Source of the DNA: Finegoldia magna
GTDB taxonomy: Bacteria > Bacillota > Clostridia > Tissierellales > Peptoniphilaceae
Reading direction: 5' to 3'
DNA: 64,000 bases
Assembly: GCF_003182075.1 (NCBI RefSeq)
Contig: NZ_QGTH01000005.1
Location: forward strand, 1-64,000
The position numbers and the translations under genes were made by a program. Numbering within the stretch: position 1 is the first letter of the stretch; the number at the start of each line of letters is the position of its first letter. The notes below the pieces were generated by a model. That model saw nothing but the letters and a program-made list of their open reading frames with translations, was not told where the DNA came from and searched no databases. Positions 1-64,000 of this stretch are shown piece by piece.

Positions 1-62
1 ATAAATCGAAAACTTGACTGGAAATATATACTGTTATTGATTGGAAATGAAAAGTGAATAAG

Positions 63-178
63 TATGGTGATAAAAGCAAGAGGGATACACCTGTACCCAT
101 GCCGAACACAGAAGTTAAGCCTCTTAACGCCGATGGTACTACGATGGAAACGTCGTGGGAGAGTAGGTAGTCGCCAAA
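63..178 (+). rRNA. rrf: 5S ribosomal RNA
   Basis: The stretch carries the conserved 5S core (CCATGCCGAACACAGAAGTT) and the GGGAGAGTAGGT-like 3' part. The termini pair as helix I: TGGTGA at 65-70 with TCGCCA at 171-176. The ends are estimated to within a few bases. Bases 1-62 show no gene and are presumably the 23S-5S spacer, with the rest of the rRNA operon before the window. Confidence 0.96.
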
Positions 179-184
179 CAATTG

Positions 185-220
185 AGGTCTAACGTGATTT
201 AATCCGTTAGATCTTTTTTT
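185..220 (+). terminator. rRNA operon terminator
   Basis: A ten-pair stem, AGGTCTAACG (185-194) with CGTTAGATCT (204-213) including one G-T pair, is followed directly by a run of T. It closes the rRNA operon. Confidence 0.9.
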
Positions 221-262
221 GTGCAATTTTTGCTATAGATAGAAAATGGAGTAAAGATTTCT

Positions 263-325
263 CTAGACAACAGTTGCGGGATACACATAGGTATATACCT
301 TAGCAAACATCTCGCACGAATATCT
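263..325. repeat. hairpin repeat, copy 1
   Basis: This is the first copy of an element that begins CTAGA and ends AGCAAACATCTCGCACGAAT plus ATCT. Its stem is 275-281 (TGCGGGA) with 310-316 (TCTCGCA), around a 28-base loop containing ACACAT, AGGT and AGCAAACA. Copy 2 is at 484-548. Function and orientation are unknown. Confidence 0.7.
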
Positions 326-363
326 AGACTACGAAAATAAATAAATTTTAAGCTTGTGAACCT

Positions 364-404
364 AAAATCGCAAACTCGCTAACGATCAAACAGTGCGATT
401 TTTT
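364..404 (+). terminator. hairpin with T run, possible terminator
   Basis: A perfect nine-pair stem, AAAATCGCA (364-372) with TGCGATTTT (394-402), encloses a 21-base loop and runs into T on the plus strand and A on the other side, so it could stop transcription in both directions. No gene lies just upstream. It could end an unrecognised transcript covering repeat copy 1. Confidence 0.45.
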
Positions 405-483
405 AACGGTTCTCTTCGCTTGAATTTATGATTATTTTCTCCGTATGATATTCTTAGCTTCGATTGTTTGCTCGAAGGTTTCG

Positions 484-548
484 CTAGATTTACAATTGCA
501 AGACACATGTAGGTCAAAAATCAGAGCAAACATCTTGCACGAATATCT
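484..548. repeat. hairpin repeat, copy 2
   Basis: This is the second copy of the element at 263-325. The last 24 bases (525-548) differ from copy 1 (302-325) at one position. The stem 497-503 (TGCAAGA) with 533-539 (TCTTGCA) differs from copy 1 at two pairs, and both changes keep pairing. Confidence 0.7.
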
Positions 549-619
549 TGGGAAAAATTTAATGTTCTCACTCGCTCAGCCTCACAGCTAAAATCTTATA
601 TTATGAAAATGAATTGAGG

Positions 620-648
620 TGTAATTAAGAACGTAAGTTTGATATAAT
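620..648 (+). promoter_or_regulatory. possible promoter of the thioredoxin-ccdA-rho run
   Basis: TATAAT at 643-648 is a perfect -10. The only -35 at 17 bases is TGTAAT (620-625), which is weak. The site lies 64 bases before the chosen start of the thioredoxin-like gene. Confidence 0.4.
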
Positions 649-711
649 AATATAGTAAATCAATAGTAATTTGAATATCTAATAGGTTAAAAGTAAAGAA
701 AGGAAATGATT

Positions 712-1338
712 ATGAAGAGTAATAAATCAAAATCTATTTTAGTTATTGCATTTATTGCGGTAGCTGTTTTGATTATGTTTTTTATAAAGAATAAACCAGT
801 TATGCCAATTAATAATGATAATAGTTCTAAGCAAACTGAGACTGATGGAAATGTTAAAGGAGATAGTAGTTCTAGTAGTGAGAATAAAAGTTCATCAGAT
901 TTGAATAATTTCAAGGAAGCTTACAAGGAAGTAGACAAGGAAGATGTTTTATTTGCTGGAAAGGATGCTGGTTTTGATAAGTTTTTTTCATATGATAAGC
1001 CTGTTTTTGTAAACTTTACGTGGATTGAATGTGCTCCTTGTAAGGAAATGGCTCCATATATAGACAATACTTTCAATAAGTTCAAGGGGAAAGCCGTTGT
1101 TAAGGATGTTGAAGTAAATGTGAACAATGATTTTGCATCACAAGCTGGTATTAGAGTTACACCTACACAAATTTTTATTCCTTTAAAAGAAGATTTTAAA
1201 TTTTCCGATAAGGCTCAAAGCGTGATGGATGAATATTTCCAAGAGGTTACTGTTAATGGTAAAAAGGGATATATTCACGAAGGTTTGTTAAAAGAAAACG
1301 AATTAGAAATATTGATTTCGGATATGATCAATGGATAG
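712..1338 (+). CDS. membrane-anchored thioredoxin-like protein
   Basis: Probable extracytoplasmic thiol-disulfide oxidoreductase of 208 residues. A hydrophobic segment at about residues 8-25 acts as signal anchor, followed by a Ser/Asn-rich linker to about residue 60 and a thioredoxin fold with redox motif C107-A-P-C110 and the loop proline expected as cis-Pro at P151 (VTPTQ). The start at 712 is preferred to the in-frame ATG at 706 because AGAAAGGA sits too close to 706 and at a normal distance from 712. It overlaps the next gene, a CcdA-like membrane protein, by eight bases. Family knowledge suggests CcdA passes electrons from cytoplasmic thioredoxin to such a domain. Natural substrates (methionine sulfoxide reductase, cytochromes or others) cannot be told from sequence. 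Confidence 0.85.
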   Translation: MKSNKSKSILVIAFIAVAVLIMFFIKNKPVMPINNDNSSKQTETDGNVKGDSSSSSENKSSSDLNNFKEAYKEVDKEDVLFAGKDAGFDKFFSYDKPVFVNFTWIECAPCKEMAPYIDNTFNKFKGKAVVKDVEVNVNNDFASQAGIRVTPTQIFIPLKEDFKFSDKAQSVMDEYFQEVTVNGKKGYIHEGLLKENELEILISDMING

Positions 1339-2014
1339 TTTATTAGATTTTTTATCAAAGCTAGTAAAAGATTATGTTTATTTGGCACCAATTATTTCTT
1401 TGATTGCGGGAATTTTGACTAGTTTTCTTCCCTGCTCATTGCCGATGATTCCAATTATAATTGGGTATTTGTCGGGGAATAATTACGATAAGAAAAAATC
1501 GTTCAAGGTGGCGTTGGTTTTCAGTTTAGGTAGCATTTTAGTTTTCACTATTTTTGGATTGACGGCTGCCTTGGTTGGTAAAATTTTAAATCAATTTAGT
1601 AGAGTATTTTATATCATTGTTGGAATACTTTTAATTCTTATGGCGTTTCAAAATTGGCATGTTATCAAGATTATTAGCCTCAATAAATCCAGTAAGATTA
1701 CAAAGACTGGGCTTTTGGGAGCTTTTATAGCTGGTGTTATTCAAGCGGTGTTTGCATCGCCATGTTCTACACCTGTTTTGGTTTCATTGATGGCTATAGC
1801 GGCTAATACTAGAAATATTTTATTTTCTATTATTTTGTTCGTTTTTTATGGTATTGGGAATTGCTTTTTGGTATTTATGTCTGCTTTGTTGATGGGTAAA
1901 GTCGAAGAGATTATTCAAAATGATTCATATACTACGGTTTCTAAAATTATAGAAATAGTTCTTGGTGCAGTATTGATGTTATTTGGATTGTATTTCTTGT
2001 ACCAAGGTATTTAG
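1331..2014 (+). CDS. ccdA: CcdA/DsbD-type transmembrane electron carrier
   Basis: Integral membrane protein of 227 residues with about six hydrophobic segments and the paired cysteine motifs of CcdA: FLPCSLP with C35 in the first segment and SPCSTP with C145 in the fourth. In the family these two cysteines form a redox pair that moves reducing equivalents across the membrane. It is translationally coupled to the preceding thioredoxin-like gene by an ATGGATAG overlap, supporting a two-protein reductive pathway. Eleven bases separate it from rho, so the three genes are probably co-transcribed. No cytochrome c maturation genes are in view, so protein-thiol reduction outside the cell is the likelier role. 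Confidence 0.88.
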
Positions 2015-2025
2015 GAGGAAATTTA

Positions 2026-3342
2026 TTGGAAAAAGATGTATTAGAATCTAAAAAATTACAAGATTTGAAGATTATTGCTAAAGCTGTAGGTGTTGCAGGT
2101 ATTAGTAAATATAATAAGCAAGATTTGATAAAAGAGATTATTAGTCAAGTTAATATTAATGAGAGAAATAACTCTGAGGAAGATTACGAAGATTCTTCTT
2201 CAAATGATGAAAAAGATTTGAAAGATCCTTTGAAAGTGGAAGGAATATTGGATTTACACGAAAATGGATATGGATTTTTGAGATCGGAAGGATATGATTC
2301 AGGAGATGATGATATTTATGTACCTCCTGTTCAAGTTAGAAGATTTAAACTAAAGACAGGGGATTTTGTAGAGGGATTATCTCGTGAGAAAAAGGATAAA
2401 GAAAAATTCAATGCTTTGATTTATGTGAATCGTGTAAATGGAGATACTGTTGAAAATCTTAGAAATAGACCTGATTTTGAGAATTTGACACCGATTTATC
2501 CAAGAGAAAGATTGACTTTAGAAAGAGATTCAAAGAATGTTTCAATGAGAATTATGGATTTGATAAGTCCCGTTGGAAAAGGTCAAAGAGGTTTGATTGT
2601 GGCATCACCTAAAACAGGTAAGACGACTTTGCTAAAAAACATAGCAAACTCTATAAGAAAAAATTATCCGGAAATTCATGTTATTGTTTTGTTAATTGAT
2701 GAAAGGCCGGAAGAAGTTACAGATATGAAGCGTTCTGTTTTGGGAGCAGATGTCGTAGCATCTACTTTTGATGAGATGCCTCAAAATCATATTAGGGTTG
2801 CTGAAATCGTGATAGAGAGGGCCAAGAGGCTTGTAGAACACAAGAAAGATGTCGTAATATTGGTCGATTCAATTACTAGATTATCTCGTGCATATAATGT
2901 TACTAGTCCTTATTCAGGTAAGACTTTATCCGGCGGACTTGATCCTTTAGCATTGAATGGTCCTAAAAGATTTTTTGGCGCGGCAAGAAATATTGAAGAA
3001 GGCGGTTCATTGACTATATTGGCGACAGCTTTGATTGAAACAGGATCCAGAATGGATGATGTTATTTTCGAAGAATTCAAGGGAACTGGAAATATGGAAA
3101 TCAAATTGGATAGGAGCCTGTCGGAACAGAGAGTGTTCCCTGCAATTGATTTGAACAAATCCGGAACTAGGAAAGATGAATTACTTCTTACAAAAGAAGA
3201 ATTATCAGCAATTAATAAAATAAGAAAACAATTGAATTCACAAGAAAACAAAAATATTGCAGACCAAATTATAAAAATGATTAAAAACACAAAATCAAAC
3301 CAAGAATTTGTAAAATCAATAAATAATTTGCAAAGTTTGTAA
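2026..3342 (+). CDS. rho: transcription termination factor Rho
   Basis: RNA-dependent hexameric ATPase that terminates transcription, 438 residues. An N-terminal SAP-like Rho_N helix bundle (about 5-45) and an acidic linker come first. A cold-shock RNA-binding domain follows (about 70-140) and then the RecA-type motor, with Walker A PKTGKTT (K199, T200) and a Walker B/R-loop region [12 protein letters not shown]. Translation starts at TTG 2026, eight bases after AGGAGG, with no better ATG. Arrangement rho then rpmE is common in Firmicutes. No hairpin terminator is visible after it. Confidence 0.97.
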
Positions 3343-3372
3343 ATAAATTTATACTGAAATATTCAAATTTTG

Positions 3373-3401
3373 TAGACAAGTTCATACTCATGTGTTATAA
3401 T
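3373..3401 (+). promoter_or_regulatory. rpmE promoter
   Basis: TAGACA (3373-3378), a 17-base spacer and TATAAT (3396-3401) with an extended -10 TG at 3393-3394 form a good vegetative promoter 42 bases before rpmE. Confidence 0.75.
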
Positions 3402-3442
3402 AGGTAAGTCGAAAATAATTTTGAGAAAAACGAGGTGATAAT

Positions 3443-3646
3443 ATGAAAAAAGATTTACATCCAGAATACCACGAAGCTACAGTAACTTGCGCTTCTTGTG
3501 GCAATACTTTTAAAGTAGGATCTACTAAAGAAAACATAAACGTCGAAGTTTGTAGTCAATGTCACCCATTTTATACAGGACGTCAAAGATTTGTAGAACA
3601 TGGTGGTAGAGTAGAAAAATTCAAGAAAAAATACAATATGGATTAG
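3443..3646 (+). CDS. rpmE: 50S ribosomal protein L31
   Basis: Ribosomal protein of the large subunit central protuberance, 67 residues, normal for the family. It is the zinc-binding (C+) form: C16, C19, C37 and C40 make two CxxC pairs, followed by the family signature HPFYTG. In Bacillus the zinc form is replaced by a zinc-free paralogue under zinc starvation; no paralogue is in this window. It has its own promoter and terminator, so is monocistronic. Start at ATG 3443 follows GAGGTGAT. Confidence 0.97.
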
Positions 3647-3653
3647 CATTTTT

Positions 3654-3682
3654 GCCAGTACCTTTTTGGTGCTGGTATTTTT
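3654..3682 (+). terminator. rpmE terminator
   Basis: A nine-pair stem GCCAGTACC (3654-3662) with GGTGCTGGT (3668-3676), two G-T pairs, loop TTTTT, then a T-rich tail. Confidence 0.85.
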
Positions 3683-3724
3683 GTGTTAAAAAATAGATAA
3701 TGAACGATGAAAAGGTAAATTGAA

Positions 3725-4621
3725 ATGAAGAAAACTACAATTGGTGGACAAGCTTTAATCGAAGGAGTTCTGATGAGAGGCCCTTCAAAGTACTCCATAG
3801 CGGTCAGAAAGCCTGATCAAGAAATTGATTTGGTTGTAAAAGACTTAGAAAACAATAAAATAAATTTGATGAAGATTCCTTTTATAAGAGGAGTTGTTAG
3901 TTTGTTTGATTCGATGAAGTTGGGAATGGATGCTTTGATGTATTCAGCAAGTTTTTACGAAGATGATAGCGAAAACTTCTTCGATAAGCATTTTAAAAAC
4001 AATGCCAGAAATGTAGAAAATGTGTTTTCTATAATTACATCAGTGGCATTGGCATTACTGTTTTTCTTCTTCATTCCAACTTTTCTTACATCATTTGTTA
4101 AGCTAAATCATTCATCTTTCAGTTTCAATTTAATCGAAGGAATGATACGAATTATAATATTTTTCACATATCTTTTTATAGTTTCTCATTCAAAAGATAT
4201 GAAAAGAGTTTTTGAATATCATGGTGCTGAACACAAGAGTATTTATTGCTATGAGCAAGGACTGGATTTGACTGTTGAAAATGTTAGAAAACAAAGTAGA
4301 CTTCATCCAAGATGTGGTACTAGTTTTTTGTTTACGGTTATGATAATTTCTATTTTGGTGTTGGGTTTAGTTGGATGGCCAAATCAGTTGATGAGAATGT
4401 TGTATCGTATAATATTACTTCCAGTGATTGTATCAATTTCGTATGAAATTAACAGATTAATCGGAAAATACGATAATACAATAACGGCACTACTTGTTAA
4501 ACCTGGATTATGGGTTCAAAAGTATTTTACAGTAAGAGAGCCTGACGACAAGATGATAGAAGTTGCTATATTGGCACTTAAAAGTGTTACTCCAGAAAAA
4601 GAAGATGAAGATTTATGGTAA
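3725..4621 (+). CDS. DUF1385 (YqhQ-like) membrane protein
   Basis: Conserved membrane protein of 298 residues of the DUF1385/YqhQ family, recognised by the N-terminal GGQALIEGVLMRGP motif and the central EYHGAEHKSI stretch. Hydrophobic segments lie near 100-120, 138-155, 205-225 and 230-250. The histidines of the HGAEHKS motif look metal-binding, but the biochemical function of the family is not established. It overlaps prmC by seven bases. In many Firmicutes this gene stands between rpmE and prmC-prfA, exactly as here, so the neighbourhood is conserved and hints at a link to translation or envelope homeostasis without proving one. Confidence 0.85.
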   Translation: MKKTTIGGQALIEGVLMRGPSKYSIAVRKPDQEIDLVVKDLENNKINLMKIPFIRGVVSLFDSMKLGMDALMYSASFYEDDSENFFDKHFKNNARNVENVFSIITSVALALLFFFFIPTFLTSFVKLNHSSFSFNLIEGMIRIIIFFTYLFIVSHSKDMKRVFEYHGAEHKSIYCYEQGLDLTVENVRKQSRLHPRCGTSFLFTVMIISILVLGLVGWPNQLMRMLYRIILLPVIVSISYEINRLIGKYDNTITALLVKPGLWVQKYFTVREPDDKMIEVAILALKSVTPEKEDEDLW

Positions 4622-5406
4622 TCAAGGATATTTACAGTTTATTCGACAAATCTGATTGTCTGATGATTTTGGAAAAATTATATAACTATAGTTTTTCTGA
4701 TTCTATTATTCATTCAAATGATGAGATTAATGAGAATGATGAGAAAATAATTTTAGAATACAAAAGACTTTACGATGAGGATATTCCAATCGAATATATA
4801 CTTGGGTTTAAGTACTTTTACAATAGAAAGTTTTATACAGATCCTGATGTTTTAATTCCAAGATTTGATACTGAAATTTTAGTAGACGAAATAATCAAGA
4901 CTAATCGTAAGTTTGACAATATACTTGAAATCGGAATTGGATCTGGAATAATATCAATCACTTTGAATTTAGAATTGAATTCAAATGTTTTGGGTGTGGA
5001 TATAAACAAAAAGGCTATTGAACTTTCCAAGAAAAATGCAGAAAGTTTAAATGCTAATAATGTTGAGTTTATTTATTCTGATCTGTATGAGAATGTGAAT
5101 TCTAAGTATGATTTGATAGTTTCCAATCCACCTTATATAGACAAAAAAGATTTCGATTCACTTGAAACAAAGATTTTAAAAGAACCACGCTCTGCACTTT
5201 TTGGCGGAGATGATGGACTATATTTTTATAGAAAAATAATAAATAAAGCTGGTGATTATTTGAATGAAGATGGTATGCTTGCTTTTGAAATAGGATATAA
5301 TCAAAGAGAGAGTATATTTCAAATTTTAGATAAAAATGGATTTAATAATCACTACTGCATAAAAGACTTTAACGGTTTTGATAGAGTAATAATTGCGAGG
5401 AGGTAA
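4615..5406 (+). CDS. prmC: release factor glutamine methyltransferase
   Basis: S-adenosylmethionine-dependent N5-glutamine methyltransferase of 263 residues that modifies the GGQ glutamine of release factors. An N-terminal helical domain (about 1-80) precedes the Rossmann methyltransferase domain with the SAM motif EIGIGSGI and the catalytic N171-P-P-Y174. It is followed two bases later by its substrate gene prfA, as in most bacteria. The ATG at 4615 overlaps the yqhQ-like stop, so translation is probably coupled. Confidence 0.95.
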
Positions 5407-5408
5407 TT

Positions 5409-6476
5409 ATGTTTGAAAATTTGGATAGTGTTGTAGATAAATTCAAAGACTTAGAAGTAAAAGTCGCAGATCCTGAAGTTATCGCTGACATGGAAAATTG
5501 GACGAAATTAATGAAAGAACACGCTGATTTAGAACCAGTTGTTAATAAATATTTGGCATACAAAGATAATTTAAAAAATTTAGAAGAAGATAAAGAGTTG
5601 TTGGGAACTACTGGAGATAGTGAAATGGAAGAACTATTGAAAGACGAAATATCAACATTGGAAGAACAAATCGAAAACGATCAAGAAGAATTGAAGATTT
5701 TGTTGTTACCAAAAGATCCTAACGACGAAAAAAATGTATTTATTGAAATAAGAGCAGGCGCTGGCGGAGATGAAGCAGGTTTATTTGCTGGTGAACTTTT
5801 AAGAATGTACCAAATGTATTCTGATAAAAAACGCTGGACAACTGAAGTTATGGATATTCAACAACAAGGTGTTGGCGGTGTTAAAGAAGCTGTAATGATG
5901 GTTAAAGGAAAAGGTGCTTATTCTAGATTAAAATACGAATCAGGAGTTCACAGAGTTCAAAGAGTTCCTCAAACTGAAAGTTCAGGAAGAATTCACACAT
6001 CTACGGCAACTGTTGCTGTGTTACCGGAAGCCGAAGATGTTGATATTAAGATTGAACAAAAAGATTTGAGAATTGACGTATTCAGAGCAAGTGGTAATGG
6101 CGGTCAATGTGTAAACACTACTGACTCTGCTGTTAGAATAACGCACATTCCAACAGGCCTTGTAGTGACTTGTCAAGATGAAAAATCACAAATCAAGAAC
6201 AAAGATAAAGCGATGAAAGTTTTAAAATCTAGATTATATGATTTGATGGAAGAAGAAAAGAACAAAGATAGAGCAGATGCTCGTAAATCTCAAGTTGGTA
6301 CAGGGGATCGTTCTGAAAGAATTAGAACTTACAACTTCCCACAAGGAAGAATAACAGATCACAGAATCAACAAAACAATATTCCAATTACAAAATTTCTT
6401 AGATGGAGATATTGAAGAAATGATCGATGATTTGACAAGTTACGATCAAGCTGAAAAATTAAAAATGATGAATTAA
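5409..6476 (+). CDS. prfA: peptide chain release factor 1
   Basis: Class I release factor reading UAA and UAG, 355 residues. The coiled N-terminal domain is followed by the decoding domain and the catalytic domain with G231-G232-Q233, the glutamine methylated by PrmC. RF1 is distinguished from RF2 by absence of a programmed frameshift and by the overall RF1 sequence around [21 protein letters not shown] overlaps the end of prmC, giving a strong start. A terminator follows, closing the yqhQ-prmC-prfA unit. Confidence 0.97.
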
Positions 6477-6481
6477 AAATT

Positions 6482-6510
6482 AACTCGAGTTTAAATGCTC
6501 GAGTTTTTTA
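6482..6510 (+). terminator. prfA terminator
   Basis: Perfect eight-pair stem AACTCGAG (6482-6489) with CTCGAGTT (6498-6505), followed by T residues. Confidence 0.9.
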
Positions 6511-6566
6511 TATTATAGCAAGTAATGATATAATTAGATATATATATTTAAATTTAGGAGATAAAA

Positions 6567-7814
6567 ATGAATAGTGAATTAATTTATGAATATTTGGATA
6601 AAATTGGAAGAGATGGTTACAAGTTGGGACTTGATAGAATGCAAAAAACTTTGAAAATTCTAGGTAATCCCGAAAAAAGTTTTAAAATAATCCACGTTGC
6701 AGGAACTAATGGTAAGGGTTCTACATCAACTTTTATATATCAAACACTAAAAGAACATGGTTATAAAACTGGACTTTTTACATCACCTCACATTATTAAT
6801 TTTTACGATAGAATAAAAATCGACAAAGAAATTTCAGAAGAAGATTTCATGAGAATTTTCGAAATTATCAAGGATACTATTGAAGAAAATGATATAAAGG
6901 TGTCTACATTTGAATTTATAACTTTGTGTGCAATTTATTATTTTGCAGAACAAAAATGCGAATATGTGGTTCTTGAAGTTGGAATGGGCGGAAGATTGGA
7001 TTCTACCAACGCTACAGATGAAACATTGTTGTCTGTAATTACAAAAATTGGATTGGATCACCAAGAATATTTGGGAAATACTTTGGAAGAAATTGCATAT
7101 GAAAAAGCTTGTATCATGAAACAAAATGGAAGATGTGTGGTTTATAATCAACAAGAAAGTGTATTGGATGTATTCAGAGAAGTTGCAGAAGAAAGAGATA
7201 ACAAACTATACATTTGCGATTTTGATGAGGCGAAAAATATTGAAATCAACGCTACACATAATTCGTTTGATTGGAAAAATTTGCATATTGAAACTAGATT
7301 GGTTGGAAGATATCAATTATTTAACGCACAATTAGCATTGAGTGCTATTGATGTATTAAGAGATGAACTCGATTTGTCTGATGAAGATATCATCAATGGT
7401 TTCAAAAACGCATATATTCCTGCAAGATTTGATGTGATTAGACACAACCCAACAGTAATATACGATGGCGGACACAATGCCGATGGGGTTAAAGCTTTGA
7501 AATCATCAATAGAATCTGTGTTTGGTGATAAGAAGATCGTATTTGTTTACGGTGTATTGAAAGACAAGGACTATAACGATGAAATCAAACTAATCCATGA
7601 AAATGCCAAAGCATTTGTGACATTTACGCCAGATTCACCAAGGGCATTAAAAGCAGAAGATTTGAAAAATCAAATCGAAGCATACAGCGATAATGTTGTC
7701 GCAAAACCAAATGTAAATGACGCCGTGGATTATGCTATTGAACATTTCAAAGACGATGTAATTATAATTTTTGGAACGTTGTACAGTGCGGAGCAAGCTT
7801 ATGAACATTTATAA
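6567..7814 (+). CDS. folC: folylpolyglutamate synthase/dihydrofolate synthase
   Basis: Mur-ligase-fold enzyme of 415 residues that adds glutamate to dihydropteroate or folates using ATP. The P-loop HVAGTNGKGS (K50) and the following STSTFIYQTL helix are typical, and the C-terminal ligand domain ends in IIFGTLYSAEQ. A TATAAT at 6529-6534 may be its -10, without a clear -35. The last 14 bases overlap murB. With pabA-pabB-pabC in the same window it argues for de novo folate synthesis, although folP, folB, folK and folE are not seen here. Confidence 0.95.
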   Translation: MNSELIYEYLDKIGRDGYKLGLDRMQKTLKILGNPEKSFKIIHVAGTNGKGSTSTFIYQTLKEHGYKTGLFTSPHIINFYDRIKIDKEISEEDFMRIFEIIKDTIEENDIKVSTFEFITLCAIYYFAEQKCEYVVLEVGMGGRLDSTNATDETLLSVITKIGLDHQEYLGNTLEEIAYEKACIMKQNGRCVVYNQQESVLDVFREVAEERDNKLYICDFDEAKNIEINATHNSFDWKNLHIETRLVGRYQLFNAQLALSAIDVLRDELDLSDEDIINGFKNAYIPARFDVIRHNPTVIYDGGHNADGVKALKSSIESVFGDKKIVFVYGVLKDKDYNDEIKLIHENAKAFVTFTPDSPRALKAEDLKNQIEAYSDNVVAKPNVNDAVDYAIEHFKDDVIIIFGTLYSAEQAYEHL

Positions 7815-8706
7815 AAAAGTTTTTGATGGGAAAAATATCGGAGAAATTTTATACGATGAGCCAATGAAAAATCACACTACTTTCAAAATTGGAGGTAGTT
7901 GTGATGTTATGATATTTCCTAAAAATGAAGAACAAATAATAAATGCCATTCAATTAATAAAACAAAATCGATTTGCCTACAGAATTATAGGCAATGGATC
8001 GAATCTGTTAGTTAGCGATGAAGGGTTGAGAGAAGTCGTAATTAAATTACACGATAATTTCAACGACATGAAAATTGATGGTGATATTTTAACTGCAAAA
8101 TCAGGGGCGTTATTGAGCACTGTCAGTAAATTAGCTATTAATAACTCTTACGCTGGTTTTGAAGCTGTTAGCGGCATACCCGGAGACATTGGAGGGGCTA
8201 TTACAATGAATGCAGGTGCATATGGAACAGAAATGAAAGATATTGTTCACAGAGTTAAGGTTATTGATACAGATTTGAATGTAAAATATTTTAACTGTGA
8301 TGAGATGGATTTTTCCTACAGACATTCAAGGGTTCAAGATGAAAAATTAGTCGTTTTGGAAGTTGAATTTTTGCTAAAAAAAGGTGATCAACAAGAAATC
8401 CTCAATAATTTTCACGATTACACAGAAAGAAGAACATCAAAGCAACCATTGGAACTTCCTTCATGTGGCTCTGTATTCAAAAGGCCAGAAGGACATTTTG
8501 CGGGACAATTGATTGATGAAGCAGGGCTTAGAGGATACAGATACAATGATGCAATGATTAGTGAAAAACACTGTGGATTCATAGTCAATGTTGGAGATGC
8601 AAAATGCTCTGACGTTGTAGAGGTTATAGAACATGTGCAAAAAGTTGTGTTTGATAAGTTCAATGTGAAGTTAGAACCAGAAGTGAGAATTATCGGTGGA
8701 AGATAA
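7801..8706 (+). CDS. murB: UDP-N-acetylenolpyruvoylglucosamine reductase
   Basis: FAD-dependent reductase of 301 residues that makes UDP-MurNAc in the second step of peptidoglycan synthesis. FAD-binding motifs GNGSNLLVSD and SGIPGDIGGAITMNAGAYG are intact, as are the substrate-region SCGSVFKRP and the C-terminal LEPEVRIIG, making it a type II MurB. The frame is open further upstream, but ATG 7801 is chosen because CGGAG stands nine bases before it and the protein then begins at the usual place. It overlaps folC by 14 bases and the PHP gene by 11. Confidence 0.95.
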   Translation: MNIYKKVFDGKNIGEILYDEPMKNHTTFKIGGSCDVMIFPKNEEQIINAIQLIKQNRFAYRIIGNGSNLLVSDEGLREVVIKLHDNFNDMKIDGDILTAKSGALLSTVSKLAINNSYAGFEAVSGIPGDIGGAITMNAGAYGTEMKDIVHRVKVIDTDLNVKYFNCDEMDFSYRHSRVQDEKLVVLEVEFLLKKGDQQEILNNFHDYTERRTSKQPLELPSCGSVFKRPEGHFAGQLIDEAGLRGYRYNDAMISEKHCGFIVNVGDAKCSDVVEVIEHVQKVVFDKFNVKLEPEVRIIGGR

Positions 8707-9445
8707 AATAAAATTAACCAGAGAATATCACGTGCATTCAGTTTACAGTCGTAACAATCACGGGAAAAGTACAATCGAAGAAATTGTACAAGAAGCGAGA
8801 GTAAAAAAATTAAAGACTATAAGCATAACTGATCACGGTCCTGGACACTTAATGTACGGAATAAAAAGAAAATTAATTCCTGTACAACGTGAAGAAATTG
8901 ATAGGCTCAAAGAAAAGTACGACGATATTGAAATTCTGATGGGAGTTGAAGCCAACGTAATTGGCTACGACGGAGAGATAGATATTAGAGAAGAAGAGAA
9001 AAAGTATTTTGATTTTATCAATCTTGGATTTCATGATGGAGTTAGATTTGTAGACAAAAAATCTTTTTATAATTATCATGTTTTAAAAAGAATGAGCTGG
9101 ATGGGACAATCGGTCAGGAAAAAAATGATTGATTTGAATACAAATACAATGGTAAAAGCATTGGAGAACAACGATATTTTTATAATAACTCATCCAGGAG
9201 ATAAAATAGATGTTGATATCGAAAAAATCGCACAAACATGCGAAAAAACAAACACAGTTATGGAGATTAACAACCATCATCCACACTTATCTGTAGAAGA
9301 AATCAAAATTTCTTCACATTATAATGTTAAATTTAGTTTAGGGAGTGATGCTCATCACAGAAAAAATATTGCAAATGTGAATGACAGCGTCAAAAGAGTA
9401 ATTGAATCAGGGTTGGATATTAGTAGAATTATAAACATCGATTAG
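8696..9445 (+). CDS. PHP-domain phosphoesterase
   Basis: Metal-dependent phosphoesterase of the PHP family, 249 residues, resembling YcdX/histidinol-phosphatase-like proteins. Metal ligands are visible in HVHS near the N terminus, TDHGPGH near residue 47, ITHPGD near 165 and GSDAHH near 225. Start is GTG 8696, overlapping the end of murB; no upstream ATG exists in frame. No histidine biosynthesis genes surround it, so a histidinol phosphatase role is unlikely. It sits between murB and rapZ in a tight operon; its substrate is unknown. Confidence 0.85.
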   Translation: MEDKIKLTREYHVHSVYSRNNHGKSTIEEIVQEARVKKLKTISITDHGPGHLMYGIKRKLIPVQREEIDRLKEKYDDIEILMGVEANVIGYDGEIDIREEEKKYFDFINLGFHDGVRFVDKKSFYNYHVLKRMSWMGQSVRKKMIDLNTNTMVKALENNDIFIITHPGDKIDVDIEKIAQTCEKTNTVMEINNHHPHLSVEEIKISSHYNVKFSLGSDAHHRKNIANVNDSVKRVIESGLDISRIINID

Positions 9446-9453
9446 GAGATTTC

Positions 9454-10311
9454 ATGGAAGTTGTAATTATTACAGGAATGAGTGGAGCTGGCAAAAGTGC
9501 CAGTAGCGATATTTTTGAAGATTTGGGTTATTATACATTGGATAATATGCCGCCATCTCTTTTATTAAGTTTTATCGATTTGACTACAAAAAGCAAGAAA
9601 AAAATCAACAAAATAGCTTGTGTAGTAGATATTAGAGGTGGAGAATTCTTCGCTGATTTGATGAAGTCCATAACACTTTTGAAAAATCAAAGTATTGATG
9701 TTAAAATTTTGTATTTGGATGCATCAGATGAAATTCTAATCAGAAGATACAAAGAACATAGAAGGCCACATCCCTTGGCAGTCAATGGAAATATTTTAGA
9801 AGGTATAGCTAATGAAAGAGAACTTCTAAGTGAAGTCAGAAATTCAGCAGATTCAATCATCAACACTTCTAATTTGACACTGGGAGAATTGAGAAGAAAA
9901 ATATTATCTGCATTTTCACTTAAAGATGTAGACACAAAACTAGCAATATCTGTAGTATCATTTGGATTTAAGCATGGAATTTTGCTGGATGCAGATTTGG
10001 TATTTGATGTCAGATTTCTTCCGAATCCCTACTATATAGCAGAATTAAAAAAATCTTCTGGACTAAATACAGATATAAAAGAGTATGTATTTGGATTTGA
10101 AGAAGCAAATGAATTCTTGGATAAATTGGTGGATATGATGGAATTTTTGATTCCTAAATATTCAAAAGAAGGAAAAACAAACTTGGTTATAGGAATAGGA
10201 TGCACCGGCGGAAAGCACAGGTCCGTTGCAATAGCACAAGCTTTGACAACAAGGCTTGAGGGAAATGGAGAAAAAGTTTATGTATCCCACAGAGACCAAA
10301 AATTTTGGTAA
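9454..10311 (+). CDS. rapZ: RapZ-type nucleotide-binding regulator
   Basis: RapZ/YvcJ family protein of 285 residues. The N-terminal P-loop GMSGAGKS (residues 8-15) belongs to the kinase-like domain, and the C-terminal domain contains the GCTGGKHRSVAI motif. In Escherichia coli RapZ controls GlmS mRNA decay through small RNAs, and in Bacillus YvcJ hydrolyses nucleotides and affects competence. The following yvcK overlaps its 3' end by 32 bases, preserving the rapZ-yvcK pair. The usual third gene whiA/yvcL is not next. Confidence 0.94.
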   Translation: MEVVIITGMSGAGKSASSDIFEDLGYYTLDNMPPSLLLSFIDLTTKSKKKINKIACVVDIRGGEFFADLMKSITLLKNQSIDVKILYLDASDEILIRRYKEHRRPHPLAVNGNILEGIANERELLSEVRNSADSIINTSNLTLGELRRKILSAFSLKDVDTKLAISVVSFGFKHGILLDADLVFDVRFLPNPYYIAELKKSSGLNTDIKEYVFGFEEANEFLDKLVDMMEFLIPKYSKEGKTNLVIGIGCTGGKHRSVAIAQALTTRLEGNGEKVYVSHRDQKFW

Positions 10312-11266
10312 AAAAATAGTAACTATAGGCGGAGGAACAGGTAATTCTATATTGCTAAGAGGCGTCAAAAATTTCACATCAAACATAACGACTATTGTAA
10401 CTGTAGCTGATGATGGTGGAGGAAGTGGAGTTCTCAGGGAAGATTTGGGAATGTTACCTCCTGGTGATATTAGAAACTGTCTTGTGGCACTTGCTAATAC
10501 TGAACCTATAATGGAAAAATTAATAAATTATAGATTTTCAAATGGTCAATTAAAAGGTCAGAGCTTAGGGAATTTATTGATAGCTGCGATGAATGATATA
10601 TGTGGCGATTTCAACGAGGCAATAAAAGAAATAAGTAACGTACTTGCGATTACAGGAAAAGTACTGCCAATGACTTTGGATAATGTCAAATTATTTGCTG
10701 AATTGGAAGATGGATCTACTATTGAAGGTGAATCGAACATCACGTTTTTGAATAGAAAAAACGGAGGTAAAATCAAAAGGGTATACACATCACCTAAATT
10801 GCTTTTGCCATTAAAAGAATCCATAGATAGCATAATGGATGCAGATATTGTTCTATTAGGACCAGGATCATTATACACATCTATAATTCCCAATCTTTTA
10901 GTAACAGACATATCACAAGCACTAAAAGAAACAAAGGCAGAAGTTGTGTACATATTAAATATTATGACACAACCTGGAGAAACTAATGGTTACAGCGTTA
11001 CAGATCATGTAGTTGCCATTATTGATCACGCAAATTCAAACATTATCGACAAAATCGTCGTTAATTCCAAGGAAGTAGACAAATATGCGAAATACAGATA
11101 CAAATCAATTGAAAACTCTACGCCGATTTATATTACAGATGAAGATCGTGAAAATATGGAAAAATTAGGCATAGAAATCATAGAAGCTGATATATGTGAT
11201 ATTAGCTATGATTATATTGTGCATGATTCGAATAAATTGATGAAAACTATATTAGAAAGATATTAG
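10280..11266 (+). CDS. yvcK: YvcK/gluconeogenesis factor (CofD-like)
   Basis: CofD-like fold protein of about 328 residues. The N-terminal GGGTGNS, VADDGGGSG and PPGDIRNCLVALAN motifs are those of YvcK, which in Bacillus binds UDP-GlcNAc and is needed for normal morphology on gluconeogenic carbon sources. The frame is open back to TTG 10256 and also has ATG 10265. ATG 10280 is preferred because GGAG lies at a suitable distance and the protein then starts just before the KKIVTIGGG strand. It is coupled to rapZ by overlap, and the Sua5-type gene starts two bases after its stop. Confidence 0.9.
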   Translation: MYPTETKNFGKKIVTIGGGTGNSILLRGVKNFTSNITTIVTVADDGGGSGVLREDLGMLPPGDIRNCLVALANTEPIMEKLINYRFSNGQLKGQSLGNLLIAAMNDICGDFNEAIKEISNVLAITGKVLPMTLDNVKLFAELEDGSTIEGESNITFLNRKNGGKIKRVYTSPKLLLPLKESIDSIMDADIVLLGPGSLYTSIIPNLLVTDISQALKETKAEVVYILNIMTQPGETNGYSVTDHVVAIIDHANSNIIDKIVVNSKEVDKYAKYRYKSIENSTPIYITDEDRENMEKLGIEIIEADICDISYDYIVHDSNKLMKTILERY

Positions 11267-11267
11267 T

Positions 11268-12970
<1,703 letters not shown>

Positions 12971-12995
12971 CTTTAAAGCTTTTAGTTATATACTT

Positions 12996-13030
12996 ATGGT
13001 TTTAGAGTATTTTTCATATTCTAAAACCAT
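12996..13030. terminator. strong stem-loop between upp and the V-ATPase operon
   Basis: A 14-pair stem, ATGGTTTTAGAGTA (12996-13009) with TATTCTAAAACCAT (13017-13030) including one G-T pair, encloses a 7-base T-rich loop. No T run follows on the plus strand, so it is a poor intrinsic terminator. It may be an attenuator or a processing or stability element for the operon mRNA, whose first ribosome binding site begins nine bases later. Confidence 0.5.
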
Positions 13031-13051
13031 CTCTAATTAGGAGGTGAAACA

Positions 13052-13363
13052 ATGTCAGATACTGCTATATCAAAAATTAAAGAAGCTGAAGAGAAGGCTA
13101 AGCTTATTGTCGATGAAGCTAATGAAAAAAGAAAAAGCATTTTAGAGGATGCAAAATCAGAAGCTGAACAAAAATACAATGACATTATCAACGAAGCACA
13201 AAAAGTTCGAAATGAAAAACTTGAATCTTCAAAGAATAAAGCAATTGAAGAATCAAAAGATTTGGAACAAAAAGCTAAGATGAATAACGAAAGTATTAAA
13301 AACATCGACATTGATACAGTTGAAGGACTTGTAGACAAAATCGTTGAAAGGATAGTGAGTTAA
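13052..13363 (+). CDS. ntpF: V-type ATPase peripheral stalk subunit (G/H-like)
   Basis: Coiled-coil protein of 103 residues, rich in Lys, Glu and Ala, with heptad character over about 5-85. Position as first gene of an operon in the order F-I-K-E-C-G-A-B-D, as in Enterococcus hirae, identifies it as the small peripheral stalk partner of NtpE. Sequence alone would not. AGGAGGTGA provides a strong start. The final base of its stop codon is the first base of the ntpI start. Confidence 0.85.
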   Translation: MSDTAISKIKEAEEKAKLIVDEANEKRKSILEDAKSEAEQKYNDIINEAQKVRNEKLESSKNKAIEESKDLEQKAKMNNESIKNIDIDTVEGLVDKIVERIVS

Positions 13364-15303
13364 TGGCTATTGTAAAAATGAGCAAATTTGATTTGTATTC
13401 ATTTGATTATGATAGAGAAAAATTACTCGAAGATCTTCAAAAGTTTAATTATGTTCATATTGATGAAAAGAAAGTAGAAGACGAAAATCAAGGGGTAAGG
13501 AATTTAGATAATTCTGAACAAATTGTTAGCACTAGTGAAAAGCTTACCAAAGTAAAATGGGCTATAGATTTGCTTGAAAAGTATTCAGAAAAGCACAATA
13601 AGATAGACGAATTAAAACGAGGTAAGAAAACATTTAGACTAGATGAGCTTACTAAAAAAGCACTTGATTTTGACTTTGATGAACACTACAAAGAACTTTC
13701 ATCTTTGGATAAACGACTAACTGAATTAGATCAGAATAATCAAACTTTGAACCAAAAAAAATCTGAATTAACTCCATGGGAGGAGTTAGATTTGGATATT
13801 TCAAAGATTGATGATTTTGAAAGGGTTAAGGTAGTTACAGGAACTGTAAGTGATAAATTCATCGATCAGTTGAAATTAAACACAAAAGACATTGAAGATA
13901 TTTATATCGAAGAAATTTCTCGTAATTCAGGCTTTGTTTACTTGCTTGTTATCTGTAAGGATTATGAAAAAGCACAAGATATCCTAAGAGACAATGGATT
14001 TGTCAATATTAATATTAAATCACATGGACTTGTAAAAGATGAAATCAGAAATATTGACGAGCAAATTATTGAAAACAAAAAGCAATACAAAGAAATAGAA
14101 GATCAAATTAAATCAAAAACAGATTTGACTGAACAATTTAAGATTTATCATGATTATCTTGAAAACAACAGCTTAAAAGAAGAAGCTACAAGCAAAATTA
14201 AGAGGACTGATAAGATTGATATAATCGAAGGATATGTTCCTACTGACAAAGAAAAAGATTTTGAAAATGTACTACAAAACTCATTGAATAACAAGTACTA
14301 TTTGGAAATGAATCCAGCAGATAAAAATGATCCAAATGTACCGATTATTTTGAAAAACAGAGGATTTGCAAAAGCTTTTGAAAGCATAACGGGAATGTAT
14401 TCATTGCCAAAATACAACGAAGTTGATCCAACACCATTATTGGCACCTTTCTATTGTTTCTTCTCAGGAATGATGATTGGTGATTTGGGATATGGATTGA
14501 TTGTATTTTTAGCAATAATAGTAGCTCTCAAGATTTTTAATCTTGATGAAAAGAAAAAGCAATTCTTGAAATTCTTTATGTTCATATCGATTGCTTCGAT
14601 GTTCTGGGGATACATTTACGGATCGTTCTTTGGTGGAATTATACCAATGACACCTATCATTGACACAAGCAAAAACGCAATGACTTTAATAGTTTTATGC
14701 TTAATATTTGCTTTTATACATTTATTCTTTGCATTAGGAATTAAGGCATATATGTTGATTAGAGATCACAAGCCTTTAGATGCATTTTATGATGTAGGAC
14801 TATGGTATTTAATTATTATTAGTATATTGATATTATTAAGTGGTAACCTATTAGGATTACCTGCAATGGCAATGACAGTAGCAAAATGGATTGCCATAGC
14901 ATCAGCAGTGGGGATAGTTTTAACAGCAGGAAGAGATGCAAAAAGCATTGGTGGTAAGCTAGGCTCAGGATTGTATTCATTGTACGGAATATCTGGCTGG
15001 ATTGGAGATTTCGTATCATATATGAGACTTATGGCATTAGGTTTATCAGGAGCATACATTGCAGTAGCAATTAATATGATTGTAAAAATGATGGCTGGAT
15101 CAAGTATTATTGGATTCATATTTGGACTTATCGTATTCGTGGTGTTCCAAGCATTCAACGCATTCTTATCGTACTTGTCAGCATACGTTCACTCTGCTAG
15201 ATTGATTTTCGTAGAAATGTTTAACAAGTTCTACGAAGGTGGTGGAGTGCCATTCAAGAAACTTATAACAGAATCAGAATATTTTAACATAACAAACAAA
15301 TAG
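13363..15303 (+). CDS. ntpI: V-type ATPase subunit I (a subunit)
   Basis: Membrane stator of 646 residues. Residues 1 to about 330 form the cytoplasmic coiled-coil arm and 340-646 the membrane half with seven or eight hydrophobic segments. R555 in YMRLMALGLS lies in a family-conserved segment and is the probable arginine facing the rotor glutamate. The cytoplasmic arm should bind the NtpF/NtpE stalk. It overlaps ntpF by one base and is followed after nine bases by the rotor gene ntpK. Confidence 0.95.
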   Translation: MAIVKMSKFDLYSFDYDREKLLEDLQKFNYVHIDEKKVEDENQGVRNLDNSEQIVSTSEKLTKVKWAIDLLEKYSEKHNKIDELKRGKKTFRLDELTKKALDFDFDEHYKELSSLDKRLTELDQNNQTLNQKKSELTPWEELDLDISKIDDFERVKVVTGTVSDKFIDQLKLNTKDIEDIYIEEISRNSGFVYLLVICKDYEKAQDILRDNGFVNINIKSHGLVKDEIRNIDEQIIENKKQYKEIEDQIKSKTDLTEQFKIYHDYLENNSLKEEATSKIKRTDKIDIIEGYVPTDKEKDFENVLQNSLNNKYYLEMNPADKNDPNVPIILKNRGFAKAFESITGMYSLPKYNEVDPTPLLAPFYCFFSGMMIGDLGYGLIVFLAIIVALKIFNLDEKKKQFLKFFMFISIASMFWGYIYGSFFGGIIPMTPIIDTSKNAMTLIVLCLIFAFIHLFFALGIKAYMLIRDHKPLDAFYDVGLWYLIIISILILLSGNLLGLPAMAMTVAKWIAIASAVGIVLTAGRDAKSIGGKLGSGLYSLYGISGWIGDFVSYMRLMALGLSGAYIAVAINMIVKMMAGSSIIGFIFGLIVFVVFQAFNAFLSYLSAYVHSARLIFVEMFNKFYEGGGVPFKKLITESEYFNITNK

Positions 15304-15789
<486 letters not shown>

Positions 15790-15800
15790 TGGTGATTTAG

Positions 15801-16355
15801 ATGTCTAATTTAGATAATATAATTAATGAAATTCTTGAAGATGCAAAAAAAGAATCTGAACAAATTCTAAATAATGCAAATCAAGAAAAAGAAAAAATCA
15901 TTGAAACTAAAATAGACCAGGCTAATCAAGAAAAAGATACAATATTAAACAAAGCAGAATCTGAAGCAAAAGGCGTATATGACAGATACTTATCTCAAGT
16001 TGTTTTAAAATCAAGAGATAATGCACTTTTTGCAAAACAAGAAGTAATCGATAGTGTTTTACAAAAAATAAAAGATAAATTAAAGAATATGTCACTTGAA
16101 GATTATAAAAAATACCTAACAAACAGTTTATCCAAAATGGATTTAAATAGTGATGATTTGTTAGTATTACAATCTGATAAGTATGATAGTTTGAAGAATG
16201 AAAACTTTAATGTAAAAATATCGGATGAAACTGTTGACAGCGGATTTTGTATTAAAAGAGGTAATGTATTAATCAATAATAATTTTTCTTCACTGGTCGA
16301 TTCAATGAAAGATGAATTGGAAGTAGAAATTGCAAAAACTCTTTTTAAGAAGTAG
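15801..16355 (+). CDS. ntpE: V-type ATPase subunit E (peripheral stalk)
   Basis: Peripheral stalk subunit of 184 residues. The first 65 residues or so form a charged coiled coil and the rest a globular domain that would contact the NtpA/NtpB head. Identity rests on this architecture and on operon position between ntpK and ntpC; sequence conservation in the family is low. GGTGATTTAG precedes the ATG at 15801. Confidence 0.88.
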   Translation: MSNLDNIINEILEDAKKESEQILNNANQEKEKIIETKIDQANQEKDTILNKAESEAKGVYDRYLSQVVLKSRDNALFAKQEVIDSVLQKIKDKLKNMSLEDYKKYLTNSLSKMDLNSDDLLVLQSDKYDSLKNENFNVKISDETVDSGFCIKRGNVLINNNFSSLVDSMKDELEVEIAKTLFKK

Positions 16356-16363
16356 GTGATAAT

Positions 16364-17362
16364 ATGAAAAAAGAAGATTTCATACATCAATCTGCTATAA
16401 CTCGTGTCAAAGAAAAGGAATTGTTGAGTAAGAATGATTATGAAAGGCTGATAGATGCAAGTAATTTAGAAGAAACTGTAAGATTACTTTCGGATTCAGT
16501 GTATCAATCAGAATTTGCAAAGCTTGATAATTATAAGAATTACGATGTTGCTTTGAAAAATGAGTTAAAAAAGACTTATAAATACATGTATGATATGAGT
16601 AGTTTCCAATTTCCTGTCGATTTAATGGCATTAAAATACGATTATCATAATTTAAAAGTGTTGATTAAAGAATATCTAAAAGATGAAGATTTTTCTTCAA
16701 TGTTAAGTGATATAACTAGAATTGAATTTAAAAGCATGAGAGATTCAATTAGAGAAAATACTGAAATTGAAATGGAACATTTTGATAAAGTTATCAAAGA
16801 TTCAATCGCTGATTACGAAGAAAACAAAGATCCTCAAATGGTAGATATTTATGCTGACAGAGAGTATTTTGTGGAAACTTCAGAAATTGCAAAACAAATT
16901 GATTCAGATTTGATAAATGAATACGTCGAAGATTTGATAGATTTTACTAATATTAAAACTTTACTTAGAGTTCAAAACCAAAAGAAAAGTTTAGAATTTT
17001 TGAAAGAAGTCATTATTCCTAATGGTAGTATTGAATCTGAAAAGTTTGAAAGTGAATTGCATTCTGAAATTACCGAAGATAGTCCATTATTCAAACAAGC
17101 TAGAATTTACTACTATGTAAAAGAAGCTATCAGTGAGTATAAGAAATCAAATAGTTTATCTGTCTTTGAAAAAGCAATGGATGATTATTTGATGGAAAAA
17201 ATCAAAGAAATCAAAAAGGTTACTTATGGACCTGAGGTTTTGTTTGGATATTTATTTGCAAAAGAAACTGAAATTAAGAATCTTAGGATTATTTTTGTAG
17301 GAAAGATTAACTCATTGAAACCTGATTATATCAGGAGTAAGTTGAGGTTAAGTTATGCGTAA
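16364..17362 (+). CDS. ntpC: V-type ATPase subunit C (central socket)
   Basis: Helical V-ATPase C/AC39-type subunit of 332 residues that seats the central rotor on the membrane ring. It begins with the typical [20 protein letters not shown] segment and ends with [15 protein letters not shown], both family hallmarks. It overlaps ntpG by eight bases. The ribosome binding site is AGGTGATAAT. Confidence 0.93.
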
Positions 17363-17666
17363 AAAAGTAGCTGTAGTAGGTGATAGAGATTCTGTGTTGG
17401 TCTTCAAAGCTTTGGGAGTAGATGTTTTTGAATCTATTGAAAGCACTGATGCTAGAAAAACAGTTGATAGATTAGCAAAAGAAGACTACGGAGTGATTTT
17501 TATTACTGAACAAATAGCAGAAAAAATCAAAGAAACAATAGATAGATATAATGATAAAGTTTCACCAGCTATTATCTTGATACCTTCTAATCAAGGTAGC
17601 TTGAACATTGGAATGAACAGAATCAATACCAATGTCGAAAAAGCTGTTGGAGCGAACATTTTGTAA
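17355..17666 (+). CDS. ntpG: V-type ATPase subunit F (ntpG)
   Basis: Small Rossmann-like rotor subunit of 103 residues that binds the NtpD shaft. The N terminus [19 protein letters not shown] is diagnostic for the V-ATPase F family. It overlaps ntpC by eight bases and its stop is 13 bases before the ntpA start. Confidence 0.94.
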
Positions 17667-17679
17667 AGGAGAGCTTATA

Positions 17680-19443
17680 TTGAAAGAAGGTAAAGTATTA
17701 AAAGTATCCGGACCTTTGGTAGTTGCTGAAGGAATGGGAAACGCAAGCGTATATGACGTTGTTGAGGTTTCAGACGATAAGCTCATTGGAGAGATTATTG
17801 AAATGAGAGGCGATAAAGCCTCAATTCAAGTATATGAAGAAACAACAGGAATTGGCCCTGGGGATAAAGTTGTATCTACAGGTCACCCACTATCAATTGA
17901 ATTGGGACCTGGTATATTAGAGCAAATGTTTGATGGTATTCAAAGACCATTAAAATCATTGCAAGAAAAAGCTGGAGACTTCTTGTTAAGAGGAGTTAGC
18001 GCTCCATCATTAAACAGAGAAAAGAAATGGGAATTCAAACCTGTCAAGTCTGTAGGTGATGAAGTAGAAGCAGGAGATATTATCGGTGAAGTTCAAGAAA
18101 CTGAAGTAATTGTTCACAAGATAATGGTTCCAGCTAATGTATCTGGTAAAATCAAATCAATTGAATCTGGAGAATTCACTGTTGATCAAACAGTTTGCGT
18201 TGTAGAACAAGATTCTAAAGATATTGAAATAAATATGATTCAAAGATGGCCTGTAAGAAATGGTAGACCTTACAAGGAAAAGGAAGATCCAATCAGACCA
18301 TTGATCACAGGTCAAAGAGTTATCGATACATTCTTCCCAGTTGCAAAAGGTGGTACTGCAGCAATTCCAGGACCTTTCGGTAGTGGTAAAACAGTAGTTC
18401 AACACCAATTAGCTAAATGGGCAGATGCTGAAATAGTTGTGTATGTAGGTTGTGGAGAACGTGGTAACGAAATGACAGACGTTCTTAATGAATTCCCTGA
18501 ATTGATTGACCCTAAGACTGGACAATCATTGATGAAGAGAACTGTTTTAATAGCGAACACTTCAAACATGCCAGTAGCAGCCAGAGAAGCAAGTATCTAT
18601 ACTGGAATTACAATCGCTGAATACTACAGAGATATGGGCTATTCGGTAGCGATGATGGCTGACTCAACATCAAGATGGGCAGAAGCTCTTCGTGAAATGA
18701 GTGGTAGACTTGAAGAAATGCCTGGTGATGAAGGTTATCCAGCATACTTGGCATCAAGAATTGCTGATTTCTACGAACGTGCTGGAAAAGTAAAATGTTT
18801 AGGTAGTGATGGAAGAGACGGATCATTGACAGTTATCGGTGCGGTATCTCCTCCAGGTGGAGATATTTCAGAACCAGTTACACAATCAACACTTAGAATT
18901 GTAAAAGTATTCTGGGGATTGGATTACGCATTAAGTTACATGAGACACTTCCCAGCAATAAACTGGATTAACTCTTATTCATTGTATCAAGATAAAATCG
19001 ACGAATATTTGGATGGTAACGTAGATAGTAATTTCTCAGATTTTAGAAAACAAGCTATGAAGTTATTACAAGAAGAATCATCTTTATTAGAAATCGTAAG
19101 ATTGGTTGGACGTGATTCATTAAGTGATGAAGACCAAATCAAACTTGAAACTTCAAAATCATTAAGAGAAGATTTCTTACAACAAAACGCATTCCACGAA
19201 ACAGATACATTCTGTTCATTGGACAAACAAGCAAAGATGTTAGATTTGATCTTAACATTCCACAAGGAATCTTTGAGAGCTTTGGAAGAAGGAGCTTATG
19301 TATCTGAAATTTCAAAACTTGCTGTAAGAGAAAAAATCACACGTGCTAAAAACATTCCAGAAGATGAACTACAAAGATTTGAAGAAATTAAACAAGAAAT
19401 TAAATCACAAATTACCGATTTAGTTAATGGAGGTGAACGTTAA
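17680..19443 (+). CDS. ntpA: V-type ATPase catalytic subunit A
   Basis: Catalytic nucleotide-binding subunit of 587 residues. The Walker A motif GPFGSGKTV places the catalytic lysine at K237, almost the same as in E. hirae. The V-type specific bulge domain (about 110-200) is present, separating it from F1 beta. Translation is taken from TTG 17680, preceded by AAAGGAGA at good spacing. An upstream ATG in the same frame at 17632 lies inside ntpG, lacks a site and would add 16 unusual residues. It overlaps ntpB by one base. Confidence 0.96.
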
Positions 19444-20831
19444 TGATTAAAGATTATAATTCAGTAACAGAAGTAGTCGGACCATTAATGGCGGTAGAAG
19501 GTGTAGAAGGCGTAAAGTTCGATGAACTTGTTGAAATAGAATTACAAGATGGAGAAAAAAGACGTGGTCGTGTTGTAGAAATTGACCACGATGTAGCAAT
19601 GGTTCAAGTATTCGAAGGTACATCAGGAATTAACTTACAAGAAACTACAGTAAGATTTTTAGGTAGACCTTTGGAACTTGGAGTATCTGAAGATATGATT
19701 GGTAGAGTATTTGATGGTTTAGGTAGACCAATAGATAATGGTCCTAAAATTATTCCAGAAGATAAAGTGGACATCAATGGTTCATCTATCAACCCTGTAT
19801 CCAGAGACTATCCATCAGAATTTATAGAAACAGGTGTATCTACAATTGATGGTTTGAATACTCTTGTTAGAGGACAAAAACTTCCTATATTCTCAGGATC
19901 AGGTCTTCCTCATAATAAATTAGCAGCTCAAATAGCAAGACAAGCAAAAGTTTTGGGTAAAGATGATAAATTCGCCGTAGTATTTGCTGCCATGGGAATA
20001 ACATTTGAAGAAGCACAATATTTCATCGGAGACTTTAACAAAACAGGTGCTATCGACAGAGCAGTATTGTTCATGAACTTAGCTGATGACCCAGCAATTG
20101 AACGTCTTTCAACTCCAAAAATGGCGCTTACTTGCGCAGAATTCTTGGCTTTTGAAAAGGGAATGCACGTATTAGTAATCATGACAGACATGACAAACTA
20201 CGCAGAAGCACTTCGTGAAGTATCTGCTGCCAGAAAAGAAGTTCCAGGTCGTAGAGGATATCCAGGATATTTGTACACTGACCTTGCAACTTTATATGAA
20301 AGAGCTGGAAGAATCGTTGGAAGGGAAGGATCTATAACTCAAATTCCTATCTTGACAATGCCAGAAGACGATATTACTCACCCAATACCAGACTTGACAG
20401 GATACATTACAGAAGGTCAAATTATACTTTCGCGTGAATTATACAAGAAAGGATATGAACCTCCTATTAATGCTATTCCGTCATTATCAAGACTTAAAGA
20501 TAAAGGTATTGGTAAAGGCAAAACAAGAGAAGACCACGCAGATACAATGAACCAAATCTATGCAGGTTATGCGTCTGGACTTGATGCAAAACAATTATCT
20601 GCAATTCTTGGTGAATCTGCATTGAGTGATGCCGACAAAGCATTTGCAAAATTTGCTGAAAGATTCGAAAGAGAATATGTAGATCAAGGTTATTATACTG
20701 ATAGATCTATCGAAGAAACTCTTAATATTGGCTGGGATTTATTAAAAGAAATACCACGTACAGAATTGAAGAGAATTAAAGATGAATTAATAGATAAATA
20801 TCTTGGAAATGGTGAAGGGACTGATGAGTAA
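19443..20831 (+). CDS. ntpB: V-type ATPase subunit B
   Basis: Non-catalytic nucleotide-binding-fold subunit of 462 residues that alternates with NtpA in the head. The P-loop position has [16 protein letters not shown] instead of GxxxxGKT, as expected for B subunits. GGAGGTGA lies in the last codons of ntpA. It overlaps its neighbours on each side by one base, so subunits A, B and D are probably translationally coupled. Confidence 0.97.
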
Positions 20832-21481
20832 TGGCAAGACTCAACGTCAATCCTACAAGAATGGCTCTGTCGGAGCTAAAAGCTAGACTCAAAACATCTT
20901 CCAGAGGTCATAAGTTATTAAAAGATAAACAAGACGAACTTATGAGACAATTCATCGACATGATAAAAGAGAACAAAGCTCTAAGAGAAAAAGTTGAAGA
21001 AAAACTTCAAAACTCATTCAGCGATTTTCTAATGGCAAGTGCAATAATGAGTCCAGAGTTTTTAGATGAAGCAGTATCATTTCCTAAAACAAAGGTAAAT
21101 GTAGATATTGAAACTAAAAACGTAATGAGTGTAATTATTCCACAAATGAAATTCTCTCGTGAAGGTGAAGCTGATTCTAGTGAAATATATCCTTATGGAT
21201 ATGCTCAAACATCACAAGATTTGGACTTGGCAATTGACTCATTGAATTCAGTTATGGATGATATGTTGGAATTAGCTCAAATCGAAAAAGCTACACAATT
21301 AATGGCGGATGAAATTGAGCAAACTAGAAGAAGAGTAAATGCTTTGGAATATAGAACAATTCCTGATTTGGAAGAAACAATTAAATATATCAGAGCAAAG
21401 CTTGATGAAAACGAACGTGCTAATATTACGAGACTTATGAAAGTAAAAGATATTATCGCAAAACAAGAAAACGAAGCATAA
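20831..21481 (+). CDS. ntpD: V-type ATPase subunit D (central shaft)
   Basis: Rotor shaft subunit of 216 residues made of two long helices, starting with the typical [19 protein letters not shown] and ending with the second coiled coil around [22 protein letters not shown]. It is the last operon gene. The E. hirae ntpH and ntpJ genes that follow ntpD are absent, and a terminator comes six bases after the stop. Confidence 0.96.
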
Positions 21482-21486
21482 AAATA

Positions 21487-21533
21487 AGACTGGGTAAAAT
21501 GATCTTAGAATTAGATTACTCAGTCTTTTTTTA
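21487..21533 (+). terminator. V-ATPase operon terminator
   Basis: Eleven-pair stem AGACTGGGTAA (21487-21497) with TTACTCAGTCT (21516-21526), one G-T pair, followed by seven T. Confidence 0.9.
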
Positions 21534-21575
21534 TGGTAATATAATTAGTAGAATGAAAAATATGTAGAGGACAGT

Positions 21576-22310
21576 ATGAAGATTATAATTTCACCCGCAA
21601 AAACATTTAAAATTAGAAAAATTAAAAACAAAAATTGTGATTGTCTATATGAAAGCAAGAAAAATGAGCTAGTTTCGATTATAAAAGAAAAATCCATCGA
21701 AGAACTCAAAAAATTGTGGAAATGTTCCGACAAAATAGCAGAGGAAAGTTACAACCTTTATCAATATTTCGATGAGGCACCAAAAGGTTGTGCGATATTA
21801 AGCTTTGACGGAATACAATATCAATACATGGATGTCAACTCATTGGATGAAAATCAATTAGGATATCTGGAAGAACATCTCAGAATATTATCGGGACTTT
21901 ACGGAATACTAAGACCATTAGATGAAATATCAAAATATAGATTGGATTTTGAAGACAAATTAATTAATCTGTATGAATTTTGGGAAGATGAAATAAGAAA
22001 TCACTTTAAAGGTGAGGAAATAATCGATTTGGCATCAAAAGAGTATGGACAGAATATTTACAAATACTTAGATAAAACACCTGTTAAGATTGATTTTAAA
22101 GAAGAAGTATTTGTAGAAGGAGATATTAAATTAAAGACAAAAGCAACTCCATCTAAAATTCTTAGAGGTAGAATGGTAAATTATATGGCAAGAAATAATG
22201 TTGAAGATATTGAACAATTGAAGAAGTTCTCTTGTGATGGATATAATTTTTCTGAAGATTACAGTGATACAAATAAACTTGTTTTTGTGAAATCAAAAGT
22301 GTTTGATTAA
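21576..22310 (+). CDS. yaaA: YaaA-family peroxide stress protein
   Basis: DUF328/YaaA protein of 244 residues. The start MKIIISPAKTF and the C-terminal TPSKILRGRMVNYMARN are family signatures. In E. coli YaaA limits iron-driven DNA and protein damage during hydrogen peroxide stress and binds DNA. Here it precedes a PerR-type repressor on the other strand, which fits that role. TATAAT at 21540-21545 could be its -10, without a good -35. Confidence 0.92.
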   Translation: MKIIISPAKTFKIRKIKNKNCDCLYESKKNELVSIIKEKSIEELKKLWKCSDKIAEESYNLYQYFDEAPKGCAILSFDGIQYQYMDVNSLDENQLGYLEEHLRILSGLYGILRPLDEISKYRLDFEDKLINLYEFWEDEIRNHFKGEEIIDLASKEYGQNIYKYLDKTPVKIDFKEEVFVEGDIKLKTKATPSKILRGRMVNYMARNNVEDIEQLKKFSCDGYNFSEDYSDTNKLVFVKSKVFD

Positions 22311-22317
22311 TTAAAAA

Positions 22318-22351
22318 AGACTTTGTTTGTAACATGTGTTAAACAAAGTCT
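22318..22351. terminator. bidirectional terminator between yaaA and araC-type gene
   Basis: Perfect eleven-pair stem AGACTTTGTTT (22318-22328) with AAACAAAGTCT (22341-22351), with A residues before and T residues after, so usable on both strands. It reaches the stop codon of the convergent AraC-family gene. Confidence 0.88.
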
Positions 22352-23195
22352 ATTTTTTGATTTTTTTGATTTTTGTTTTGTATTTGTTTCTATAATCGTT
22401 AGGTGTAACTTTCACCACTCTACGAAATGCCTGATCGAAATAAGATTGGGAATTGAATCCACAGAGTTTTGCTATATCGTTGATTGGCTTGTTTGATGTT
22501 TTTAATAACAACATTGCAGATTCCATTCTTCTGTTTAGCAAAAATTGCATTGGAGTTTTACCGTAATGATTTTTGAATTCGTGTATTAAATGTGACTTAG
22601 AGACCATAAATTTTTCTGAAATAGAATCTAGTGTGATTTCTTGATTGAAATTTTCATAAATATAATCTTCGACATGTTTAGTAAATGAATCTTGTGCAGG
22701 ATCATCCATTGTGAATTTTAAATCGCCACGTCTTTGAATTTCTGTAATCAAAATACTAATCAAACAAGAGCACACTCTTTGATATCTAAATCTCTTGTAC
22801 TTGGCTTCTTCCAATATTTTGTTGATATAGTACAAAATTACCATATCACGGTCGTTGATGTGATTGTGTTTGATACTAAGAACTGCTTTATCTTTTTGTT
22901 CTGTATCGAAAGATACTTCAGAAATAGCTAGTGTATAGAACTCAAAACTTTCTGATTTAGAAATTTCTGTAATTCTGGAACCTTGATTTACTATTAATAC
23001 ATCAAAAGGAAGAATTTCTATCTTTTTGTCATTTACAATAAAAGTTCCATTTCCTTTAAGGCAATAGTACATTTGATAAAAAGGAAGTATTCCTCTTTTC
23101 ACTTCTTCATTCATTTTAAGTTCTGTTTTAGAAATAAATAATAACTTGATGTACAAATCATCTCTAGGCTCAATCTTGTAAAATTCACTATTCAT
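22350..23195 (-). CDS. AraC-family transcriptional regulator
   Basis: Regulator of 281 residues with an N-terminal cupin-like sensing half (about 1-150) and a C-terminal double helix-turn-helix (about 175-275) containing KSHLIHEFKNHYGKTPMQFL and the final NSQSYFDQAFRRVVKVTPNDYRNKY signature. Its start overlaps the 3' end of the perR-like gene by eight bases, so the two regulators are co-transcribed and probably coupled in translation. Ligand and targets are unknown. Cupin halves of this class often sense sugars or small metabolites. Confidence 0.9.
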   Translation of the reverse strand: MNSEFYKIEPRDDLYIKLLFISKTELKMNEEVKRGILPFYQMYYCLKGNGTFIVNDKKIEILPFDVLIVNQGSRITEISKSESFEFYTLAISEVSFDTEQKDKAVLSIKHNHINDRDMVILYYINKILEEAKYKRFRYQRVCSCLISILITEIQRRGDLKFTMDDPAQDSFTKHVEDYIYENFNQEITLDSISEKFMVSKSHLIHEFKNHYGKTPMQFLLNRRMESAMLLLKTSNKPINDIAKLCGFNSQSYFDQAFRRVVKVTPNDYRNKYKTKIKKIKK

Positions 23196-23610
23196 TTTCT
23201 TTTTCCAAGCAATCCTTGCATATTCCGTTAATCAAAATATTTGTAGAATTGATTTTGAATCCTTTCAAATCGGAACTTTCAACTGTGTTTTCCGTATTAA
23301 AATTGTAAATCTTGCCACATTTATCACATTTAAAATGTCCATGAGTTTCAGTCGTTATGTCGTATCTTAGCTCTGAGTTATCGATGTTAAGTTCAGATAC
23401 AATACCAGCTTTCACGAAAACTTTTACTGTATTATAGATAGTTGTTCTAGATAATGTAGTCAATTTAGGAGCTAAATTTCTGTAAATATCATCTACAGTT
23501 GGATGAATATGATGATTTTCCAAATAATCTAAAATTACAATTCTTTGATATGTAGGTTTAATACCATTGTCTAGTAATTTTGTTCTTAAATAATTTCCGT
23601 TGTTTTCCAT
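23188..23610 (-). CDS. perR: Fur/PerR-family metalloregulator
   Basis: Repressor of 140 residues. The winged helix contains HPTVDDIY and TTIYNTVKVF. Structural zinc ligands are C95-D-K-C98 and the C-terminal CKDC pair. The regulatory metal site matches PerR at H36, D84, H90 and H92, but the fifth PerR ligand (Asp104 of Bacillus PerR, in IVDF) is N103 here (IYNF). PerR is therefore the closest assignment, with altered metal or peroxide response possible; a ferric uptake or other Fur-family role is not excluded. It is first in an operon with the AraC-type gene and has its own promoter. Confidence 0.85.
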   Translation of the reverse strand: MENNGNYLRTKLLDNGIKPTYQRIVILDYLENHHIHPTVDDIYRNLAPKLTTLSRTTIYNTVKVFVKAGIVSELNIDNSELRYDITTETHGHFKCDKCGKIYNFNTENTVESSDLKGFKINSTNILINGICKDCLEKENE

Positions 23611-23638
23611 AATAATTTCCTTTCAAATAACGCTTTTT

Positions 23639-23668
23639 ATTATATCAGCTAGAAGATATACAAGTCAA
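23639..23668 (-). promoter_or_regulatory. promoter of perR-araC
   Basis: On the minus strand TTGACT (23668-23663), an 18-base spacer and TATAAT (23644-23639) form a strong vegetative promoter, 28 bases before the start codon. Confidence 0.8.
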
Positions 23669-23691
23669 ACCACTTGAAATATATTTGACTT
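23662..23691. promoter_or_regulatory. inverted repeat across two divergent promoters
   Basis: AAGTCAAA (23662-23669) and TTTGACTT (23684-23691) are perfect eight-base arms 14 bases apart. The left arm contains the perR -35. The uraA -35 lies between the arms. It could be an operator controlling both directions, or chance symmetry of two -35-like sequences. Confidence 0.5.
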
Positions 23692-23702
23692 CAATGTAGA
23701 AT
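23674..23702 (+). promoter_or_regulatory. promoter of the uracil permease gene
   Basis: TTGAAA (23674-23679), a 17-base spacer and TAGAAT (23697-23702), 30 bases before the start codon. Confidence 0.7.
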
Positions 23703-23732
23703 ATATAGGATAAAAAATCAAAGGAGTGTTTT

Positions 23733-24989
23733 ATGAAAAGAATTATTGGAGTAGACGAAAAAGTATCTCCAAAGATGCTAATACCTCTAAGTATTCAACA
23801 TACTTTCGCTATGTTTGGAGCGAGTGTATTGGTGCCTATAGTTTTGGGGATTAATCCTAGTATTGTTTTATTGATGAATGGTATAGGTACACTGTTATTT
23901 ATTTTGATAACAAAAAGAAAAGCACCGGCGTATTTGGGGAGTAGTTTTGCCTTCTTAGGACCTGCAACCATAATAATTGGACAATCGGGATTTCGTTATG
24001 CACAGGGAGCTTTCGTTGCAATAGGACTTATTGGATGTATTTTAGCATACATAATTTATAAATTTGGAACGGATTGGATTGATGTTGTTTTGCCACCTGC
24101 TGCTATGGGAAGTGTTGTAAGTTTGATAGGATTTGAACTCGCACAAGCAACTGTTTCTGGTGGTAAGATCGGTGCAAATATTATGACGGATACAAGAACT
24201 ACAAACGATGTTATAGTTTTCTTGGTCACATTGTCAGTAGCAATCTTAGGTTCTGTTTTATTCAAAAAATTCTTAGCTACAATACCAATTTTAATTGCAA
24301 TTATAACAGGATATATTGTAAGTGTTGCTTTAAAGATGGTCGATTTTACACCAGTTATGCAAGCATCATTATTTACATTACCTAAATTTCAACTTCCAAT
24401 ATTTGACCTAAAATCTATAATCACAATGTTGCCTGTAATTTTGGTAATAACAAGTGAACACATTTCACACCAAGTAGTTACAAGTAATATCATAGGAAGA
24501 GATCTATTAAAAGAACCCGGCCTTCATAGATCGATTTTTGCAGACAACTTTTCAACTGCATTATCTGGATTTATAGGCGGAGTTCCTACAACAACTTACG
24601 GTGAAAATATTGGCGTAATGGCGATTACAAAAGTTTATTCGGTATATGTAATTGCAGGAGCAGCTTGTATATCAATTTTAATGGCATTCATTGGACCATT
24701 ATCAGCATTAATATCATCGATACCAGGAAATGTAATAGGTGGAGTAACATTCTTGCTTTACGGTATGATTGGAACAAGTGGTATCAGATTATTAGTAGAC
24801 CAAAAAGTAGATTACTCACAATCCAAAAACTTAATATTAACTTCTGTAATATTTGTAACTGGACTTTCAGGATTGAAAATAAACTTCTTGGGAGTATCAT
24901 TATCAGGAATGGTTCTAGCATCAGTTGTTGCAGTAGTATTGAGCTTACTATTCTATGTATTTGATAGATTGGGAATAATGAACGATTAG
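23733..24989 (+). CDS. uraA: uracil permease (NCS2 family)
   Basis: Nucleobase:cation symporter-2 transporter of 418 residues with about 14 membrane segments. SSFAFLGPATII fits segment 3, VITSEHISHQVVTSNIIGRDL carries the substrate-binding glutamate of segment 8, and GGVPTTTYGENIGVMAIT carries the segment 10 glutamate. These match UraA/PyrP uracil carriers better than xanthine carriers, and upp is nearby on the same chromosome segment. No pyr attenuator is evident in the short leader. It is monocistronic. Confidence 0.92.
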   Translation: MKRIIGVDEKVSPKMLIPLSIQHTFAMFGASVLVPIVLGINPSIVLLMNGIGTLLFILITKRKAPAYLGSSFAFLGPATIIIGQSGFRYAQGAFVAIGLIGCILAYIIYKFGTDWIDVVLPPAAMGSVVSLIGFELAQATVSGGKIGANIMTDTRTTNDVIVFLVTLSVAILGSVLFKKFLATIPILIAIITGYIVSVALKMVDFTPVMQASLFTLPKFQLPIFDLKSIITMLPVILVITSEHISHQVVTSNIIGRDLLKEPGLHRSIFADNFSTALSGFIGGVPTTTYGENIGVMAITKVYSVYVIAGAACISILMAFIGPLSALISSIPGNVIGGVTFLLYGMIGTSGIRLLVDQKVDYSQSKNLILTSVIFVTGLSGLKINFLGVSLSGMVLASVVAVVLSLLFYVFDRLGIMND

Positions 24990-24997
24990 TAAGTATA

Positions 24998-25032
24998 ATT
25001 AGTGGACTTTTATTAGTTCACTAATTTTTTTA
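24998..25032 (+). terminator. uraA terminator
   Basis: Ten-pair stem ATTAGTGGAC (24998-25007) with GTTCACTAAT (25016-25025), one G-T pair, then a T run. Confidence 0.88.
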
Positions 25033-25072
25033 TTGAAAAATAGCTTTCGTATCATTTTTTCGCAAGTTTATG

Positions 25073-25078
25073 TATAAT
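25073..25078 (+). promoter_or_regulatory. -10 element placed for a leaderless bceR transcript
   Basis: TATAAT ends seven bases before the ATG at 25085, so transcription would begin at or beside the start codon. There is no Shine-Dalgarno sequence before that ATG and no good -35. Confidence 0.5.
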
Positions 25079-25084
25079 TTTAGT

Positions 25085-25762
25085 ATGAAGGTTTTAATTA
25101 TAGAAGACGATAAAATAATTTTAAATTCACTTAAAAAATATTTAGAAAATTGGGAATACGAAGTGTTCACAAATTCTGGAATAGATATTATGGAGGATGT
25201 CAAGAATATAAAGCCAGATATAATATTGATGGATATTATACTTCCTAGTTTTAACGGATATTTTTGGTGCGAAAAAATACGAAAAACAACTGATATTCCA
25301 ATAATTTTCATATCTTCAAAATCAGAGGATTTGGATATAATAATGGGAATGCAGATGGGAGCTGACGATTATATTACAAAGCCATTTAATTTTGATGTAC
25401 TTATGGTAAAAATCAACGCCGTAATGAAAAGATATTACGGAAACAACATCATCAAAAGCGTTTTGGAGTTTAATGATGTCATGCTTTTCGTGAATGAATT
25501 CAGATTAGAATTCAATGACAATGAAATTAATCTCACAAAAACAGAAATGCTAATTTTAAAATCGCTATTTGAAGCTAAAGGTGAAATAGTCACTAGGGAA
25601 AAATTGATGGATAAATGCTGGCAAAATGATTTTTTCATAGATGATAATACTTTAGCTGTGAATATCAATAGAATAAGAAAAAAATTAAACAAACTTGGCT
25701 TGGACGATTTCTTGTTGACTAAGAAATATTCAGGATACTATTTAAATGATGGAAGAAATTAA
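25085..25762 (+). CDS. bceR: BceR-type response regulator
   Basis: OmpR/PhoB-class response regulator of 225 residues. The receiver domain has acidic E7-D8-D9, phosphoacceptor D50 in LMDIILP and the ITKPFNF lysine. A winged-helix DNA-binding domain covers about 130-225. ATG 25085 is chosen because the protein then starts MKVLIIEDD; an ATG at 25070 adds five residues without a better ribosome site. It forms the first gene of a bceRS-bceAB module for sensing and exporting cell-wall-active peptides. Confidence 0.9.
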   Translation: MKVLIIEDDKIILNSLKKYLENWEYEVFTNSGIDIMEDVKNIKPDIILMDIILPSFNGYFWCEKIRKTTDIPIIFISSKSEDLDIIMGMQMGADDYITKPFNFDVLMVKINAVMKRYYGNNIIKSVLEFNDVMLFVNEFRLEFNDNEINLTKTEMLILKSLFEAKGEIVTREKLMDKCWQNDFFIDDNTLAVNINRIRKKLNKLGLDDFLLTKKYSGYYLNDGRN

Positions 25763-25763
25763 A

Positions 25764-26651
25764 ATGGATAAATTAATATGTTTTTTGAAGAAAAATCTCA
25801 ATTCTATTTTGTTTTTTGTGTCAATAAATGCTATTTATTTTATGGTTATTTATTTGAACAATGTAGACCTAAAAGTGTTTTTACAAGGTTTTGAAATCTG
25901 TTTGATAGTATTTCTAATTTATTTGATGATTAAATACTTAGATTTTCAAAAGGAATTGTCAAAAGATGAGAAAATAGAAGATTTGGAAATGCAAATTGAA
26001 AATATTAGAAATCAGTATATTTCTTGGCAAAAAGATATCCAAGAATATTTTTCTATGTGGGTACATCAGATTAAAACACCGATAACTTGCTTGGAAATTC
26101 TGACAGATGATAATAAAGAAATGAAGATGCAACTAAAATCAATCGACAATTACACGAATATGGCTATCAATTATTTGAAGTTAAATTTGCACGAAAAAGA
26201 CATGGATATAAGCGTTGTCGATGTGGATAATTTACTGAATATTTTAGTCAAAAAATACTCACTTTTGTTCATAAACTCACATATTAGCTTGGATTTTAGA
26301 AAACACGACATAAAATGCATTACAGATAGCAAATGGTTAAGTGTTTTATTGGAACAAATCCTCTCTAATGCGATTAAATATTCTGAAAATTCACAGATTA
26401 TCTTAGATTCATTCAAAAAAGATAATGCTGTCGTGATTTTAATAGAAGACAAGGGAATAGGGATTCCAAAGGAAGATATCAATAGAATTTTTGATAAAGG
26501 ATATTCGGGATTTAATGGAAGATTAAAACAAAAATCAAGTGGCTTGGGATTGTATTTGGCGAAATCTATCGCAGATAAACTAGATATTAGATTGAAAGTC
26601 GACTCTGTTGTAGGTCAAGGCAGTAAATTTTATATTATTGTGAATAACTAA
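25764..26651 (+). CDS. bceS: BceS-type intramembrane-sensing histidine kinase
   Basis: Histidine kinase of 295 residues with two membrane segments (about 15-33 and 38-60) separated by only a few residues, hence no extracellular sensor. The phosphorylation motif WVHQIKTPI has H101, and the ATPase domain shows N, G1 (EDKGIG) and G2 (SSGLGLYL) boxes. Such kinases obtain their signal from the partner ABC transporter, encoded next. ATG 25764 follows GGAAGAA; an earlier in-frame ATG at 25746 lies inside bceR. Confidence 0.92.
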   Translation: MDKLICFLKKNLNSILFFVSINAIYFMVIYLNNVDLKVFLQGFEICLIVFLIYLMIKYLDFQKELSKDEKIEDLEMQIENIRNQYISWQKDIQEYFSMWVHQIKTPITCLEILTDDNKEMKMQLKSIDNYTNMAINYLKLNLHEKDMDISVVDVDNLLNILVKKYSLLFINSHISLDFRKHDIKCITDSKWLSVLLEQILSNAIKYSENSQIILDSFKKDNAVVILIEDKGIGIPKEDINRIFDKGYSGFNGRLKQKSSGLGLYLAKSIADKLDIRLKVDSVVGQGSKFYIIVNN

Positions 26652-26671
26652 TCTTACAATTTTGTAAGATT
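26650..26671. promoter_or_regulatory. palindromic operator before bceAB
   Basis: AATCTTACAA and TTGTAAGATT are perfect ten-base arms separated by two T. The palindrome overlaps the bceS stop and lies 73 bases before bceA. No strong -35/-10 pair follows, as expected for an activated promoter. A BceR binding site is the natural inference. Confidence 0.7.
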
Positions 26672-26743
26672 GAGTGATTTTTGTTAGTTTAGATAAATGC
26701 TACTTTTTCTAAATTCTTTTAACATATAGTTATGGAGGGTGTT

Positions 26744-27508
26744 ATGAATATTTTAGAATTAAACAACGTAAGAAAAGTATACAAAACGAAAAATGTTGAA
26801 ACAGTAGCATTAAAAGATGTGAATTTTTCTGTAGAAAAGAATGAATTTATAGCGATAATGGGAGAATCAGGCTCAGGTAAAACAACTTTACTTAATGTAA
26901 TATCGACATTAGATAAGCAAACTAATGGAAAGGTTGTGTTAAATGGCAAAGATATATCCACTTTAAAAGAATCGGAAGTTGCAAAGTTCAGAAGAGAAAA
27001 GCTGGGATTTGTATTTCAAGATTTTAATTTATTGGATATTTTCTCAAACAAAGACAATATATTTTTGCCGATGGTGCTTTCAGATTATAAGCCAAAAGAA
27101 ATGGAGCAAAGATTGTCTGAAATTCAAGGTTTGTTAGGAATTGAATCTTTTGTGGGCAAATATCCTTATGAAGTTAGTGGTGGACAAAAACAAAGAATTG
27201 CTATTGCAAGAGCTTTGATTACAAAACCAGATTTGATATTGGCAGATGAGCCTACAGGGGCATTGGATTCAAAATCATCTGAAATGATACTTGATTTATT
27301 TACAAAAATCAATAAATTAGGACAAACTATACTTATGGTTACTCATTCTGTGAAGGCAGCCTCGTTTTCAGATAGGGTAATATTCATAAAAGATGGTGTC
27401 GTGTTCCATGAAATATACAAGGGGAATAGCAACAACAATGAATTTATGGAGAGAATAAATGAATCCTTGACAGTTATTAACAATAGAGGTGTAGATAATG
27501 AATTCTAA
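26744..27508 (+). CDS. bceA: BceA-type ABC transporter ATPase
   Basis: ABC ATPase of 254 residues of the peptide-resistance/MacB-like branch. Walker A GESGSGKT, signature VSGGQKQRIAIARAL, Walker B LILADEPTGALDS and the H-loop THS are complete. ATG 26744 is chosen because GGAGGGTG stands seven bases before it; the in-frame ATG at 26732 has no site. It overlaps bceB by 11 bases and should pair with it to detect and remove antimicrobial peptides. Confidence 0.93.
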   Translation: MNILELNNVRKVYKTKNVETVALKDVNFSVEKNEFIAIMGESGSGKTTLLNVISTLDKQTNGKVVLNGKDISTLKESEVAKFRREKLGFVFQDFNLLDIFSNKDNIFLPMVLSDYKPKEMEQRLSEIQGLLGIESFVGKYPYEVSGGQKQRIAIARALITKPDLILADEPTGALDSKSSEMILDLFTKINKLGQTILMVTHSVKAASFSDRVIFIKDGVVFHEIYKGNSNNNEFMERINESLTVINNRGVDNEF

Positions 27509-29453
27509 ATTATCTACAAAATTTGCTCTCAAAAACTTAAAAGCAAACAAAATCGTAAATATTCCATATATCTTGTCAACAAGTATTATGGTGGCGATTT
27601 TATTTATTATGATATCTCTATTAGATAATAAATACGTTATGCAAAAAGACCAATTTGGGACGATAATAGTTTTCGGATCAATTATTATTGCGATATTTAC
27701 ATTCGCGATAATTATGTATGCGAATAGGTTTTTGGTAAAAAGAAGATTCAAAGAATTTGGATTGTATCGTGTTTTCGGATTGGAGAACAGGCATATCAAT
27801 AGAATTTTGCTAAAAGAAAAGTCGATATTTTTTGTGATTATTTCAATCCTAACAATTGTTTTTGGGATTACATTGGGAAAAGTATTGTTCTTAGCCGTTG
27901 GAAAATTGATGCAAGAAAATTTCAGCATAATGCAGTTTGGAATTTCAACCAAAGCAGTTATATTATCACTGCTATTTAATCTTGTAATTAGTGTGTTAAC
28001 ATTTATCTTCGATATATTAAATATAAAATCAGCTACAACCAGGGATTTATTTGCAAAGGGACAAAAATCGGAATCTGAACCAAAAGTCAAAGTAGTATTT
28101 TTCATTCTAGCAATAATTCTAACAGCAATTGGTTATTACATCGCGTTGACAATTGAAGGAAGCTTTGAAAGCTTGTTGATGTTTTTCGTGGCAAGTTTAC
28201 TTGTATTGTTTGGAACGTACTGTGGCTTTGTTGCAATAACAATTTTTGTACTAAAATTGATGAAGAAAAACAAGAATTTCTTCTATAAATCGAAAAATTT
28301 TATTACAGTTTCTGGAATGCTTTACAGAATGAAATCAAATGCAGTCGGATTAGCTAGTATTGCAATTTTGTGCACAGGAGTTGTAGTATCATTGTCTACT
28401 ACAATGGCGATCTACAACAGTGCAGAAAAAGTTGTCGATTCAACTGTGAACAGAGATTATAAATTGACAGGAACGATTACACCAGATAAGGATTTTTCTA
28501 AAGATATCGAAAAAGAAAAAACTAGATTGAAAAATTTAGTAACAGAAAAAACAAATACTAAAAATGATTATTATCAAGTTAGTACGATGATGTTTGCAAA
28601 CCTTGATGGCAACAAATTTTCTAAAGTGGGAATGAATAATACCAAAACTGTCTATATTATGATTCAAACTTTGGATTCATTCAATGATAAATTTAACAAG
28701 AAATACACTCTAAACAACGGAGAAATTTTATTAAATTCAAATTACATGAAATATATAACATCAGATAACATAACATTGGGAAGTGCTGATTATAAATTCA
28801 AAAAAATAGATGAGCTTGAAGGAAGAAATATCGCAGTGGATATGTTCTACGTCGTAGTGAAAACTGATGAGGATTTGGTAAGATTTTGCAATGATTTCAA
28901 AATGCCAATGGAAAATGATACAGGATACAAACCTCTAGAAGTAAATGTAACTTACTTTTTGGATTCAGACAAAAAACTAGATGGAAAAGAATTTATCTCT
29001 AAAGACAGTTCTCTTCAATTTGTATCTAGACAAGAAACAAAAACTGGAGTGTACAGTATGTTTGGGGCGTTTTTGTACATTGGTTTTATAATCAGCTTTA
29101 TCTTATTAGTAGGAACTTCGATCATTGCATATTACAAACATTTGTCAGAAGGAATTGAAGATAGAAAAAACATTCAAACGATGAAGAAAGTCGGACTGTC
29201 AAACAAAATGATTAAAAAGACATCATCGCAACAAATATATTGGATGTTCTTCTTACCGCTTTTTGTGGCAGTGATTCATTCTGCAGTTGCATCAAAAATG
29301 TTGTATCAATTGTGCGGAATTTTTGGAATAAGAAATATATCTGAATTTGCTATTCCGTTTGCGATATCAGTAGCTATAATAATTGTAGTGTATTTCGTAA
29401 TATTTAAAATAACAAGTAACGTCTACTATAATTTGGTAAGTGAAGAAGAATAA
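27498..29453 (+). CDS. bceB: BceB-type ABC permease
   Basis: Permease of 651 residues with FtsX-like modules. Ten hydrophobic segments are visible, including pairs near 20-80, 110-175 and 200-310. A large extracellular domain lies between about residues 315 and 515 (segments 7 and 8), and three segments are at the C terminus. This layout is typical of BceB, where the outer domain decides peptide specificity. With BceS it forms a sensory complex. Target peptide (bacitracin, nisin or host defensin) cannot be told. Confidence 0.92.
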   Translation: MNSKLSTKFALKNLKANKIVNIPYILSTSIMVAILFIMISLLDNKYVMQKDQFGTIIVFGSIIIAIFTFAIIMYANRFLVKRRFKEFGLYRVFGLENRHINRILLKEKSIFFVIISILTIVFGITLGKVLFLAVGKLMQENFSIMQFGISTKAVILSLLFNLVISVLTFIFDILNIKSATTRDLFAKGQKSESEPKVKVVFFILAIILTAIGYYIALTIEGSFESLLMFFVASLLVLFGTYCGFVAITIFVLKLMKKNKNFFYKSKNFITVSGMLYRMKSNAVGLASIAILCTGVVVSLSTTMAIYNSAEKVVDSTVNRDYKLTGTITPDKDFSKDIEKEKTRLKNLVTEKTNTKNDYYQVSTMMFANLDGNKFSKVGMNNTKTVYIMIQTLDSFNDKFNKKYTLNNGEILLNSNYMKYITSDNITLGSADYKFKKIDELEGRNIAVDMFYVVVKTDEDLVRFCNDFKMPMENDTGYKPLEVNVTYFLDSDKKLDGKEFISKDSSLQFVSRQETKTGVYSMFGAFLYIGFIISFILLVGTSIIAYYKHLSEGIEDRKNIQTMKKVGLSNKMIKKTSSQQIYWMFFLPLFVAVIHSAVASKMLYQLCGIFGIRNISEFAIPFAISVAIIIVVYFVIFKITSNVYYNLVSEEE

Positions 29454-29478
29454 ACTGGGGGAAACTCCAGTTTTTTCG
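29453..29478 (+). terminator. bceAB terminator
   Basis: Eight-pair stem AACTGGGG (29453-29460), GAAA tetraloop, CTCCAGTT (29465-29472) with one G-T pair, then T residues. It starts in the stop codon. Confidence 0.85.
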
Positions 29479-29543
29479 TTGTGTGTTTTAAAAAATAATG
29501 GTTTCGTGATAAAATAGGAATATCAATTAAGAGGGGTTTTAAA

Positions 29544-30569
29544 ATGAAAGTAGTTAGAACTGAAGATGCGGTAGGTCGCATTTTACCGCACGATATGACT
29601 AGAATTGTAAAGGACGTGGTTAAGGAAAGAGCTTTTAAAAAAGGTCACGTTATTACAGAAGAAGATATTCCTGTTCTTCTAAGTATGGGCAAGGAACATA
29701 TATACGTTATGGAATTAGAAGATGATGATTTGCACGAAAATGATTGTGCAATTATTTTAAAAGACATCTGCATCAACGAACACATGCACTCATCTGATAT
29801 AAAAGAAGGCAAGATAGAAATAATTTCCGATGTGGATGGATTTTTGAAAGTCGACAGAGATACATTATTTAGGTTGAATTCAATTGATGACATATCCATT
29901 GCAACTGTTCTTGGCAATCAACCTGTCAAAAAAGGACAAAAAATTGCTGGAATGAGAATTATCCCGCTTTTCACAAAAGAAAAAGTAATGGATGAAGCGA
30001 AGAAAATAATGAATGGTGTTCCTATTTTAGAAATCATTCCATTTGATATGACGAAAAAATGTTCCATCATTACAACGGGATTTGAAGTGTACAAAGGTCT
30101 TATCAAAGATCAATTTGGGCCTGTGTTAAAAGAAAAAATGAGAAATTACAATTGTGAAGTAATAAATCATGTAATTGTCGATGATAATAGCGAAAATATT
30201 ACACGAGAAATCAATAAGGCACTAGAAAACAAATCAGATATTATTTTGGTTTCTGGTGGAATGAGCGTCGATCCAGATGATATGACACCAAAAGCTATAA
30301 AAGATTCCAAGGCAGAAGTGATAACTTACGGTTCACCTGTACTTCCAGGGGCGATGTTTATGCTAGCTTACAAAAACAATACTGTAATTATGGGACTTCC
30401 AGGTTGTGTAATGTTCAACAAATCTACAGTTTTTGATATAATCTTGCCTTATATTTTTGCAAATATTAAAGTTACAAAAGATATGATAAATAGTTTGGGT
30501 TATGGTGGATTTTGTATGCAATGTGCTGAGTGTCACTTCCCAAATTGTGAGTTTGGTAAAGGATTATGA
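29544..30569 (+). CDS. MoeA/MoCF-like molybdopterin-binding-fold protein with Cys-rich tail
   Basis: Protein of 341 residues. Residues about 170-310 form a MoCF/MogA-like domain with the VSGGMSVDPDDMTPKAI and GSPVLPGAMF segments of molybdopterin-binding enzymes. The first 165 residues resemble the MoeA linker region in size but are poorly conserved. The last 20 residues hold C324, C327, C330 and C335 plus H331, a cluster fit to bind metal or an Fe-S centre. No other molybdenum cofactor gene is in the window. Similar clostridial proteins are annotated only as molybdopterin-binding. It overlaps the following PAP2 gene by four bases. Function is unknown. Confidence 0.75.
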   Translation: MKVVRTEDAVGRILPHDMTRIVKDVVKERAFKKGHVITEEDIPVLLSMGKEHIYVMELEDDDLHENDCAIILKDICINEHMHSSDIKEGKIEIISDVDGFLKVDRDTLFRLNSIDDISIATVLGNQPVKKGQKIAGMRIIPLFTKEKVMDEAKKIMNGVPILEIIPFDMTKKCSIITTGFEVYKGLIKDQFGPVLKEKMRNYNCEVINHVIVDDNSENITREINKALENKSDIILVSGGMSVDPDDMTPKAIKDSKAEVITYGSPVLPGAMFMLAYKNNTVIMGLPGCVMFNKSTVFDIILPYIFANIKVTKDMINSLGYGGFCMQCAECHFPNCEFGKGL

Positions 30570-31201
30570 TTGGAAAAGTAATAAACGAGAAAAAAATATA
30601 TTTATCAGCAGCAATAATTGTAGCTTCGTTGATTTTTGGGATTTTCATTAGAAAACAATCGGGTCTTTCATTTGAACCTAAAATAATGAATTTTGCACAA
30701 AATCTTACAGATAATTTTACTTTTTATATTTTCAAATCATTCACAATACTTGGAAATTTCAGCACGTATTTTTTGATATTAGCTCTTAGTTTATATTATT
30801 CAAAACGTATTGGCAAGAATTCATTTTTCTCAATAACATTAATTTCTTGTTTAATTGGTCTTATAGTTATGAATGTGTACAAATATAGTTTTGTGAGAGT
30901 AAGACCGTTAGAGTTTTTTAAAATAGAACAAGGTGGTTACAGCTATGTTAGCGGTCATAGTTTGGTAAGTACAAGCTTTTATTTTACTTTGAGTTATTTG
31001 TTATGCAGTTTGAAAAATTACAAATTCATTTATTTAAGAATAATTCCATTTGTAATTGCTTTTAGTAGGTTGGTTGTGGGAGTGCATTGGCCAACTGATG
31101 TGTTTTTTGGAATGTTAGTGGGATATGTGTGTTATCTAGCTACGATTTTTGTGGCAGAAAAATATATAATAAAATCAAATAAAAATCTTGATGAACTATA
31201 A
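30566..31201 (+). CDS. PAP2-family membrane phosphatase 1
   Basis: Integral membrane phosphatase of 211 residues with about six hydrophobic segments. The three PAP2 motifs are present: KYSFVRVRP, VSGHS and SRLVVGVHWPTD. Substrates in the family are lipid phosphates such as undecaprenyl pyrophosphate or phosphatidic acid. The ATGA overlap with the preceding MoeA-like gene implies coupled translation, a pairing I cannot explain by function. A bacitracin-related role is conceivable because BceAB is adjacent, but unproven. Confidence 0.88.
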   Translation: MIGKVINEKKIYLSAAIIVASLIFGIFIRKQSGLSFEPKIMNFAQNLTDNFTFYIFKSFTILGNFSTYFLILALSLYYSKRIGKNSFFSITLISCLIGLIVMNVYKYSFVRVRPLEFFKIEQGGYSYVSGHSLVSTSFYFTLSYLLCSLKNYKFIYLRIIPFVIAFSRLVVGVHWPTDVFFGMLVGYVCYLATIFVAEKYIIKSNKNLDEL

Positions 31202-31226
31202 ATTTATTTTTATGGTTCATTTTTTA
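31192..31226 (+). terminator. terminator after PAP2 gene 1
   Basis: Eleven-pair stem TGAACTATAAA (31192-31202) with TTTATGGTTCA (31209-31219), one G-T pair, then a T run. It begins within the last codons. Confidence 0.82.
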
Positions 31227-31301
31227 TTGGAAGTTTCCTACTATACATTTGAACTTGGTTGGTATAAAATTTAATATGAAGTATTAAAGGAAGGATTAAA
31301 A

Positions 31302-31931
31302 ATGAATAAATACGATTGGTTTGTAATAATAAGTAGCATTGTTTTGTTATCGATTACTTTTTTTCTTGGATTTGTTGTATTAAAAGACAATGAAACAAAT
31401 TTGGATAGAAGATTAAAGGAACATTTTACTAAAATGGGACATAATTCCCTTATTGCGATTATGGCAAAAATTACGAAGTTTGGAAATGTAGAAACACTTA
31501 TGATTATAAGTATTCCAATAGTTTTTTTCACTGTAAGTCAGCATAACTATGTATCAGCATCAGCTATAATTATGAGCGTTATGCTAAGTGTTATAGCGGT
31601 TCACACTTTAAAATTTATATTTAGAAGAAAAAGACCAAAAGTTACAACCGGTATCAATTATATGGGATATTCTTTTCCAAGTGGACATTCATGTGTTAGT
31701 ATGAGCTTTTATTTGACGATTGCTTATGTGCTAAGTTATGGATATAAATTTTTCTTCGTGACGATGTTGATTGCCATTGTGTTTGCGTTTATGATTGCCA
31801 TTTCCAGGATTATTTTGGGGGTACATTGGTTTACAGATGTCGTAATAGGTAGTTTTATAGGGCTAATATGTGCATATTGGTCTATATATATGTTCAGAAT
31901 GAATTATTATTTTACATTTATTTTTGGTTAG
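31302..31931 (+). CDS. PAP2-family membrane phosphatase 2
   Basis: Second PAP2 phosphatase, 209 residues, with motifs KFIFRRKRP, FPSGHS and SRIILGVHWFTD and similar membrane topology to the neighbour at 30566-31201. The two share order and length but differ in most residues, so this is an old duplication or independent family members. An undecaprenyl-pyrophosphate phosphatase role is plausible for either. yqeY follows ten bases later. Confidence 0.88.
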   Translation: MNKYDWFVIISSIVLLSITFFLGFVVLKDNETNLDRRLKEHFTKMGHNSLIAIMAKITKFGNVETLMIISIPIVFFTVSQHNYVSASAIIMSVMLSVIAVHTLKFIFRRKRPKVTTGINYMGYSFPSGHSCVSMSFYLTIAYVLSYGYKFFFVTMLIAIVFAFMIAISRIILGVHWFTDVVIGSFIGLICAYWSIYMFRMNYYFTFIFG

Positions 31932-31941
31932 GAGTGAAATT

Positions 31942-32388
31942 ATGAGTACAATTGAAAAATTAAGAAAAGACAAAATGTTAGCTATGAAGAACAAGGATAA
32001 AGTTAAATCGGGAGTTATTTCTTTGATTATGAGCAACATTTTATTGGAACAAAAAGAAAAGAAAAGAGATTTAACAGACGAAGAACAATTAGCCTTTGTT
32101 AAAAAAGAATTGAAGCAAACAATGGATACATTGGAACAAACTCCACAAGATAGAGTTGAAGCGATTGAAGAAACAAAACAAAAAATAGAAATTATTAAAT
32201 CATATCTTCCAGAACAGTTATCTGAAGACAAATTAAAAGAAATCATAGAAAAATTCATGGAAGAAAACTCACTTAAAAAATCAAATAAGTCGAGAGGACA
32301 AATAATGAAATACGTCATGGGAGAATACGGAAAATTCACTGACGGTAAGACTGTTAATAAAGTAGTTGAAGAGATTATAGGTGCGTAG
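31942..32388 (+). CDS. yqeY: YqeY/GatB-like domain protein
   Basis: Protein of 148 residues consisting of a YqeY domain, homologous to the tail domain of GatB that grips tRNA in the amidotransferase. The segments KNKDKVKSGVISLIMSNI and EIIKSYLPEQLSEDKL are typical. The free-standing form has no proven function; a tRNA-related role is inferred from homology. ATG 31942 follows AGGAGTGA; the frame is open to a TTG at 31924. It shares one base with the pepD start. Confidence 0.9.
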   Translation: MSTIEKLRKDKMLAMKNKDKVKSGVISLIMSNILLEQKEKKRDLTDEEQLAFVKKELKQTMDTLEQTPQDRVEAIEETKQKIEIIKSYLPEQLSEDKLKEIIEKFMEENSLKKSNKSRGQIMKYVMGEYGKFTDGKTVNKVVEEIIGA

Positions 32389-33785
32389 TGGATAAGAATA
32401 CTGTATTAAATTATTTTAAAGATTTCTCTAAAATAAATAGATGCTCAAAGCATGAAGAAAAAATCTCGGATTATTTGGAAAACTTTGCTAATAATAACAA
32501 TTTAGAGTGCAAAAGGGATAAGTTCAACAATATCTACATTAAAAGAGAATCAGACAAAAGTTTTGAAGACAAACCAGGAATAATTCTACAAGCACACATG
32601 GATATGGTTTGTGTTTCTGATGAAGATTATGATTTTAACGATGGAATAAAAATCATGGAAAAAGATGGTTTCATGTTTGCTGACAAGACAAGTCTTGGGG
32701 CAGACAATGGAATTGGACTTGCCATAGCCATGGCTACTTTGACATCCAATTACAAACTTCCTCAAATAGAGGCTGTGGTGACTACAAGTGAAGAAGTCGA
32801 TATGAGTGGTGCGATGAATTTCGATTTTGATTTGTCTGGAAAATATTTCATTAACATAGATTCAGAAGATGAAAATGAATTGATAGTAGGTAGCAGTGGT
32901 GGGGAAAATGTCAATGTTGAAATAAACAAAAATTACGGTTCGGAAGGCTTGTCCAATTTTTACAAAATTTCTGTAAAAGGACTTAAAGGCGGACACTCTG
33001 GAATGGAAATTGATAAGAACCACAAAAATGCAATCAAGGTTGTGTTTAAATTCTTGAAATCATTAGATGATTATTATATCTGTGATTTCAAAGCTGGATC
33101 AAAGGACAACGCTATTCCTACAAATGCAGAAATAATCGTATCTACAGATGAATCCATTGACTCACTTAACAAAAAATCAGAAGAATTTATATCTAAGGTT
33201 GATTTGGAAGATTTTGATAAGGATTTGAGGCTTTTAATTGAAGATGTAAGTTCCCAAAAATGCTTAGATAAAAAGACAACAGAAAATTTATCTAATTTAA
33301 TTGGAGAATTAAACTCTGGTGTGATTTCTTACATTGAAGGACTTGATGAAACAGTCGAAACATCTTGTAACTTGGCGATTGTAAATTCTTTGGACGATAA
33401 ATTCGAAATCATATTATCTACGCGATCTTCAAATCATGACAAATTAGTAGCGCTACGAGAAGATATAGTTTCAAAAGCGAACAAACACAATGCAACTGCC
33501 TTCGATTACAATTATTATCCTACTTGGGAATTCAATGAAAAATCAGAGTTGATGGAAGTTGCAAAGAAAGCTTTCTCAAAAGTAAACTACAAAGAAGTAG
33601 ATGTTAAAGTAATCCATGCTGGACTTGAATGTGGAGTGTTTGCAGAAAAATATAAAAAAATTGACTGCATTTCAATTGGACCTACAATGTACGATGTACA
33701 CACAACAAAAGAAAGATTAGATATTGAATCTTTAGAGAGATTTATTAAATTCTACAATGAAATTTTGAATATGTTGACTAATTAG
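32388..33785 (+). CDS. pepD: aminoacyl-histidine dipeptidase (M20)
   Basis: Cytoplasmic M20-family zinc dipeptidase of 465 residues, usually cleaving Xaa-His dipeptides such as carnosine. Metal and catalytic motifs are QAHMDMVC, TSLGADNGIG, TTSEEVDMSG and the late HAGLECG. Length agrees with PepD. It starts at GTG 32388, whose first base is the last base of the yqeY stop. Peptide use fits an amino-acid-fermenting anaerobe. The promoter for the next operon overlaps its last codons. Confidence 0.93.
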   Translation: MDKNTVLNYFKDFSKINRCSKHEEKISDYLENFANNNNLECKRDKFNNIYIKRESDKSFEDKPGIILQAHMDMVCVSDEDYDFNDGIKIMEKDGFMFADKTSLGADNGIGLAIAMATLTSNYKLPQIEAVVTTSEEVDMSGAMNFDFDLSGKYFINIDSEDENELIVGSSGGENVNVEINKNYGSEGLSNFYKISVKGLKGGHSGMEIDKNHKNAIKVVFKFLKSLDDYYICDFKAGSKDNAIPTNAEIIVSTDESIDSLNKKSEEFISKVDLEDFDKDLRLLIEDVSSQKCLDKKTTENLSNLIGELNSGVISYIEGLDETVETSCNLAIVNSLDDKFEIILSTRSSNHDKLVALREDIVSKANKHNATAFDYNYYPTWEFNEKSELMEVAKKAFSKVNYKEVDVKVIHAGLECGVFAEKYKKIDCISIGPTMYDVHTTKERLDIESLERFIKFYNEILNMLTN

Positions 33786-33802
33786 TTATGCTGTATTATA
33801 AT
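33774..33802 (+). promoter_or_regulatory. promoter of the MacA/MacB-type operon
   Basis: TTGACT (33774-33779), a 17-base spacer and TATAAT (33797-33802). The -35 lies in the end of pepD. The leader before the start codon at 33833 is about 22 bases. Confidence 0.85.
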
Positions 33803-33832
33803 AGTATTACAGAGATACAATTAGGAGGTCGT

Positions 33833-34969
33833 ATGAAAAATAATAAAAAGTTTGCAATTATTTTAGCCATAATTGCTTTAGCCTGTGTTGGAGGATTGGT
33901 CTTTAAATTAGTTAAAGCTAATAAGAAAAACGAAACCAAGTATAGCTTGTATACGGTATCTGCAGGAAGTGATTTGGTGTTCAGTGCAATATCAAAAACT
34001 GGCGATGCACAACAAGTTTACAACAATCAAGCTTATGGTGAGGTTGAAAAAGTTCATGTAAAAACTGGTCAATCTGTTAAAAAAGGAGATTCACTGATTA
34101 CTTTTGTGAACAAGGAAGTTGAAAAACAAATTGATCAGATGCAATTGCAATTAGAACAAGCAAAAAGTCAAGCAAATTATGCACTGGAAGATAGAAATAG
34201 CGCATACAAATCCTACAATAAATTAGTAGAAAAATACAACGAAACTTTTTCTCCAGAATTGGAAATGCAAATTGATCAAATGGAGCCGACACTTAACCAA
34301 TCAAATAGAGCTTACAAACAAGCACTTGACCAAGTAGAGTTGCAGAAGAAACAACTTAATGATTTAAAAGAAAGTTCCAGAAAAACAATTAATGCAACTA
34401 TATCTGGAGTTTGTAAAGTTAATGAAAAAAACATCGATAATCCAATGAGTCAAGGAGCATTGGTTGAAGTTACTAGCGATGAAAATATTATTGAAGGAAA
34501 TATTTCTGAATACGACTACAATAAATTAAAAGAAAATGATGAGGTTGAAGTAATTCCTATTAACGGGGACGAAAAAACAAAAGGAACTGTAGTAGAGATT
34601 TCTAATATTCCAGAAAGTCAAGCTGGATCATTTGAAGCTAATCAAATGCAAAACATGACAGAACAATCTGGAAGTAATTCTTCAAATTTTGTATTTAAAA
34701 TAAAAACACAAAAACCTATACACATTGGATTCAACGTTCAAGTAAGAAAAAAATCAGATAAGATTGAACTTGCAAAAGACATGGTAAAAGAAGAAGATTC
34801 TAAATACTATGTGTTTGAATACAAGGATTCAAAAGCTGTGAAAAAAGAAGTTCAACTAGAAAAAAATACTAATTCTTATACTGTGATTTCTGGATTGAAA
34901 TCTGGTGACAAAATTATTTCTAAAGTAAAAGATTTGAAAGATAATCAAGAAATAAAGGTTGAAGATTAG
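33833..34969 (+). CDS. HlyD/MacA-type efflux adaptor
   Basis: Membrane fusion protein of 378 residues. A single N-terminal membrane segment (about 6-24) is followed by a split lipoyl domain (AYGEVEKVHVKTGQSVKKGDS), a coiled coil (about 95-185) and beta-barrel domains to the C terminus. In Gram-positive bacteria such adaptors work with MacB-type ABC pumps without an outer membrane channel. ATG 33833 follows AGGAGGT; the frame opens earlier at 33788 within the promoter. First gene of a three-gene export operon. Confidence 0.9.
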   Translation: MKNNKKFAIILAIIALACVGGLVFKLVKANKKNETKYSLYTVSAGSDLVFSAISKTGDAQQVYNNQAYGEVEKVHVKTGQSVKKGDSLITFVNKEVEKQIDQMQLQLEQAKSQANYALEDRNSAYKSYNKLVEKYNETFSPELEMQIDQMEPTLNQSNRAYKQALDQVELQKKQLNDLKESSRKTINATISGVCKVNEKNIDNPMSQGALVEVTSDENIIEGNISEYDYNKLKENDEVEVIPINGDEKTKGTVVEISNIPESQAGSFEANQMQNMTEQSGSNSSNFVFKIKTQKPIHIGFNVQVRKKSDKIELAKDMVKEEDSKYYVFEYKDSKAVKKEVQLEKNTNSYTVISGLKSGDKIISKVKDLKDNQEIKVED

Positions 34970-34971
34970 TT

Positions 34972-35655
34972 ATGATAGATTTAATTAAAATCAATAAGTT
35001 TTACAATTCAGGTGAAAACAAACTTCACGTTCTAAAAAATGTTAGCTTGAACATTAATAGTGGTGATTTTGTCGCAATAATGGGTGAGTCAGGTTCTGGA
35101 AAGTCTACGTTGATAAATATCCTTGGTTTTTTGGATAAAAAATTTACAGGAATATATAAGTTTGAAAATGTTGAGGTAGGCAAATTTACAGATAATAAAT
35201 TGTCCGATCTTCGCAATAAATCCGTGGGATTTATCTTCCAACAATTTCAACTTATCCAAAATTACACCATAGCTGAAAATGTAGAACTACCTTTATTGTA
35301 TCAAGGTAAATCCTATAAATACGCAAGAGAAAAAGCATTGGAGGCTTTGGATTTGGTAGGAATTAAAAATCAAGCAGACAAAAGACCGAAACAGCTTTCA
35401 GGTGGACAACAACAAAGAGCAGCTATAGCACGTGCCATTGTTCACAATCCGAAATTTATTATAGCAGATGAGCCAACAGGTGCGCTTGATTCAGAAACCA
35501 GCAAGGAAATAATGGCGCTTTTTAATGAATTGAATCAAAAACTCAAAATCACGATAATAATGGTTACTCACGATAAAAATATTACACATAATTGCAACCG
35601 AAAATATTTTATGTTAGATGGTGTTTTAAAAGAGAGGGATAGTTATGAAGTTTAA
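34972..35655 (+). CDS. MacB-type ABC transporter ATPase
   Basis: ABC ATPase of 227 residues with Walker A GESGSGKS, Q-loop FQQFQLIQ, signature LSGGQQQRAAIARAI, Walker B FIIADEPTGALDS and THD switch. It belongs to the LolD/MacB branch. It starts two bases after the adaptor gene and overlaps the permease by 11 bases. The system may export a peptide or lipid; the cargo is not evident. Confidence 0.94.
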   Translation: MIDLIKINKFYNSGENKLHVLKNVSLNINSGDFVAIMGESGSGKSTLINILGFLDKKFTGIYKFENVEVGKFTDNKLSDLRNKSVGFIFQQFQLIQNYTIAENVELPLLYQGKSYKYAREKALEALDLVGIKNQADKRPKQLSGGQQQRAAIARAIVHNPKFIIADEPTGALDSETSKEIMALFNELNQKLKITIIMVTHDKNITHNCNRKYFMLDGVLKERDSYEV

Positions 35656-36850
35656 TATTTTATTAAATACTGCCTTCAAAGATATCATCAAAAATAAAAA
35701 GCGATCTTTACTTACTATGCTTGGAATTATTATAGGGATTGCAGCAGTAATAACTATTATCGCAATTGGTAGAGGTTTCCAAGATTACGTTGTTGATAGT
35801 TTAATGGGTGGAGAAGGCAAGGAACTTAGCGTTGCGTTTTTCTTCCAGCCTGAAAATCCAACAAATTCAGTGGGAAGCAATACATCCGTCTTCACAGAGA
35901 AAAATATTCGAGATATTTCACAGATTACAGATGTCTTAAAAGTTGAATCTGATCCAGAAAAATTTCAAAATGATATGGTAAATGTTTCTATGCAAAAAAA
36001 TAACGGTAAAATTGAAAGTGCATTTGCCAAACCTGTCGAAGAAACTGAAAGTAAAATAGTAAAGGGAAGAGCTATTACTAAACTAGACGGAGATACAAAC
36101 CAGAAAGTCGCCGTTATAACTCAAAAATTAGCTGATGAAATATTCGAAGATGAAGATCCGCTCGACAAAACAGTTCTTGTGAAAAATGATTATTATGTTA
36201 TCGTTGGAATAAAAGAAAATAATGCTGCAACAAATTTGTTTAGTTTTGGAAATGATGTAGATATACCAAAAGGGACATTGGAATCTCGTAAACCTAAAAA
36301 TAATAATTCAATATCTATGATTAATGTTATTCTGAAAAATGGTACAAAAGTTCAAGACAAAGCAAAAGAAATCCAAGAATATCTTGAAAAAAATGGTCCA
36401 ATGAAAGCCGCAGGATCATATAACTTCGTTGATATTGCACAACAAATTGAAGGTATTAGTAATGTGTTAGGTTCGGTCACTATTTTTATATCTTTAATAG
36501 CTGCTATTTCTCTTCTTATTGCAGGAATTGGGATGATGAATATGATGTACATTTCAGTAGCTGAAAGAATCAAAGAAATAGGAATTAGAAGAGCAATTGG
36601 AGCAAAGAAAAAAGAAATTTTGTATCAATTTATGTTAGAAGGGATTATTGTAACTGTTATTGGTGGAATAATTGGATACATTATTGGAATGATAGCTGCA
36701 TTTATTGCATCCAAATTCTTGCCATTTCCAATCAAACTAGAACTGATGCCGGTTTTGATATCTTTAGGAATATCTTTGGGCATAGGAATTGTGTTCACTT
36801 ATTCTCCGGCAAATACAGCGGCAAACAAAAATGTAATAGATATTATTTAA
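35645..36850 (+). CDS. MacB-type ABC permease
   Basis: Permease of 401 residues: one N-terminal membrane segment (about 21-43), an extracellular MacB domain (about 45-270), and three C-terminal segments of the FtsX domain with ERIKEIGIRRAIGAKKKEI between them. This is the classical four-segment MacB layout and differs from the ten-segment BceB at 27498. Last gene of the operon. Confidence 0.93.
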   Translation: MKFNILLNTAFKDIIKNKKRSLLTMLGIIIGIAAVITIIAIGRGFQDYVVDSLMGGEGKELSVAFFFQPENPTNSVGSNTSVFTEKNIRDISQITDVLKVESDPEKFQNDMVNVSMQKNNGKIESAFAKPVEETESKIVKGRAITKLDGDTNQKVAVITQKLADEIFEDEDPLDKTVLVKNDYYVIVGIKENNAATNLFSFGNDVDIPKGTLESRKPKNNNSISMINVILKNGTKVQDKAKEIQEYLEKNGPMKAAGSYNFVDIAQQIEGISNVLGSVTIFISLIAAISLLIAGIGMMNMMYISVAERIKEIGIRRAIGAKKKEILYQFMLEGIIVTVIGGIIGYIIGMIAAFIASKFLPFPIKLELMPVLISLGISLGIGIVFTYSPANTAANKNVIDII

Positions 36851-36856
36851 GATTAG

Positions 36857-36890
36857 AAAATGAGTTTATTAATCAATAAGCTCATTTTTT
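36857..36890 (+). terminator. terminator after the MacB-type operon
   Basis: Fourteen-pair stem AAAATGAGTTTATT (36857-36870) with AATAAGCTCATTTT (36875-36888), one G-T pair, loop AATC, then T. Confidence 0.9.
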
Positions 36891-36892
36891 AT

Positions 36893-36921
36893 TTGATTTT
36901 TAGCATAAAATCCTATATATT
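36893..36921 (+). promoter_or_regulatory. probable promoter of pabABC
   Basis: TTGATT (36893-36898), a 17-base spacer and TATATT (36916-36921), 16 bases before the pabA ATG. The leader would be very short but contains GGGTGAT. Confidence 0.55.
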
Positions 36922-36937
36922 TTTAATGGGTGATTAA

Positions 36938-37531
36938 ATGATATTAATGATAGATAATTACGATTCATTCACATATAACATTGTTTCTTATTTGAGAATT
37001 TTGAAAGAAGAAGTTATTGTGAAAAAGAATGATGAGATAAATTTGGAAGAAATCAAACAATTAAATCCGGAAATTATAGTGATTTCTCCAGGACCTAAAA
37101 CTCCAAAAGAATCCAAAATTTCTCTTGAGGTATTTGAAAAATTAAAAGGGGAATATCCAATTCTTGGAATTTGTTTAGGTCATCAAGCATTGGCTTACTC
37201 AATAGGGCTTGACATTATAAAAGGGCCACATCCAATGCATGGGAAAATGACAGAGATTAAACATGACAGCAAAGGAATATTTACTGATATTCCAAATCCT
37301 GTAAAGGTTATGCGTTACCATTCGTTAATCGTTGATGATAGCAAATTTGAAAATGGAATGTATGAAGATATGGTTATAACATCAAAGACTTCTGATGGAA
37401 TAATTATGGGATTTAGAGATTCGAAAAATAAGATAGAAACTGTTCAATTTCATCCTGAAAGCGTGGGAACTGATTTTGGCTTGAAAATGATTGAGAACTT
37501 CCTAAAGGAGGTAAGAAATGATTCATTCTAA
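36938..37531 (+). CDS. pabA: aminodeoxychorismate synthase glutaminase subunit
   Basis: Class I glutamine amidotransferase of 197 residues that supplies ammonia to PabB. The nucleophile is C79 in GICLGHQ, and the His/Glu of the triad lie in VQFHPESVGT. TrpG of anthranilate synthase has the same fold, but the downstream pabB and pabC genes decide for p-aminobenzoate. It overlaps pabB by 14 bases with AGGAGGT inside its 3' end. Confidence 0.94.
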   Translation: MILMIDNYDSFTYNIVSYLRILKEEVIVKKNDEINLEEIKQLNPEIIVISPGPKTPKESKISLEVFEKLKGEYPILGICLGHQALAYSIGLDIIKGPHPMHGKMTEIKHDSKGIFTDIPNPVKVMRYHSLIVDDSKFENGMYEDMVITSKTSDGIIMGFRDSKNKIETVQFHPESVGTDFGLKMIENFLKEVRNDSF

Positions 37532-38846
37532 AAAAATCAAATCAGATGTAACCGTTCTAGATATTTTATATAACATTAAAGACAAGAGTTTACCTTTTTT
37601 ATTAGATAGTGCAAAGGGAAGTTACAATCAAGGTAACAAATCATATATCGGTTTTGATCCGGAAATTGTTTTGAAATCAAAGGATAACAACGTTGAAATC
37701 AGTGGTCTTGTAAACAAAAAAGTTAGTGATAATCCGCTTAATCAACTCAAAATATTGATGGATGATTATTTTGAAGAAGATGAAAATCAATTTATTGGTG
37801 GAGCGGTTGGACTTTTATCTTATGATTTTACAAGTTCTAATTGTAATGTAGTTTTAAATTCTGAAAAAAATACCGAAGTATACGATGCTTATTTTGGAAT
37901 TTACTTCAAAATAATAGAGTTTGACAATAATACACAAGAATACACGATTTATTACTTCGATGATACAGATATTAGAGATGTTGAAGCTGCATTTGTAAAA
38001 CCAGATTATGTAGATAAGGAATATGAAACATCTGAACTTATAAAAACTGTAACAAAAGAAGAATATGCGAAAAGTTTTGATGACATAAAAACTATGATTG
38101 AAAATGGTGAGGTGTACGAAGTTAACTTGACACAACAATTCATTGTAGATACGACTAAAGATAAGTTCGATATTTACAAGAAACTTCGCGAAGTTAACAA
38201 GGCAGACTTTATGGCTTATATGGACTTTGGGGAATACTGCGTTTTATCTTCATCTCCAGAGAGGTTTTTCGACTGCAAAAATGGACTTGTTCAAGCCAGA
38301 CCTATTAAGGGAACCATTCGAAGATCTGATGATAAAGATGAAGATGAAAAATTGAAAAAAGAATTACTAAATAGTGACAAAGATATTTCAGAATTATTGA
38401 TGATAGTGGACTTGATGAGAAATGATTTGGGAATGAGTTGTGATGCTGAAACTATAAAAGCTATTAGCAATTATTCGTTGGAAACTTATGAAAATGTTCA
38501 TCATTTAGTAGCTACAATTGTTGGTAAATTGAGAGAAGATGAAGATGTGTTTAGCTTAATCAAAAATATTTTTCCAGGAGGATCAATCACGGGTGCTCCA
38601 AAGCTTGCGTCAATTGAAGCTATTGACAAGGTTGAAAAACACAACAGAAATGTTTACACAGGATCTGTTGGCTACATTTCATTTAATCAAAATTGCGATT
38701 TCAATATTTTAATCAGAACGATTTTAAAAATAAAAGATCGCTGTTATTTTTCAGGTGGTGGTGCTATAACTTGGGATTCTGAAATGAATAGCGAATATGA
38801 TGAAACAATTCAAAAATCAAAAAAAGTATATGAGGCTTTGATATGA
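37518..38846 (+). CDS. pabB: aminodeoxychorismate synthase component I
   Basis: Chorismate-utilising enzyme of 442 residues forming 4-amino-4-deoxychorismate. The C-terminal chorismate-binding domain (about 175-440) has VNLTQQF, RPIKGTIRR, IVDLMRNDLG, PGGSITGAPK and SGGGAITWDS. PIKGT with lysine is the motif of PabB that forms a covalent intermediate, whereas TrpE has PIAGT, supporting the pab assignment. It shares four bases with pabC. Confidence 0.95.
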   Translation: MIHSKKIKSDVTVLDILYNIKDKSLPFLLDSAKGSYNQGNKSYIGFDPEIVLKSKDNNVEISGLVNKKVSDNPLNQLKILMDDYFEEDENQFIGGAVGLLSYDFTSSNCNVVLNSEKNTEVYDAYFGIYFKIIEFDNNTQEYTIYYFDDTDIRDVEAAFVKPDYVDKEYETSELIKTVTKEEYAKSFDDIKTMIENGEVYEVNLTQQFIVDTTKDKFDIYKKLREVNKADFMAYMDFGEYCVLSSSPERFFDCKNGLVQARPIKGTIRRSDDKDEDEKLKKELLNSDKDISELLMIVDLMRNDLGMSCDAETIKAISNYSLETYENVHHLVATIVGKLREDEDVFSLIKNIFPGGSITGAPKLASIEAIDKVEKHNRNVYTGSVGYISFNQNCDFNILIRTILKIKDRCYFSGGGAITWDSEMNSEYDETIQKSKKVYEALI

Positions 38847-39568
38847 ACGATGGAATAAAATACGGTAAAGGACTTTTTGAAACGATAAAAGTAGTTGATT
38901 CCAAGCCAATTTATTTGGAAGATCATATTGAAAGACTTGAAAATTCAATGAATTTTCTGGGAATAAATACGGATGATTTAAGAGACAATGTCTACGAAAA
39001 AATACAAAATATTGATTTGAATGCAGATTGTTTGAGGATAATGGTGTTGGATAATAATGGCGATTATGATTTATACATTAACACTAGAAACACAGATTAT
39101 TCGGATTTAAAGTACACACAAGGATTGAAATTAAAAGTTCTCAATCAGTTAAGAGACAAAAATAATCCTCTTGTTTATCACAAAACCAATAATTACTTAC
39201 TGAATGATTATATGCACAAAGAATTATTGAAAGAAGGGTTTGATGAGGGGGTTTTTCTAAATCAAGACGGAAATGTAACAGAAGGAACGTACACAAATTT
39301 GTTTTTTATTCAGGAAAACACAATCATCACGCCACCTGTAACCGATGGTATGTTGCCAGGAATTTTTCGCAAAAAACTTATAGAATTTTTGGAGACAAAT
39401 GGTTATAATATACTTGAAAAGTCAATTAAGCTAAACAATTTGCAAGATATGGATTGTTGTTTTGTAACGAATTCTTTAATGGAAATGAGATTTGTTAAAC
39501 AAATTGATGAGATAATGTTTTCAAAAAACAATCTGTTTTGCGAAATATCGGAAAAACTTATGAAATAA
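38843..39568 (+). CDS. pabC: aminodeoxychorismate lyase
   Basis: PLP-dependent class IV aminotransferase-fold protein of 241 residues that releases pyruvate from aminodeoxychorismate. The probable PLP lysine is in VYHKTNNYLLND, and the phosphate-binding part is TEGTYTNLFF. Branched-chain or D-amino acid aminotransferases share the fold, but the ATGA coupling to pabB makes pabC the best call. It completes p-aminobenzoate synthesis for folate. Confidence 0.92.
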   Translation: MNDGIKYGKGLFETIKVVDSKPIYLEDHIERLENSMNFLGINTDDLRDNVYEKIQNIDLNADCLRIMVLDNNGDYDLYINTRNTDYSDLKYTQGLKLKVLNQLRDKNNPLVYHKTNNYLLNDYMHKELLKEGFDEGVFLNQDGNVTEGTYTNLFFIQENTIITPPVTDGMLPGIFRKKLIEFLETNGYNILEKSIKLNNLQDMDCCFVTNSLMEMRFVKQIDEIMFSKNNLFCEISEKLMK

Positions 39569-39617
39569 AATTAATATACAATTTTAAAATGACGTATTTT
39601 TGAAATCGGAGGAGTTT

Positions 39618-40061
39618 ATGGATCAAGATTACAAAACCTACATGAAGTTGGAAAATCAACTTTGTTTTAAACTTTATGCAGCTTCTAGAATGGTAACAAG
39701 TACCTACACACAATTTTTGAAACCTTTAGGGTTGACTTACACTCAGTACATTGTACTCTTAGTTCTCTGGGAAAAAGATGGAATTACTGTAGGAAAGTTG
39801 TGTGAAAAGTTATATTTGGATAACGGTACTATTACGCCTGTTATCAAAAAGATGCAATCACAAGGTTATCTTGAAAGAGTACGTAGCTCAAAAGACGATC
39901 GAATTGTAATAATTTATCTAACAGACGAAGGGAAAAAATTACAAGAAAAAGTAAAAGATATTCCAAAATTAATGAATGGTTGCTTGGAATTACCTGATGA
40001 GAAAAAAGCTCAATTATATGATTTACTACAAGATTTTTTGAATAATAACAAGACAAAATAA
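39618..40061 (+). CDS. OhrR-type MarR-family regulator
   Basis: Winged-helix regulator of 147 residues. The N terminus ENQLCFKLYAASR places C16 where OhrR has its peroxide-sensing cysteine, and LGLTYTQYIVLLVLWE is equally OhrR-like. No ohr thiol peroxidase gene is adjacent, so its target is unknown; autoregulation is likely, with an imperfect palindrome TACAATTTTAAAATG at 39577-39591. ATG 39618 follows GGAGGAG; the frame opens at a TTG at 39600. Confidence 0.88.
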   Translation: MDQDYKTYMKLENQLCFKLYAASRMVTSTYTQFLKPLGLTYTQYIVLLVLWEKDGITVGKLCEKLYLDNGTITPVIKKMQSQGYLERVRSSKDDRIVIIYLTDEGKKLQEKVKDIPKLMNGCLELPDEKKAQLYDLLQDFLNNNKTK

Positions 40062-40066
40062 AGACT

Positions 40067-40115
40067 AAAAAACGATCCAATATTGATATTGCATTAATAT
40101 TAGATCGTTTTTTTT
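40067..40115. terminator. bidirectional terminator
   Basis: AAAAAACGATC (40067-40077) pairs with GATCGTTTTTT (40103-40113), with an inner AATATT/AATATT pairing, and has T runs on both strands. It serves the OhrR-type gene and the convergent S41-like gene, whose stop codon it touches. Confidence 0.85.
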
Positions 40116-41307
40116 AATTAACTCTAGACAATAATAATTTTACGATTTCGCTGTTATCATCTAGTTTTATAGCTGGTATAGTTCCAACTTCTTCATTAGT
40201 TGTGCCATCTTCATTAAGACCTTGTCCTAGTGGATACTCCACGATTAAACCTGTATTAGGAAGTGACTTGTAAGTGTGAACTATATTCAGACCATTTCCA
40301 GAAGTTGTTTCTCCTACAGTAGTTGCAAATTTCGTTCTGTTGGCTATTTGACACACTAAATCAGCACTGTTTCTGGTATTTTTGTTTTGTAATATATACA
40401 CATCGCATTTTTGTTCTTCTGATTTTTTTATTGCTAGTTTAAAATTAGTAATGTATTTTATACTTTTTTGATTATCGTTTATTTTGATATTCGCCACATT
40501 TTCTGTAGTTTTAAAGCTGATACTATTTCTATCTAGAATATTTTTTGAGATAATAGGTTGAGTTTTATTTGCGACATTGAACTCAACATTTATGTCTGAT
40601 TTTAGTAGAGGTTTAATTATCACATTAATCGCATAATCTAAATTATCGGAATCATTATCTCTTAAATCTATTATGATTTTATTTTTCTTTTTATTAGTTT
40701 TCAAAATATTGCTGAAAATTTGGGCGTCTTGTTGAATGTTTACAGAATCAAAGTCTGATACTTTTACATATAATGCATCTTTGTAATTGTCGATAGAATA
40801 TGCTCTGAAAGTTTTTTCAGGAATTTCTTCAGTCAAATTAGAATATCTCTTCATTGATAAATTATTTAATATTTGATTGTGATTATCTTGTTGTAGAATT
40901 TCATTAAAAGTGTGTTTATCTGCTATTCTAACATTTGAATCGTAGAGCTTTTTCAAAATATAATTGTACAAATCAACTACTTCTTGTGTCGTCATTTCAT
41001 CCTTTTTCTTACCGCTTTCCAATTTGATTTTGGATTTGAAATTCGGTTTTAAGGATAAAAAGTCGGTGTCTTTGTATTTTTTTGTCTGTGGTAAATTCAT
41101 ATATGAACTTTTAATTTGATTACATAATTCATCAAAATCTCTGAGTATGTATTTTTTTGGAATTATTTGACTGTATTCAGCTGGCCTAGAATTTATGTAT
41201 TTGTAACCGAAAAAACCAAGGATAAATAATAAAACCAATAAAAATATTTTATTTGAAATTTTATTTCTTTTTCTTTGTTTATTCGCTCTATTATGTGATG
41301 TTTTCAT
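40114..41307 (-). CDS. S41 (C-terminal processing) peptidase relative, probably inactive
   Basis: Membrane-anchored protein of 397 residues with one N-terminal hydrophobic segment (about 20-40) and an S41-like domain outside the cell. KIIIDLRDND and the region from NTRNSAD to TVGETTSGNG align without gaps to the active part of Tsp/Ctp proteases. Tsp has its nucleophile Ser and general-base Lys 25 residues apart; the equivalent residues here are N313 and N338, although S314 is next to N313. The PDZ domain of classical Ctp enzymes is not evident. It may be a non-catalytic binding protein. AAAGAGGTGAG precedes the start. Confidence 0.78.
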   Translation of the reverse strand: MKTSHNRANKQRKRNKISNKIFLLVLLFILGFFGYKYINSRPAEYSQIIPKKYILRDFDELCNQIKSSYMNLPQTKKYKDTDFLSLKPNFKSKIKLESGKKKDEMTTQEVVDLYNYILKKLYDSNVRIADKHTFNEILQQDNHNQILNNLSMKRYSNLTEEIPEKTFRAYSIDNYKDALYVKVSDFDSVNIQQDAQIFSNILKTNKKKNKIIIDLRDNDSDNLDYAINVIIKPLLKSDINVEFNVANKTQPIISKNILDRNSISFKTTENVANIKINDNQKSIKYITNFKLAIKKSEEQKCDVYILQNKNTRNSADLVCQIANRTKFATTVGETTSGNGLNIVHTYKSLPNTGLIVEYPLGQGLNEDGTTNEEVGTIPAIKLDDNSEIVKLLLSRVN

Positions 41308-41375
41308 TTCTCACCTCTTTTTAATCAGTATAATATAAAAAAAAGAAAGGGTCAATTGAATAAAATAGTAGAAAT

Positions 41376-41385
41376 TGGGTATATA
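41376..41385 (+). promoter_or_regulatory. TGGGTATATA motif, site 1
   Basis: TGGGTATATA followed by AATAT lies 29 bases before the ATG of the 91-residue unknown gene. The same 15 bases occur at site 2 (43365). If GGGTAT acts as a -10, transcription would begin near 41390. Confidence 0.55.
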
Positions 41386-41413
41386 AATATAGAAAGAGAA
41401 AAAGAGGTTAGTT

Positions 41414-41689
41414 ATGAATAATGTTTTACTGATAAATAGAATAATTCCAACAATTGATGACGATAGAATTTGCAACATTACTTTTGTAATTGCAGACATG
41501 CATTTACAAGAAGTTCACGACAAAATAATTAAGGTTATTGACTCATCAGAATATATGGATTTAAATAACACCGAAATAAATTACAATGGATTTACTACCA
41601 AACAAAAGGCAAAATTGATTCCTGAAATCATGAAGCTATTGGTAGAAAATAATCTTAAAGTTTACGGTGTTTATGATTTGTATTCTTAA
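41414..41689 (+). CDS. small conserved-looking protein of unknown function
   Basis: Protein of 91 residues that I do not recognise. It has no membrane segment or signal peptide and alternates hydrophobic strands and charged helices, suggesting a small alpha/beta cytoplasmic domain (strand-like NITFVIAD, helix-like EVHDKIIKVI and PEIMKLLVENN, strand KVYGVYDLYS). It is divergent from the S41-like gene, preceded by a TGGGTATATA motif, and 60 bases before ferritin on the same strand. Start ATG 41414 follows AGAGGTTAG. Coding character is supported by the promoter-like motif and ribosome site. Confidence 0.7.
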   Translation: MNNVLLINRIIPTIDDDRICNITFVIADMHLQEVHDKIIKVIDSSEYMDLNNTEINYNGFTTKQKAKLIPEIMKLLVENNLKVYGVYDLYS

Positions 41690-41749
41690 ATTTTAAGTAA
41701 AATGATTAACTAACAGTCACATAAATTAAATTATAAGGAGTATGATAAA

Positions 41750-42241
41750 ATGAACAGAGAAGAATTATTAAAAAAAATTGACGAACAATTAGTTTTTGAA
41801 TTACAATCAGGCTATGAATACAAACAAATGGCTTCTGAATTCAATGATATGGATTGGGATGGATTTGAACACTTTATGGAAATGCAAGCCCATGAAGAAT
41901 ATGAACATGCTGAATACTTCAGAAAATGGTTACAAGAAGTTGGATATAAGATTGAATATAAAACAATTGAAGCTCCAAAAGCTGACTACGATAAAGATGT
42001 ATTAAGCATTTTCAAAGCTGCTTTAGAACACGAAAAAGAGGTTACAAGAAGAATCAGAGAATTATTTGATGCAGCTCATGAAATCAAATTCTATGAAGTA
42101 TACACTCTTCTACAAAAATTCATTGACGAACAAATCGAAGAAGAAGCTACTTTTGATAATATCATAGCAAAACTTGAAAGAACTGAAAACAGTAATGCTG
42201 GTCTTGCAATATTAGACAAAGAATTAGGACAAAGACAATAA
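41750..42241 (+). CDS. ftnA: bacterial ferritin
   Basis: Iron-storage ferritin of 163 residues. The ferroxidase site is complete in canonical numbering: E17, E50, H53, E127 and neighbouring E130, with Y24 also present. There is no rubredoxin-like tail, so it is ferritin and not rubrerythrin. It stores iron and removes it from Fenton chemistry, fitting the nearby OhrR-type, rubredoxin and YaaA/PerR genes. AAGGAG gives the start; a hairpin terminator follows, and the promoter is not obvious. Confidence 0.93.
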   Translation: MNREELLKKIDEQLVFELQSGYEYKQMASEFNDMDWDGFEHFMEMQAHEEYEHAEYFRKWLQEVGYKIEYKTIEAPKADYDKDVLSIFKAALEHEKEVTRRIRELFDAAHEIKFYEVYTLLQKFIDEQIEEEATFDNIIAKLERTENSNAGLAILDKELGQRQ

Positions 42242-42253
42242 TTTAGATTAATC

Positions 42254-42280
42254 AAAGCGACTTTTTGAAGTCGCTTTTTT
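42254..42280 (+). terminator. ferritin terminator
   Basis: Perfect ten-pair stem AAAGCGACTT (42254-42263) with AAGTCGCTTT (42268-42277), then T. Confidence 0.92.
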
Positions 42281-42347
42281 AGTGCAAATAAATTAAAGTT
42301 TTGTTATAATAAGTGTTATATTTCTTAAATATTTAATGGAGGTGAAT

Positions 42348-42953
42348 ATGAAAATAATTAATTCTGATTTGGAAAAAATCGCTTTTTTGAAAGAACAATA
42401 TCCTGATGAATCTCTACCAGAAATTGCTTTTTGTGGAAGAAGTAACGTTGGTAAATCATCTTTTATTAATTCTATTTTGGATAGGAAAAACCTAGCAAGA
42501 ACTTCCTCTAAACCTGGAAAAACGCGTACAGTTAATTTTTACAATGCAAATAATGAGTTTAGATTAGTAGATTTACCAGGATATGGGTATGCGCAAACAT
42601 CAAAATCTGAAAAGAAAAAATGGGCGCAAGTTATAGAAACTTATTTAAATAATAGAAGAAATTTGTACGAAGTATTTTTAATTGTGGATATTAGACACAA
42701 ACCAACCGTTCAAGACAAAGAAATGTATAATTGGATTATTCAAAGTGGATTTTGTGGGTTTGTAATAGCTACAAAATTAGACAAAATCGGAAAAACAATG
42801 ATTAAAAAGAATTTGAATATAATAAAAAAAGAACTCAACATAGATGATGATAACCTCATCTACGAATACAGTTCAACTTCCAAGACAAATAAAAAAGCTG
42901 TTATGGAACAGCTTGAAATGATTCTAAAATATGGTAGTGGTATTGAAGAATAA
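42348..42953 (+). CDS. engB: ribosome biogenesis GTPase EngB/YsxC
   Basis: Small GTPase of 201 residues needed for 50S assembly. G1 is GRSNVGKSS, G3 is DLPGYGYA and G4 is TKLDKIG; the switch region KPGKTRTVNFY is typical of YsxC. ATG 42348 is used because GGAGGTGA lies in front of it; the frame also opens at ATG 42336. Usually follows lon or clpX, but here stands alone with its own terminator. Confidence 0.95.
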   Translation: MKIINSDLEKIAFLKEQYPDESLPEIAFCGRSNVGKSSFINSILDRKNLARTSSKPGKTRTVNFYNANNEFRLVDLPGYGYAQTSKSEKKKWAQVIETYLNNRRNLYEVFLIVDIRHKPTVQDKEMYNWIIQSGFCGFVIATKLDKIGKTMIKKNLNIIKKELNIDDDNLIYEYSSTSKTNKKAVMEQLEMILKYGSGIEE

Positions 42954-42961
42954 AAGTAAGT

Positions 42962-42988
42962 AAACCCCAAGTGATTGGGGTTTTGTTT
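42962..42988. terminator. engB terminator
   Basis: Stem AAACCCCAA (42962-42970) with TTGGGGTTT near 42975-42983, followed by T-rich sequence. On the opposite strand it could also stop rubredoxin transcripts, with a weaker T run. Confidence 0.85.
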
Positions 42989-43062
42989 TTAAATATTTTG
43001 TGTGTGACAATAATTTTATGTCATGTATTAATTATTATTGCCAATCATATAATTTTGTTGGA

Positions 43063-43224
43063 TTATTCAACAACAGAGAAGTCGTCTTTTCCAGCGCCAC
43101 AAATTGGGCAAACCCAATCTTCAGCTAAATCTTCAAAAGCTGTTTGTGGTTGAACACCTGCGTCTGGATCTCCTTCAGCTGGATCATAAATATATCCACA
43201 TACGTCACATACATATTTTTTCAT
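43063..43224 (-). CDS. rubredoxin
   Basis: Iron-sulfur electron carrier of 53 residues. The single iron would be held by C6, C9, C39 and C42 in [12 protein letters not shown] and [13 protein letters not shown], the two textbook rubredoxin knuckles. It is the only reading frame here with recognisable conserved protein sequence; the longer plus-strand frames across it are its shadows. AAGGGGGAA lies nine bases before the ATG. In anaerobes rubredoxin feeds electrons to superoxide reductase, rubrerythrin or flavodiiron proteins. Its leader carries a TGGGTATATA motif and an inverted repeat. Confidence 0.96.
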
Positions 43225-43249
43225 GTTTAATTTCCCCCTTTAAGATAAT

Positions 43250-43265
43250 TACCTGTTATCAGGTA
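43250..43265. promoter_or_regulatory. inverted repeat in the rubredoxin leader
   Basis: TACCTG and CAGGTA are perfect six-base arms around TTAT, located between the TGGGTATATA motif and the rubredoxin ribosome site. It could be an operator just downstream of the start of transcription, or a small leader hairpin. Confidence 0.5.
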
Positions 43266-43272
43266 CAAATTA

Positions 43273-43282
43273 TATATACCCA
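43273..43282 (-). promoter_or_regulatory. TGGGTATATA motif, site 3
   Basis: On the minus strand TGGGTATATA reads toward the rubredoxin gene, 48 bases before its ATG. As a -10 it would start the transcript near 43268. Confidence 0.55.
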
Positions 43283-43364
43283 CTGTAAAAATTTCTAATC
43301 ATTTTTCGGTTTTTTATTTATAAATTAAATATTTAATGATAAGTTGTTAAATTTATTGAACATA

Positions 43365-43374
43365 TGGGTATATA
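43365..43374 (+). promoter_or_regulatory. TGGGTATATA motif, site 2
   Basis: TGGGTATATAAATAT stands 16 bases before the ATG of the RsbW-like gene. GTTAAA occurs 14 bases upstream of GGGTAT, which loosely resembles the sigma-B pattern (GTTTAA, about 14, GGGTAT). A start near 43380 would leave a short leader containing GGGTGAT. Confidence 0.55.
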
Positions 43375-43390
43375 AATATTGGGTGATAAT

Positions 43391-43783
43391 ATGTATATGT
43401 TTAAGAGGCAATTTGTCAGCGATAGGACAATTGCTACTAAAAATATTCATACTATGCTCAGACTATTAAGAAAAGTTGTACCAGATGAAGAACTACTTTA
43501 TGATATACGATTAATAACTAATGAATTGATCTTTAATGGACTAGAACATGGTAACCAGTTTGATATAAATAAGAAAATAACTTTTAAAATAAAATTGAAT
43601 GATGATTCGATAAAAATATGTGTACAGGACGAAGGTACAGGGATTGATTATTGTTCGAACAGTTATTTTAACAATGATATTTATGTCAGAGGTAGAGGAT
43701 TATTTATAGTAAGTAAATTAGCTGACGAATTAAAAATTAAAGAAAATTGTGTTGAAGCAAAGCTATTAGTAAGACCTAATTAA
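43391..43783 (+). CDS. RsbW/SpoIIAB-like ATP-binding protein
   Basis: GHKL-fold ATPase of 130 residues of the anti-sigma-factor kinase type. N-box residues E45, N49 and H53 (NELIFNGLEHGN), G1 box D80-E-G-T-G and G2 box RGRGL are intact, so ATP binding is likely. Family members phosphorylate an anti-anti-sigma protein and hold a sigma factor inactive. Neither partner is adjacent: typA follows and the rubredoxin gene is divergent. ATG 43391 follows GGGTGAT; the frame opens at a TTG at 43379 that coincides with that site. Confidence 0.85.
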   Translation: MYMFKRQFVSDRTIATKNIHTMLRLLRKVVPDEELLYDIRLITNELIFNGLEHGNQFDINKKITFKIKLNDDSIKICVQDEGTGIDYCSNSYFNNDIYVRGRGLFIVSKLADELKIKENCVEAKLLVRPN

Positions 43784-43866
43784 TTAGTGATCTAATAGCT
43801 TGTTTTATTGCAAAAAATTACTAAATGTGATTTTACACAAATTTTTCTTTTATTTTTTTCAATTTA

Positions 43867-43875
43867 TGATATAAT
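43867..43875 (+). promoter_or_regulatory. extended -10 promoter of typA
   Basis: TGATATAAT is an extended -10 about 32 bases before the TTG start of typA. No good -35 is seen in the T-rich sequence before it. Confidence 0.6.
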
Positions 43876-43906
43876 GAAGTGTCACAAATTAGAGGGAAGT
43901 GGAATT

Positions 43907-45733
43907 TTGAAAAGAGAAGATGTAAGAAACGTAGCAATTATTGCCCATGTTGACCATGGTAAGACAACTTTGGTAGATGGGTTATTGAAAACAAGTGGTA
44001 TTTTTAGAGAAAATCAAGACGTACAAGATCGTGTAATGGATAGTAATGATATAGAACGTGAAAGAGGAATTACTATTCTTTCTAAAAACACTGCAATTGA
44101 CTACAAAAATCATAAAATTAATATTATAGATACTCCGGGTCATGCTGACTTCGGAGGAGAAGTAGAACGTGTATTGAAAATGACGAGTGGAGTGGTGTTG
44201 GTAGTAGATGCTTTTGAAGGGCCTATGCCACAAACAAAATTTGTATTAAAAAAAGCTTTTGAATTAAATTTACCTACAATTATTTGTATCAATAAAATTG
44301 ACAGAAAAGAAGCTAGGGTAGATGAAGTAGTAGATGAAATTTTGGATTTATTTATTCAATTAGATGCAGATGAATCTTATTTGGATTCTCCATTTGTATT
44401 TGCTTCTGCAAGGGAAGGATTTGCAACTGACGATTTGGAGGAAAGACCAAAAGATATGACTGCATTATTGGACAAAATCATAGACTACATTCCAGCTCCA
44501 GAAGGAGAAGAAGATGCACCATTTAAGCTTTTGATTTCTACAACTGATTTTAGCGATTACGTTGGTAGAATTGGAATTGGTAAGATTGAACAAGGTAAAG
44601 TAAAAGTTAATGATAGCTGTGTTATAGTAAATTACAATAATCCAGATAAGAAAAAGAAGATTAAAGTAACTAAGATTTACGAATTCGATGGATTAAACAG
44701 AGTCGAAGTTAATGAATCAAAATTCGGTTCTATCGTAGCCTTAACTGGTGTAGAGGGAATAGAAATTGGAGACACATTAGCAAATGAAGAAGATTGTGAA
44801 CCTATTGAATTTGTAAGCATTTCAAGTCCTACGTTGGCGATGAATTTCTCAGTTAACAATTCTCCATTCGCTGGCAGAGATGGAAAGTTTGTAACAAGTA
44901 GACAAGTTCGTGCTAGATTGTACAAAGAATTAGAAACCGATGTAAGTCTAAAAGTTGAAGATACTGATTCTACAGATACTTTTAGAGTTAGTGGTAGAGG
45001 AGAACTTCACTTATCTGTTTTAATAGAAAATATGAGACGTGAAGGATTTGAATTCCAAGTTTCAAAACCAGAAGTTTTATTCAAAAAAGACGAAAATGGA
45101 AAAGTTCTTGAACCAATTGAAATAGTTACAATTGATGTTGAAGAAGGATTTGTTGGTACTGTAATCGAAAAATTGGGAACCAGAAAAGGTGAGTTGCAAG
45201 ATATTTCAAATACTTCTAGTGGATATACAAGGCTTACTTTTGAAATTCCTTCTAGAGGTCTTATTGGATACCGTCAAGAGTTTTTGAGCGATACAAAGGG
45301 TAATGGAGTTATCAACACAGAACTTAAAGGATATGAGCCTTATAAAGGCGAAATTCCAAAACGTCAATTAGGTTCATTGATTTCATTTGATACAGGAGTT
45401 GCTACAGCTTACGGATTAAATGCAGCACGAGACAGGGGGATTTTATTCGTACAACCTCAAGATGAAGTATATGAAGGAATGGTTGTAGGGTCTAATGCAA
45501 AAGGATTAGATATTGAAGTAAATATATGTAAGAAAAAAGCGCAAACAAATATCAGATCTTCTGCAGCAGATGAAGCATTAAAACTATCTCCTCCAAAAAT
45601 CATGAGTTTGGAAGAAATGATGGAATTTGTTGAGGAAGATGAATTAATTGAAATTACGCCTCATCATTTGAGATTAAGAAAGAAGATTTTGGATACTCAA
45701 TTAAGATACAAATCAAAAAAATATAATAAATAA
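43907..45733 (+). CDS. typA: GTP-binding translation factor TypA/BipA
   Basis: Ribosome-associated translational GTPase of 608 residues, the usual length. G1 AHVDHGKT, G3 DTPGHADF and G4 NKIDR are present, followed by EF-G-like domains II, III and V and the TypA C-terminal domain. Translation is taken from TTG 43907, after GAGGGAAGTGG, giving KREDVRNVAIIAHVDHGKT at the N terminus; the upstream frame from 43808 is untranslated leader that includes the promoter. It assists 50S assembly and stress growth in other bacteria. Confidence 0.95.
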   Translation: MKREDVRNVAIIAHVDHGKTTLVDGLLKTSGIFRENQDVQDRVMDSNDIERERGITILSKNTAIDYKNHKINIIDTPGHADFGGEVERVLKMTSGVVLVVDAFEGPMPQTKFVLKKAFELNLPTIICINKIDRKEARVDEVVDEILDLFIQLDADESYLDSPFVFASAREGFATDDLEERPKDMTALLDKIIDYIPAPEGEEDAPFKLLISTTDFSDYVGRIGIGKIEQGKVKVNDSCVIVNYNNPDKKKKIKVTKIYEFDGLNRVEVNESKFGSIVALTGVEGIEIGDTLANEEDCEPIEFVSISSPTLAMNFSVNNSPFAGRDGKFVTSRQVRARLYKELETDVSLKVEDTDSTDTFRVSGRGELHLSVLIENMRREGFEFQVSKPEVLFKKDENGKVLEPIEIVTIDVEEGFVGTVIEKLGTRKGELQDISNTSSGYTRLTFEIPSRGLIGYRQEFLSDTKGNGVINTELKGYEPYKGEIPKRQLGSLISFDTGVATAYGLNAARDRGILFVQPQDEVYEGMVVGSNAKGLDIEVNICKKKAQTNIRSSAADEALKLSPPKIMSLEEMMEFVEEDELIEITPHHLRLRKKILDTQLRYKSKKYNK

Positions 45734-45740
45734 TTTTAGC

Positions 45741-45773
45741 GGGAATTTATCAGTTGATAAGTTCCCTTTTTTT
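45741..45773 (+). terminator. typA terminator
   Basis: Twelve-pair stem GGGAATTTATCA (45741-45752) with TGATAAGTTCCC (45755-45766), one G-T pair, followed by seven T. The two-base separation means a real loop of six bases after the inner pairs open. Confidence 0.9.
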
Positions 45774-45839
45774 AATTTAAAATTTTTAAAATAAAATTAA
45801 CAATAAAATTGAAGTGTCGAGAATAAACACTAACATTAA

Positions 45840-45849
45840 TGGGTATATA
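45840..45849 (+). promoter_or_regulatory. TGGGTATATA motif, site 4
   Basis: TGGGTATATA points toward yerC, 197 bases before its ATG, farther than at the other sites and upstream of a vegetative promoter. It may be a second, distal promoter. Confidence 0.5.
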
Positions 45850-45933
45850 ATGTATATAAAAATATAAAGTATCATAATTTTTCTATTTAATTAGTATAGA
45901 GATGTGTATTAGAAATTTAATTAAAAAAAACAT

Positions 45934-45962
45934 TTGCTTTAGTTAGAAAAAGCGTGTATACT
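45934..45962 (+). promoter_or_regulatory. vegetative promoter of yerC
   Basis: TTGCTT (45934-45939), a 17-base spacer and TATACT (45957-45962). Confidence 0.7.
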
Positions 45963-46036
45963 TAAATTATCAAATGCATTATATTATATGTTATTGATGG
46001 GTAAAGGTTACCTAAAAAATTTTAAGGAGTAAAACT

Positions 46037-46363
46037 ATGGCTGAAATTAATATCAAGGATAACACATTAAATGAGTTTTTCGATGCAATTATGATGTTAA
46101 ACGGAAAAGAGGAGTTACAACGTTTTTTTGAAGACGTTTGCACAATGAGAGAATTACATTCAATTTCACAAAGATTAGAAGTAGCAAAATTACTCAAAAT
46201 AAGAAAAACTTATAGCGAAATTGAAAAAGATACTGGCGCGTCTACTGCGACCATTAGTAGGGTGAATAGATCCTTACAAAACGGTGCTCAAGGTTATGAA
46301 CTTGTACTAGATACTTTAATAGCAAGAAATTTGGAAGAAAAAAGAAAAAGAAAACAAAAATAA
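46037..46363 (+). CDS. yerC: TrpR-like YerC/YecD-family regulator
   Basis: Small helical DNA-binding protein of 108 residues of the TrpR superfamily. SISQRLEVAKLLKIRKTYSE followed by TGASTATISRVNRSLQNGAQGY gives the helix-turn-helix typical for YerC. Unlike TrpR it is not tied to tryptophan genes in Firmicutes, and its ligand is unknown. The basic tail (KRKRKQK) may add DNA contacts. It is monocistronic with a hairpin terminator. Confidence 0.92.
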   Translation: MAEINIKDNTLNEFFDAIMMLNGKEELQRFFEDVCTMRELHSISQRLEVAKLLKIRKTYSEIEKDTGASTATISRVNRSLQNGAQGYELVLDTLIARNLEEKRKRKQK

Positions 46364-46369
46364 CTTTTT

Positions 46370-46399
46370 ATCCGCAAACTTTATTTTGCGGATATTTTA
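46370..46399 (+). terminator. yerC terminator
   Basis: Perfect nine-pair stem ATCCGCAAA (46370-46378) with TTTGCGGAT (46385-46393), followed by a short T tract. Confidence 0.75.
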
Positions 46400-46415
46400 C
46401 TATGATATAACATTT

Positions 46416-46425
46416 TGGGTATATA
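46416..46425 (+). promoter_or_regulatory. TGGGTATATA motif, site 5
   Basis: TGGGTATATA lies 19 bases before the ATG of the beta-CASP gene, nearly the same geometry as site 2. A start near 46430 would leave a short leader with AAGGGGTGA. Confidence 0.55.
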
Positions 46426-46444
46426 GTAAATAAGGGGTGATTTA

Positions 46445-48064
46445 ATGAAAATTACATTTTTAGGAGCTGCACAAGAGGTAACAGGATCTTGTTATCTTGT
46501 GGAGACTGAAAAACACAAATTTATGGTTGACTGCGGATTGTTCCAAGGAAGTAAAGAGTTAGAACAAAAAAACCATGATGAAATAGACTTTAATGAAGTG
46601 GAATTTATGCTTTTGACTCATGCACATATTGATCATACGGGAAGAATTCCTCTTTTATATAAAAATGGATTCAGAAAACCAATTTATTGCACAAAAGCTA
46701 CAAAAGATTTGGCAGAAATAATGTTAATGGATAGTGCGAAGATTCAAGAGAGTGATGTAGAATGGGAAAATAGAAAAAGACAAAGATCTGGGAAAACACT
46801 TCTGAATCCTTTATACACTACGATTGATGCAATGAGTTGTATTTCATTGTTTAAAGGACGTTTCTATGATGAGGTTGTAAAAATAAACGAAGACATAAGA
46901 GTTGTGTTCAGAGATGCCGGTCACATGCTTGGCTCATCAAGTCTTGAAATATTTATCATTGAAAATGGCAAAACTACTAAAATTATATTCTCTGGAGATA
47001 TAGGAACTTCAAATAATCCGATTTTAAACAATCCAGAAATTTTATCTGGCTGCGATTATTTAGTTATGGAATCCACTTACGGTAATAGAATTCACGAACC
47101 TTACAAAGAAAGTGTACATTCTTTAATAGAGATAATTGAAAAAGTATCATCAAGAGGTGGAACTGTAATCATTCCTAGCTTTGCGGTTGGAAGAACTCAG
47201 GAAATTATTTATGAACTAAACAGTTATTATGATTATCAAATAAAAGATCATTATGAAAAGAAAGTCCCAGTATATGTAGACAGTCCGATGGCACTTGAAG
47301 CGACAAAAGCATTTATGAAAAATACTGATTTGTTTAATCAAAAAGCAAAGGATTATATTTCAAGTGGGGATAATGTATTCGAATTCGAAAACTTACATTA
47401 CGTTAAAAATGTAGACGAATCAAAAATGCTTAATAGCGTAAAATTCCCTAGGGTAATTATTTCTTCTAGCGGAATGGCTACAGCTGGACGTGTTCGTCAC
47501 CATTTGAAACACAACTTGTGGGATGAAAAAAACGCAGTTGTTTTTGTTGGATATCAAGCGCAAGGATCACTTGGAAGAATTTTATTAGATGGTATAGATG
47601 AAGTTAAACTTTTTGGCGAAACAATAAAAGTCAACGCTGAAATATATAATTTGGGCGGATTTTCAGGTCATGCCGATCAAAACAATCTTATGGATTTTGT
47701 AGACAATATGAAAGTAAAGCCTAAGAAAATCTTCATAACACATGGTGAAAATGAAGGAGCAGAAACTTTATCTAATTTGTTAAAAGAAAAGTATAATGTT
47801 GAGGCTGTTATCCCAAAAATTTATTCAACAGAAGAATTTGAAGCGGGAAATTACAATATAGAACAAGAAATATCTACAAACCGAGAAAATAATGATTTAT
47901 ATGCCGAATTAGAAAAGATAAAGAAAAAAATCGATCGATTGTATGAAAATAAAGAATTATTCGACCATAAAAATATGGATTCTGAAGAATACAATCAACT
48001 TAACAATCAAATTTTAGATTTGAAGAATAAAATCATGACAATAAACATGATAACTGGAGAATAA
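46445..48064 (+). CDS. metallo-beta-lactamase/beta-CASP RNase-like protein
   Basis: Cytoplasmic protein of 539 residues in the CPSF/YSH1-like group of metallo-beta-lactamase RNases. Zinc motifs THAHIDHTGR, the DAGHMLGS loop and GDIG are complete; the beta-CASP insert covers about 205-395 and the C-terminal motif C is GGFSGHAD with THGE. A coiled-coil tail of about 50 residues (480-535) is extra. It is distinct from RNase J in length and motifs. RNA is the presumed substrate. glgB starts 38 bases later with no terminator between, so read-through into the glycogen genes is possible. Confidence 0.9.
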   Translation: MKITFLGAAQEVTGSCYLVETEKHKFMVDCGLFQGSKELEQKNHDEIDFNEVEFMLLTHAHIDHTGRIPLLYKNGFRKPIYCTKATKDLAEIMLMDSAKIQESDVEWENRKRQRSGKTLLNPLYTTIDAMSCISLFKGRFYDEVVKINEDIRVVFRDAGHMLGSSSLEIFIIENGKTTKIIFSGDIGTSNNPILNNPEILSGCDYLVMESTYGNRIHEPYKESVHSLIEIIEKVSSRGGTVIIPSFAVGRTQEIIYELNSYYDYQIKDHYEKKVPVYVDSPMALEATKAFMKNTDLFNQKAKDYISSGDNVFEFENLHYVKNVDESKMLNSVKFPRVIISSSGMATAGRVRHHLKHNLWDEKNAVVFVGYQAQGSLGRILLDGIDEVKLFGETIKVNAEIYNLGGFSGHADQNNLMDFVDNMKVKPKKIFITHGENEGAETLSNLLKEKYNVEAVIPKIYSTEEFEAGNYNIEQEISTNRENNDLYAELEKIKKKIDRLYENKELFDHKNMDSEEYNQLNNQILDLKNKIMTINMITGE

Positions 48065-48102
48065 GTCTGTATAAAAGGCTAATTAAATAGCTGGGAGAAA
48101 AT

Positions 48103-50007
48103 ATGGAAAAATATTTTTATCAGGGAAATAATGAAACGGATGTATATTTGTTTCATGAAGGAAACAATAATAATTTGTACAAATTTTTAGGATCTCATAT
48201 TTACTCAGATGGATTTGGAACCTACACCAGATTTTTGGTGTGGGCTCCTAATGCTAAGCACGTAAATTTGGTTGGAGATTTCAATGATTGGGACGATTAT
48301 TCACTCCCACTTCAAAAATTACACGATGGAGAAATTTGGGAGATTTGTCTCAGAGATGTTAAAATCTTTGATTCATATAAGTACAGAATAGTCACACAAG
48401 ATTCAGAAGTTTTGTATAAAGCGGATCCATTTGCATTTCATAGCGAATTAAGACCTAAAACAGCAAGCAAGGTTTATGACATTGATGGTTATAAATGGAA
48501 AGATAAAAAATGGATCACAAAAAGAGAAGAAACTGATATATTTCACAGTCCTATGAGTATCTATGAAATAAATCTTTCCTCATGGCGAAAACGTGATGAA
48601 AATTATCTCTCCTACGTTCAATTAGCAGATGAACTTGTATCTTATCTCAAAGAAATGAATTACACACATGTTGAATTTATGCCCTTAATGGAACATCCAT
48701 TTGATGGATCATGGGGATATCAACTTACGGGTTTTTTTGCAGCGACATCTAGATTTGGTTGTCCAAAAGATTTGATGTATTTGATTGACAAATTACACCA
48801 GAATGATATTGGAGTTATCATGGATTGGGTGCCGGCTCATTTTTGTAGAGATGATTTTGGACTTAGAAAATTTGATGGAAGTAATTTATTCGAAAAATCT
48901 GACCAATACTTAGCTGATAATGATCAATGGGGAACATTGAACTTTGACTTTTCAAAAAAAGAAGTGGTGAATTTTCTTATATCTTCTGCATTATTTTGGC
49001 TCAAATACTATCATTTGGATGGATTAAGGGTTGATGCAGTTGCTTATATGATTTATTTGAACTTTGCTGGAAAAGATATCAGAAACGAAGATGGCGGCTA
49101 TGAGAACAAGGAAGCTATCGAATTTATTAAAAAATTAAATCAAACAATCAAACAAGAATTTCCAAGTGCGTTTGTCATTGCAGAAGAATCAACTTCATGG
49201 CCAAATGTTACAAAACCTGTAGAAGAAAGTGGACTTGGTTTTGATTTTAAGTGGAATATGGGTTGGATGAATGACATAATTAAATACATGAAGATGAATC
49301 CAATCTTCAGGAAAGACCATCATAATTTATTAACTTTTTCGATAATGTACGCCTTTAATGAAAATTACATCCTTCCATTTAGTCACGACGAAGTAGTTCA
49401 CATGAAAAATTCAATGATTGGTAAAATGCATGGAACTTACGATGATAAATTTGATCAAATAAGACTTTTGTATTCGTTTATGTTTGCTCATCCAGGTAAG
49501 AAACTTTTATTTATGGGTAATGACATAGGACAATTTGATGAGTGGAATGAATATAAAGACATAACATGGGAAGTTTTGGAATACGAGAAACATCAACAAT
49601 TAAAACATTTCATGGAAGATTTGAATAAATTTTACAGAGATAATAACGAGTTTTATAATTTGGATACTAGTTATTCAGGTTTTCAATGGGAAGATGTGAA
49701 CAACGCAAATGAATCTTTGATTATTTTCGAGAGAATAAATTCTAAAAACGAAAAAATTATTTGTATTTTTAATTTTACACCTGTAAAAAGAGAGAAATAT
49801 CCTGTAGGTGTCGATTGTTATGCGCTTTATTCAGTTGTACTTAATTCTTCAATGAAAAAATATGGTGGTAATTTGCTAAGGAATAAACCTTATTATTCCA
49901 AAAATAATGGACATAATGACAGAAAATTTTCAATCAAAGTTGATATAGAACCATTTTCTGCGATGTTTATAAAATTAAATAAACTTAGAAATATCAATAT
50001 AAAATAG
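48103..50007 (+). CDS. glgB: 1,4-alpha-glucan branching enzyme
   Basis: GH13 enzyme of 634 residues that makes alpha-1,6 branches in glycogen. An N-terminal CBM48-like domain (about 30-130) precedes the barrel, with catalytic Asp in [10 protein letters not shown], catalytic Glu in VIAEES and transition-state Asp in FSHDEVVH. Length and motifs are those of GlgB. It opens an eight-gene glycogen operon with gaps of at most ten bases or overlaps. GGGAGAAAAT is the ribosome site; a promoter is not clear in the 38-base gap. Confidence 0.95.
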
Positions 50008-50015
50008 GAGGACGT

Positions 50016-51155
50016 ATGAAGGCGCGAAATAGAGTTGTCGCAATGCTTTTAGCGGGAGGACAAGGTTCAAGACTAAAAGCATTGACAAAAAATGTTGCAA
50101 AACCAGCAGTGTCATTTGGTGGAAAATATCGAATAATTGATTTTGCTTTGAGTAATGCTGCAAATTCAGATATAAGAGATGTAGGAATATTAACCCAATA
50201 CAAACCATTCAAATTAAATTCACATTTAGGAAATGGATCCAGCTGGGACTTATCCAGAAATTCTGGCGGTTTAAGAATTTTATCTCCATTTGCCACAGAA
50301 AGTGGTGGTAATTGGTATGAAGGTACAGCCAATTCTATTTACGAAAACATGAATTACTTGGATGAATTGGATGCAGAATATGTTGTTATTTTATCTGGTG
50401 ATCATATTTACAAAATGGATTACAATAAAATTTTAAAATATCATAAGGATAAGAATAGTGACCTTACAATAGCAGTAATGGAAGTAGATTGGAGCGAAGC
50501 TAGTAGATTCGGTATTATGAATACCGATGAAGATGGAAAAATTGTTGAATTTGAAGAAAAACCAAATAATCCAAAAAGTAATTTGGCTTCTATGGGAATA
50601 TATATTTTCAATTGGCATACTTTAAAAAAATATTTGATCGAAGACAATGAAGATAAGAATTCGAAACACGATTTTGGAATGAATATAATTCCTAAGATTA
50701 TAAATGATGGACTAAATGTTTTTGCATGGAAATTTGATGGCTACTGGAAAGATGTGGGAACTGTAAGAAGTTATTGGCAGGCCAATTTGGATTTATTAAA
50801 TCCTGATAATAGACTTGACTTGTACGATACTAATTGGAGAATTTACACAAAAAACAGAAATCTTCCTCCTCATTATGTTGATGAAGTTGCAGATGTCAAA
50901 AAATCTTTAATTAATGAAAATTGTTTGATTTACGGAAATGTGAACAATTCCGTTTTGTTTTCTTCGATAACTGTGGAAAAGAATGCAGAAGTTCATGATT
51001 CTGTTATTTTAAGCGATACCGTTATCAAAAAAGGTGCAAAACTTTACAACTGTGTAGTCGCAGCGTCCATGACTATTGAAGAAAATCAAGTAATTGGTGA
51101 AGAAAACTCCGACAAAATCTTCTTGGTTAGCGAAGATGGAATTGAAGAGTGTTAG
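50016..51155 (+). CDS. glgC: glucose-1-phosphate adenylyltransferase
   Basis: ADP-glucose pyrophosphorylase of 379 residues supplying ADP-glucose for GlgA. The nucleotidyltransferase signature [18 protein letters not shown] and the [10 protein letters not shown] segment are intact, and a left-handed beta-helix follows near 290-360. It is the catalytic partner of the GlgD-type subunit encoded nine bases downstream, as in Bacillus. Confidence 0.96.
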
Positions 51156-51164
51156 GAGGAATTT

Positions 51165-52277
51165 ATGCAAAATTGTATTGGAATTATATACGGCGGAAAA
51201 AGTAGACAAGATTTTGGTTATTTAACAGATTCTAGACCAGAATATATGCTTCCTTATGGAGCAAGATATAGAATTATAGATATTGCATTGAGTAACTTTG
51301 CAAACAATGAATTTTCAAATGTTGTTTTGTATGGTGGCAAAATTATGAGGTCTACTCTTGATCACTTGGGAAATGGTGAAAGTTACGAATTGAACAGAAG
51401 ACGAAATGGACTTGTTATATTTCCTCCAACTTTTGAAAATTCAGGTAAGGAAATTGTAGCTTATAATGAAACTAAAGATTTTTATTTAAGATCAAAAGAA
51501 GATGAGTTGTACTTCTACGATCCAATGGTTATTTTCAGAGAAGATTTTTCGGTTTCTCATGATAGATTTATAAAAGAAGATTTGGACATATTATTGTTCT
51601 GCAAAAAGATGGATAATGCAACGGGATTATTCATCGGTGAGACTAGATTAAACTTGGATGATGAAGGCAATCTAATCAGCATAGGAACAAATCAAGGAGT
51701 CGATGATGAATTTAATTTGATGACTAACATTGGTTACATGAAAAAAGGAGTCTTTTTGAATTTGATTCACGATGCAGCTAAAAATTCTAATTCTAATGAA
51801 TTAATTGATGTTATTATTTCTAATTTGGATAAATTAAAAATCGGTGTATACATGATTGACGGATATGTTGAGGTAATCAGAAATTTGACTCAATTTTACG
51901 ACGCGAATTTGAAATTATTGAATGCCGATATTTACAATAATGTATTTTTCAAAAATGGATTGTTATTAACAAAATCGAAAGACGAGCCGTCAGCATTGTA
52001 TGGTGATTCTGCTTGTGTGAAAAATTCATTGATAGCAAACGGAGTCAAAATAGATGGTAAAGTAGAAAACTCAATTATTTTTAGAGGCGTAGAAATTCAA
52101 GAGGGTTCTGTTATCAAAAATTCCGTTATTTTCGAGAGAACTGTTATAGAAAAAAATGCAGTAGTTGTAAATACGATTACTGATAAAGGAGTTTTGATAA
52201 AAGAAAATGTAACTGCGGTTGGTAATCCAAATTATCCATACGAATTAAAAAAGAATGCAATATTAGAAGATAAATAG
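51165..52277 (+). CDS. glgD: GlgD subunit of glucose-1-phosphate adenylyltransferase
   Basis: GlgC paralogue of 370 residues. The N-terminal loop has YGGKSRQDFGYLTDSRPEYM where catalytic GlgC has GGxGSRL and KPAV, so it is probably non-catalytic, as is known for GlgD in other Firmicutes. YRIIDIALSNF and the C-terminal beta-helix remain. In Bacillus-type systems GlgC-GlgD heteromers are more active than GlgC alone. AGGAGG precedes the start. Confidence 0.93.
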   Translation: MQNCIGIIYGGKSRQDFGYLTDSRPEYMLPYGARYRIIDIALSNFANNEFSNVVLYGGKIMRSTLDHLGNGESYELNRRRNGLVIFPPTFENSGKEIVAYNETKDFYLRSKEDELYFYDPMVIFREDFSVSHDRFIKEDLDILLFCKKMDNATGLFIGETRLNLDDEGNLISIGTNQGVDDEFNLMTNIGYMKKGVFLNLIHDAAKNSNSNELIDVIISNLDKLKIGVYMIDGYVEVIRNLTQFYDANLKLLNADIYNNVFFKNGLLLTKSKDEPSALYGDSACVKNSLIANGVKIDGKVENSIIFRGVEIQEGSVIKNSVIFERTVIEKNAVVVNTITDKGVLIKENVTAVGNPNYPYELKKNAILEDK

Positions 52278-52287
52278 GGGAAAGTAA

Positions 52288-53712
52288 ATGAATATATTAT
52301 ATTGTGCAGCAGAGGCTGATCCGTTTATAAAAACTGGTGGACTTGCAGATGTTGCAGGTACACTTCCACTTGAAATGAAAAAGCAAGGTCATGAGGTGAA
52401 AGTGGTCATCCCTTTGTACAAATTGATAAATGAGGAATACAGAAAAAAATTTGAATTTGAGGGAAGTTTTTATGTAGATTTGGATTTTAAACATCATTAT
52501 GTTGGTGTGTTCAAATACATTCATAGAGGTGTGGAATTTTATTTTTTAGATAACGAAGATTATTTTAACAGAGATAATGTGTATGGCGAAAATGACGATT
52601 GTGAAAGATTCGTATTTTTCTCTAAAGCATGTGTTCAATTGTTAAGATATATCGATTTTGATTGTGACATTATCCATTCCAATGATTGGCACACAGCAAT
52701 GGTAAATGTTTATGCTAGAGATTTTGCTAAAGGGGATCCGTTCTATGAGTCAATCAAAACTGTTTTTACAATTCACAACCTAAAATATCAAGGTGTATTC
52801 AGTTCAAATTCACTTAGACAAACAGATTTATCACCTATGTATTTTTCTGAAGATGCATTGAAATTTTACGATGCAATTAATTTTATGAAAGGTGCGATAG
52901 TTTTTAGCGATAAAGTTACAACTGTTTCTAAAACTTATGCCGATGAGATTAAATACTCATTTTTTGGAGAGGGTTTGGATGGTGTTATCAGACAATATCA
53001 CTACAAAATATCTGGAATTACAAATGGAATTGATACAACTATTTGGAACCCAGAAAAAGACAAATATTTATTTAAAAATTACTCACTGAAAAATATCAAA
53101 GATAAATTCGTGAACAAAAAAGCATTACAAAGAATGTACGGTTTGGAAGAAAAAGATGTGCCTATATTCTCCATGGTTACTAGATTAGTTGAAAATAAGG
53201 GGCTTGAACTTGTAAGATACATTATGGATGAGTTTTTGACGACGGAAGATGTACAAGTGATAATTTTGGGAACAGGTGATTATTCTTATGAAGAAATGTT
53301 CAAATATTATGAGTGGAAATTCCCAGATAAATTAAAAGCAAATATTTATTATAATAATGAAGAATCACACAAAATTTATGCAGGAGCAGATTTCTTGATG
53401 ATGCCATCAATATTTGAACCTTGCGGAATATCTCAATTAATTGCTATGAGGTATGGAACAATACCAGTAGTGCGTGAAACTGGAGGATTGAGGGATACTG
53501 TTCAATCATTTAACGAATTTAGCAAAGAAGGAAATGGATTTTCTTTTACAAATATCAACGCGCATGACTTCTTGTACACATTGAGACGTTCAATATCATT
53601 TTATTACAATGATGATTTTAAAATAATTCAAGAAAATGCTATGAAGTCAAAAAATGATTGGGAAAAATCTGCAAAAGAATACATCCAACTTTATGAGGAG
53701 ATTATTAAATGA
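52288..53712 (+). CDS. glgA: glycogen synthase
   Basis: GT5 glycosyltransferase of 474 residues that extends alpha-1,4-glucan from ADP-glucose. The N-terminal KTGGLADVAGTLP, central HSNDWHTAM, ITNGIDTTIWNP and C-terminal PSIFEPCGISQLIAMRYGTIP motifs are complete. It overlaps the next gene by four bases (ATGA), so the phosphorylase-like protein is translated along with it. Confidence 0.96.
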   Translation: MNILYCAAEADPFIKTGGLADVAGTLPLEMKKQGHEVKVVIPLYKLINEEYRKKFEFEGSFYVDLDFKHHYVGVFKYIHRGVEFYFLDNEDYFNRDNVYGENDDCERFVFFSKACVQLLRYIDFDCDIIHSNDWHTAMVNVYARDFAKGDPFYESIKTVFTIHNLKYQGVFSSNSLRQTDLSPMYFSEDALKFYDAINFMKGAIVFSDKVTTVSKTYADEIKYSFFGEGLDGVIRQYHYKISGITNGIDTTIWNPEKDKYLFKNYSLKNIKDKFVNKKALQRMYGLEEKDVPIFSMVTRLVENKGLELVRYIMDEFLTTEDVQVIILGTGDYSYEEMFKYYEWKFPDKLKANIYYNNEESHKIYAGADFLMMPSIFEPCGISQLIAMRYGTIPVVRETGGLRDTVQSFNEFSKEGNGFSFTNINAHDFLYTLRRSISFYYNDDFKIIQENAMKSKNDWEKSAKEYIQLYEEIIK

Positions 53713-55802
53713 TTGATATTTCCGAAGATCGATTAAGAAAGATGTTGCAGATAAAATTATCGTATAACTCATTAGTCGATCTTCAAAATGCGGATGTCTA
53801 TGAAATTAGAATAGCATTAAATGAAGTCATTAAAGAAATTATTTCTGAACAATACACAAATATAACTACTAACAAATCTTATAGAACATATATAGTGTCG
53901 TTTGAATTAATGGTAGAAAATTTGTTTGAAGATTATATTGAAAAACTCAATTTAAAGACTCCATTACAAAAAATATTACAAGAAAAATATGAAGATATTG
54001 TAAATATGGACAATGATCTGCACCTTGGACAAAGCTATATAGGAAGATTCTCAGTAGATTTGTTTGAGAAAATTTCAAAACAAGGAAAGTTTTGTAAAGT
54101 GTATTCTATTTTTTACAAAAATTCACAGTTTAAACAACGAATAGTCGATGAAAATCAAATTGAGACAGTATTTAATAATCCAAAAACAAGCGTCGTTTTT
54201 AAAAGATCTAATGAATACGACATAGAATTAGATAATAATAAAATTAAATCACAAATATACGATATTCCTTATATAAATTGGAATACGAATTTTATCAGAT
54301 TATTTGCACCAAAAGCTAATCCCAATCTTAATTACGAAAATTTTATTCGCGGAAAAATAGAGGAGATTTATTCTGAGGAGAACAAACTAGACTCAATTTG
54401 CCAATTTGTTTACACACCTCAGATTGACGAATTTGGAAAGTATATTAAATTCTTGCAACAAAAATTTCTTGCAGATTCAATAGTGGAAGACATATATAAT
54501 GACGAAATCAAATTTTTTAAAAATCCAGATAATATCGAAGACCATATTCAAATTAATATCGTTGAAACAAATGTTGCTCTGGTAATAATCGCATTCTTGC
54601 AAAAATTATTGGATTTTGGATATGATTTTGAAAAAGCTTTGGAAAAATCTAATAAAATTTTCAAGTATTATAATATTAATCTGCACAGAGAGTCATTTGA
54701 ATTAATGGATTTGAGATTTTTGTATCAGTTTGATTATATTAAAAATATTATCCATTTGCTAAATGAAAATGCACAAAAAAATGGGTATGCACAAATTATC
54801 AAAGACGATTTTCTAGATTGCTTTAATCTTATTGCTTTCGTAACACATTCTATAATGGTTGGGTCTGATTATCAGAAAAAATATCTATTGAATAGCAAAT
54901 ATGTGGATATCACCAGAAACGTTGAAGTTAAAATTATGTCAGAAACCTATGGGTTTAACGACGATTTATTCTATAAAAGTCTGGAATGTAATAATTTGTA
55001 TTCTAGCAAACTAAAATATAAGAAAAAACTTGTAGAAAAGTACAGTTTAGAAAATATAAATGATAAGAGCATTTTTAATATGCAATTATCAGATTTTCAC
55101 GAGGGTAAGAGACAAGCTCTAAATGTCTTTTATATTTTGTATTTGTACTTAAAACTAAAATATAATGTGAATACGATAATTACTCCTACGACGTTTTTTA
55201 TTGGAGGGATGAGTTCTTTTGATTATTTGTTTTGCAAAAAAACAATTAGTTTGTGTCTTGGTTTATCTAAGATAATTAATTCGGATAAGCTAATTCAAGA
55301 AAAAATAAAATTAGTGTTTGTCGAAAATATAATGCTTGATCAAGTGCCAGACTTCGCCAAAGCATGTGATGTTTTCAACTATATACCTTACAAAAACTTC
55401 GATATTTCAAACACATATCCTTACGCATTTATGAATAACGGATCAATTATTTTGACAAGTGATTCTAGTGTTTTTGAAAATATAAGCCAATTAAAAGATA
55501 CTGGAGTATTTAAGTTTGATGAAGAAAATTTCGCAAATACAGAATCCAGTTGTATGGATTTTATATTAAAAAAAATCGAATTATTGGAAAACAAAAAATT
55601 CATAGATGAATTTTATGAGATTTATAATTTGATTCTTAAATACAACGATAGTTTTAATGTGATAAATTCTTTTGATAATTTTGTGGAAGTTAATGAAAAA
55701 ATTCAAAAATGGTATTTGAATGAAAATTTATGGAATGATTTAATGATTAAAAATATAGAAATATCCAAAAAATTCGGAATTAACTATTTAAAGGATGTTT
55801 AG
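53709..55802 (+). CDS. degenerate glycogen phosphorylase homologue, probable pseudoenzyme
   Basis: Protein of 697 residues, shorter than GlgP (about 750-830). Collinear but decayed GlgP landmarks run along it: IVSFELM for the YLSxEFLMGR region, LGQSYIGRFSVDLF for LGNGGLGRLAACFLDS, ETNVALVI for NDTHPALAI, YYNIN for YTNHT, FHEGKRQALN (H464, K467) for HEYKRQLLN, and IGGMSSF (M501) for GGKAAPG. The segment that should read EASGTGNMKF aligns to DISNTYPYAF, with A573 in place of the PLP-binding lysine. PLP-dependent phosphorolysis is therefore unlikely. The frame is intact over 2 kb and coupled to glgA, so it is a retained protein, perhaps regulatory or glucan-binding, not a pseudogene. Confidence 0.8.
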   Translation: MIDISEDRLRKMLQIKLSYNSLVDLQNADVYEIRIALNEVIKEIISEQYTNITTNKSYRTYIVSFELMVENLFEDYIEKLNLKTPLQKILQEKYEDIVNMDNDLHLGQSYIGRFSVDLFEKISKQGKFCKVYSIFYKNSQFKQRIVDENQIETVFNNPKTSVVFKRSNEYDIELDNNKIKSQIYDIPYINWNTNFIRLFAPKANPNLNYENFIRGKIEEIYSEENKLDSICQFVYTPQIDEFGKYIKFLQQKFLADSIVEDIYNDEIKFFKNPDNIEDHIQINIVETNVALVIIAFLQKLLDFGYDFEKALEKSNKIFKYYNINLHRESFELMDLRFLYQFDYIKNIIHLLNENAQKNGYAQIIKDDFLDCFNLIAFVTHSIMVGSDYQKKYLLNSKYVDITRNVEVKIMSETYGFNDDLFYKSLECNNLYSSKLKYKKKLVEKYSLENINDKSIFNMQLSDFHEGKRQALNVFYILYLYLKLKYNVNTIITPTTFFIGGMSSFDYLFCKKTISLCLGLSKIINSDKLIQEKIKLVFVENIMLDQVPDFAKACDVFNYIPYKNFDISNTYPYAFMNNGSIILTSDSSVFENISQLKDTGVFKFDEENFANTESSCMDFILKKIELLENKKFIDEFYEIYNLILKYNDSFNVINSFDNFVEVNEKIQKWYLNENLWNDLMIKNIEISKKFGINYLKDV

Positions 55803-55811
55803 GAGTTATAA

Positions 55812-57620
55812 ATGTATGATTTAGGGTTTAATTATAATAAAGAATATACAGTTTTTAAGATTTATGCTCCGCAAATAACTAGTGTAAAATTATTGTTGTA
55901 CGAAAATTGCGATGATGTCAGATACAACTCCATAGATATGAAAAAAAGTGTTGGATACTTTGAAGTCAAGGTTGAGGGAGATTTGGATGGAGTTTATTAC
56001 AAATATCAGCTTGATGAAAAGTTTGAAATTGTAGATCCATTTTGTAAAGCTTCTTCAATCAACAGCTTAAAGTCGTGTGTCGTAGATTTGAATTCCACAA
56101 ATCCAGTAGGGTTCATAGATGAACAATACAAAATAGCAAATAGGAATGAAGCTATAATTTATGAATTGTCGATAAAAGATTATTCTTCAGATATTTCTAG
56201 CAAAGTTGATGAAAAATATCGCGGGAAATTTTTGGGATTGGTAGAAGAAAATGATGTTTCAGGAATAAATCATTTAAAAAATTTGGGCATAACACATGTT
56301 CATTTAATGCCTGTATTTGATTTTGTAGGCGTTGATGAGAGAAATTCAGAAAAATTTTCTGAAGATAATTACAATTGGGGTTACAATCCTGAAAATTATA
56401 ACTGTATTGAAGGTAGCTTTGCTACAGAATCAGAAAATCCAAAGAATCGAATTTTTGAATTCAAAAAAATGATTCAAACTTTACACGCTAATAATATCGG
56501 TGTGATTATGGATGTGGTTTATAATCACACTTTTAGAAATAAAGATCATCCATTTAATTTGATTTATCCACAATTTTATAGACGTGATAATAATGGAGAT
56601 TTTACAAATGGATCTGGTGTTGGTAATGAATTAAATACAGAAGATGAATTTGTAAGAGATTTTATTATTCATAGCTTATTATATTTTCAAAAAGAATTTC
56701 ACGTTGATGGTTTCAGATTTGATTTAATGGCTTTAATAGATTCAGAAACAACTGATAAAATCGTAAGTGAACTTCGAAAAGAAGATGATAATGTAATTAT
56801 ATACGGAGAGCCATGGATGGCAGATGAATCTCCACTACCAAAAAACAGAAGAACCACTTTTGGTAGTCAAAAAGGAAAAGATTATGCGTTATTCAATCCT
56901 TTTTTTAGAAATGCCATTAAAGGTGATAACGATGATATTTCTACAGGTTTTGTTCAAAAAAATGTAGATAAAATTAGTTTGGAAGTAGGAATTTGTGGAT
57001 CGATATACTATGATGAAGATAGACGTGGGTTTTGCAAAAATTCTAATGAATCTATTAACTATTTTAATTCACACGATAATTTAATACTTCAAGATAAATT
57101 ACTTAAAACAAATGCTGATATTGCAACATCTACAAAGCTTTGTTTTGATTTGATAATGCTAAGTCAAGGGATACCATTTTTCCATTGTGGAAATGAGTTT
57201 TTGAGAAGCAAATTGATGTTTAAAGATACTTATAATTTACCAATTGATATTAATGCAGTGAATTGGAAGTTAAAATATGATAACAATGAAATATACCAAT
57301 ATGTAAAATCGTTAATTGAGTTTAGAAAAAGACATTCAGAATTTAATCTTAAAGATGAAAATGAGATTAGAAACAAAATCAAATTTTACGATTTAAATGA
57401 TTTTTGTATATGTTTTAGTATTAAAAATGATAAAGGATTTTTGCTTGTTTTTATAAATTCAGGAGAAAAATTCGAATTTGATTTGAGCAATTATTTTAAA
57501 TATTTTGTAAATTGCACGAAGATTTTTGATGAAAAAATAATTGAAACAAAAGTAAGCGGAAATGTAATTTTGATTGGGGAGAGAAAAAGCGGGGTATATT
57601 CAATAAGTATGGAGAAATAA
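55812..57620 (+). CDS. pulA: type I pullulanase/debranching enzyme
   Basis: GH13 debranching enzyme of 602 residues, without signal peptide, thus intracellular. A CBM48-like domain (about 1-90) precedes the barrel. YNWGYNPENY is the type I pullulanase signature; the nucleophile is D304 in GFRFDLMA, the acid/base E333 in IYGEPW, and NSHDN carries the third acid. It would cleave alpha-1,6 links in stored glycogen. It shares its last base with the start of the papain-like gene. Confidence 0.94.
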   Translation: MYDLGFNYNKEYTVFKIYAPQITSVKLLLYENCDDVRYNSIDMKKSVGYFEVKVEGDLDGVYYKYQLDEKFEIVDPFCKASSINSLKSCVVDLNSTNPVGFIDEQYKIANRNEAIIYELSIKDYSSDISSKVDEKYRGKFLGLVEENDVSGINHLKNLGITHVHLMPVFDFVGVDERNSEKFSEDNYNWGYNPENYNCIEGSFATESENPKNRIFEFKKMIQTLHANNIGVIMDVVYNHTFRNKDHPFNLIYPQFYRRDNNGDFTNGSGVGNELNTEDEFVRDFIIHSLLYFQKEFHVDGFRFDLMALIDSETTDKIVSELRKEDDNVIIYGEPWMADESPLPKNRRTTFGSQKGKDYALFNPFFRNAIKGDNDDISTGFVQKNVDKISLEVGICGSIYYDEDRRGFCKNSNESINYFNSHDNLILQDKLLKTNADIATSTKLCFDLIMLSQGIPFFHCGNEFLRSKLMFKDTYNLPIDINAVNWKLKYDNNEIYQYVKSLIEFRKRHSEFNLKDENEIRNKIKFYDLNDFCICFSIKNDKGFLLVFINSGEKFEFDLSNYFKYFVNCTKIFDEKIIETKVSGNVILIGERKSGVYSISMEK

Positions 57621-58237
57621 TGGATACTAGATATGAACTTAAAGATGTAGATAAAATTTTGAGTATAGAAGGTTTCTTTGGTGGAGATCAACAATGGTTT
57701 GAAGATGTTTTGCATTCAAACTATCTTACTAAAAAAGGTTGTTCAGTAATTGCCTTCACAAATTTTCTTATCTACATTGCAAATACAAAAAAAGAATATG
57801 CTAAGTTAGTTCCAGAAAATTTTATCGGAAGTCCGATAAATAAGACTGATTATATAAAATTTGCTGACAAGTTATCTACATTTATTAAACCTAAACTATA
57901 TGGCGTTCCATTTTTATTTCCAATGAACAGCGCTATTCGAAAGTACGCCAAGAAAAACGGAGTGATTCTTGTTGTACAAAACTACAATTTTACATGGAAT
58001 ATCAGAAATATAGTGACATATATTATTGGTGCAATAGCAAATGGCTATCCAGTTTTGATGTTGACGTTAAATCATAGAAATCCTGATGTTAAATTTCATT
58101 GGGTTACGATAACTGCGATTTATTATGATGATAGTTGGAAAATTGAATGCTCAAACTGGGGAACAAAGAGAGTGTATGATTTAGAAAAATGGTTTAAGGA
58201 AAAGTCTTTGTACAAAGGTTTAATTTATTATCAATAG
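57620..58237 (+). CDS. papain-fold (C39-like) protein in the glycogen operon
   Basis: Protein of 205 residues without signal peptide or membrane segment. A cysteine-peptidase-like arrangement is visible: oxyanion-type Q24/Q25 in GGDQQWF, C41 in KKGCSVIAF at the start of a helix, H160 in KFHWVTITAI and N179 in CSNWGTK. This is the order of C39-like and related papain-fold proteins. It begins in the stop codon of pulA and lies nine bases before pgcA, so it belongs to the operon. Protease, deamidase or transferase activity are all possible; substrate and link to glycogen are unknown. Confidence 0.72.
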   Translation: MDTRYELKDVDKILSIEGFFGGDQQWFEDVLHSNYLTKKGCSVIAFTNFLIYIANTKKEYAKLVPENFIGSPINKTDYIKFADKLSTFIKPKLYGVPFLFPMNSAIRKYAKKNGVILVVQNYNFTWNIRNIVTYIIGAIANGYPVLMLTLNHRNPDVKFHWVTITAIYYDDSWKIECSNWGTKRVYDLEKWFKEKSLYKGLIYYQ

Positions 58238-58246
58238 GAGGATTTT

Positions 58247-59944
58247 ATGGATTATTTAAAAAAATATAATGAATGGTTAAATGATGAGTGTTATGATCAA
58301 CAAACCAGAGACGAATTGATGTCAATAAAAGATGATGATGAAGAAATACAAGATAGATTTTATAAATCATTAGAATTTGGTACTGCAGGTTTGAGAGGAA
58401 AAATCGGGGCAGGTACTAATAGAATGAACAAGTACAACATAATGAAAACAACACAAGCACTTGCAGATACTATAAAAAATTACGGCGATGAAGCTTTGAA
58501 AAGAGGCGTAAGCATTAGCTACGATGTTAGAAAATTCTCCAAAGAATTTGCAGAAATATCGGCAAACGTATTAGCTTCTAATGGAATAAAAGTTTATTTG
58601 TCTGACGATATTAGACCAACACCAATGTTGTCTTATTCAATCAGAAAATTCAATTGTATTTCAGGAATTATGATTACAGCATCTCACAATCCAAAAGAAT
58701 ATAATGGATACAAGGCTTATTGGGAAGAAGGTAGCCAAATTCTTGAAGATAAGGCTAATGAAATTTTGAATAATTTGGACAAAATAGAAAGTTTTACAGA
58801 AGTGAAGATTGGAGATTTTGAAAAATTAATATCCGATGGGAAAATAGAATATTTTGGAGAAAATTTGGATAAAGATTATTTTGATGATGTTCTAAGCCTT
58901 ACAATTAATGACGATAATATTGATAAAAATGTTAAAATCGTATACACTCCTTTAAACGGAACCGGAAATAGATTTGTAAGACATATCCTAGATGTTAGAG
59001 GATTCAAAAATGTTTATGTTGTAAAAGAACAAGAAAATCCAGATAGTAACTTCACAACTGTTCCTTATCCAAATCCTGAAAATCCAGAAGCATTTGAATA
59101 TGCCATTAATTTGGGAAAAGAAGTTGGAGCTGATTTGTTATTGGCAACAGACCCAGACGCAGACAGAACCGCTGTAGAAGTTTTAAGTGATGGAGAATAT
59201 GTCTTCTTAGATGGTAATAAAATTGGAGCATTATTGACTAATTATATTTTAAGTCAAAGATACGAAAAGCATGATTTGCCAGAAAATCCAGCAGTTGTTA
59301 AATCAATTGTAACAGGAGATTTGTCTGCTAAAATTGCAAAAAAATACGGCGTTGAAATGATTGAAACATTAACTGGATTCAAAAATGTTTGTGGAAAAGC
59401 AAATGAATACGAAAAAACTGGAGAAAAATCTTGGGTATTCGGATATGAAGAAAGTATTGGTTATTCCTATGGAACATTTGTAAGAGATAAGGATGCTGTA
59501 AGCTCTTCAATGATGATTTCAGAAATGTTAGCTTTTTATAAGAAACAAGGAAAGACATTGATTGATGTTTTAAATGATTTGTATGAAGAATTTGGATATC
59601 ATGAAAATTCACTTTCTTCTGTTGTGTTAGAAGGATTAGATGGTCAAGAAAAAATCGCAAGAATTATGGAAGAATTCAGACATAATCCAATTAATGAAAT
59701 AGGTTCTACAAAATTAGTTGAAACAAAAGACTACAATGTAAATTATGCGGATTTTGGAACTCCAAGATCAAATGTTTTGAAATATTACTACGACGATGGA
59801 TCATGGTATGCTTTAAGACCTTCTGGAACTGAACCGAAAATCAAACTATATATTTATTCTGTTGCAGATTCAAAAGAAAAAGCTGAACAAAAAGTTTTGG
59901 ATATCGAAAAAATAGCAAAAGAAAAAATGATGAATGTTAAATAA
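58247..59944 (+). CDS. pgcA: phosphoglucomutase
   Basis: Alpha-D-phosphohexomutase of 565 residues interconverting glucose-1-phosphate and glucose-6-phosphate. Phosphoserine loop TASHNPKEYNGYK has S146, metal loop DPDADR and sugar loop GYEESIGY are present, and the C-terminal phosphate-binding RPSGTEPKIK is intact. It links glycogen synthesis (through GlgC) with glycolysis and is the last gene of the operon, followed by a terminator. AGGAGG gives a strong start. Confidence 0.95.
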   Translation: MDYLKKYNEWLNDECYDQQTRDELMSIKDDDEEIQDRFYKSLEFGTAGLRGKIGAGTNRMNKYNIMKTTQALADTIKNYGDEALKRGVSISYDVRKFSKEFAEISANVLASNGIKVYLSDDIRPTPMLSYSIRKFNCISGIMITASHNPKEYNGYKAYWEEGSQILEDKANEILNNLDKIESFTEVKIGDFEKLISDGKIEYFGENLDKDYFDDVLSLTINDDNIDKNVKIVYTPLNGTGNRFVRHILDVRGFKNVYVVKEQENPDSNFTTVPYPNPENPEAFEYAINLGKEVGADLLLATDPDADRTAVEVLSDGEYVFLDGNKIGALLTNYILSQRYEKHDLPENPAVVKSIVTGDLSAKIAKKYGVEMIETLTGFKNVCGKANEYEKTGEKSWVFGYEESIGYSYGTFVRDKDAVSSSMMISEMLAFYKKQGKTLIDVLNDLYEEFGYHENSLSSVVLEGLDGQEKIARIMEEFRHNPINEIGSTKLVETKDYNVNYADFGTPRSNVLKYYYDDGSWYALRPSGTEPKIKLYIYSVADSKEKAEQKVLDIEKIAKEKMMNVK

Positions 59945-59947
59945 TTT

Positions 59948-59991
59948 AAAATATCACTTGCCCTTTCATTCTTGGGTAAGTGATATTTTTT
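59948..59991 (+). terminator. glycogen operon terminator
   Basis: Twelve-pair stem AAAATATCACTT (59948-59959) with AAGTGATATTTT (59978-59989), extended inward by GCCC/GGGT pairing, then T. Confidence 0.9.
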
Positions 59992-60003
59992 AATTGGCAA
60001 ATA

Positions 60004-60032
60004 TTGAGATTTTTTGATATTGTATGTATAAT
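60004..60032 (+). promoter_or_regulatory. promoter of xpt
   Basis: TTGAGA (60004-60009), a 17-base spacer and TATAAT (60027-60032), leaving a leader of about 20 bases, too short for a purine riboswitch. Confidence 0.75.
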
Positions 60033-60060
60033 ATACTATATTAAATTCTAGGAGAGAAAA

Positions 60061-60633
60061 ATGAGAAAACTTGAAGAAAGAATAATGAAAGATGGTCAAG
60101 TATTACCAGGAAATATACTTAAAGTAGACAGGTTCATTAATCACATGATTGATCCTGCTCTTTTTGAAGATTTGGCAAATGAATTTTATGAAAAGTATAA
60201 GGATAAAAAAATAAACAAAATACTTACGATTGAAGTTAGTGGAATTGCAATTGCGTATGCATGTGGGATTAGATTTAATTGTCCTGTTGTTTTTGCAAAG
60301 AAAACAAGTTCAAAAACTTTGGGAGATAATTGTTACAGAACAGAAGTGTTTAGTTTTACTAAAAATAGAAGCTACGAAGTAATGGTTTCAAAAGAGTACT
60401 TAGATGAAAATGATCATGTTTTATTAATTGATGATTTCCTTGCAAATGGTAAAGCATTGGAAGGTTTGATTGATATTTGTTCACAAGCGAATGCAACTGT
60501 TGAAGGAATTGGAATCTTGATAGAAAAAGTTTTTCAAAAAGGTGGAGACCATTTAAGACAACAAGGTTACACTATAGAATCATTGGCGAGAATTAAAGGA
60601 TTTACCGACGATTCTGTTATATTTGAGGATTAA
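60061..60633 (+). CDS. xpt: xanthine phosphoribosyltransferase
   Basis: Purine salvage enzyme of 190 residues, close in sequence to Bacillus Xpt throughout (GQVLPGNILKVDRFINHMIDP region, TIEVSGIAIAYACG). The PRPP motif is LLIDDFLANGKA (D124). It converts xanthine to XMP. In Bacillus it is controlled by a guanine riboswitch and paired with a xanthine permease; neither is present here. Confidence 0.94.
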   Translation: MRKLEERIMKDGQVLPGNILKVDRFINHMIDPALFEDLANEFYEKYKDKKINKILTIEVSGIAIAYACGIRFNCPVVFAKKTSSKTLGDNCYRTEVFSFTKNRSYEVMVSKEYLDENDHVLLIDDFLANGKALEGLIDICSQANATVEGIGILIEKVFQKGGDHLRQQGYTIESLARIKGFTDDSVIFED

Positions 60634-60721
60634 TTTTGACAAATTGTAACTTTATTATTCATTTTTTAAGTCCAAAATATGATATATTAGATTAGGATAA
60701 AATGTGAAAGGATGGGAGCCT

Positions 60722-61228
60722 GTGAAATACATTATTGACATATTGGACGCATTCTTTTCTATACAAATTACTCCAAATTTAAAATTATATAATTTAATTT
60801 CTATGTTTTTTAAATATTTGTTTGTAATAATAATTTACTATTTTATTTTCAACATAATCAAGATGATTTATTTGGACATAAAAGGAACAAACAATATGAA
60901 TTACAGTTCAAATACTTATTTAAAACTAATTAATAGAAAAGAAAATTTGCCTTTTAAAATACAAGAGCATTATTTTATAGGAAGAACTGCTACTATAGGA
61001 AGAGACGACAGCAATCAAGTTGCATTAAAGGATAGGTTTATATCGAAGAGACATGCACGTATTTATAAAGAAAAAAATAATTATTATATCGAGGATTTGA
61101 ATTCTGCTAATGGAACTTTTTTGAATGGACATAAATTGATTAATTCTGCAAGATTGAACGACAAAGATTTGATAGACATCGGACAAATTGAATTTATGTT
61201 TGTAAATGGTGACAAAGATGCAAACTAA
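60722..61228 (+). CDS. membrane-linked FHA-domain protein
   Basis: Protein of 168 residues with one membrane segment (about 25-46) and a cytoplasmic forkhead-associated domain (about 80-160). Phosphothreonine-binding motifs are GRDDSNQV, SKRHARI and NSANGTFLNG. GTG 60722 follows AAAGGATGGGAG; the frame also opens at GTG 60704. It overlaps the ftsW/rodA-type gene by 11 bases. FHA domains read Ser/Thr kinase signals, so the following cell wall pair may be under such control; no kinase is in the window. TTGACA at 60636 is a possible -35 without a convincing -10. Confidence 0.9.
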   Translation: MKYIIDILDAFFSIQITPNLKLYNLISMFFKYLFVIIIYYFIFNIIKMIYLDIKGTNNMNYSSNTYLKLINRKENLPFKIQEHYFIGRTATIGRDDSNQVALKDRFISKRHARIYKEKNNYYIEDLNSANGTFLNGHKLINSARLNDKDLIDIGQIEFMFVNGDKDAN

Positions 61229-62552
61229 ACGTAAGAAAAATAGCAGATTTAAAGAATTTATCGATAATTTAAAACCAATGCGTGTAAATAGTAAAATGAT
61301 AAAGCCAGTTTATTTGATATTACTGTTTAACATATTTGGTTTTTTTCTAGCTTTGGGTTCAAATGAAAAAGGATTAGAACCGAAAGCTTTAGCTTATTTT
61401 TTGTTTGCTACAATTTTAATGTTTTTGGCAAATAAATACGTAACGAGAATCACTAAAGGTGATGGATATATATTACAAATCGCTTGTATGCTATTTAGTA
61501 TTGGTATAATCGTGATTTATAGGCTTAATCCTTATGAAGGATTGAAGCAGATAATGTGGTTTACCATAGGGATATTATTGTTTTTTGGAACATTTTTTAT
61601 TTTAAAAAGCTACAAAAAATGGTACAAATTCACAGCACTTTATTTGATAGGTTGTGTTGTGATGTTTCTATTGACATTACTTCTTGCTGAAGATAAATAC
61701 GGAGCTAGAAACTGGATTAGCATATTTGGAGTTGGATTCCAACCATCTGAAATTACAAAAATTTTGTATGTATTTTTCTTAGCTAGTTATGACTATAACA
61801 CTGATTTGTTAGATAAGATAAATATAAAGTCAGCGCAAAAATACAAAAAATATCTACCTATAATCAAAAGATATTTCTTGATGATTGTTGTGTATCTGTT
61901 TATTGGGATGTTTTTCTTGCAAAAAGATTTGGGAACTGCAATGATTTTTTACGGGTTATTTTTAGTTTACCAAATTGTAAATCAAGAAGACATCAGATTA
62001 ATTTTGTTAAATTTACTCATAGCTATTGCCGGAGCGGTAGCTGCATATATGCTTTTTTCCCATATACGAATAAGAGTGTCTACATGGCTAGATCCATGGA
62101 AGAATATTGATGGAATTGGATATCAAATTACACAAGCTTTGTTTGCGATTGCAAGTGGTGGATTTTTTGGAACTGGACTTGGATTAGGAAGACCTGATGT
62201 AGTTCCTGTAGTCACAAGTGATTTTATTTTCGCAGCGATATGTGAAGAAATGGGGACTTTCACAGGAATGGGTGTAATAATGTTGTTCTTGATTTTGATT
62301 TATAGAGGAATGAAAATTTCTTTGTATCAATCAAATAAATTTTACAAGATTGTGGCGCTTGGAATTTCTGTTATTTTTGCAATTCAAGGTCTTGTTATGT
62401 TTGGCGGTGTTATGAAGTTGGTTCCTCTAACAGGAATTACTATACCATTCGTAAGTTACGGTGGTACTTCAATGGCGATGTCATTTATTTGCCTTGCGAT
62501 TTTACAATTCTGTTCAACTGATCAAGGAGAGGAAGATATTTATGCAAAATAA
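61218..62552 (+). CDS. FtsW/RodA/SpoVE-family glycosyltransferase
   Basis: SEDS-family peptidoglycan polymerase of 444 residues with about ten membrane segments. GARNWISIFGVGFQPSEITK and the late VPLTGITIPFVSYGG are conserved family segments. The cytoplasmic N-terminal tail of about 30 basic residues is longer than usual. ATG 61218 follows GGTGA; an ATG at 61206 is also possible. Whether it serves elongation (RodA) or division (FtsW) cannot be decided; its PBP partner is encoded next, overlapping by 11 bases. Confidence 0.93.
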   Translation: MQTKRKKNSRFKEFIDNLKPMRVNSKMIKPVYLILLFNIFGFFLALGSNEKGLEPKALAYFLFATILMFLANKYVTRITKGDGYILQIACMLFSIGIIVIYRLNPYEGLKQIMWFTIGILLFFGTFFILKSYKKWYKFTALYLIGCVVMFLLTLLLAEDKYGARNWISIFGVGFQPSEITKILYVFFLASYDYNTDLLDKINIKSAQKYKKYLPIIKRYFLMIVVYLFIGMFFLQKDLGTAMIFYGLFLVYQIVNQEDIRLILLNLLIAIAGAVAAYMLFSHIRIRVSTWLDPWKNIDGIGYQITQALFAIASGGFFGTGLGLGRPDVVPVVTSDFIFAAICEEMGTFTGMGVIMLFLILIYRGMKISLYQSNKFYKIVALGISVIFAIQGLVMFGGVMKLVPLTGITIPFVSYGGTSMAMSFICLAILQFCSTDQGEEDIYAK

Positions 62553-63960
62553 AATGAACAAAAGAATTATTGTGGTTTTATCTTTCTTGATGACTTTGTT
62601 TGTGTTGTTGGTTTTGTATTTGACTTATTTCCAGATAGTAAAAGCTGATAAAATTGCAAACAATGAATACAACAAAAGATTGTGGGTAGATGAAGATAAG
62701 GTTGAACGTGGAACAATCTATGATAGAGATAAAAATGTTTTGGTAGAAACTAAGAAAGATTCATCTGGGAAAAATTATAGATTTTTTGATTATGCCGATA
62801 TTTATGGAAATATAACTGGATACAATTCAAAAACATACGGTACAGCTGGTCTTGAAAAATCATACATGAAAGAACTATTAAACATTAACAAAGATACGCC
62901 TTTATCACAATTGAGAAATATCGTAAGCTCAAATAATAAAGGTAACGATCTTGTTTTGACCACAAATTCCACTCTACAAAAACTTGCATACAATTTATTA
63001 GACGGCAAAAAAGGTTCAATCGTAATGATGAATCCGACAACTGGTGAAGTTTATGTAATGGCAACTTTTCCTTCATATAATCCAAACGAAGTTTCATCAC
63101 AATGGCAAGAACTTTTAAATAGGGAGACATCTCCACTATTAAATCGTGCAACACAGGGAATGTATACTCCGGGATCGGTTTTTAAAATAATTACTGGTAA
63201 TGCAATATTAGAAAATAAAGACAAAGTTGACAAAGTTGTAGAAGATAATACTGGTACAATTGAGTTTAACAAGTACACTATTTCCAATAATAATGGCGCT
63301 GTTTTTGGAGAGACTGATTTGAGAAAAGCGCTTAAAAAATCATCGAATGTGTATTTTGCATCGCAGGGTGTAAAATTAGGCAACAAAATTTTAGAAGATA
63401 ATGCTTCAAAATTTATGATTGGCAAGAAGATTCCTTTTGATTTACCAGTAGCAGTAAGCGTTAATGGATATTCTAAAACAAAGAGTAATGCAGATATTGC
63501 AACAACAAGTTTTGGTCAAGGAGAAACTTTGGTGACTCCATTGAATATGGCGATGGCAATGAGCGCTGTAGCAAATGATGGGCAAATGTTAAAACCTTAT
63601 TTGGTTAGTCAAATAATAGATTCAGAAGGCAAAGTAATTAAAGAAACTAAGCCTGAATTATTATCTGAAGTTGGCAATAAACAAAATATGGAAACATTGA
63701 AAGATTATTTGAGATCTACTGCAGAAAGTTACGATACACTAAATGTTAGTACATCTGTAATCGCAAAATCAGGTACGGCAGAAATTAAAGATAAAACAAG
63801 TACCCACGCTTGGTTTGTCGCTGCTGCACCGGCAAAGAAACCAAAATTTGCCATAGCAGTTATTTTGGAAGATGATAACTCTTATGGCGTAAAAACTGCA
63901 GGGCCTATAGCTTCAAAAATGCTCAACGCAGCGATTAATGAATTAGGTTTAGAAAAATAA
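62542..63960 (+). CDS. class B penicillin-binding protein (PbpA type)
   Basis: Peptidoglycan transpeptidase of 472 residues: a membrane anchor (about 7-27), a short N-terminal dimerisation region and the transpeptidase domain. Active-site motifs are S212-V-F-K215, S267-S-N269 and K409-S-G. The short size resembles mycobacterial PbpA. ATG 62542 follows AAGGAGAG; the longer open frame from 62461 lies in the SEDS gene. Works with the upstream SEDS polymerase. Confidence 0.94.
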   Translation: MQNKMNKRIIVVLSFLMTLFVLLVLYLTYFQIVKADKIANNEYNKRLWVDEDKVERGTIYDRDKNVLVETKKDSSGKNYRFFDYADIYGNITGYNSKTYGTAGLEKSYMKELLNINKDTPLSQLRNIVSSNNKGNDLVLTTNSTLQKLAYNLLDGKKGSIVMMNPTTGEVYVMATFPSYNPNEVSSQWQELLNRETSPLLNRATQGMYTPGSVFKIITGNAILENKDKVDKVVEDNTGTIEFNKYTISNNNGAVFGETDLRKALKKSSNVYFASQGVKLGNKILEDNASKFMIGKKIPFDLPVAVSVNGYSKTKSNADIATTSFGQGETLVTPLNMAMAMSAVANDGQMLKPYLVSQIIDSEGKVIKETKPELLSEVGNKQNMETLKDYLRSTAESYDTLNVSTSVIAKSGTAEIKDKTSTHAWFVAAAPAKKPKFAIAVILEDDNSYGVKTAGPIASKMLNAAINELGLEK

Positions 63961-64000
63961 AACAAAACATGGATAGCTTTGATGATTCATTGCAATCCAT
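63961..64000. other. window end, possible truncated terminator
   Basis: ATGGAT and ATCCAT in the last 33 bases could form the base of a hairpin after the PBP gene; the T run, if any, lies beyond the window. No gene is visible. Confidence 0.25.

Follow-up and report, generated by a model that had tools for sequence, protein, structure and literature searches.

Here we report that the gene lying between glgA and pulA in the glycogen operon of the window (the whole 64,000-nucleotide stretch of DNA analysed) encodes a homologue of glycogen phosphorylase (GlgP, family GT35) with an alanine at the expected PLP lysine, and that this degenerate GlgP has probably been retained in the glycogen machinery as a member without catalytic activity (Table 1). 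The first-pass annotation had described an intact 697-residue frame coupled to glgA, and this is what we find, the frame overlapping the end of glgA by 4 bases. The homology is far beyond chance: the protein scores 177 bits against Pfam PF00343 (cut-off 27) and 174.3 bits against the phosphorylase profile TIGR02093, where the cut-off of 552.9 is far above it. A search of the genome for a normal glgP found one on contig 7 (C7:59333-61426, 970.8 bits, EASGTGNMKF intact), and the idea that the degenerate gene is the sole phosphorylase of the genome was rejected.

Table 1. Glycogen genes of the window and segments of the degenerate GlgP; residue labels K568 to K608 and the PLP lysine refer to rabbit phosphorylase.
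Feature	Position	Strand	Basis
glgB, branching enzyme	48103..50007	+	
glgC, ADP-glucose pyrophosphorylase catalytic subunit	50016..51155	+	
glgD, ADP-glucose pyrophosphorylase subunit	51165..52277	+	TIGR02092 267 bits, cut-off 236.6
glgA, glycogen synthase	52288..53712	+	
Degenerate non-PLP GlgP homologue (pseudo-phosphorylase), 697 aa	53709..55802	+	profiles, alignments, predicted fold
Segment aa 221-235 with Y221 and F233	54369..54413	+	column conservation
SDFHEGKRQ (aa 461-469); K568/R569 become S461/D462, K574/R575 kept as K467/R468	55089..55115	+	alignment
GGM501SS (aa 499-503) where canonical GlgP has GGKAA; K608 replaced by M501	55203..55217	+	alignment, phmmer
DISNTYPYAF (aa 565-574) where canonical GlgP has EASGTGNMKF; PLP lysine replaced by A573	55401..55430	+	alignment, phmmer
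pulA, type I pullulanase (debranching), directly after the degenerate gene	55812..57620	+	TIGR02104 522 bits, cut-off 504.5
Phosphoglucomutase/phosphomannomutase family protein, closing the glycogen gene run	58247..59944	+	

An AlphaFold2 model of the protein (mean pLDDT 83.7, pTM 0.85, from an input alignment of mostly normal phosphorylases) places A573 inside a predicted helix (570-576) and suggests that the two-domain fold is retained. In structural comparison it aligns with phosphorylases from end to end (2c4m_A, Z 41.5, 692 residues aligned), the match resting on a prediction that was itself guided by that alignment. Modelling likewise supports a phosphorylase fold for the degenerate protein of one relative.

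Rabbit residue numbers are used here, anchored on motifs. We take K680 to be the PLP lysine in EASGTGNMK, K568, R569, K574 and K608 to be the basic residues coordinating the PLP phosphate and the substrate phosphate, and H377 and N484 to be glucose-site residues. In the degenerate GlgP the SGTG loop is gone and alanine occupies the place of the PLP lysine, a residue that PMC11046441 gives as K646 in E. coli MalP. Every loss listed in the first-pass annotation was confirmed, but the list was incomplete: K568 and R569 are lost too, H377, H341 and N484 are replaced by I323, N288 and Y414, and multiple alignment shows that about 35 residues following the N484 motif are missing. Because the lysine holding PLP and the residues placing phosphate and glucan are lost, no phosphorolysis is expected of the protein.

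The placement of GGM501 at GGK and of A573 at the PLP lysine was the same by multiple alignment and by phmmer. Misalignment of the PLP motif was rejected, since MAFFT alignments of 14, 79 and 161 rows agree with a phmmer comparison to human liver phosphorylase, and an error of sequencing or assembly was rejected because a congener orthologue with 81% identity has alanine at the same position. For the window protein alone the losses are weakly concentrated in the active site, with 3 of 18 active-site columns kept as against 40 of 102 others (p 0.11 by Fisher's test, p 0.034 by a one-sided Mann-Whitney test).

Orthologues with related losses occur across the family. Before the family alignment, 90 distinct frames were reduced by 2 duplicates and by 9 frames shorter than 690 aa from broken copies (degenerate from G096, G112 and G125; canonical or mixed from G069 and G073), and canonical rows were sorted by SGTG and K680 only. 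All 30 canonical rows keep K568, R569, K574, K608, H377 and N484, residues unused in the sorting. SGTG is kept in none of the 49 full-length degenerate rows, which have also lost the lysine of the K680 column (38 rows), K568 (45), R569 (46), H377 (46) and N484 (47), while R575 is kept in all 49, K574 in 41 and K608 in 40. Loss of PLP binding, as read from these residues, may not extend to every degenerate row, since 11 of the 49 have lysine in the K680 column and three (L028, L029 and L034) keep K680, K608 and R569. Two of these three (L028 and L029) keep K568, R569, K574, K608, E672 and K680 together with a new loop replacing SGTG, and L034 keeps the same residues except K568.

Conservation by column points in the same direction for both families in which such copies were found. 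The comparison covered 120 columns whose conservation among 105 canonical rows is 97% or more, 18 of them assigned to the active site and 102 others. Mean retention in the 49 degenerate rows is 0.29 for active-site columns against 0.54 for the others (one-sided p 0.0017), and in the 7 rows of the second family 0.15 against 0.53 (p 0.0003), the columns not being independent in either comparison. Eleven columns are conserved only in degenerate rows and are mostly aromatic, small or aliphatic. F65 and F233 are present in 49 of 49 degenerate rows and conserved only there; Y221 and F233 occur in 92% and 100% of these rows and in 0% and 2% of the 105 canonical rows. Residues 221-235 presumably correspond to the tower (dimer) helix of phosphorylases, including the end of that helix.

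The degenerate GlgP occupies the slot between glgA and pulA in 52 of 130 genomes of Peptoniphilaceae, with Anaerococcus. Its frame is uninterrupted in 48 of the 52 carriers, broken in three (G096, G112 and G125) and interrupted near the start in one; GlgA exceeds its cut-off in all 52, and a normal-motif GlgP is also found in 49. Restriction to one family was rejected, as a second family of the same order has a degenerate GlgP in the same slot in 7 of 28 genomes. This second family was first noticed through a low-ranking match; its degenerate copies were absent among the matches listed in the search of 249 genomes of the order, and further families may hold decayed copies. In two outgroup families the slot holds a GlgP with active motifs (L209 and L210). 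Of 12 loci measured in genomes that lack the degenerate gene, 11 have pulA immediately after glgA (gap -14 to 83 nt), and over long evolutionary times the slot gene can be lost. Set side by side, the slots form a series from active enzyme through an intermediate keeping the PLP lysine to a presumably dead enzyme and then loss of the gene.

Scanning the contigs of the best 80 loci gave 80 frames of at least 600 aa, of which 71 were canonical, 7 degenerate and 2 neither. The degenerate frames came from A. porci (L118), Lagierella massiliensis (L124), a Tissierellia MAG (L121) and named Anaerococcus species or MAGs (L119, L120, L131 and L136); the other two, a cut-off frame (L195) and an odd 1462-aa cyanobacterial frame (L171), were left out of the 161-row column analysis, and one locus (L192) had no frame of at least 600 aa. 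Of three matches in a genome of a third family (G220), one is a canonical copy and the other two are short and weak. In G017 the slot holds a 349-aa frame that may be a remnant of the gene, with a weak score of 5.0 bits, the next best of 27 other frames scoring 2.8, and an hhalign probability of 49.7%. A quick tree placed the degenerate copies of both families on one side of a branch (SH-aLRT 95.5), yet we are unsure of a single origin because both groups are long branches, that of the window genus being very long at 3.56 changes per column.

Purifying selection acts on the degenerate gene, with dN/dS of 0.055-0.173 in 17 of 19 pairs, the remaining two having saturated dS and giving no value. 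Between the window and its congener dN/dS is 0.107 for the degenerate gene, 0.024 for glgA, 0.128 for pulA and 0.047 for the normal GlgP; the degenerate gene changes more quickly than glgA or the normal GlgP, and its dN/dS range overlaps that of pulA. Such selection argues for a retained pseudoenzyme rather than a decaying relic. The first-pass proposal that the protein is a pseudoenzyme retained in some other role is supported by this selection, by the congener orthologue, by the conserved slot and by the intact GlgP elsewhere in the genome; catalytic death itself we infer from the residues lost.

We tentatively suggest that the degenerate GlgP works in glycogen breakdown as a subunit or scaffold without catalytic activity, with GlgP and/or PulA as partners, by analogy with GlgD, whose gene accompanies glgC in the same operon. 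The gene would descend from the original glycogen phosphorylase of the operon, a second, stand-alone GlgP having presumably taken over phosphorolysis in the lineage. The operon copy would then have become a pseudoenzyme, keeping the GlgP fold without the PLP lysine and the residues placing phosphate and glucan. A retained dimer-type surface may pair it with active GlgP and/or PulA, and it could tune glycogen breakdown in the way that GlgD, itself inactive, modulates GlgC in related bacteria.

A related possibility, which we consider unlikely, follows the roles proposed in the first-pass annotation: a protein without catalytic activity that binds glucan or senses a sugar phosphate and acts on GlgA or GlgC-GlgD. 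It overlaps our suggestion and differs in partner and direction. The overlap of the start codon with the glgA stop, the presence of GlgA in every carrier and the two-domain fold kept in the model are all consistent with it, but glucose-contacting N484 and H377 are lost and rate covariation, a weak measure, is lowest with glgA and glgD. Of the 52 carriers, 43 and 29 entered the rate analysis. The uncalibrated partial rate correlations of the degenerate gene were 0.51 and 0.42 with pulA, 0.43 and 0.35 with canonical GlgP, 0.22 and 0.12 with glgA and 0.14 with glgD; other pairs were equally high (canonical GlgP-glgD 0.52, glgA-canonical GlgP 0.43). Rate covariation weakly points to PulA and GlgP as partners in preference to GlgA and GlgD.

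It is improbable that the protein is a neofunctionalised, glycosyltransferase-like enzyme whose chemistry or substrate has changed with catalysis not lost, although the three rows with a new loop and the frequent retention of K574, R575 and K608 are what such an enzyme might show. Members keeping K680, R569 and GGK might use PLP on another acceptor, and derived ones something else. The window lineage, however, has lost K680, K608, K568, R569, H377, N484 and the segment of about 35 residues, and the replacement residues at lost active-site positions vary between genera. The character of the columns conserved only in degenerate rows also means that no new conserved charged set is seen among them. 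Very improbable is slow decay of a relic made redundant once a second GlgP was present: the gene's absence from other genera, the four broken or interrupted carriers, the faster evolution and the long branch would fit, but dN/dS in the range of pulA, 48 uninterrupted frames and residues conserved only in degenerate rows argue against it.

Several known systems come close to the degenerate GlgP. It resembles the GT35 phosphorylases (C. callunae starch phosphorylase 2c4m, E. coli MalP, rabbit muscle GP) in predicted whole-length fold, PF00343 score and position beside glgA and pulA; unlike them, the window protein lacks the PLP lysine, the SGTG loop, K568/R569, K608, H377 and N484. GlgD, encoded in the same operon, is an inactive paralogue of an active enzyme and is described as modulatory in other Firmicutes in PMC9093745. 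It is, however, not homologous; a heteromer is known for GlgD and would be a conjecture for the degenerate GlgP, and glgC adjoins glgD whereas the active glgP sits elsewhere in the genome. The AdoMetDC prozyme of T. brucei is likewise a dead paralogue kept beside its active relative, its activating effect being shown by structures in PMC5201418, whereas the case for the degenerate GlgP is built on sequence. Isoamylase in maize starch (PMC12510319) is a further case in which an alpha-glucan enzyme family serves storage-glucan metabolism without catalysis, though in a plant and for another enzyme family and pathway step.

Among the papers listed by a literature search covering mostly open literature, no GT35 pseudoenzyme was found. 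Few enzymes have been studied as thoroughly as glycogen phosphorylase, and its PLP site is regarded as indispensable. It is possible, if still more speculative than a role as subunit or scaffold, that the degenerate GlgP is the first pseudoenzyme of family GT35, a phosphorylase counterpart of GlgD that is kept in two families and, as a non-catalytic partner, controls GlgP and pullulanase on the glycogen particle. Annotation by profile alone would mislabel such genes, which score above the PF00343 cut-off, as glycogen phosphorylase, including those of Anaerococcus, which belongs to the human microbiota. In at least 56 genomes (49 and 7) the gene is kept at full length and the site discarded, making oligomerisation and regulation testable apart from catalysis, and the group shows a path from an operon enzyme to what is probably a non-enzyme.

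The glycogen gene run reads glgB, glgC, glgD, glgA, X, pulA, a 205-aa ORF and a phosphoglucomutase-family gene, X being a 697-aa degenerate GlgP homologue whose start lies inside the glgA stop codon, as the coupling described in the first-pass annotation implies. X scores 177 bits against PF00343 (cut-off 27) and 174 bits against TIGR02093, far below the cut-off of 552.9 bits; human liver glycogen phosphorylases are its top solved-structure relatives by sequence (phmmer, E about 3e-35). At E 0.001 the 205-aa ORF matches nothing in Pfam or NCBIfam, the top Pfam family being TPP_enzyme_N at 13.9 bits, under its cut-off. A relative also lies downstream of pulA in several genomes with a degenerate GlgP and adjoins a stand-alone canonical GlgP in some genomes of g24, the genus of Anaerococcus porci (L208, L080, L082). 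Its product is a candidate for an uncharacterised glycogen-linked protein.

Coordinates of X and of other frames discussed in the text
Feature	Position	Strand	Location
X, degenerate GlgP homologue	53709-55802	+	between glgA and pulA in glycogen gene run
205-aa ORF	57620-58234	+	pulA end
349-aa ORF (G017)	L218:5976-7022		glgA-pulA slot
1462-aa cyanobacterial frame	L171:861-5246

Alignments of 14, 79 and 161 rows and phmmer agree with the earlier reading of the active site: DISNTYPYAF replaces EASGTGNMKF, with A573 at the PLP-lysine position (K680), and GGM501 stands at the site of GGK (K608). S461/D462, I323 and Y414 occupy the positions of K568/R569, H377 and N484, about 35 residues are absent downstream of the N484 motif, and HEGKRQ retains K574/R575 as K467/R468; rabbit phosphorylase numbers are anchored on motifs. 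Structure prediction had been suggested as a check, and the AlphaFold2 model (mean pLDDT 83.7, pTM 0.85) has a predicted phosphorylase fold, aligning to 2c4m_A, the starch phosphorylase of Corynebacterium callunae, across 692/697 residues at Z 41.5 and rmsd 3.1, but leaning towards that known fold because the input alignment held, besides X, 7 degenerate and 40 canonical proteins. A model of L121, a degenerate relative of 733 aa, had a pLDDT of 88.0 and aligned across 726 residues with Z 47.5. The normal glgP that the annotation proposed looking for is present on contig 7 of the same genome, intact, at 970.8 bits and with EASGTGNMKF; no operon genes were matched beside it within a 19.5-kb stretch (L205).

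Orthologues with the same loss, another suggested check, do occur: that of the only other Finegoldia-genus genome compared is 81% identical and also has Ala at the PLP-lysine position. A profile search over 130 Peptoniphilaceae genomes, followed by reading of the loci, found a degenerate GlgP in 52, including A. porci and Lagierella massiliensis. It is a single long frame in 49 carriers (697-824 aa between stops), counting G095, in which the first ~50 profile positions sit in a different frame, and is broken in G096, G112 and G125; all 31 g24 genomes have the gene, broken in G096 and interrupted in G095. Within the stretch covered, it lies between glgA and pulA in every flank-labelled carrier locus, and carriers covered with 1.5-kb flanks only also have glgA (46/47) and pulA (47/47). 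GlgA exceeds its cut-off in 52/52 carriers and 29 non-carriers. A canonical-motif GlgP accompanies the degenerate one in 49/52 carriers (split across two frames in G073); the genomes where none was found, G011, G012 and G084, are 81, 91 and 86% complete, and G011 shows partial matches. A second family of the order also carries the gene: degenerate frames of 740-777 aa are found in 7 of 28 genomes, with an additional full-length match elsewhere; glgA and pulA flank the gene in six, and in G225 neither was matched within the stretch examined.

Two further observations concern other genomes. In the profile search, G015, G107 and G108 (L225, L226) had GlgA over cut-off and no GlgP; all that the degenerate-GlgP profile matched, weakly and in part, was a frame of 244-245 aa. 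The cyanobacterial frame at L171 contains a phosphorylase-like stretch reading EAGDTGNLI at the motif columns; it may be a further atypical relative, or else a frame that is fused or damaged.

Among 49 full-length Peptoniphilaceae degenerate rows, sorted from canonical ones by SGTG and K680 only, SGTG is kept in none, Lys at K680 in 11, K568 in 4, R569 in 3, H377 in 3, N484 in 2, K574 in 41, R575 in 49 and K608 in 40; 30/30 canonical rows retain every one of these. Loss of SGTG, K568/R569, H377 and N484, each kept in 0-4/49, is thus general, and loss of K608, kept in 40/49, marks only a few lineages, that of X among them. Of seven rows from the second family, none has SGTG or K680. When the columns conserved across 105 canonical rows were compared, those assigned to the active site were preferentially lost (p 0.0017 and 0.0003 for the two degenerate sets, the columns not being independent of each other); X taken singly shows this preference weakly (Fisher p 0.11). 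Copies in L028, L029 and L034 (G029, G016, G118) retain the PLP-lysine column, R569 and K608, with a different loop replacing SGTG, and from their sequences may be functional intermediates.

The degenerate protein is constrained, but less than GlgA or normal GlgP. Its dN/dS is 0.055-0.173 in the 17/19 pairs with finite dS; several dS values exceed 1 and are rough, and L060/L054 and L060/L119 appear to be one comparison entered twice. Between X and its congener orthologue dN/dS is 0.107, and for the same genome pair 0.024 (glgA), 0.032 (glgD), 0.053 (glgB), 0.128 (pulA) and 0.047 (canonical GlgP).

Two further families of the order (L209, L210) have an active-motif GlgP in the glgA-pulA slot, and the Lactobacillus acidophilus cluster is glgBCDAP-amy-pgm (excerpt of PMC4282360). 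In Peptoniphilaceae the slot gene is degenerate or missing, the glgA-pulA distance being -14 to 83 nt in 11/12 non-carrier loci measured; pulA was not found near glgA in G034, and in G015 and G102 glgA stands without the remaining operon genes. The 349-aa ORF in the slot of G017 shows weak colinear likeness to the C-terminal half of degenerate GlgP (hhalign probability 49.7%) and is possibly a terminal remnant. In quick trees one branch sets the sampled degenerate rows apart (SH-aLRT 100 in a tree of 24 rows, 95.5 in one of 25 rows from both families); a single origin is uncertain, since the degenerate branches are long. The simplest history would have the operon copy as the original phosphorylase, relieved by a second GlgP and subsequently either lost or retained as a pseudoenzyme.

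Pseudoenzymes as such are already known; we know of no pseudo-phosphorylase. Among the papers listed in literature searches none was on a non-PLP or dead GT35 protein, and the term "pseudoenzyme" does not occur in the accessible portion of a review from 2024 on the glucan enzymes of prokaryotes. The known phosphorolysis mechanism requires PLP covalently on a conserved lysine, and lysines coordinating the PLP phosphate (PMC11046441, in part). Because these lysines are gone, X would be expected to perform no phosphorolysis by that mechanism. What the degenerate group retains is the fold, plus residues conserved in degenerate rows only, among them Y221 and F233, in the segment that corresponds to the tower helix seen in dimers of phosphorylase. 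Relative branch rates for the degenerate gene show their strongest covariation with pulA (partial rho 0.51 over 83 branches, 43 genomes; 0.42 over 55 branches, 29 genomes) and canonical GlgP (0.43 and 0.35 in these sets), compared with lower values of 0.22 and 0.12 for glgA and 0.14 for glgD; as partner evidence this is weak, because canonical GlgP-glgD (0.52) and glgA-canonical GlgP (0.43) are as high. A precedent within the same operon is GlgD, which is inactive and modulates GlgC (excerpt of PMC9093745). Based on the kept fold, the degenerate-only residues, this precedent and the rate covariation, we tentatively propose, at somewhat less than even confidence, that X may be a non-catalytic partner of the glycogen-breakdown enzymes.
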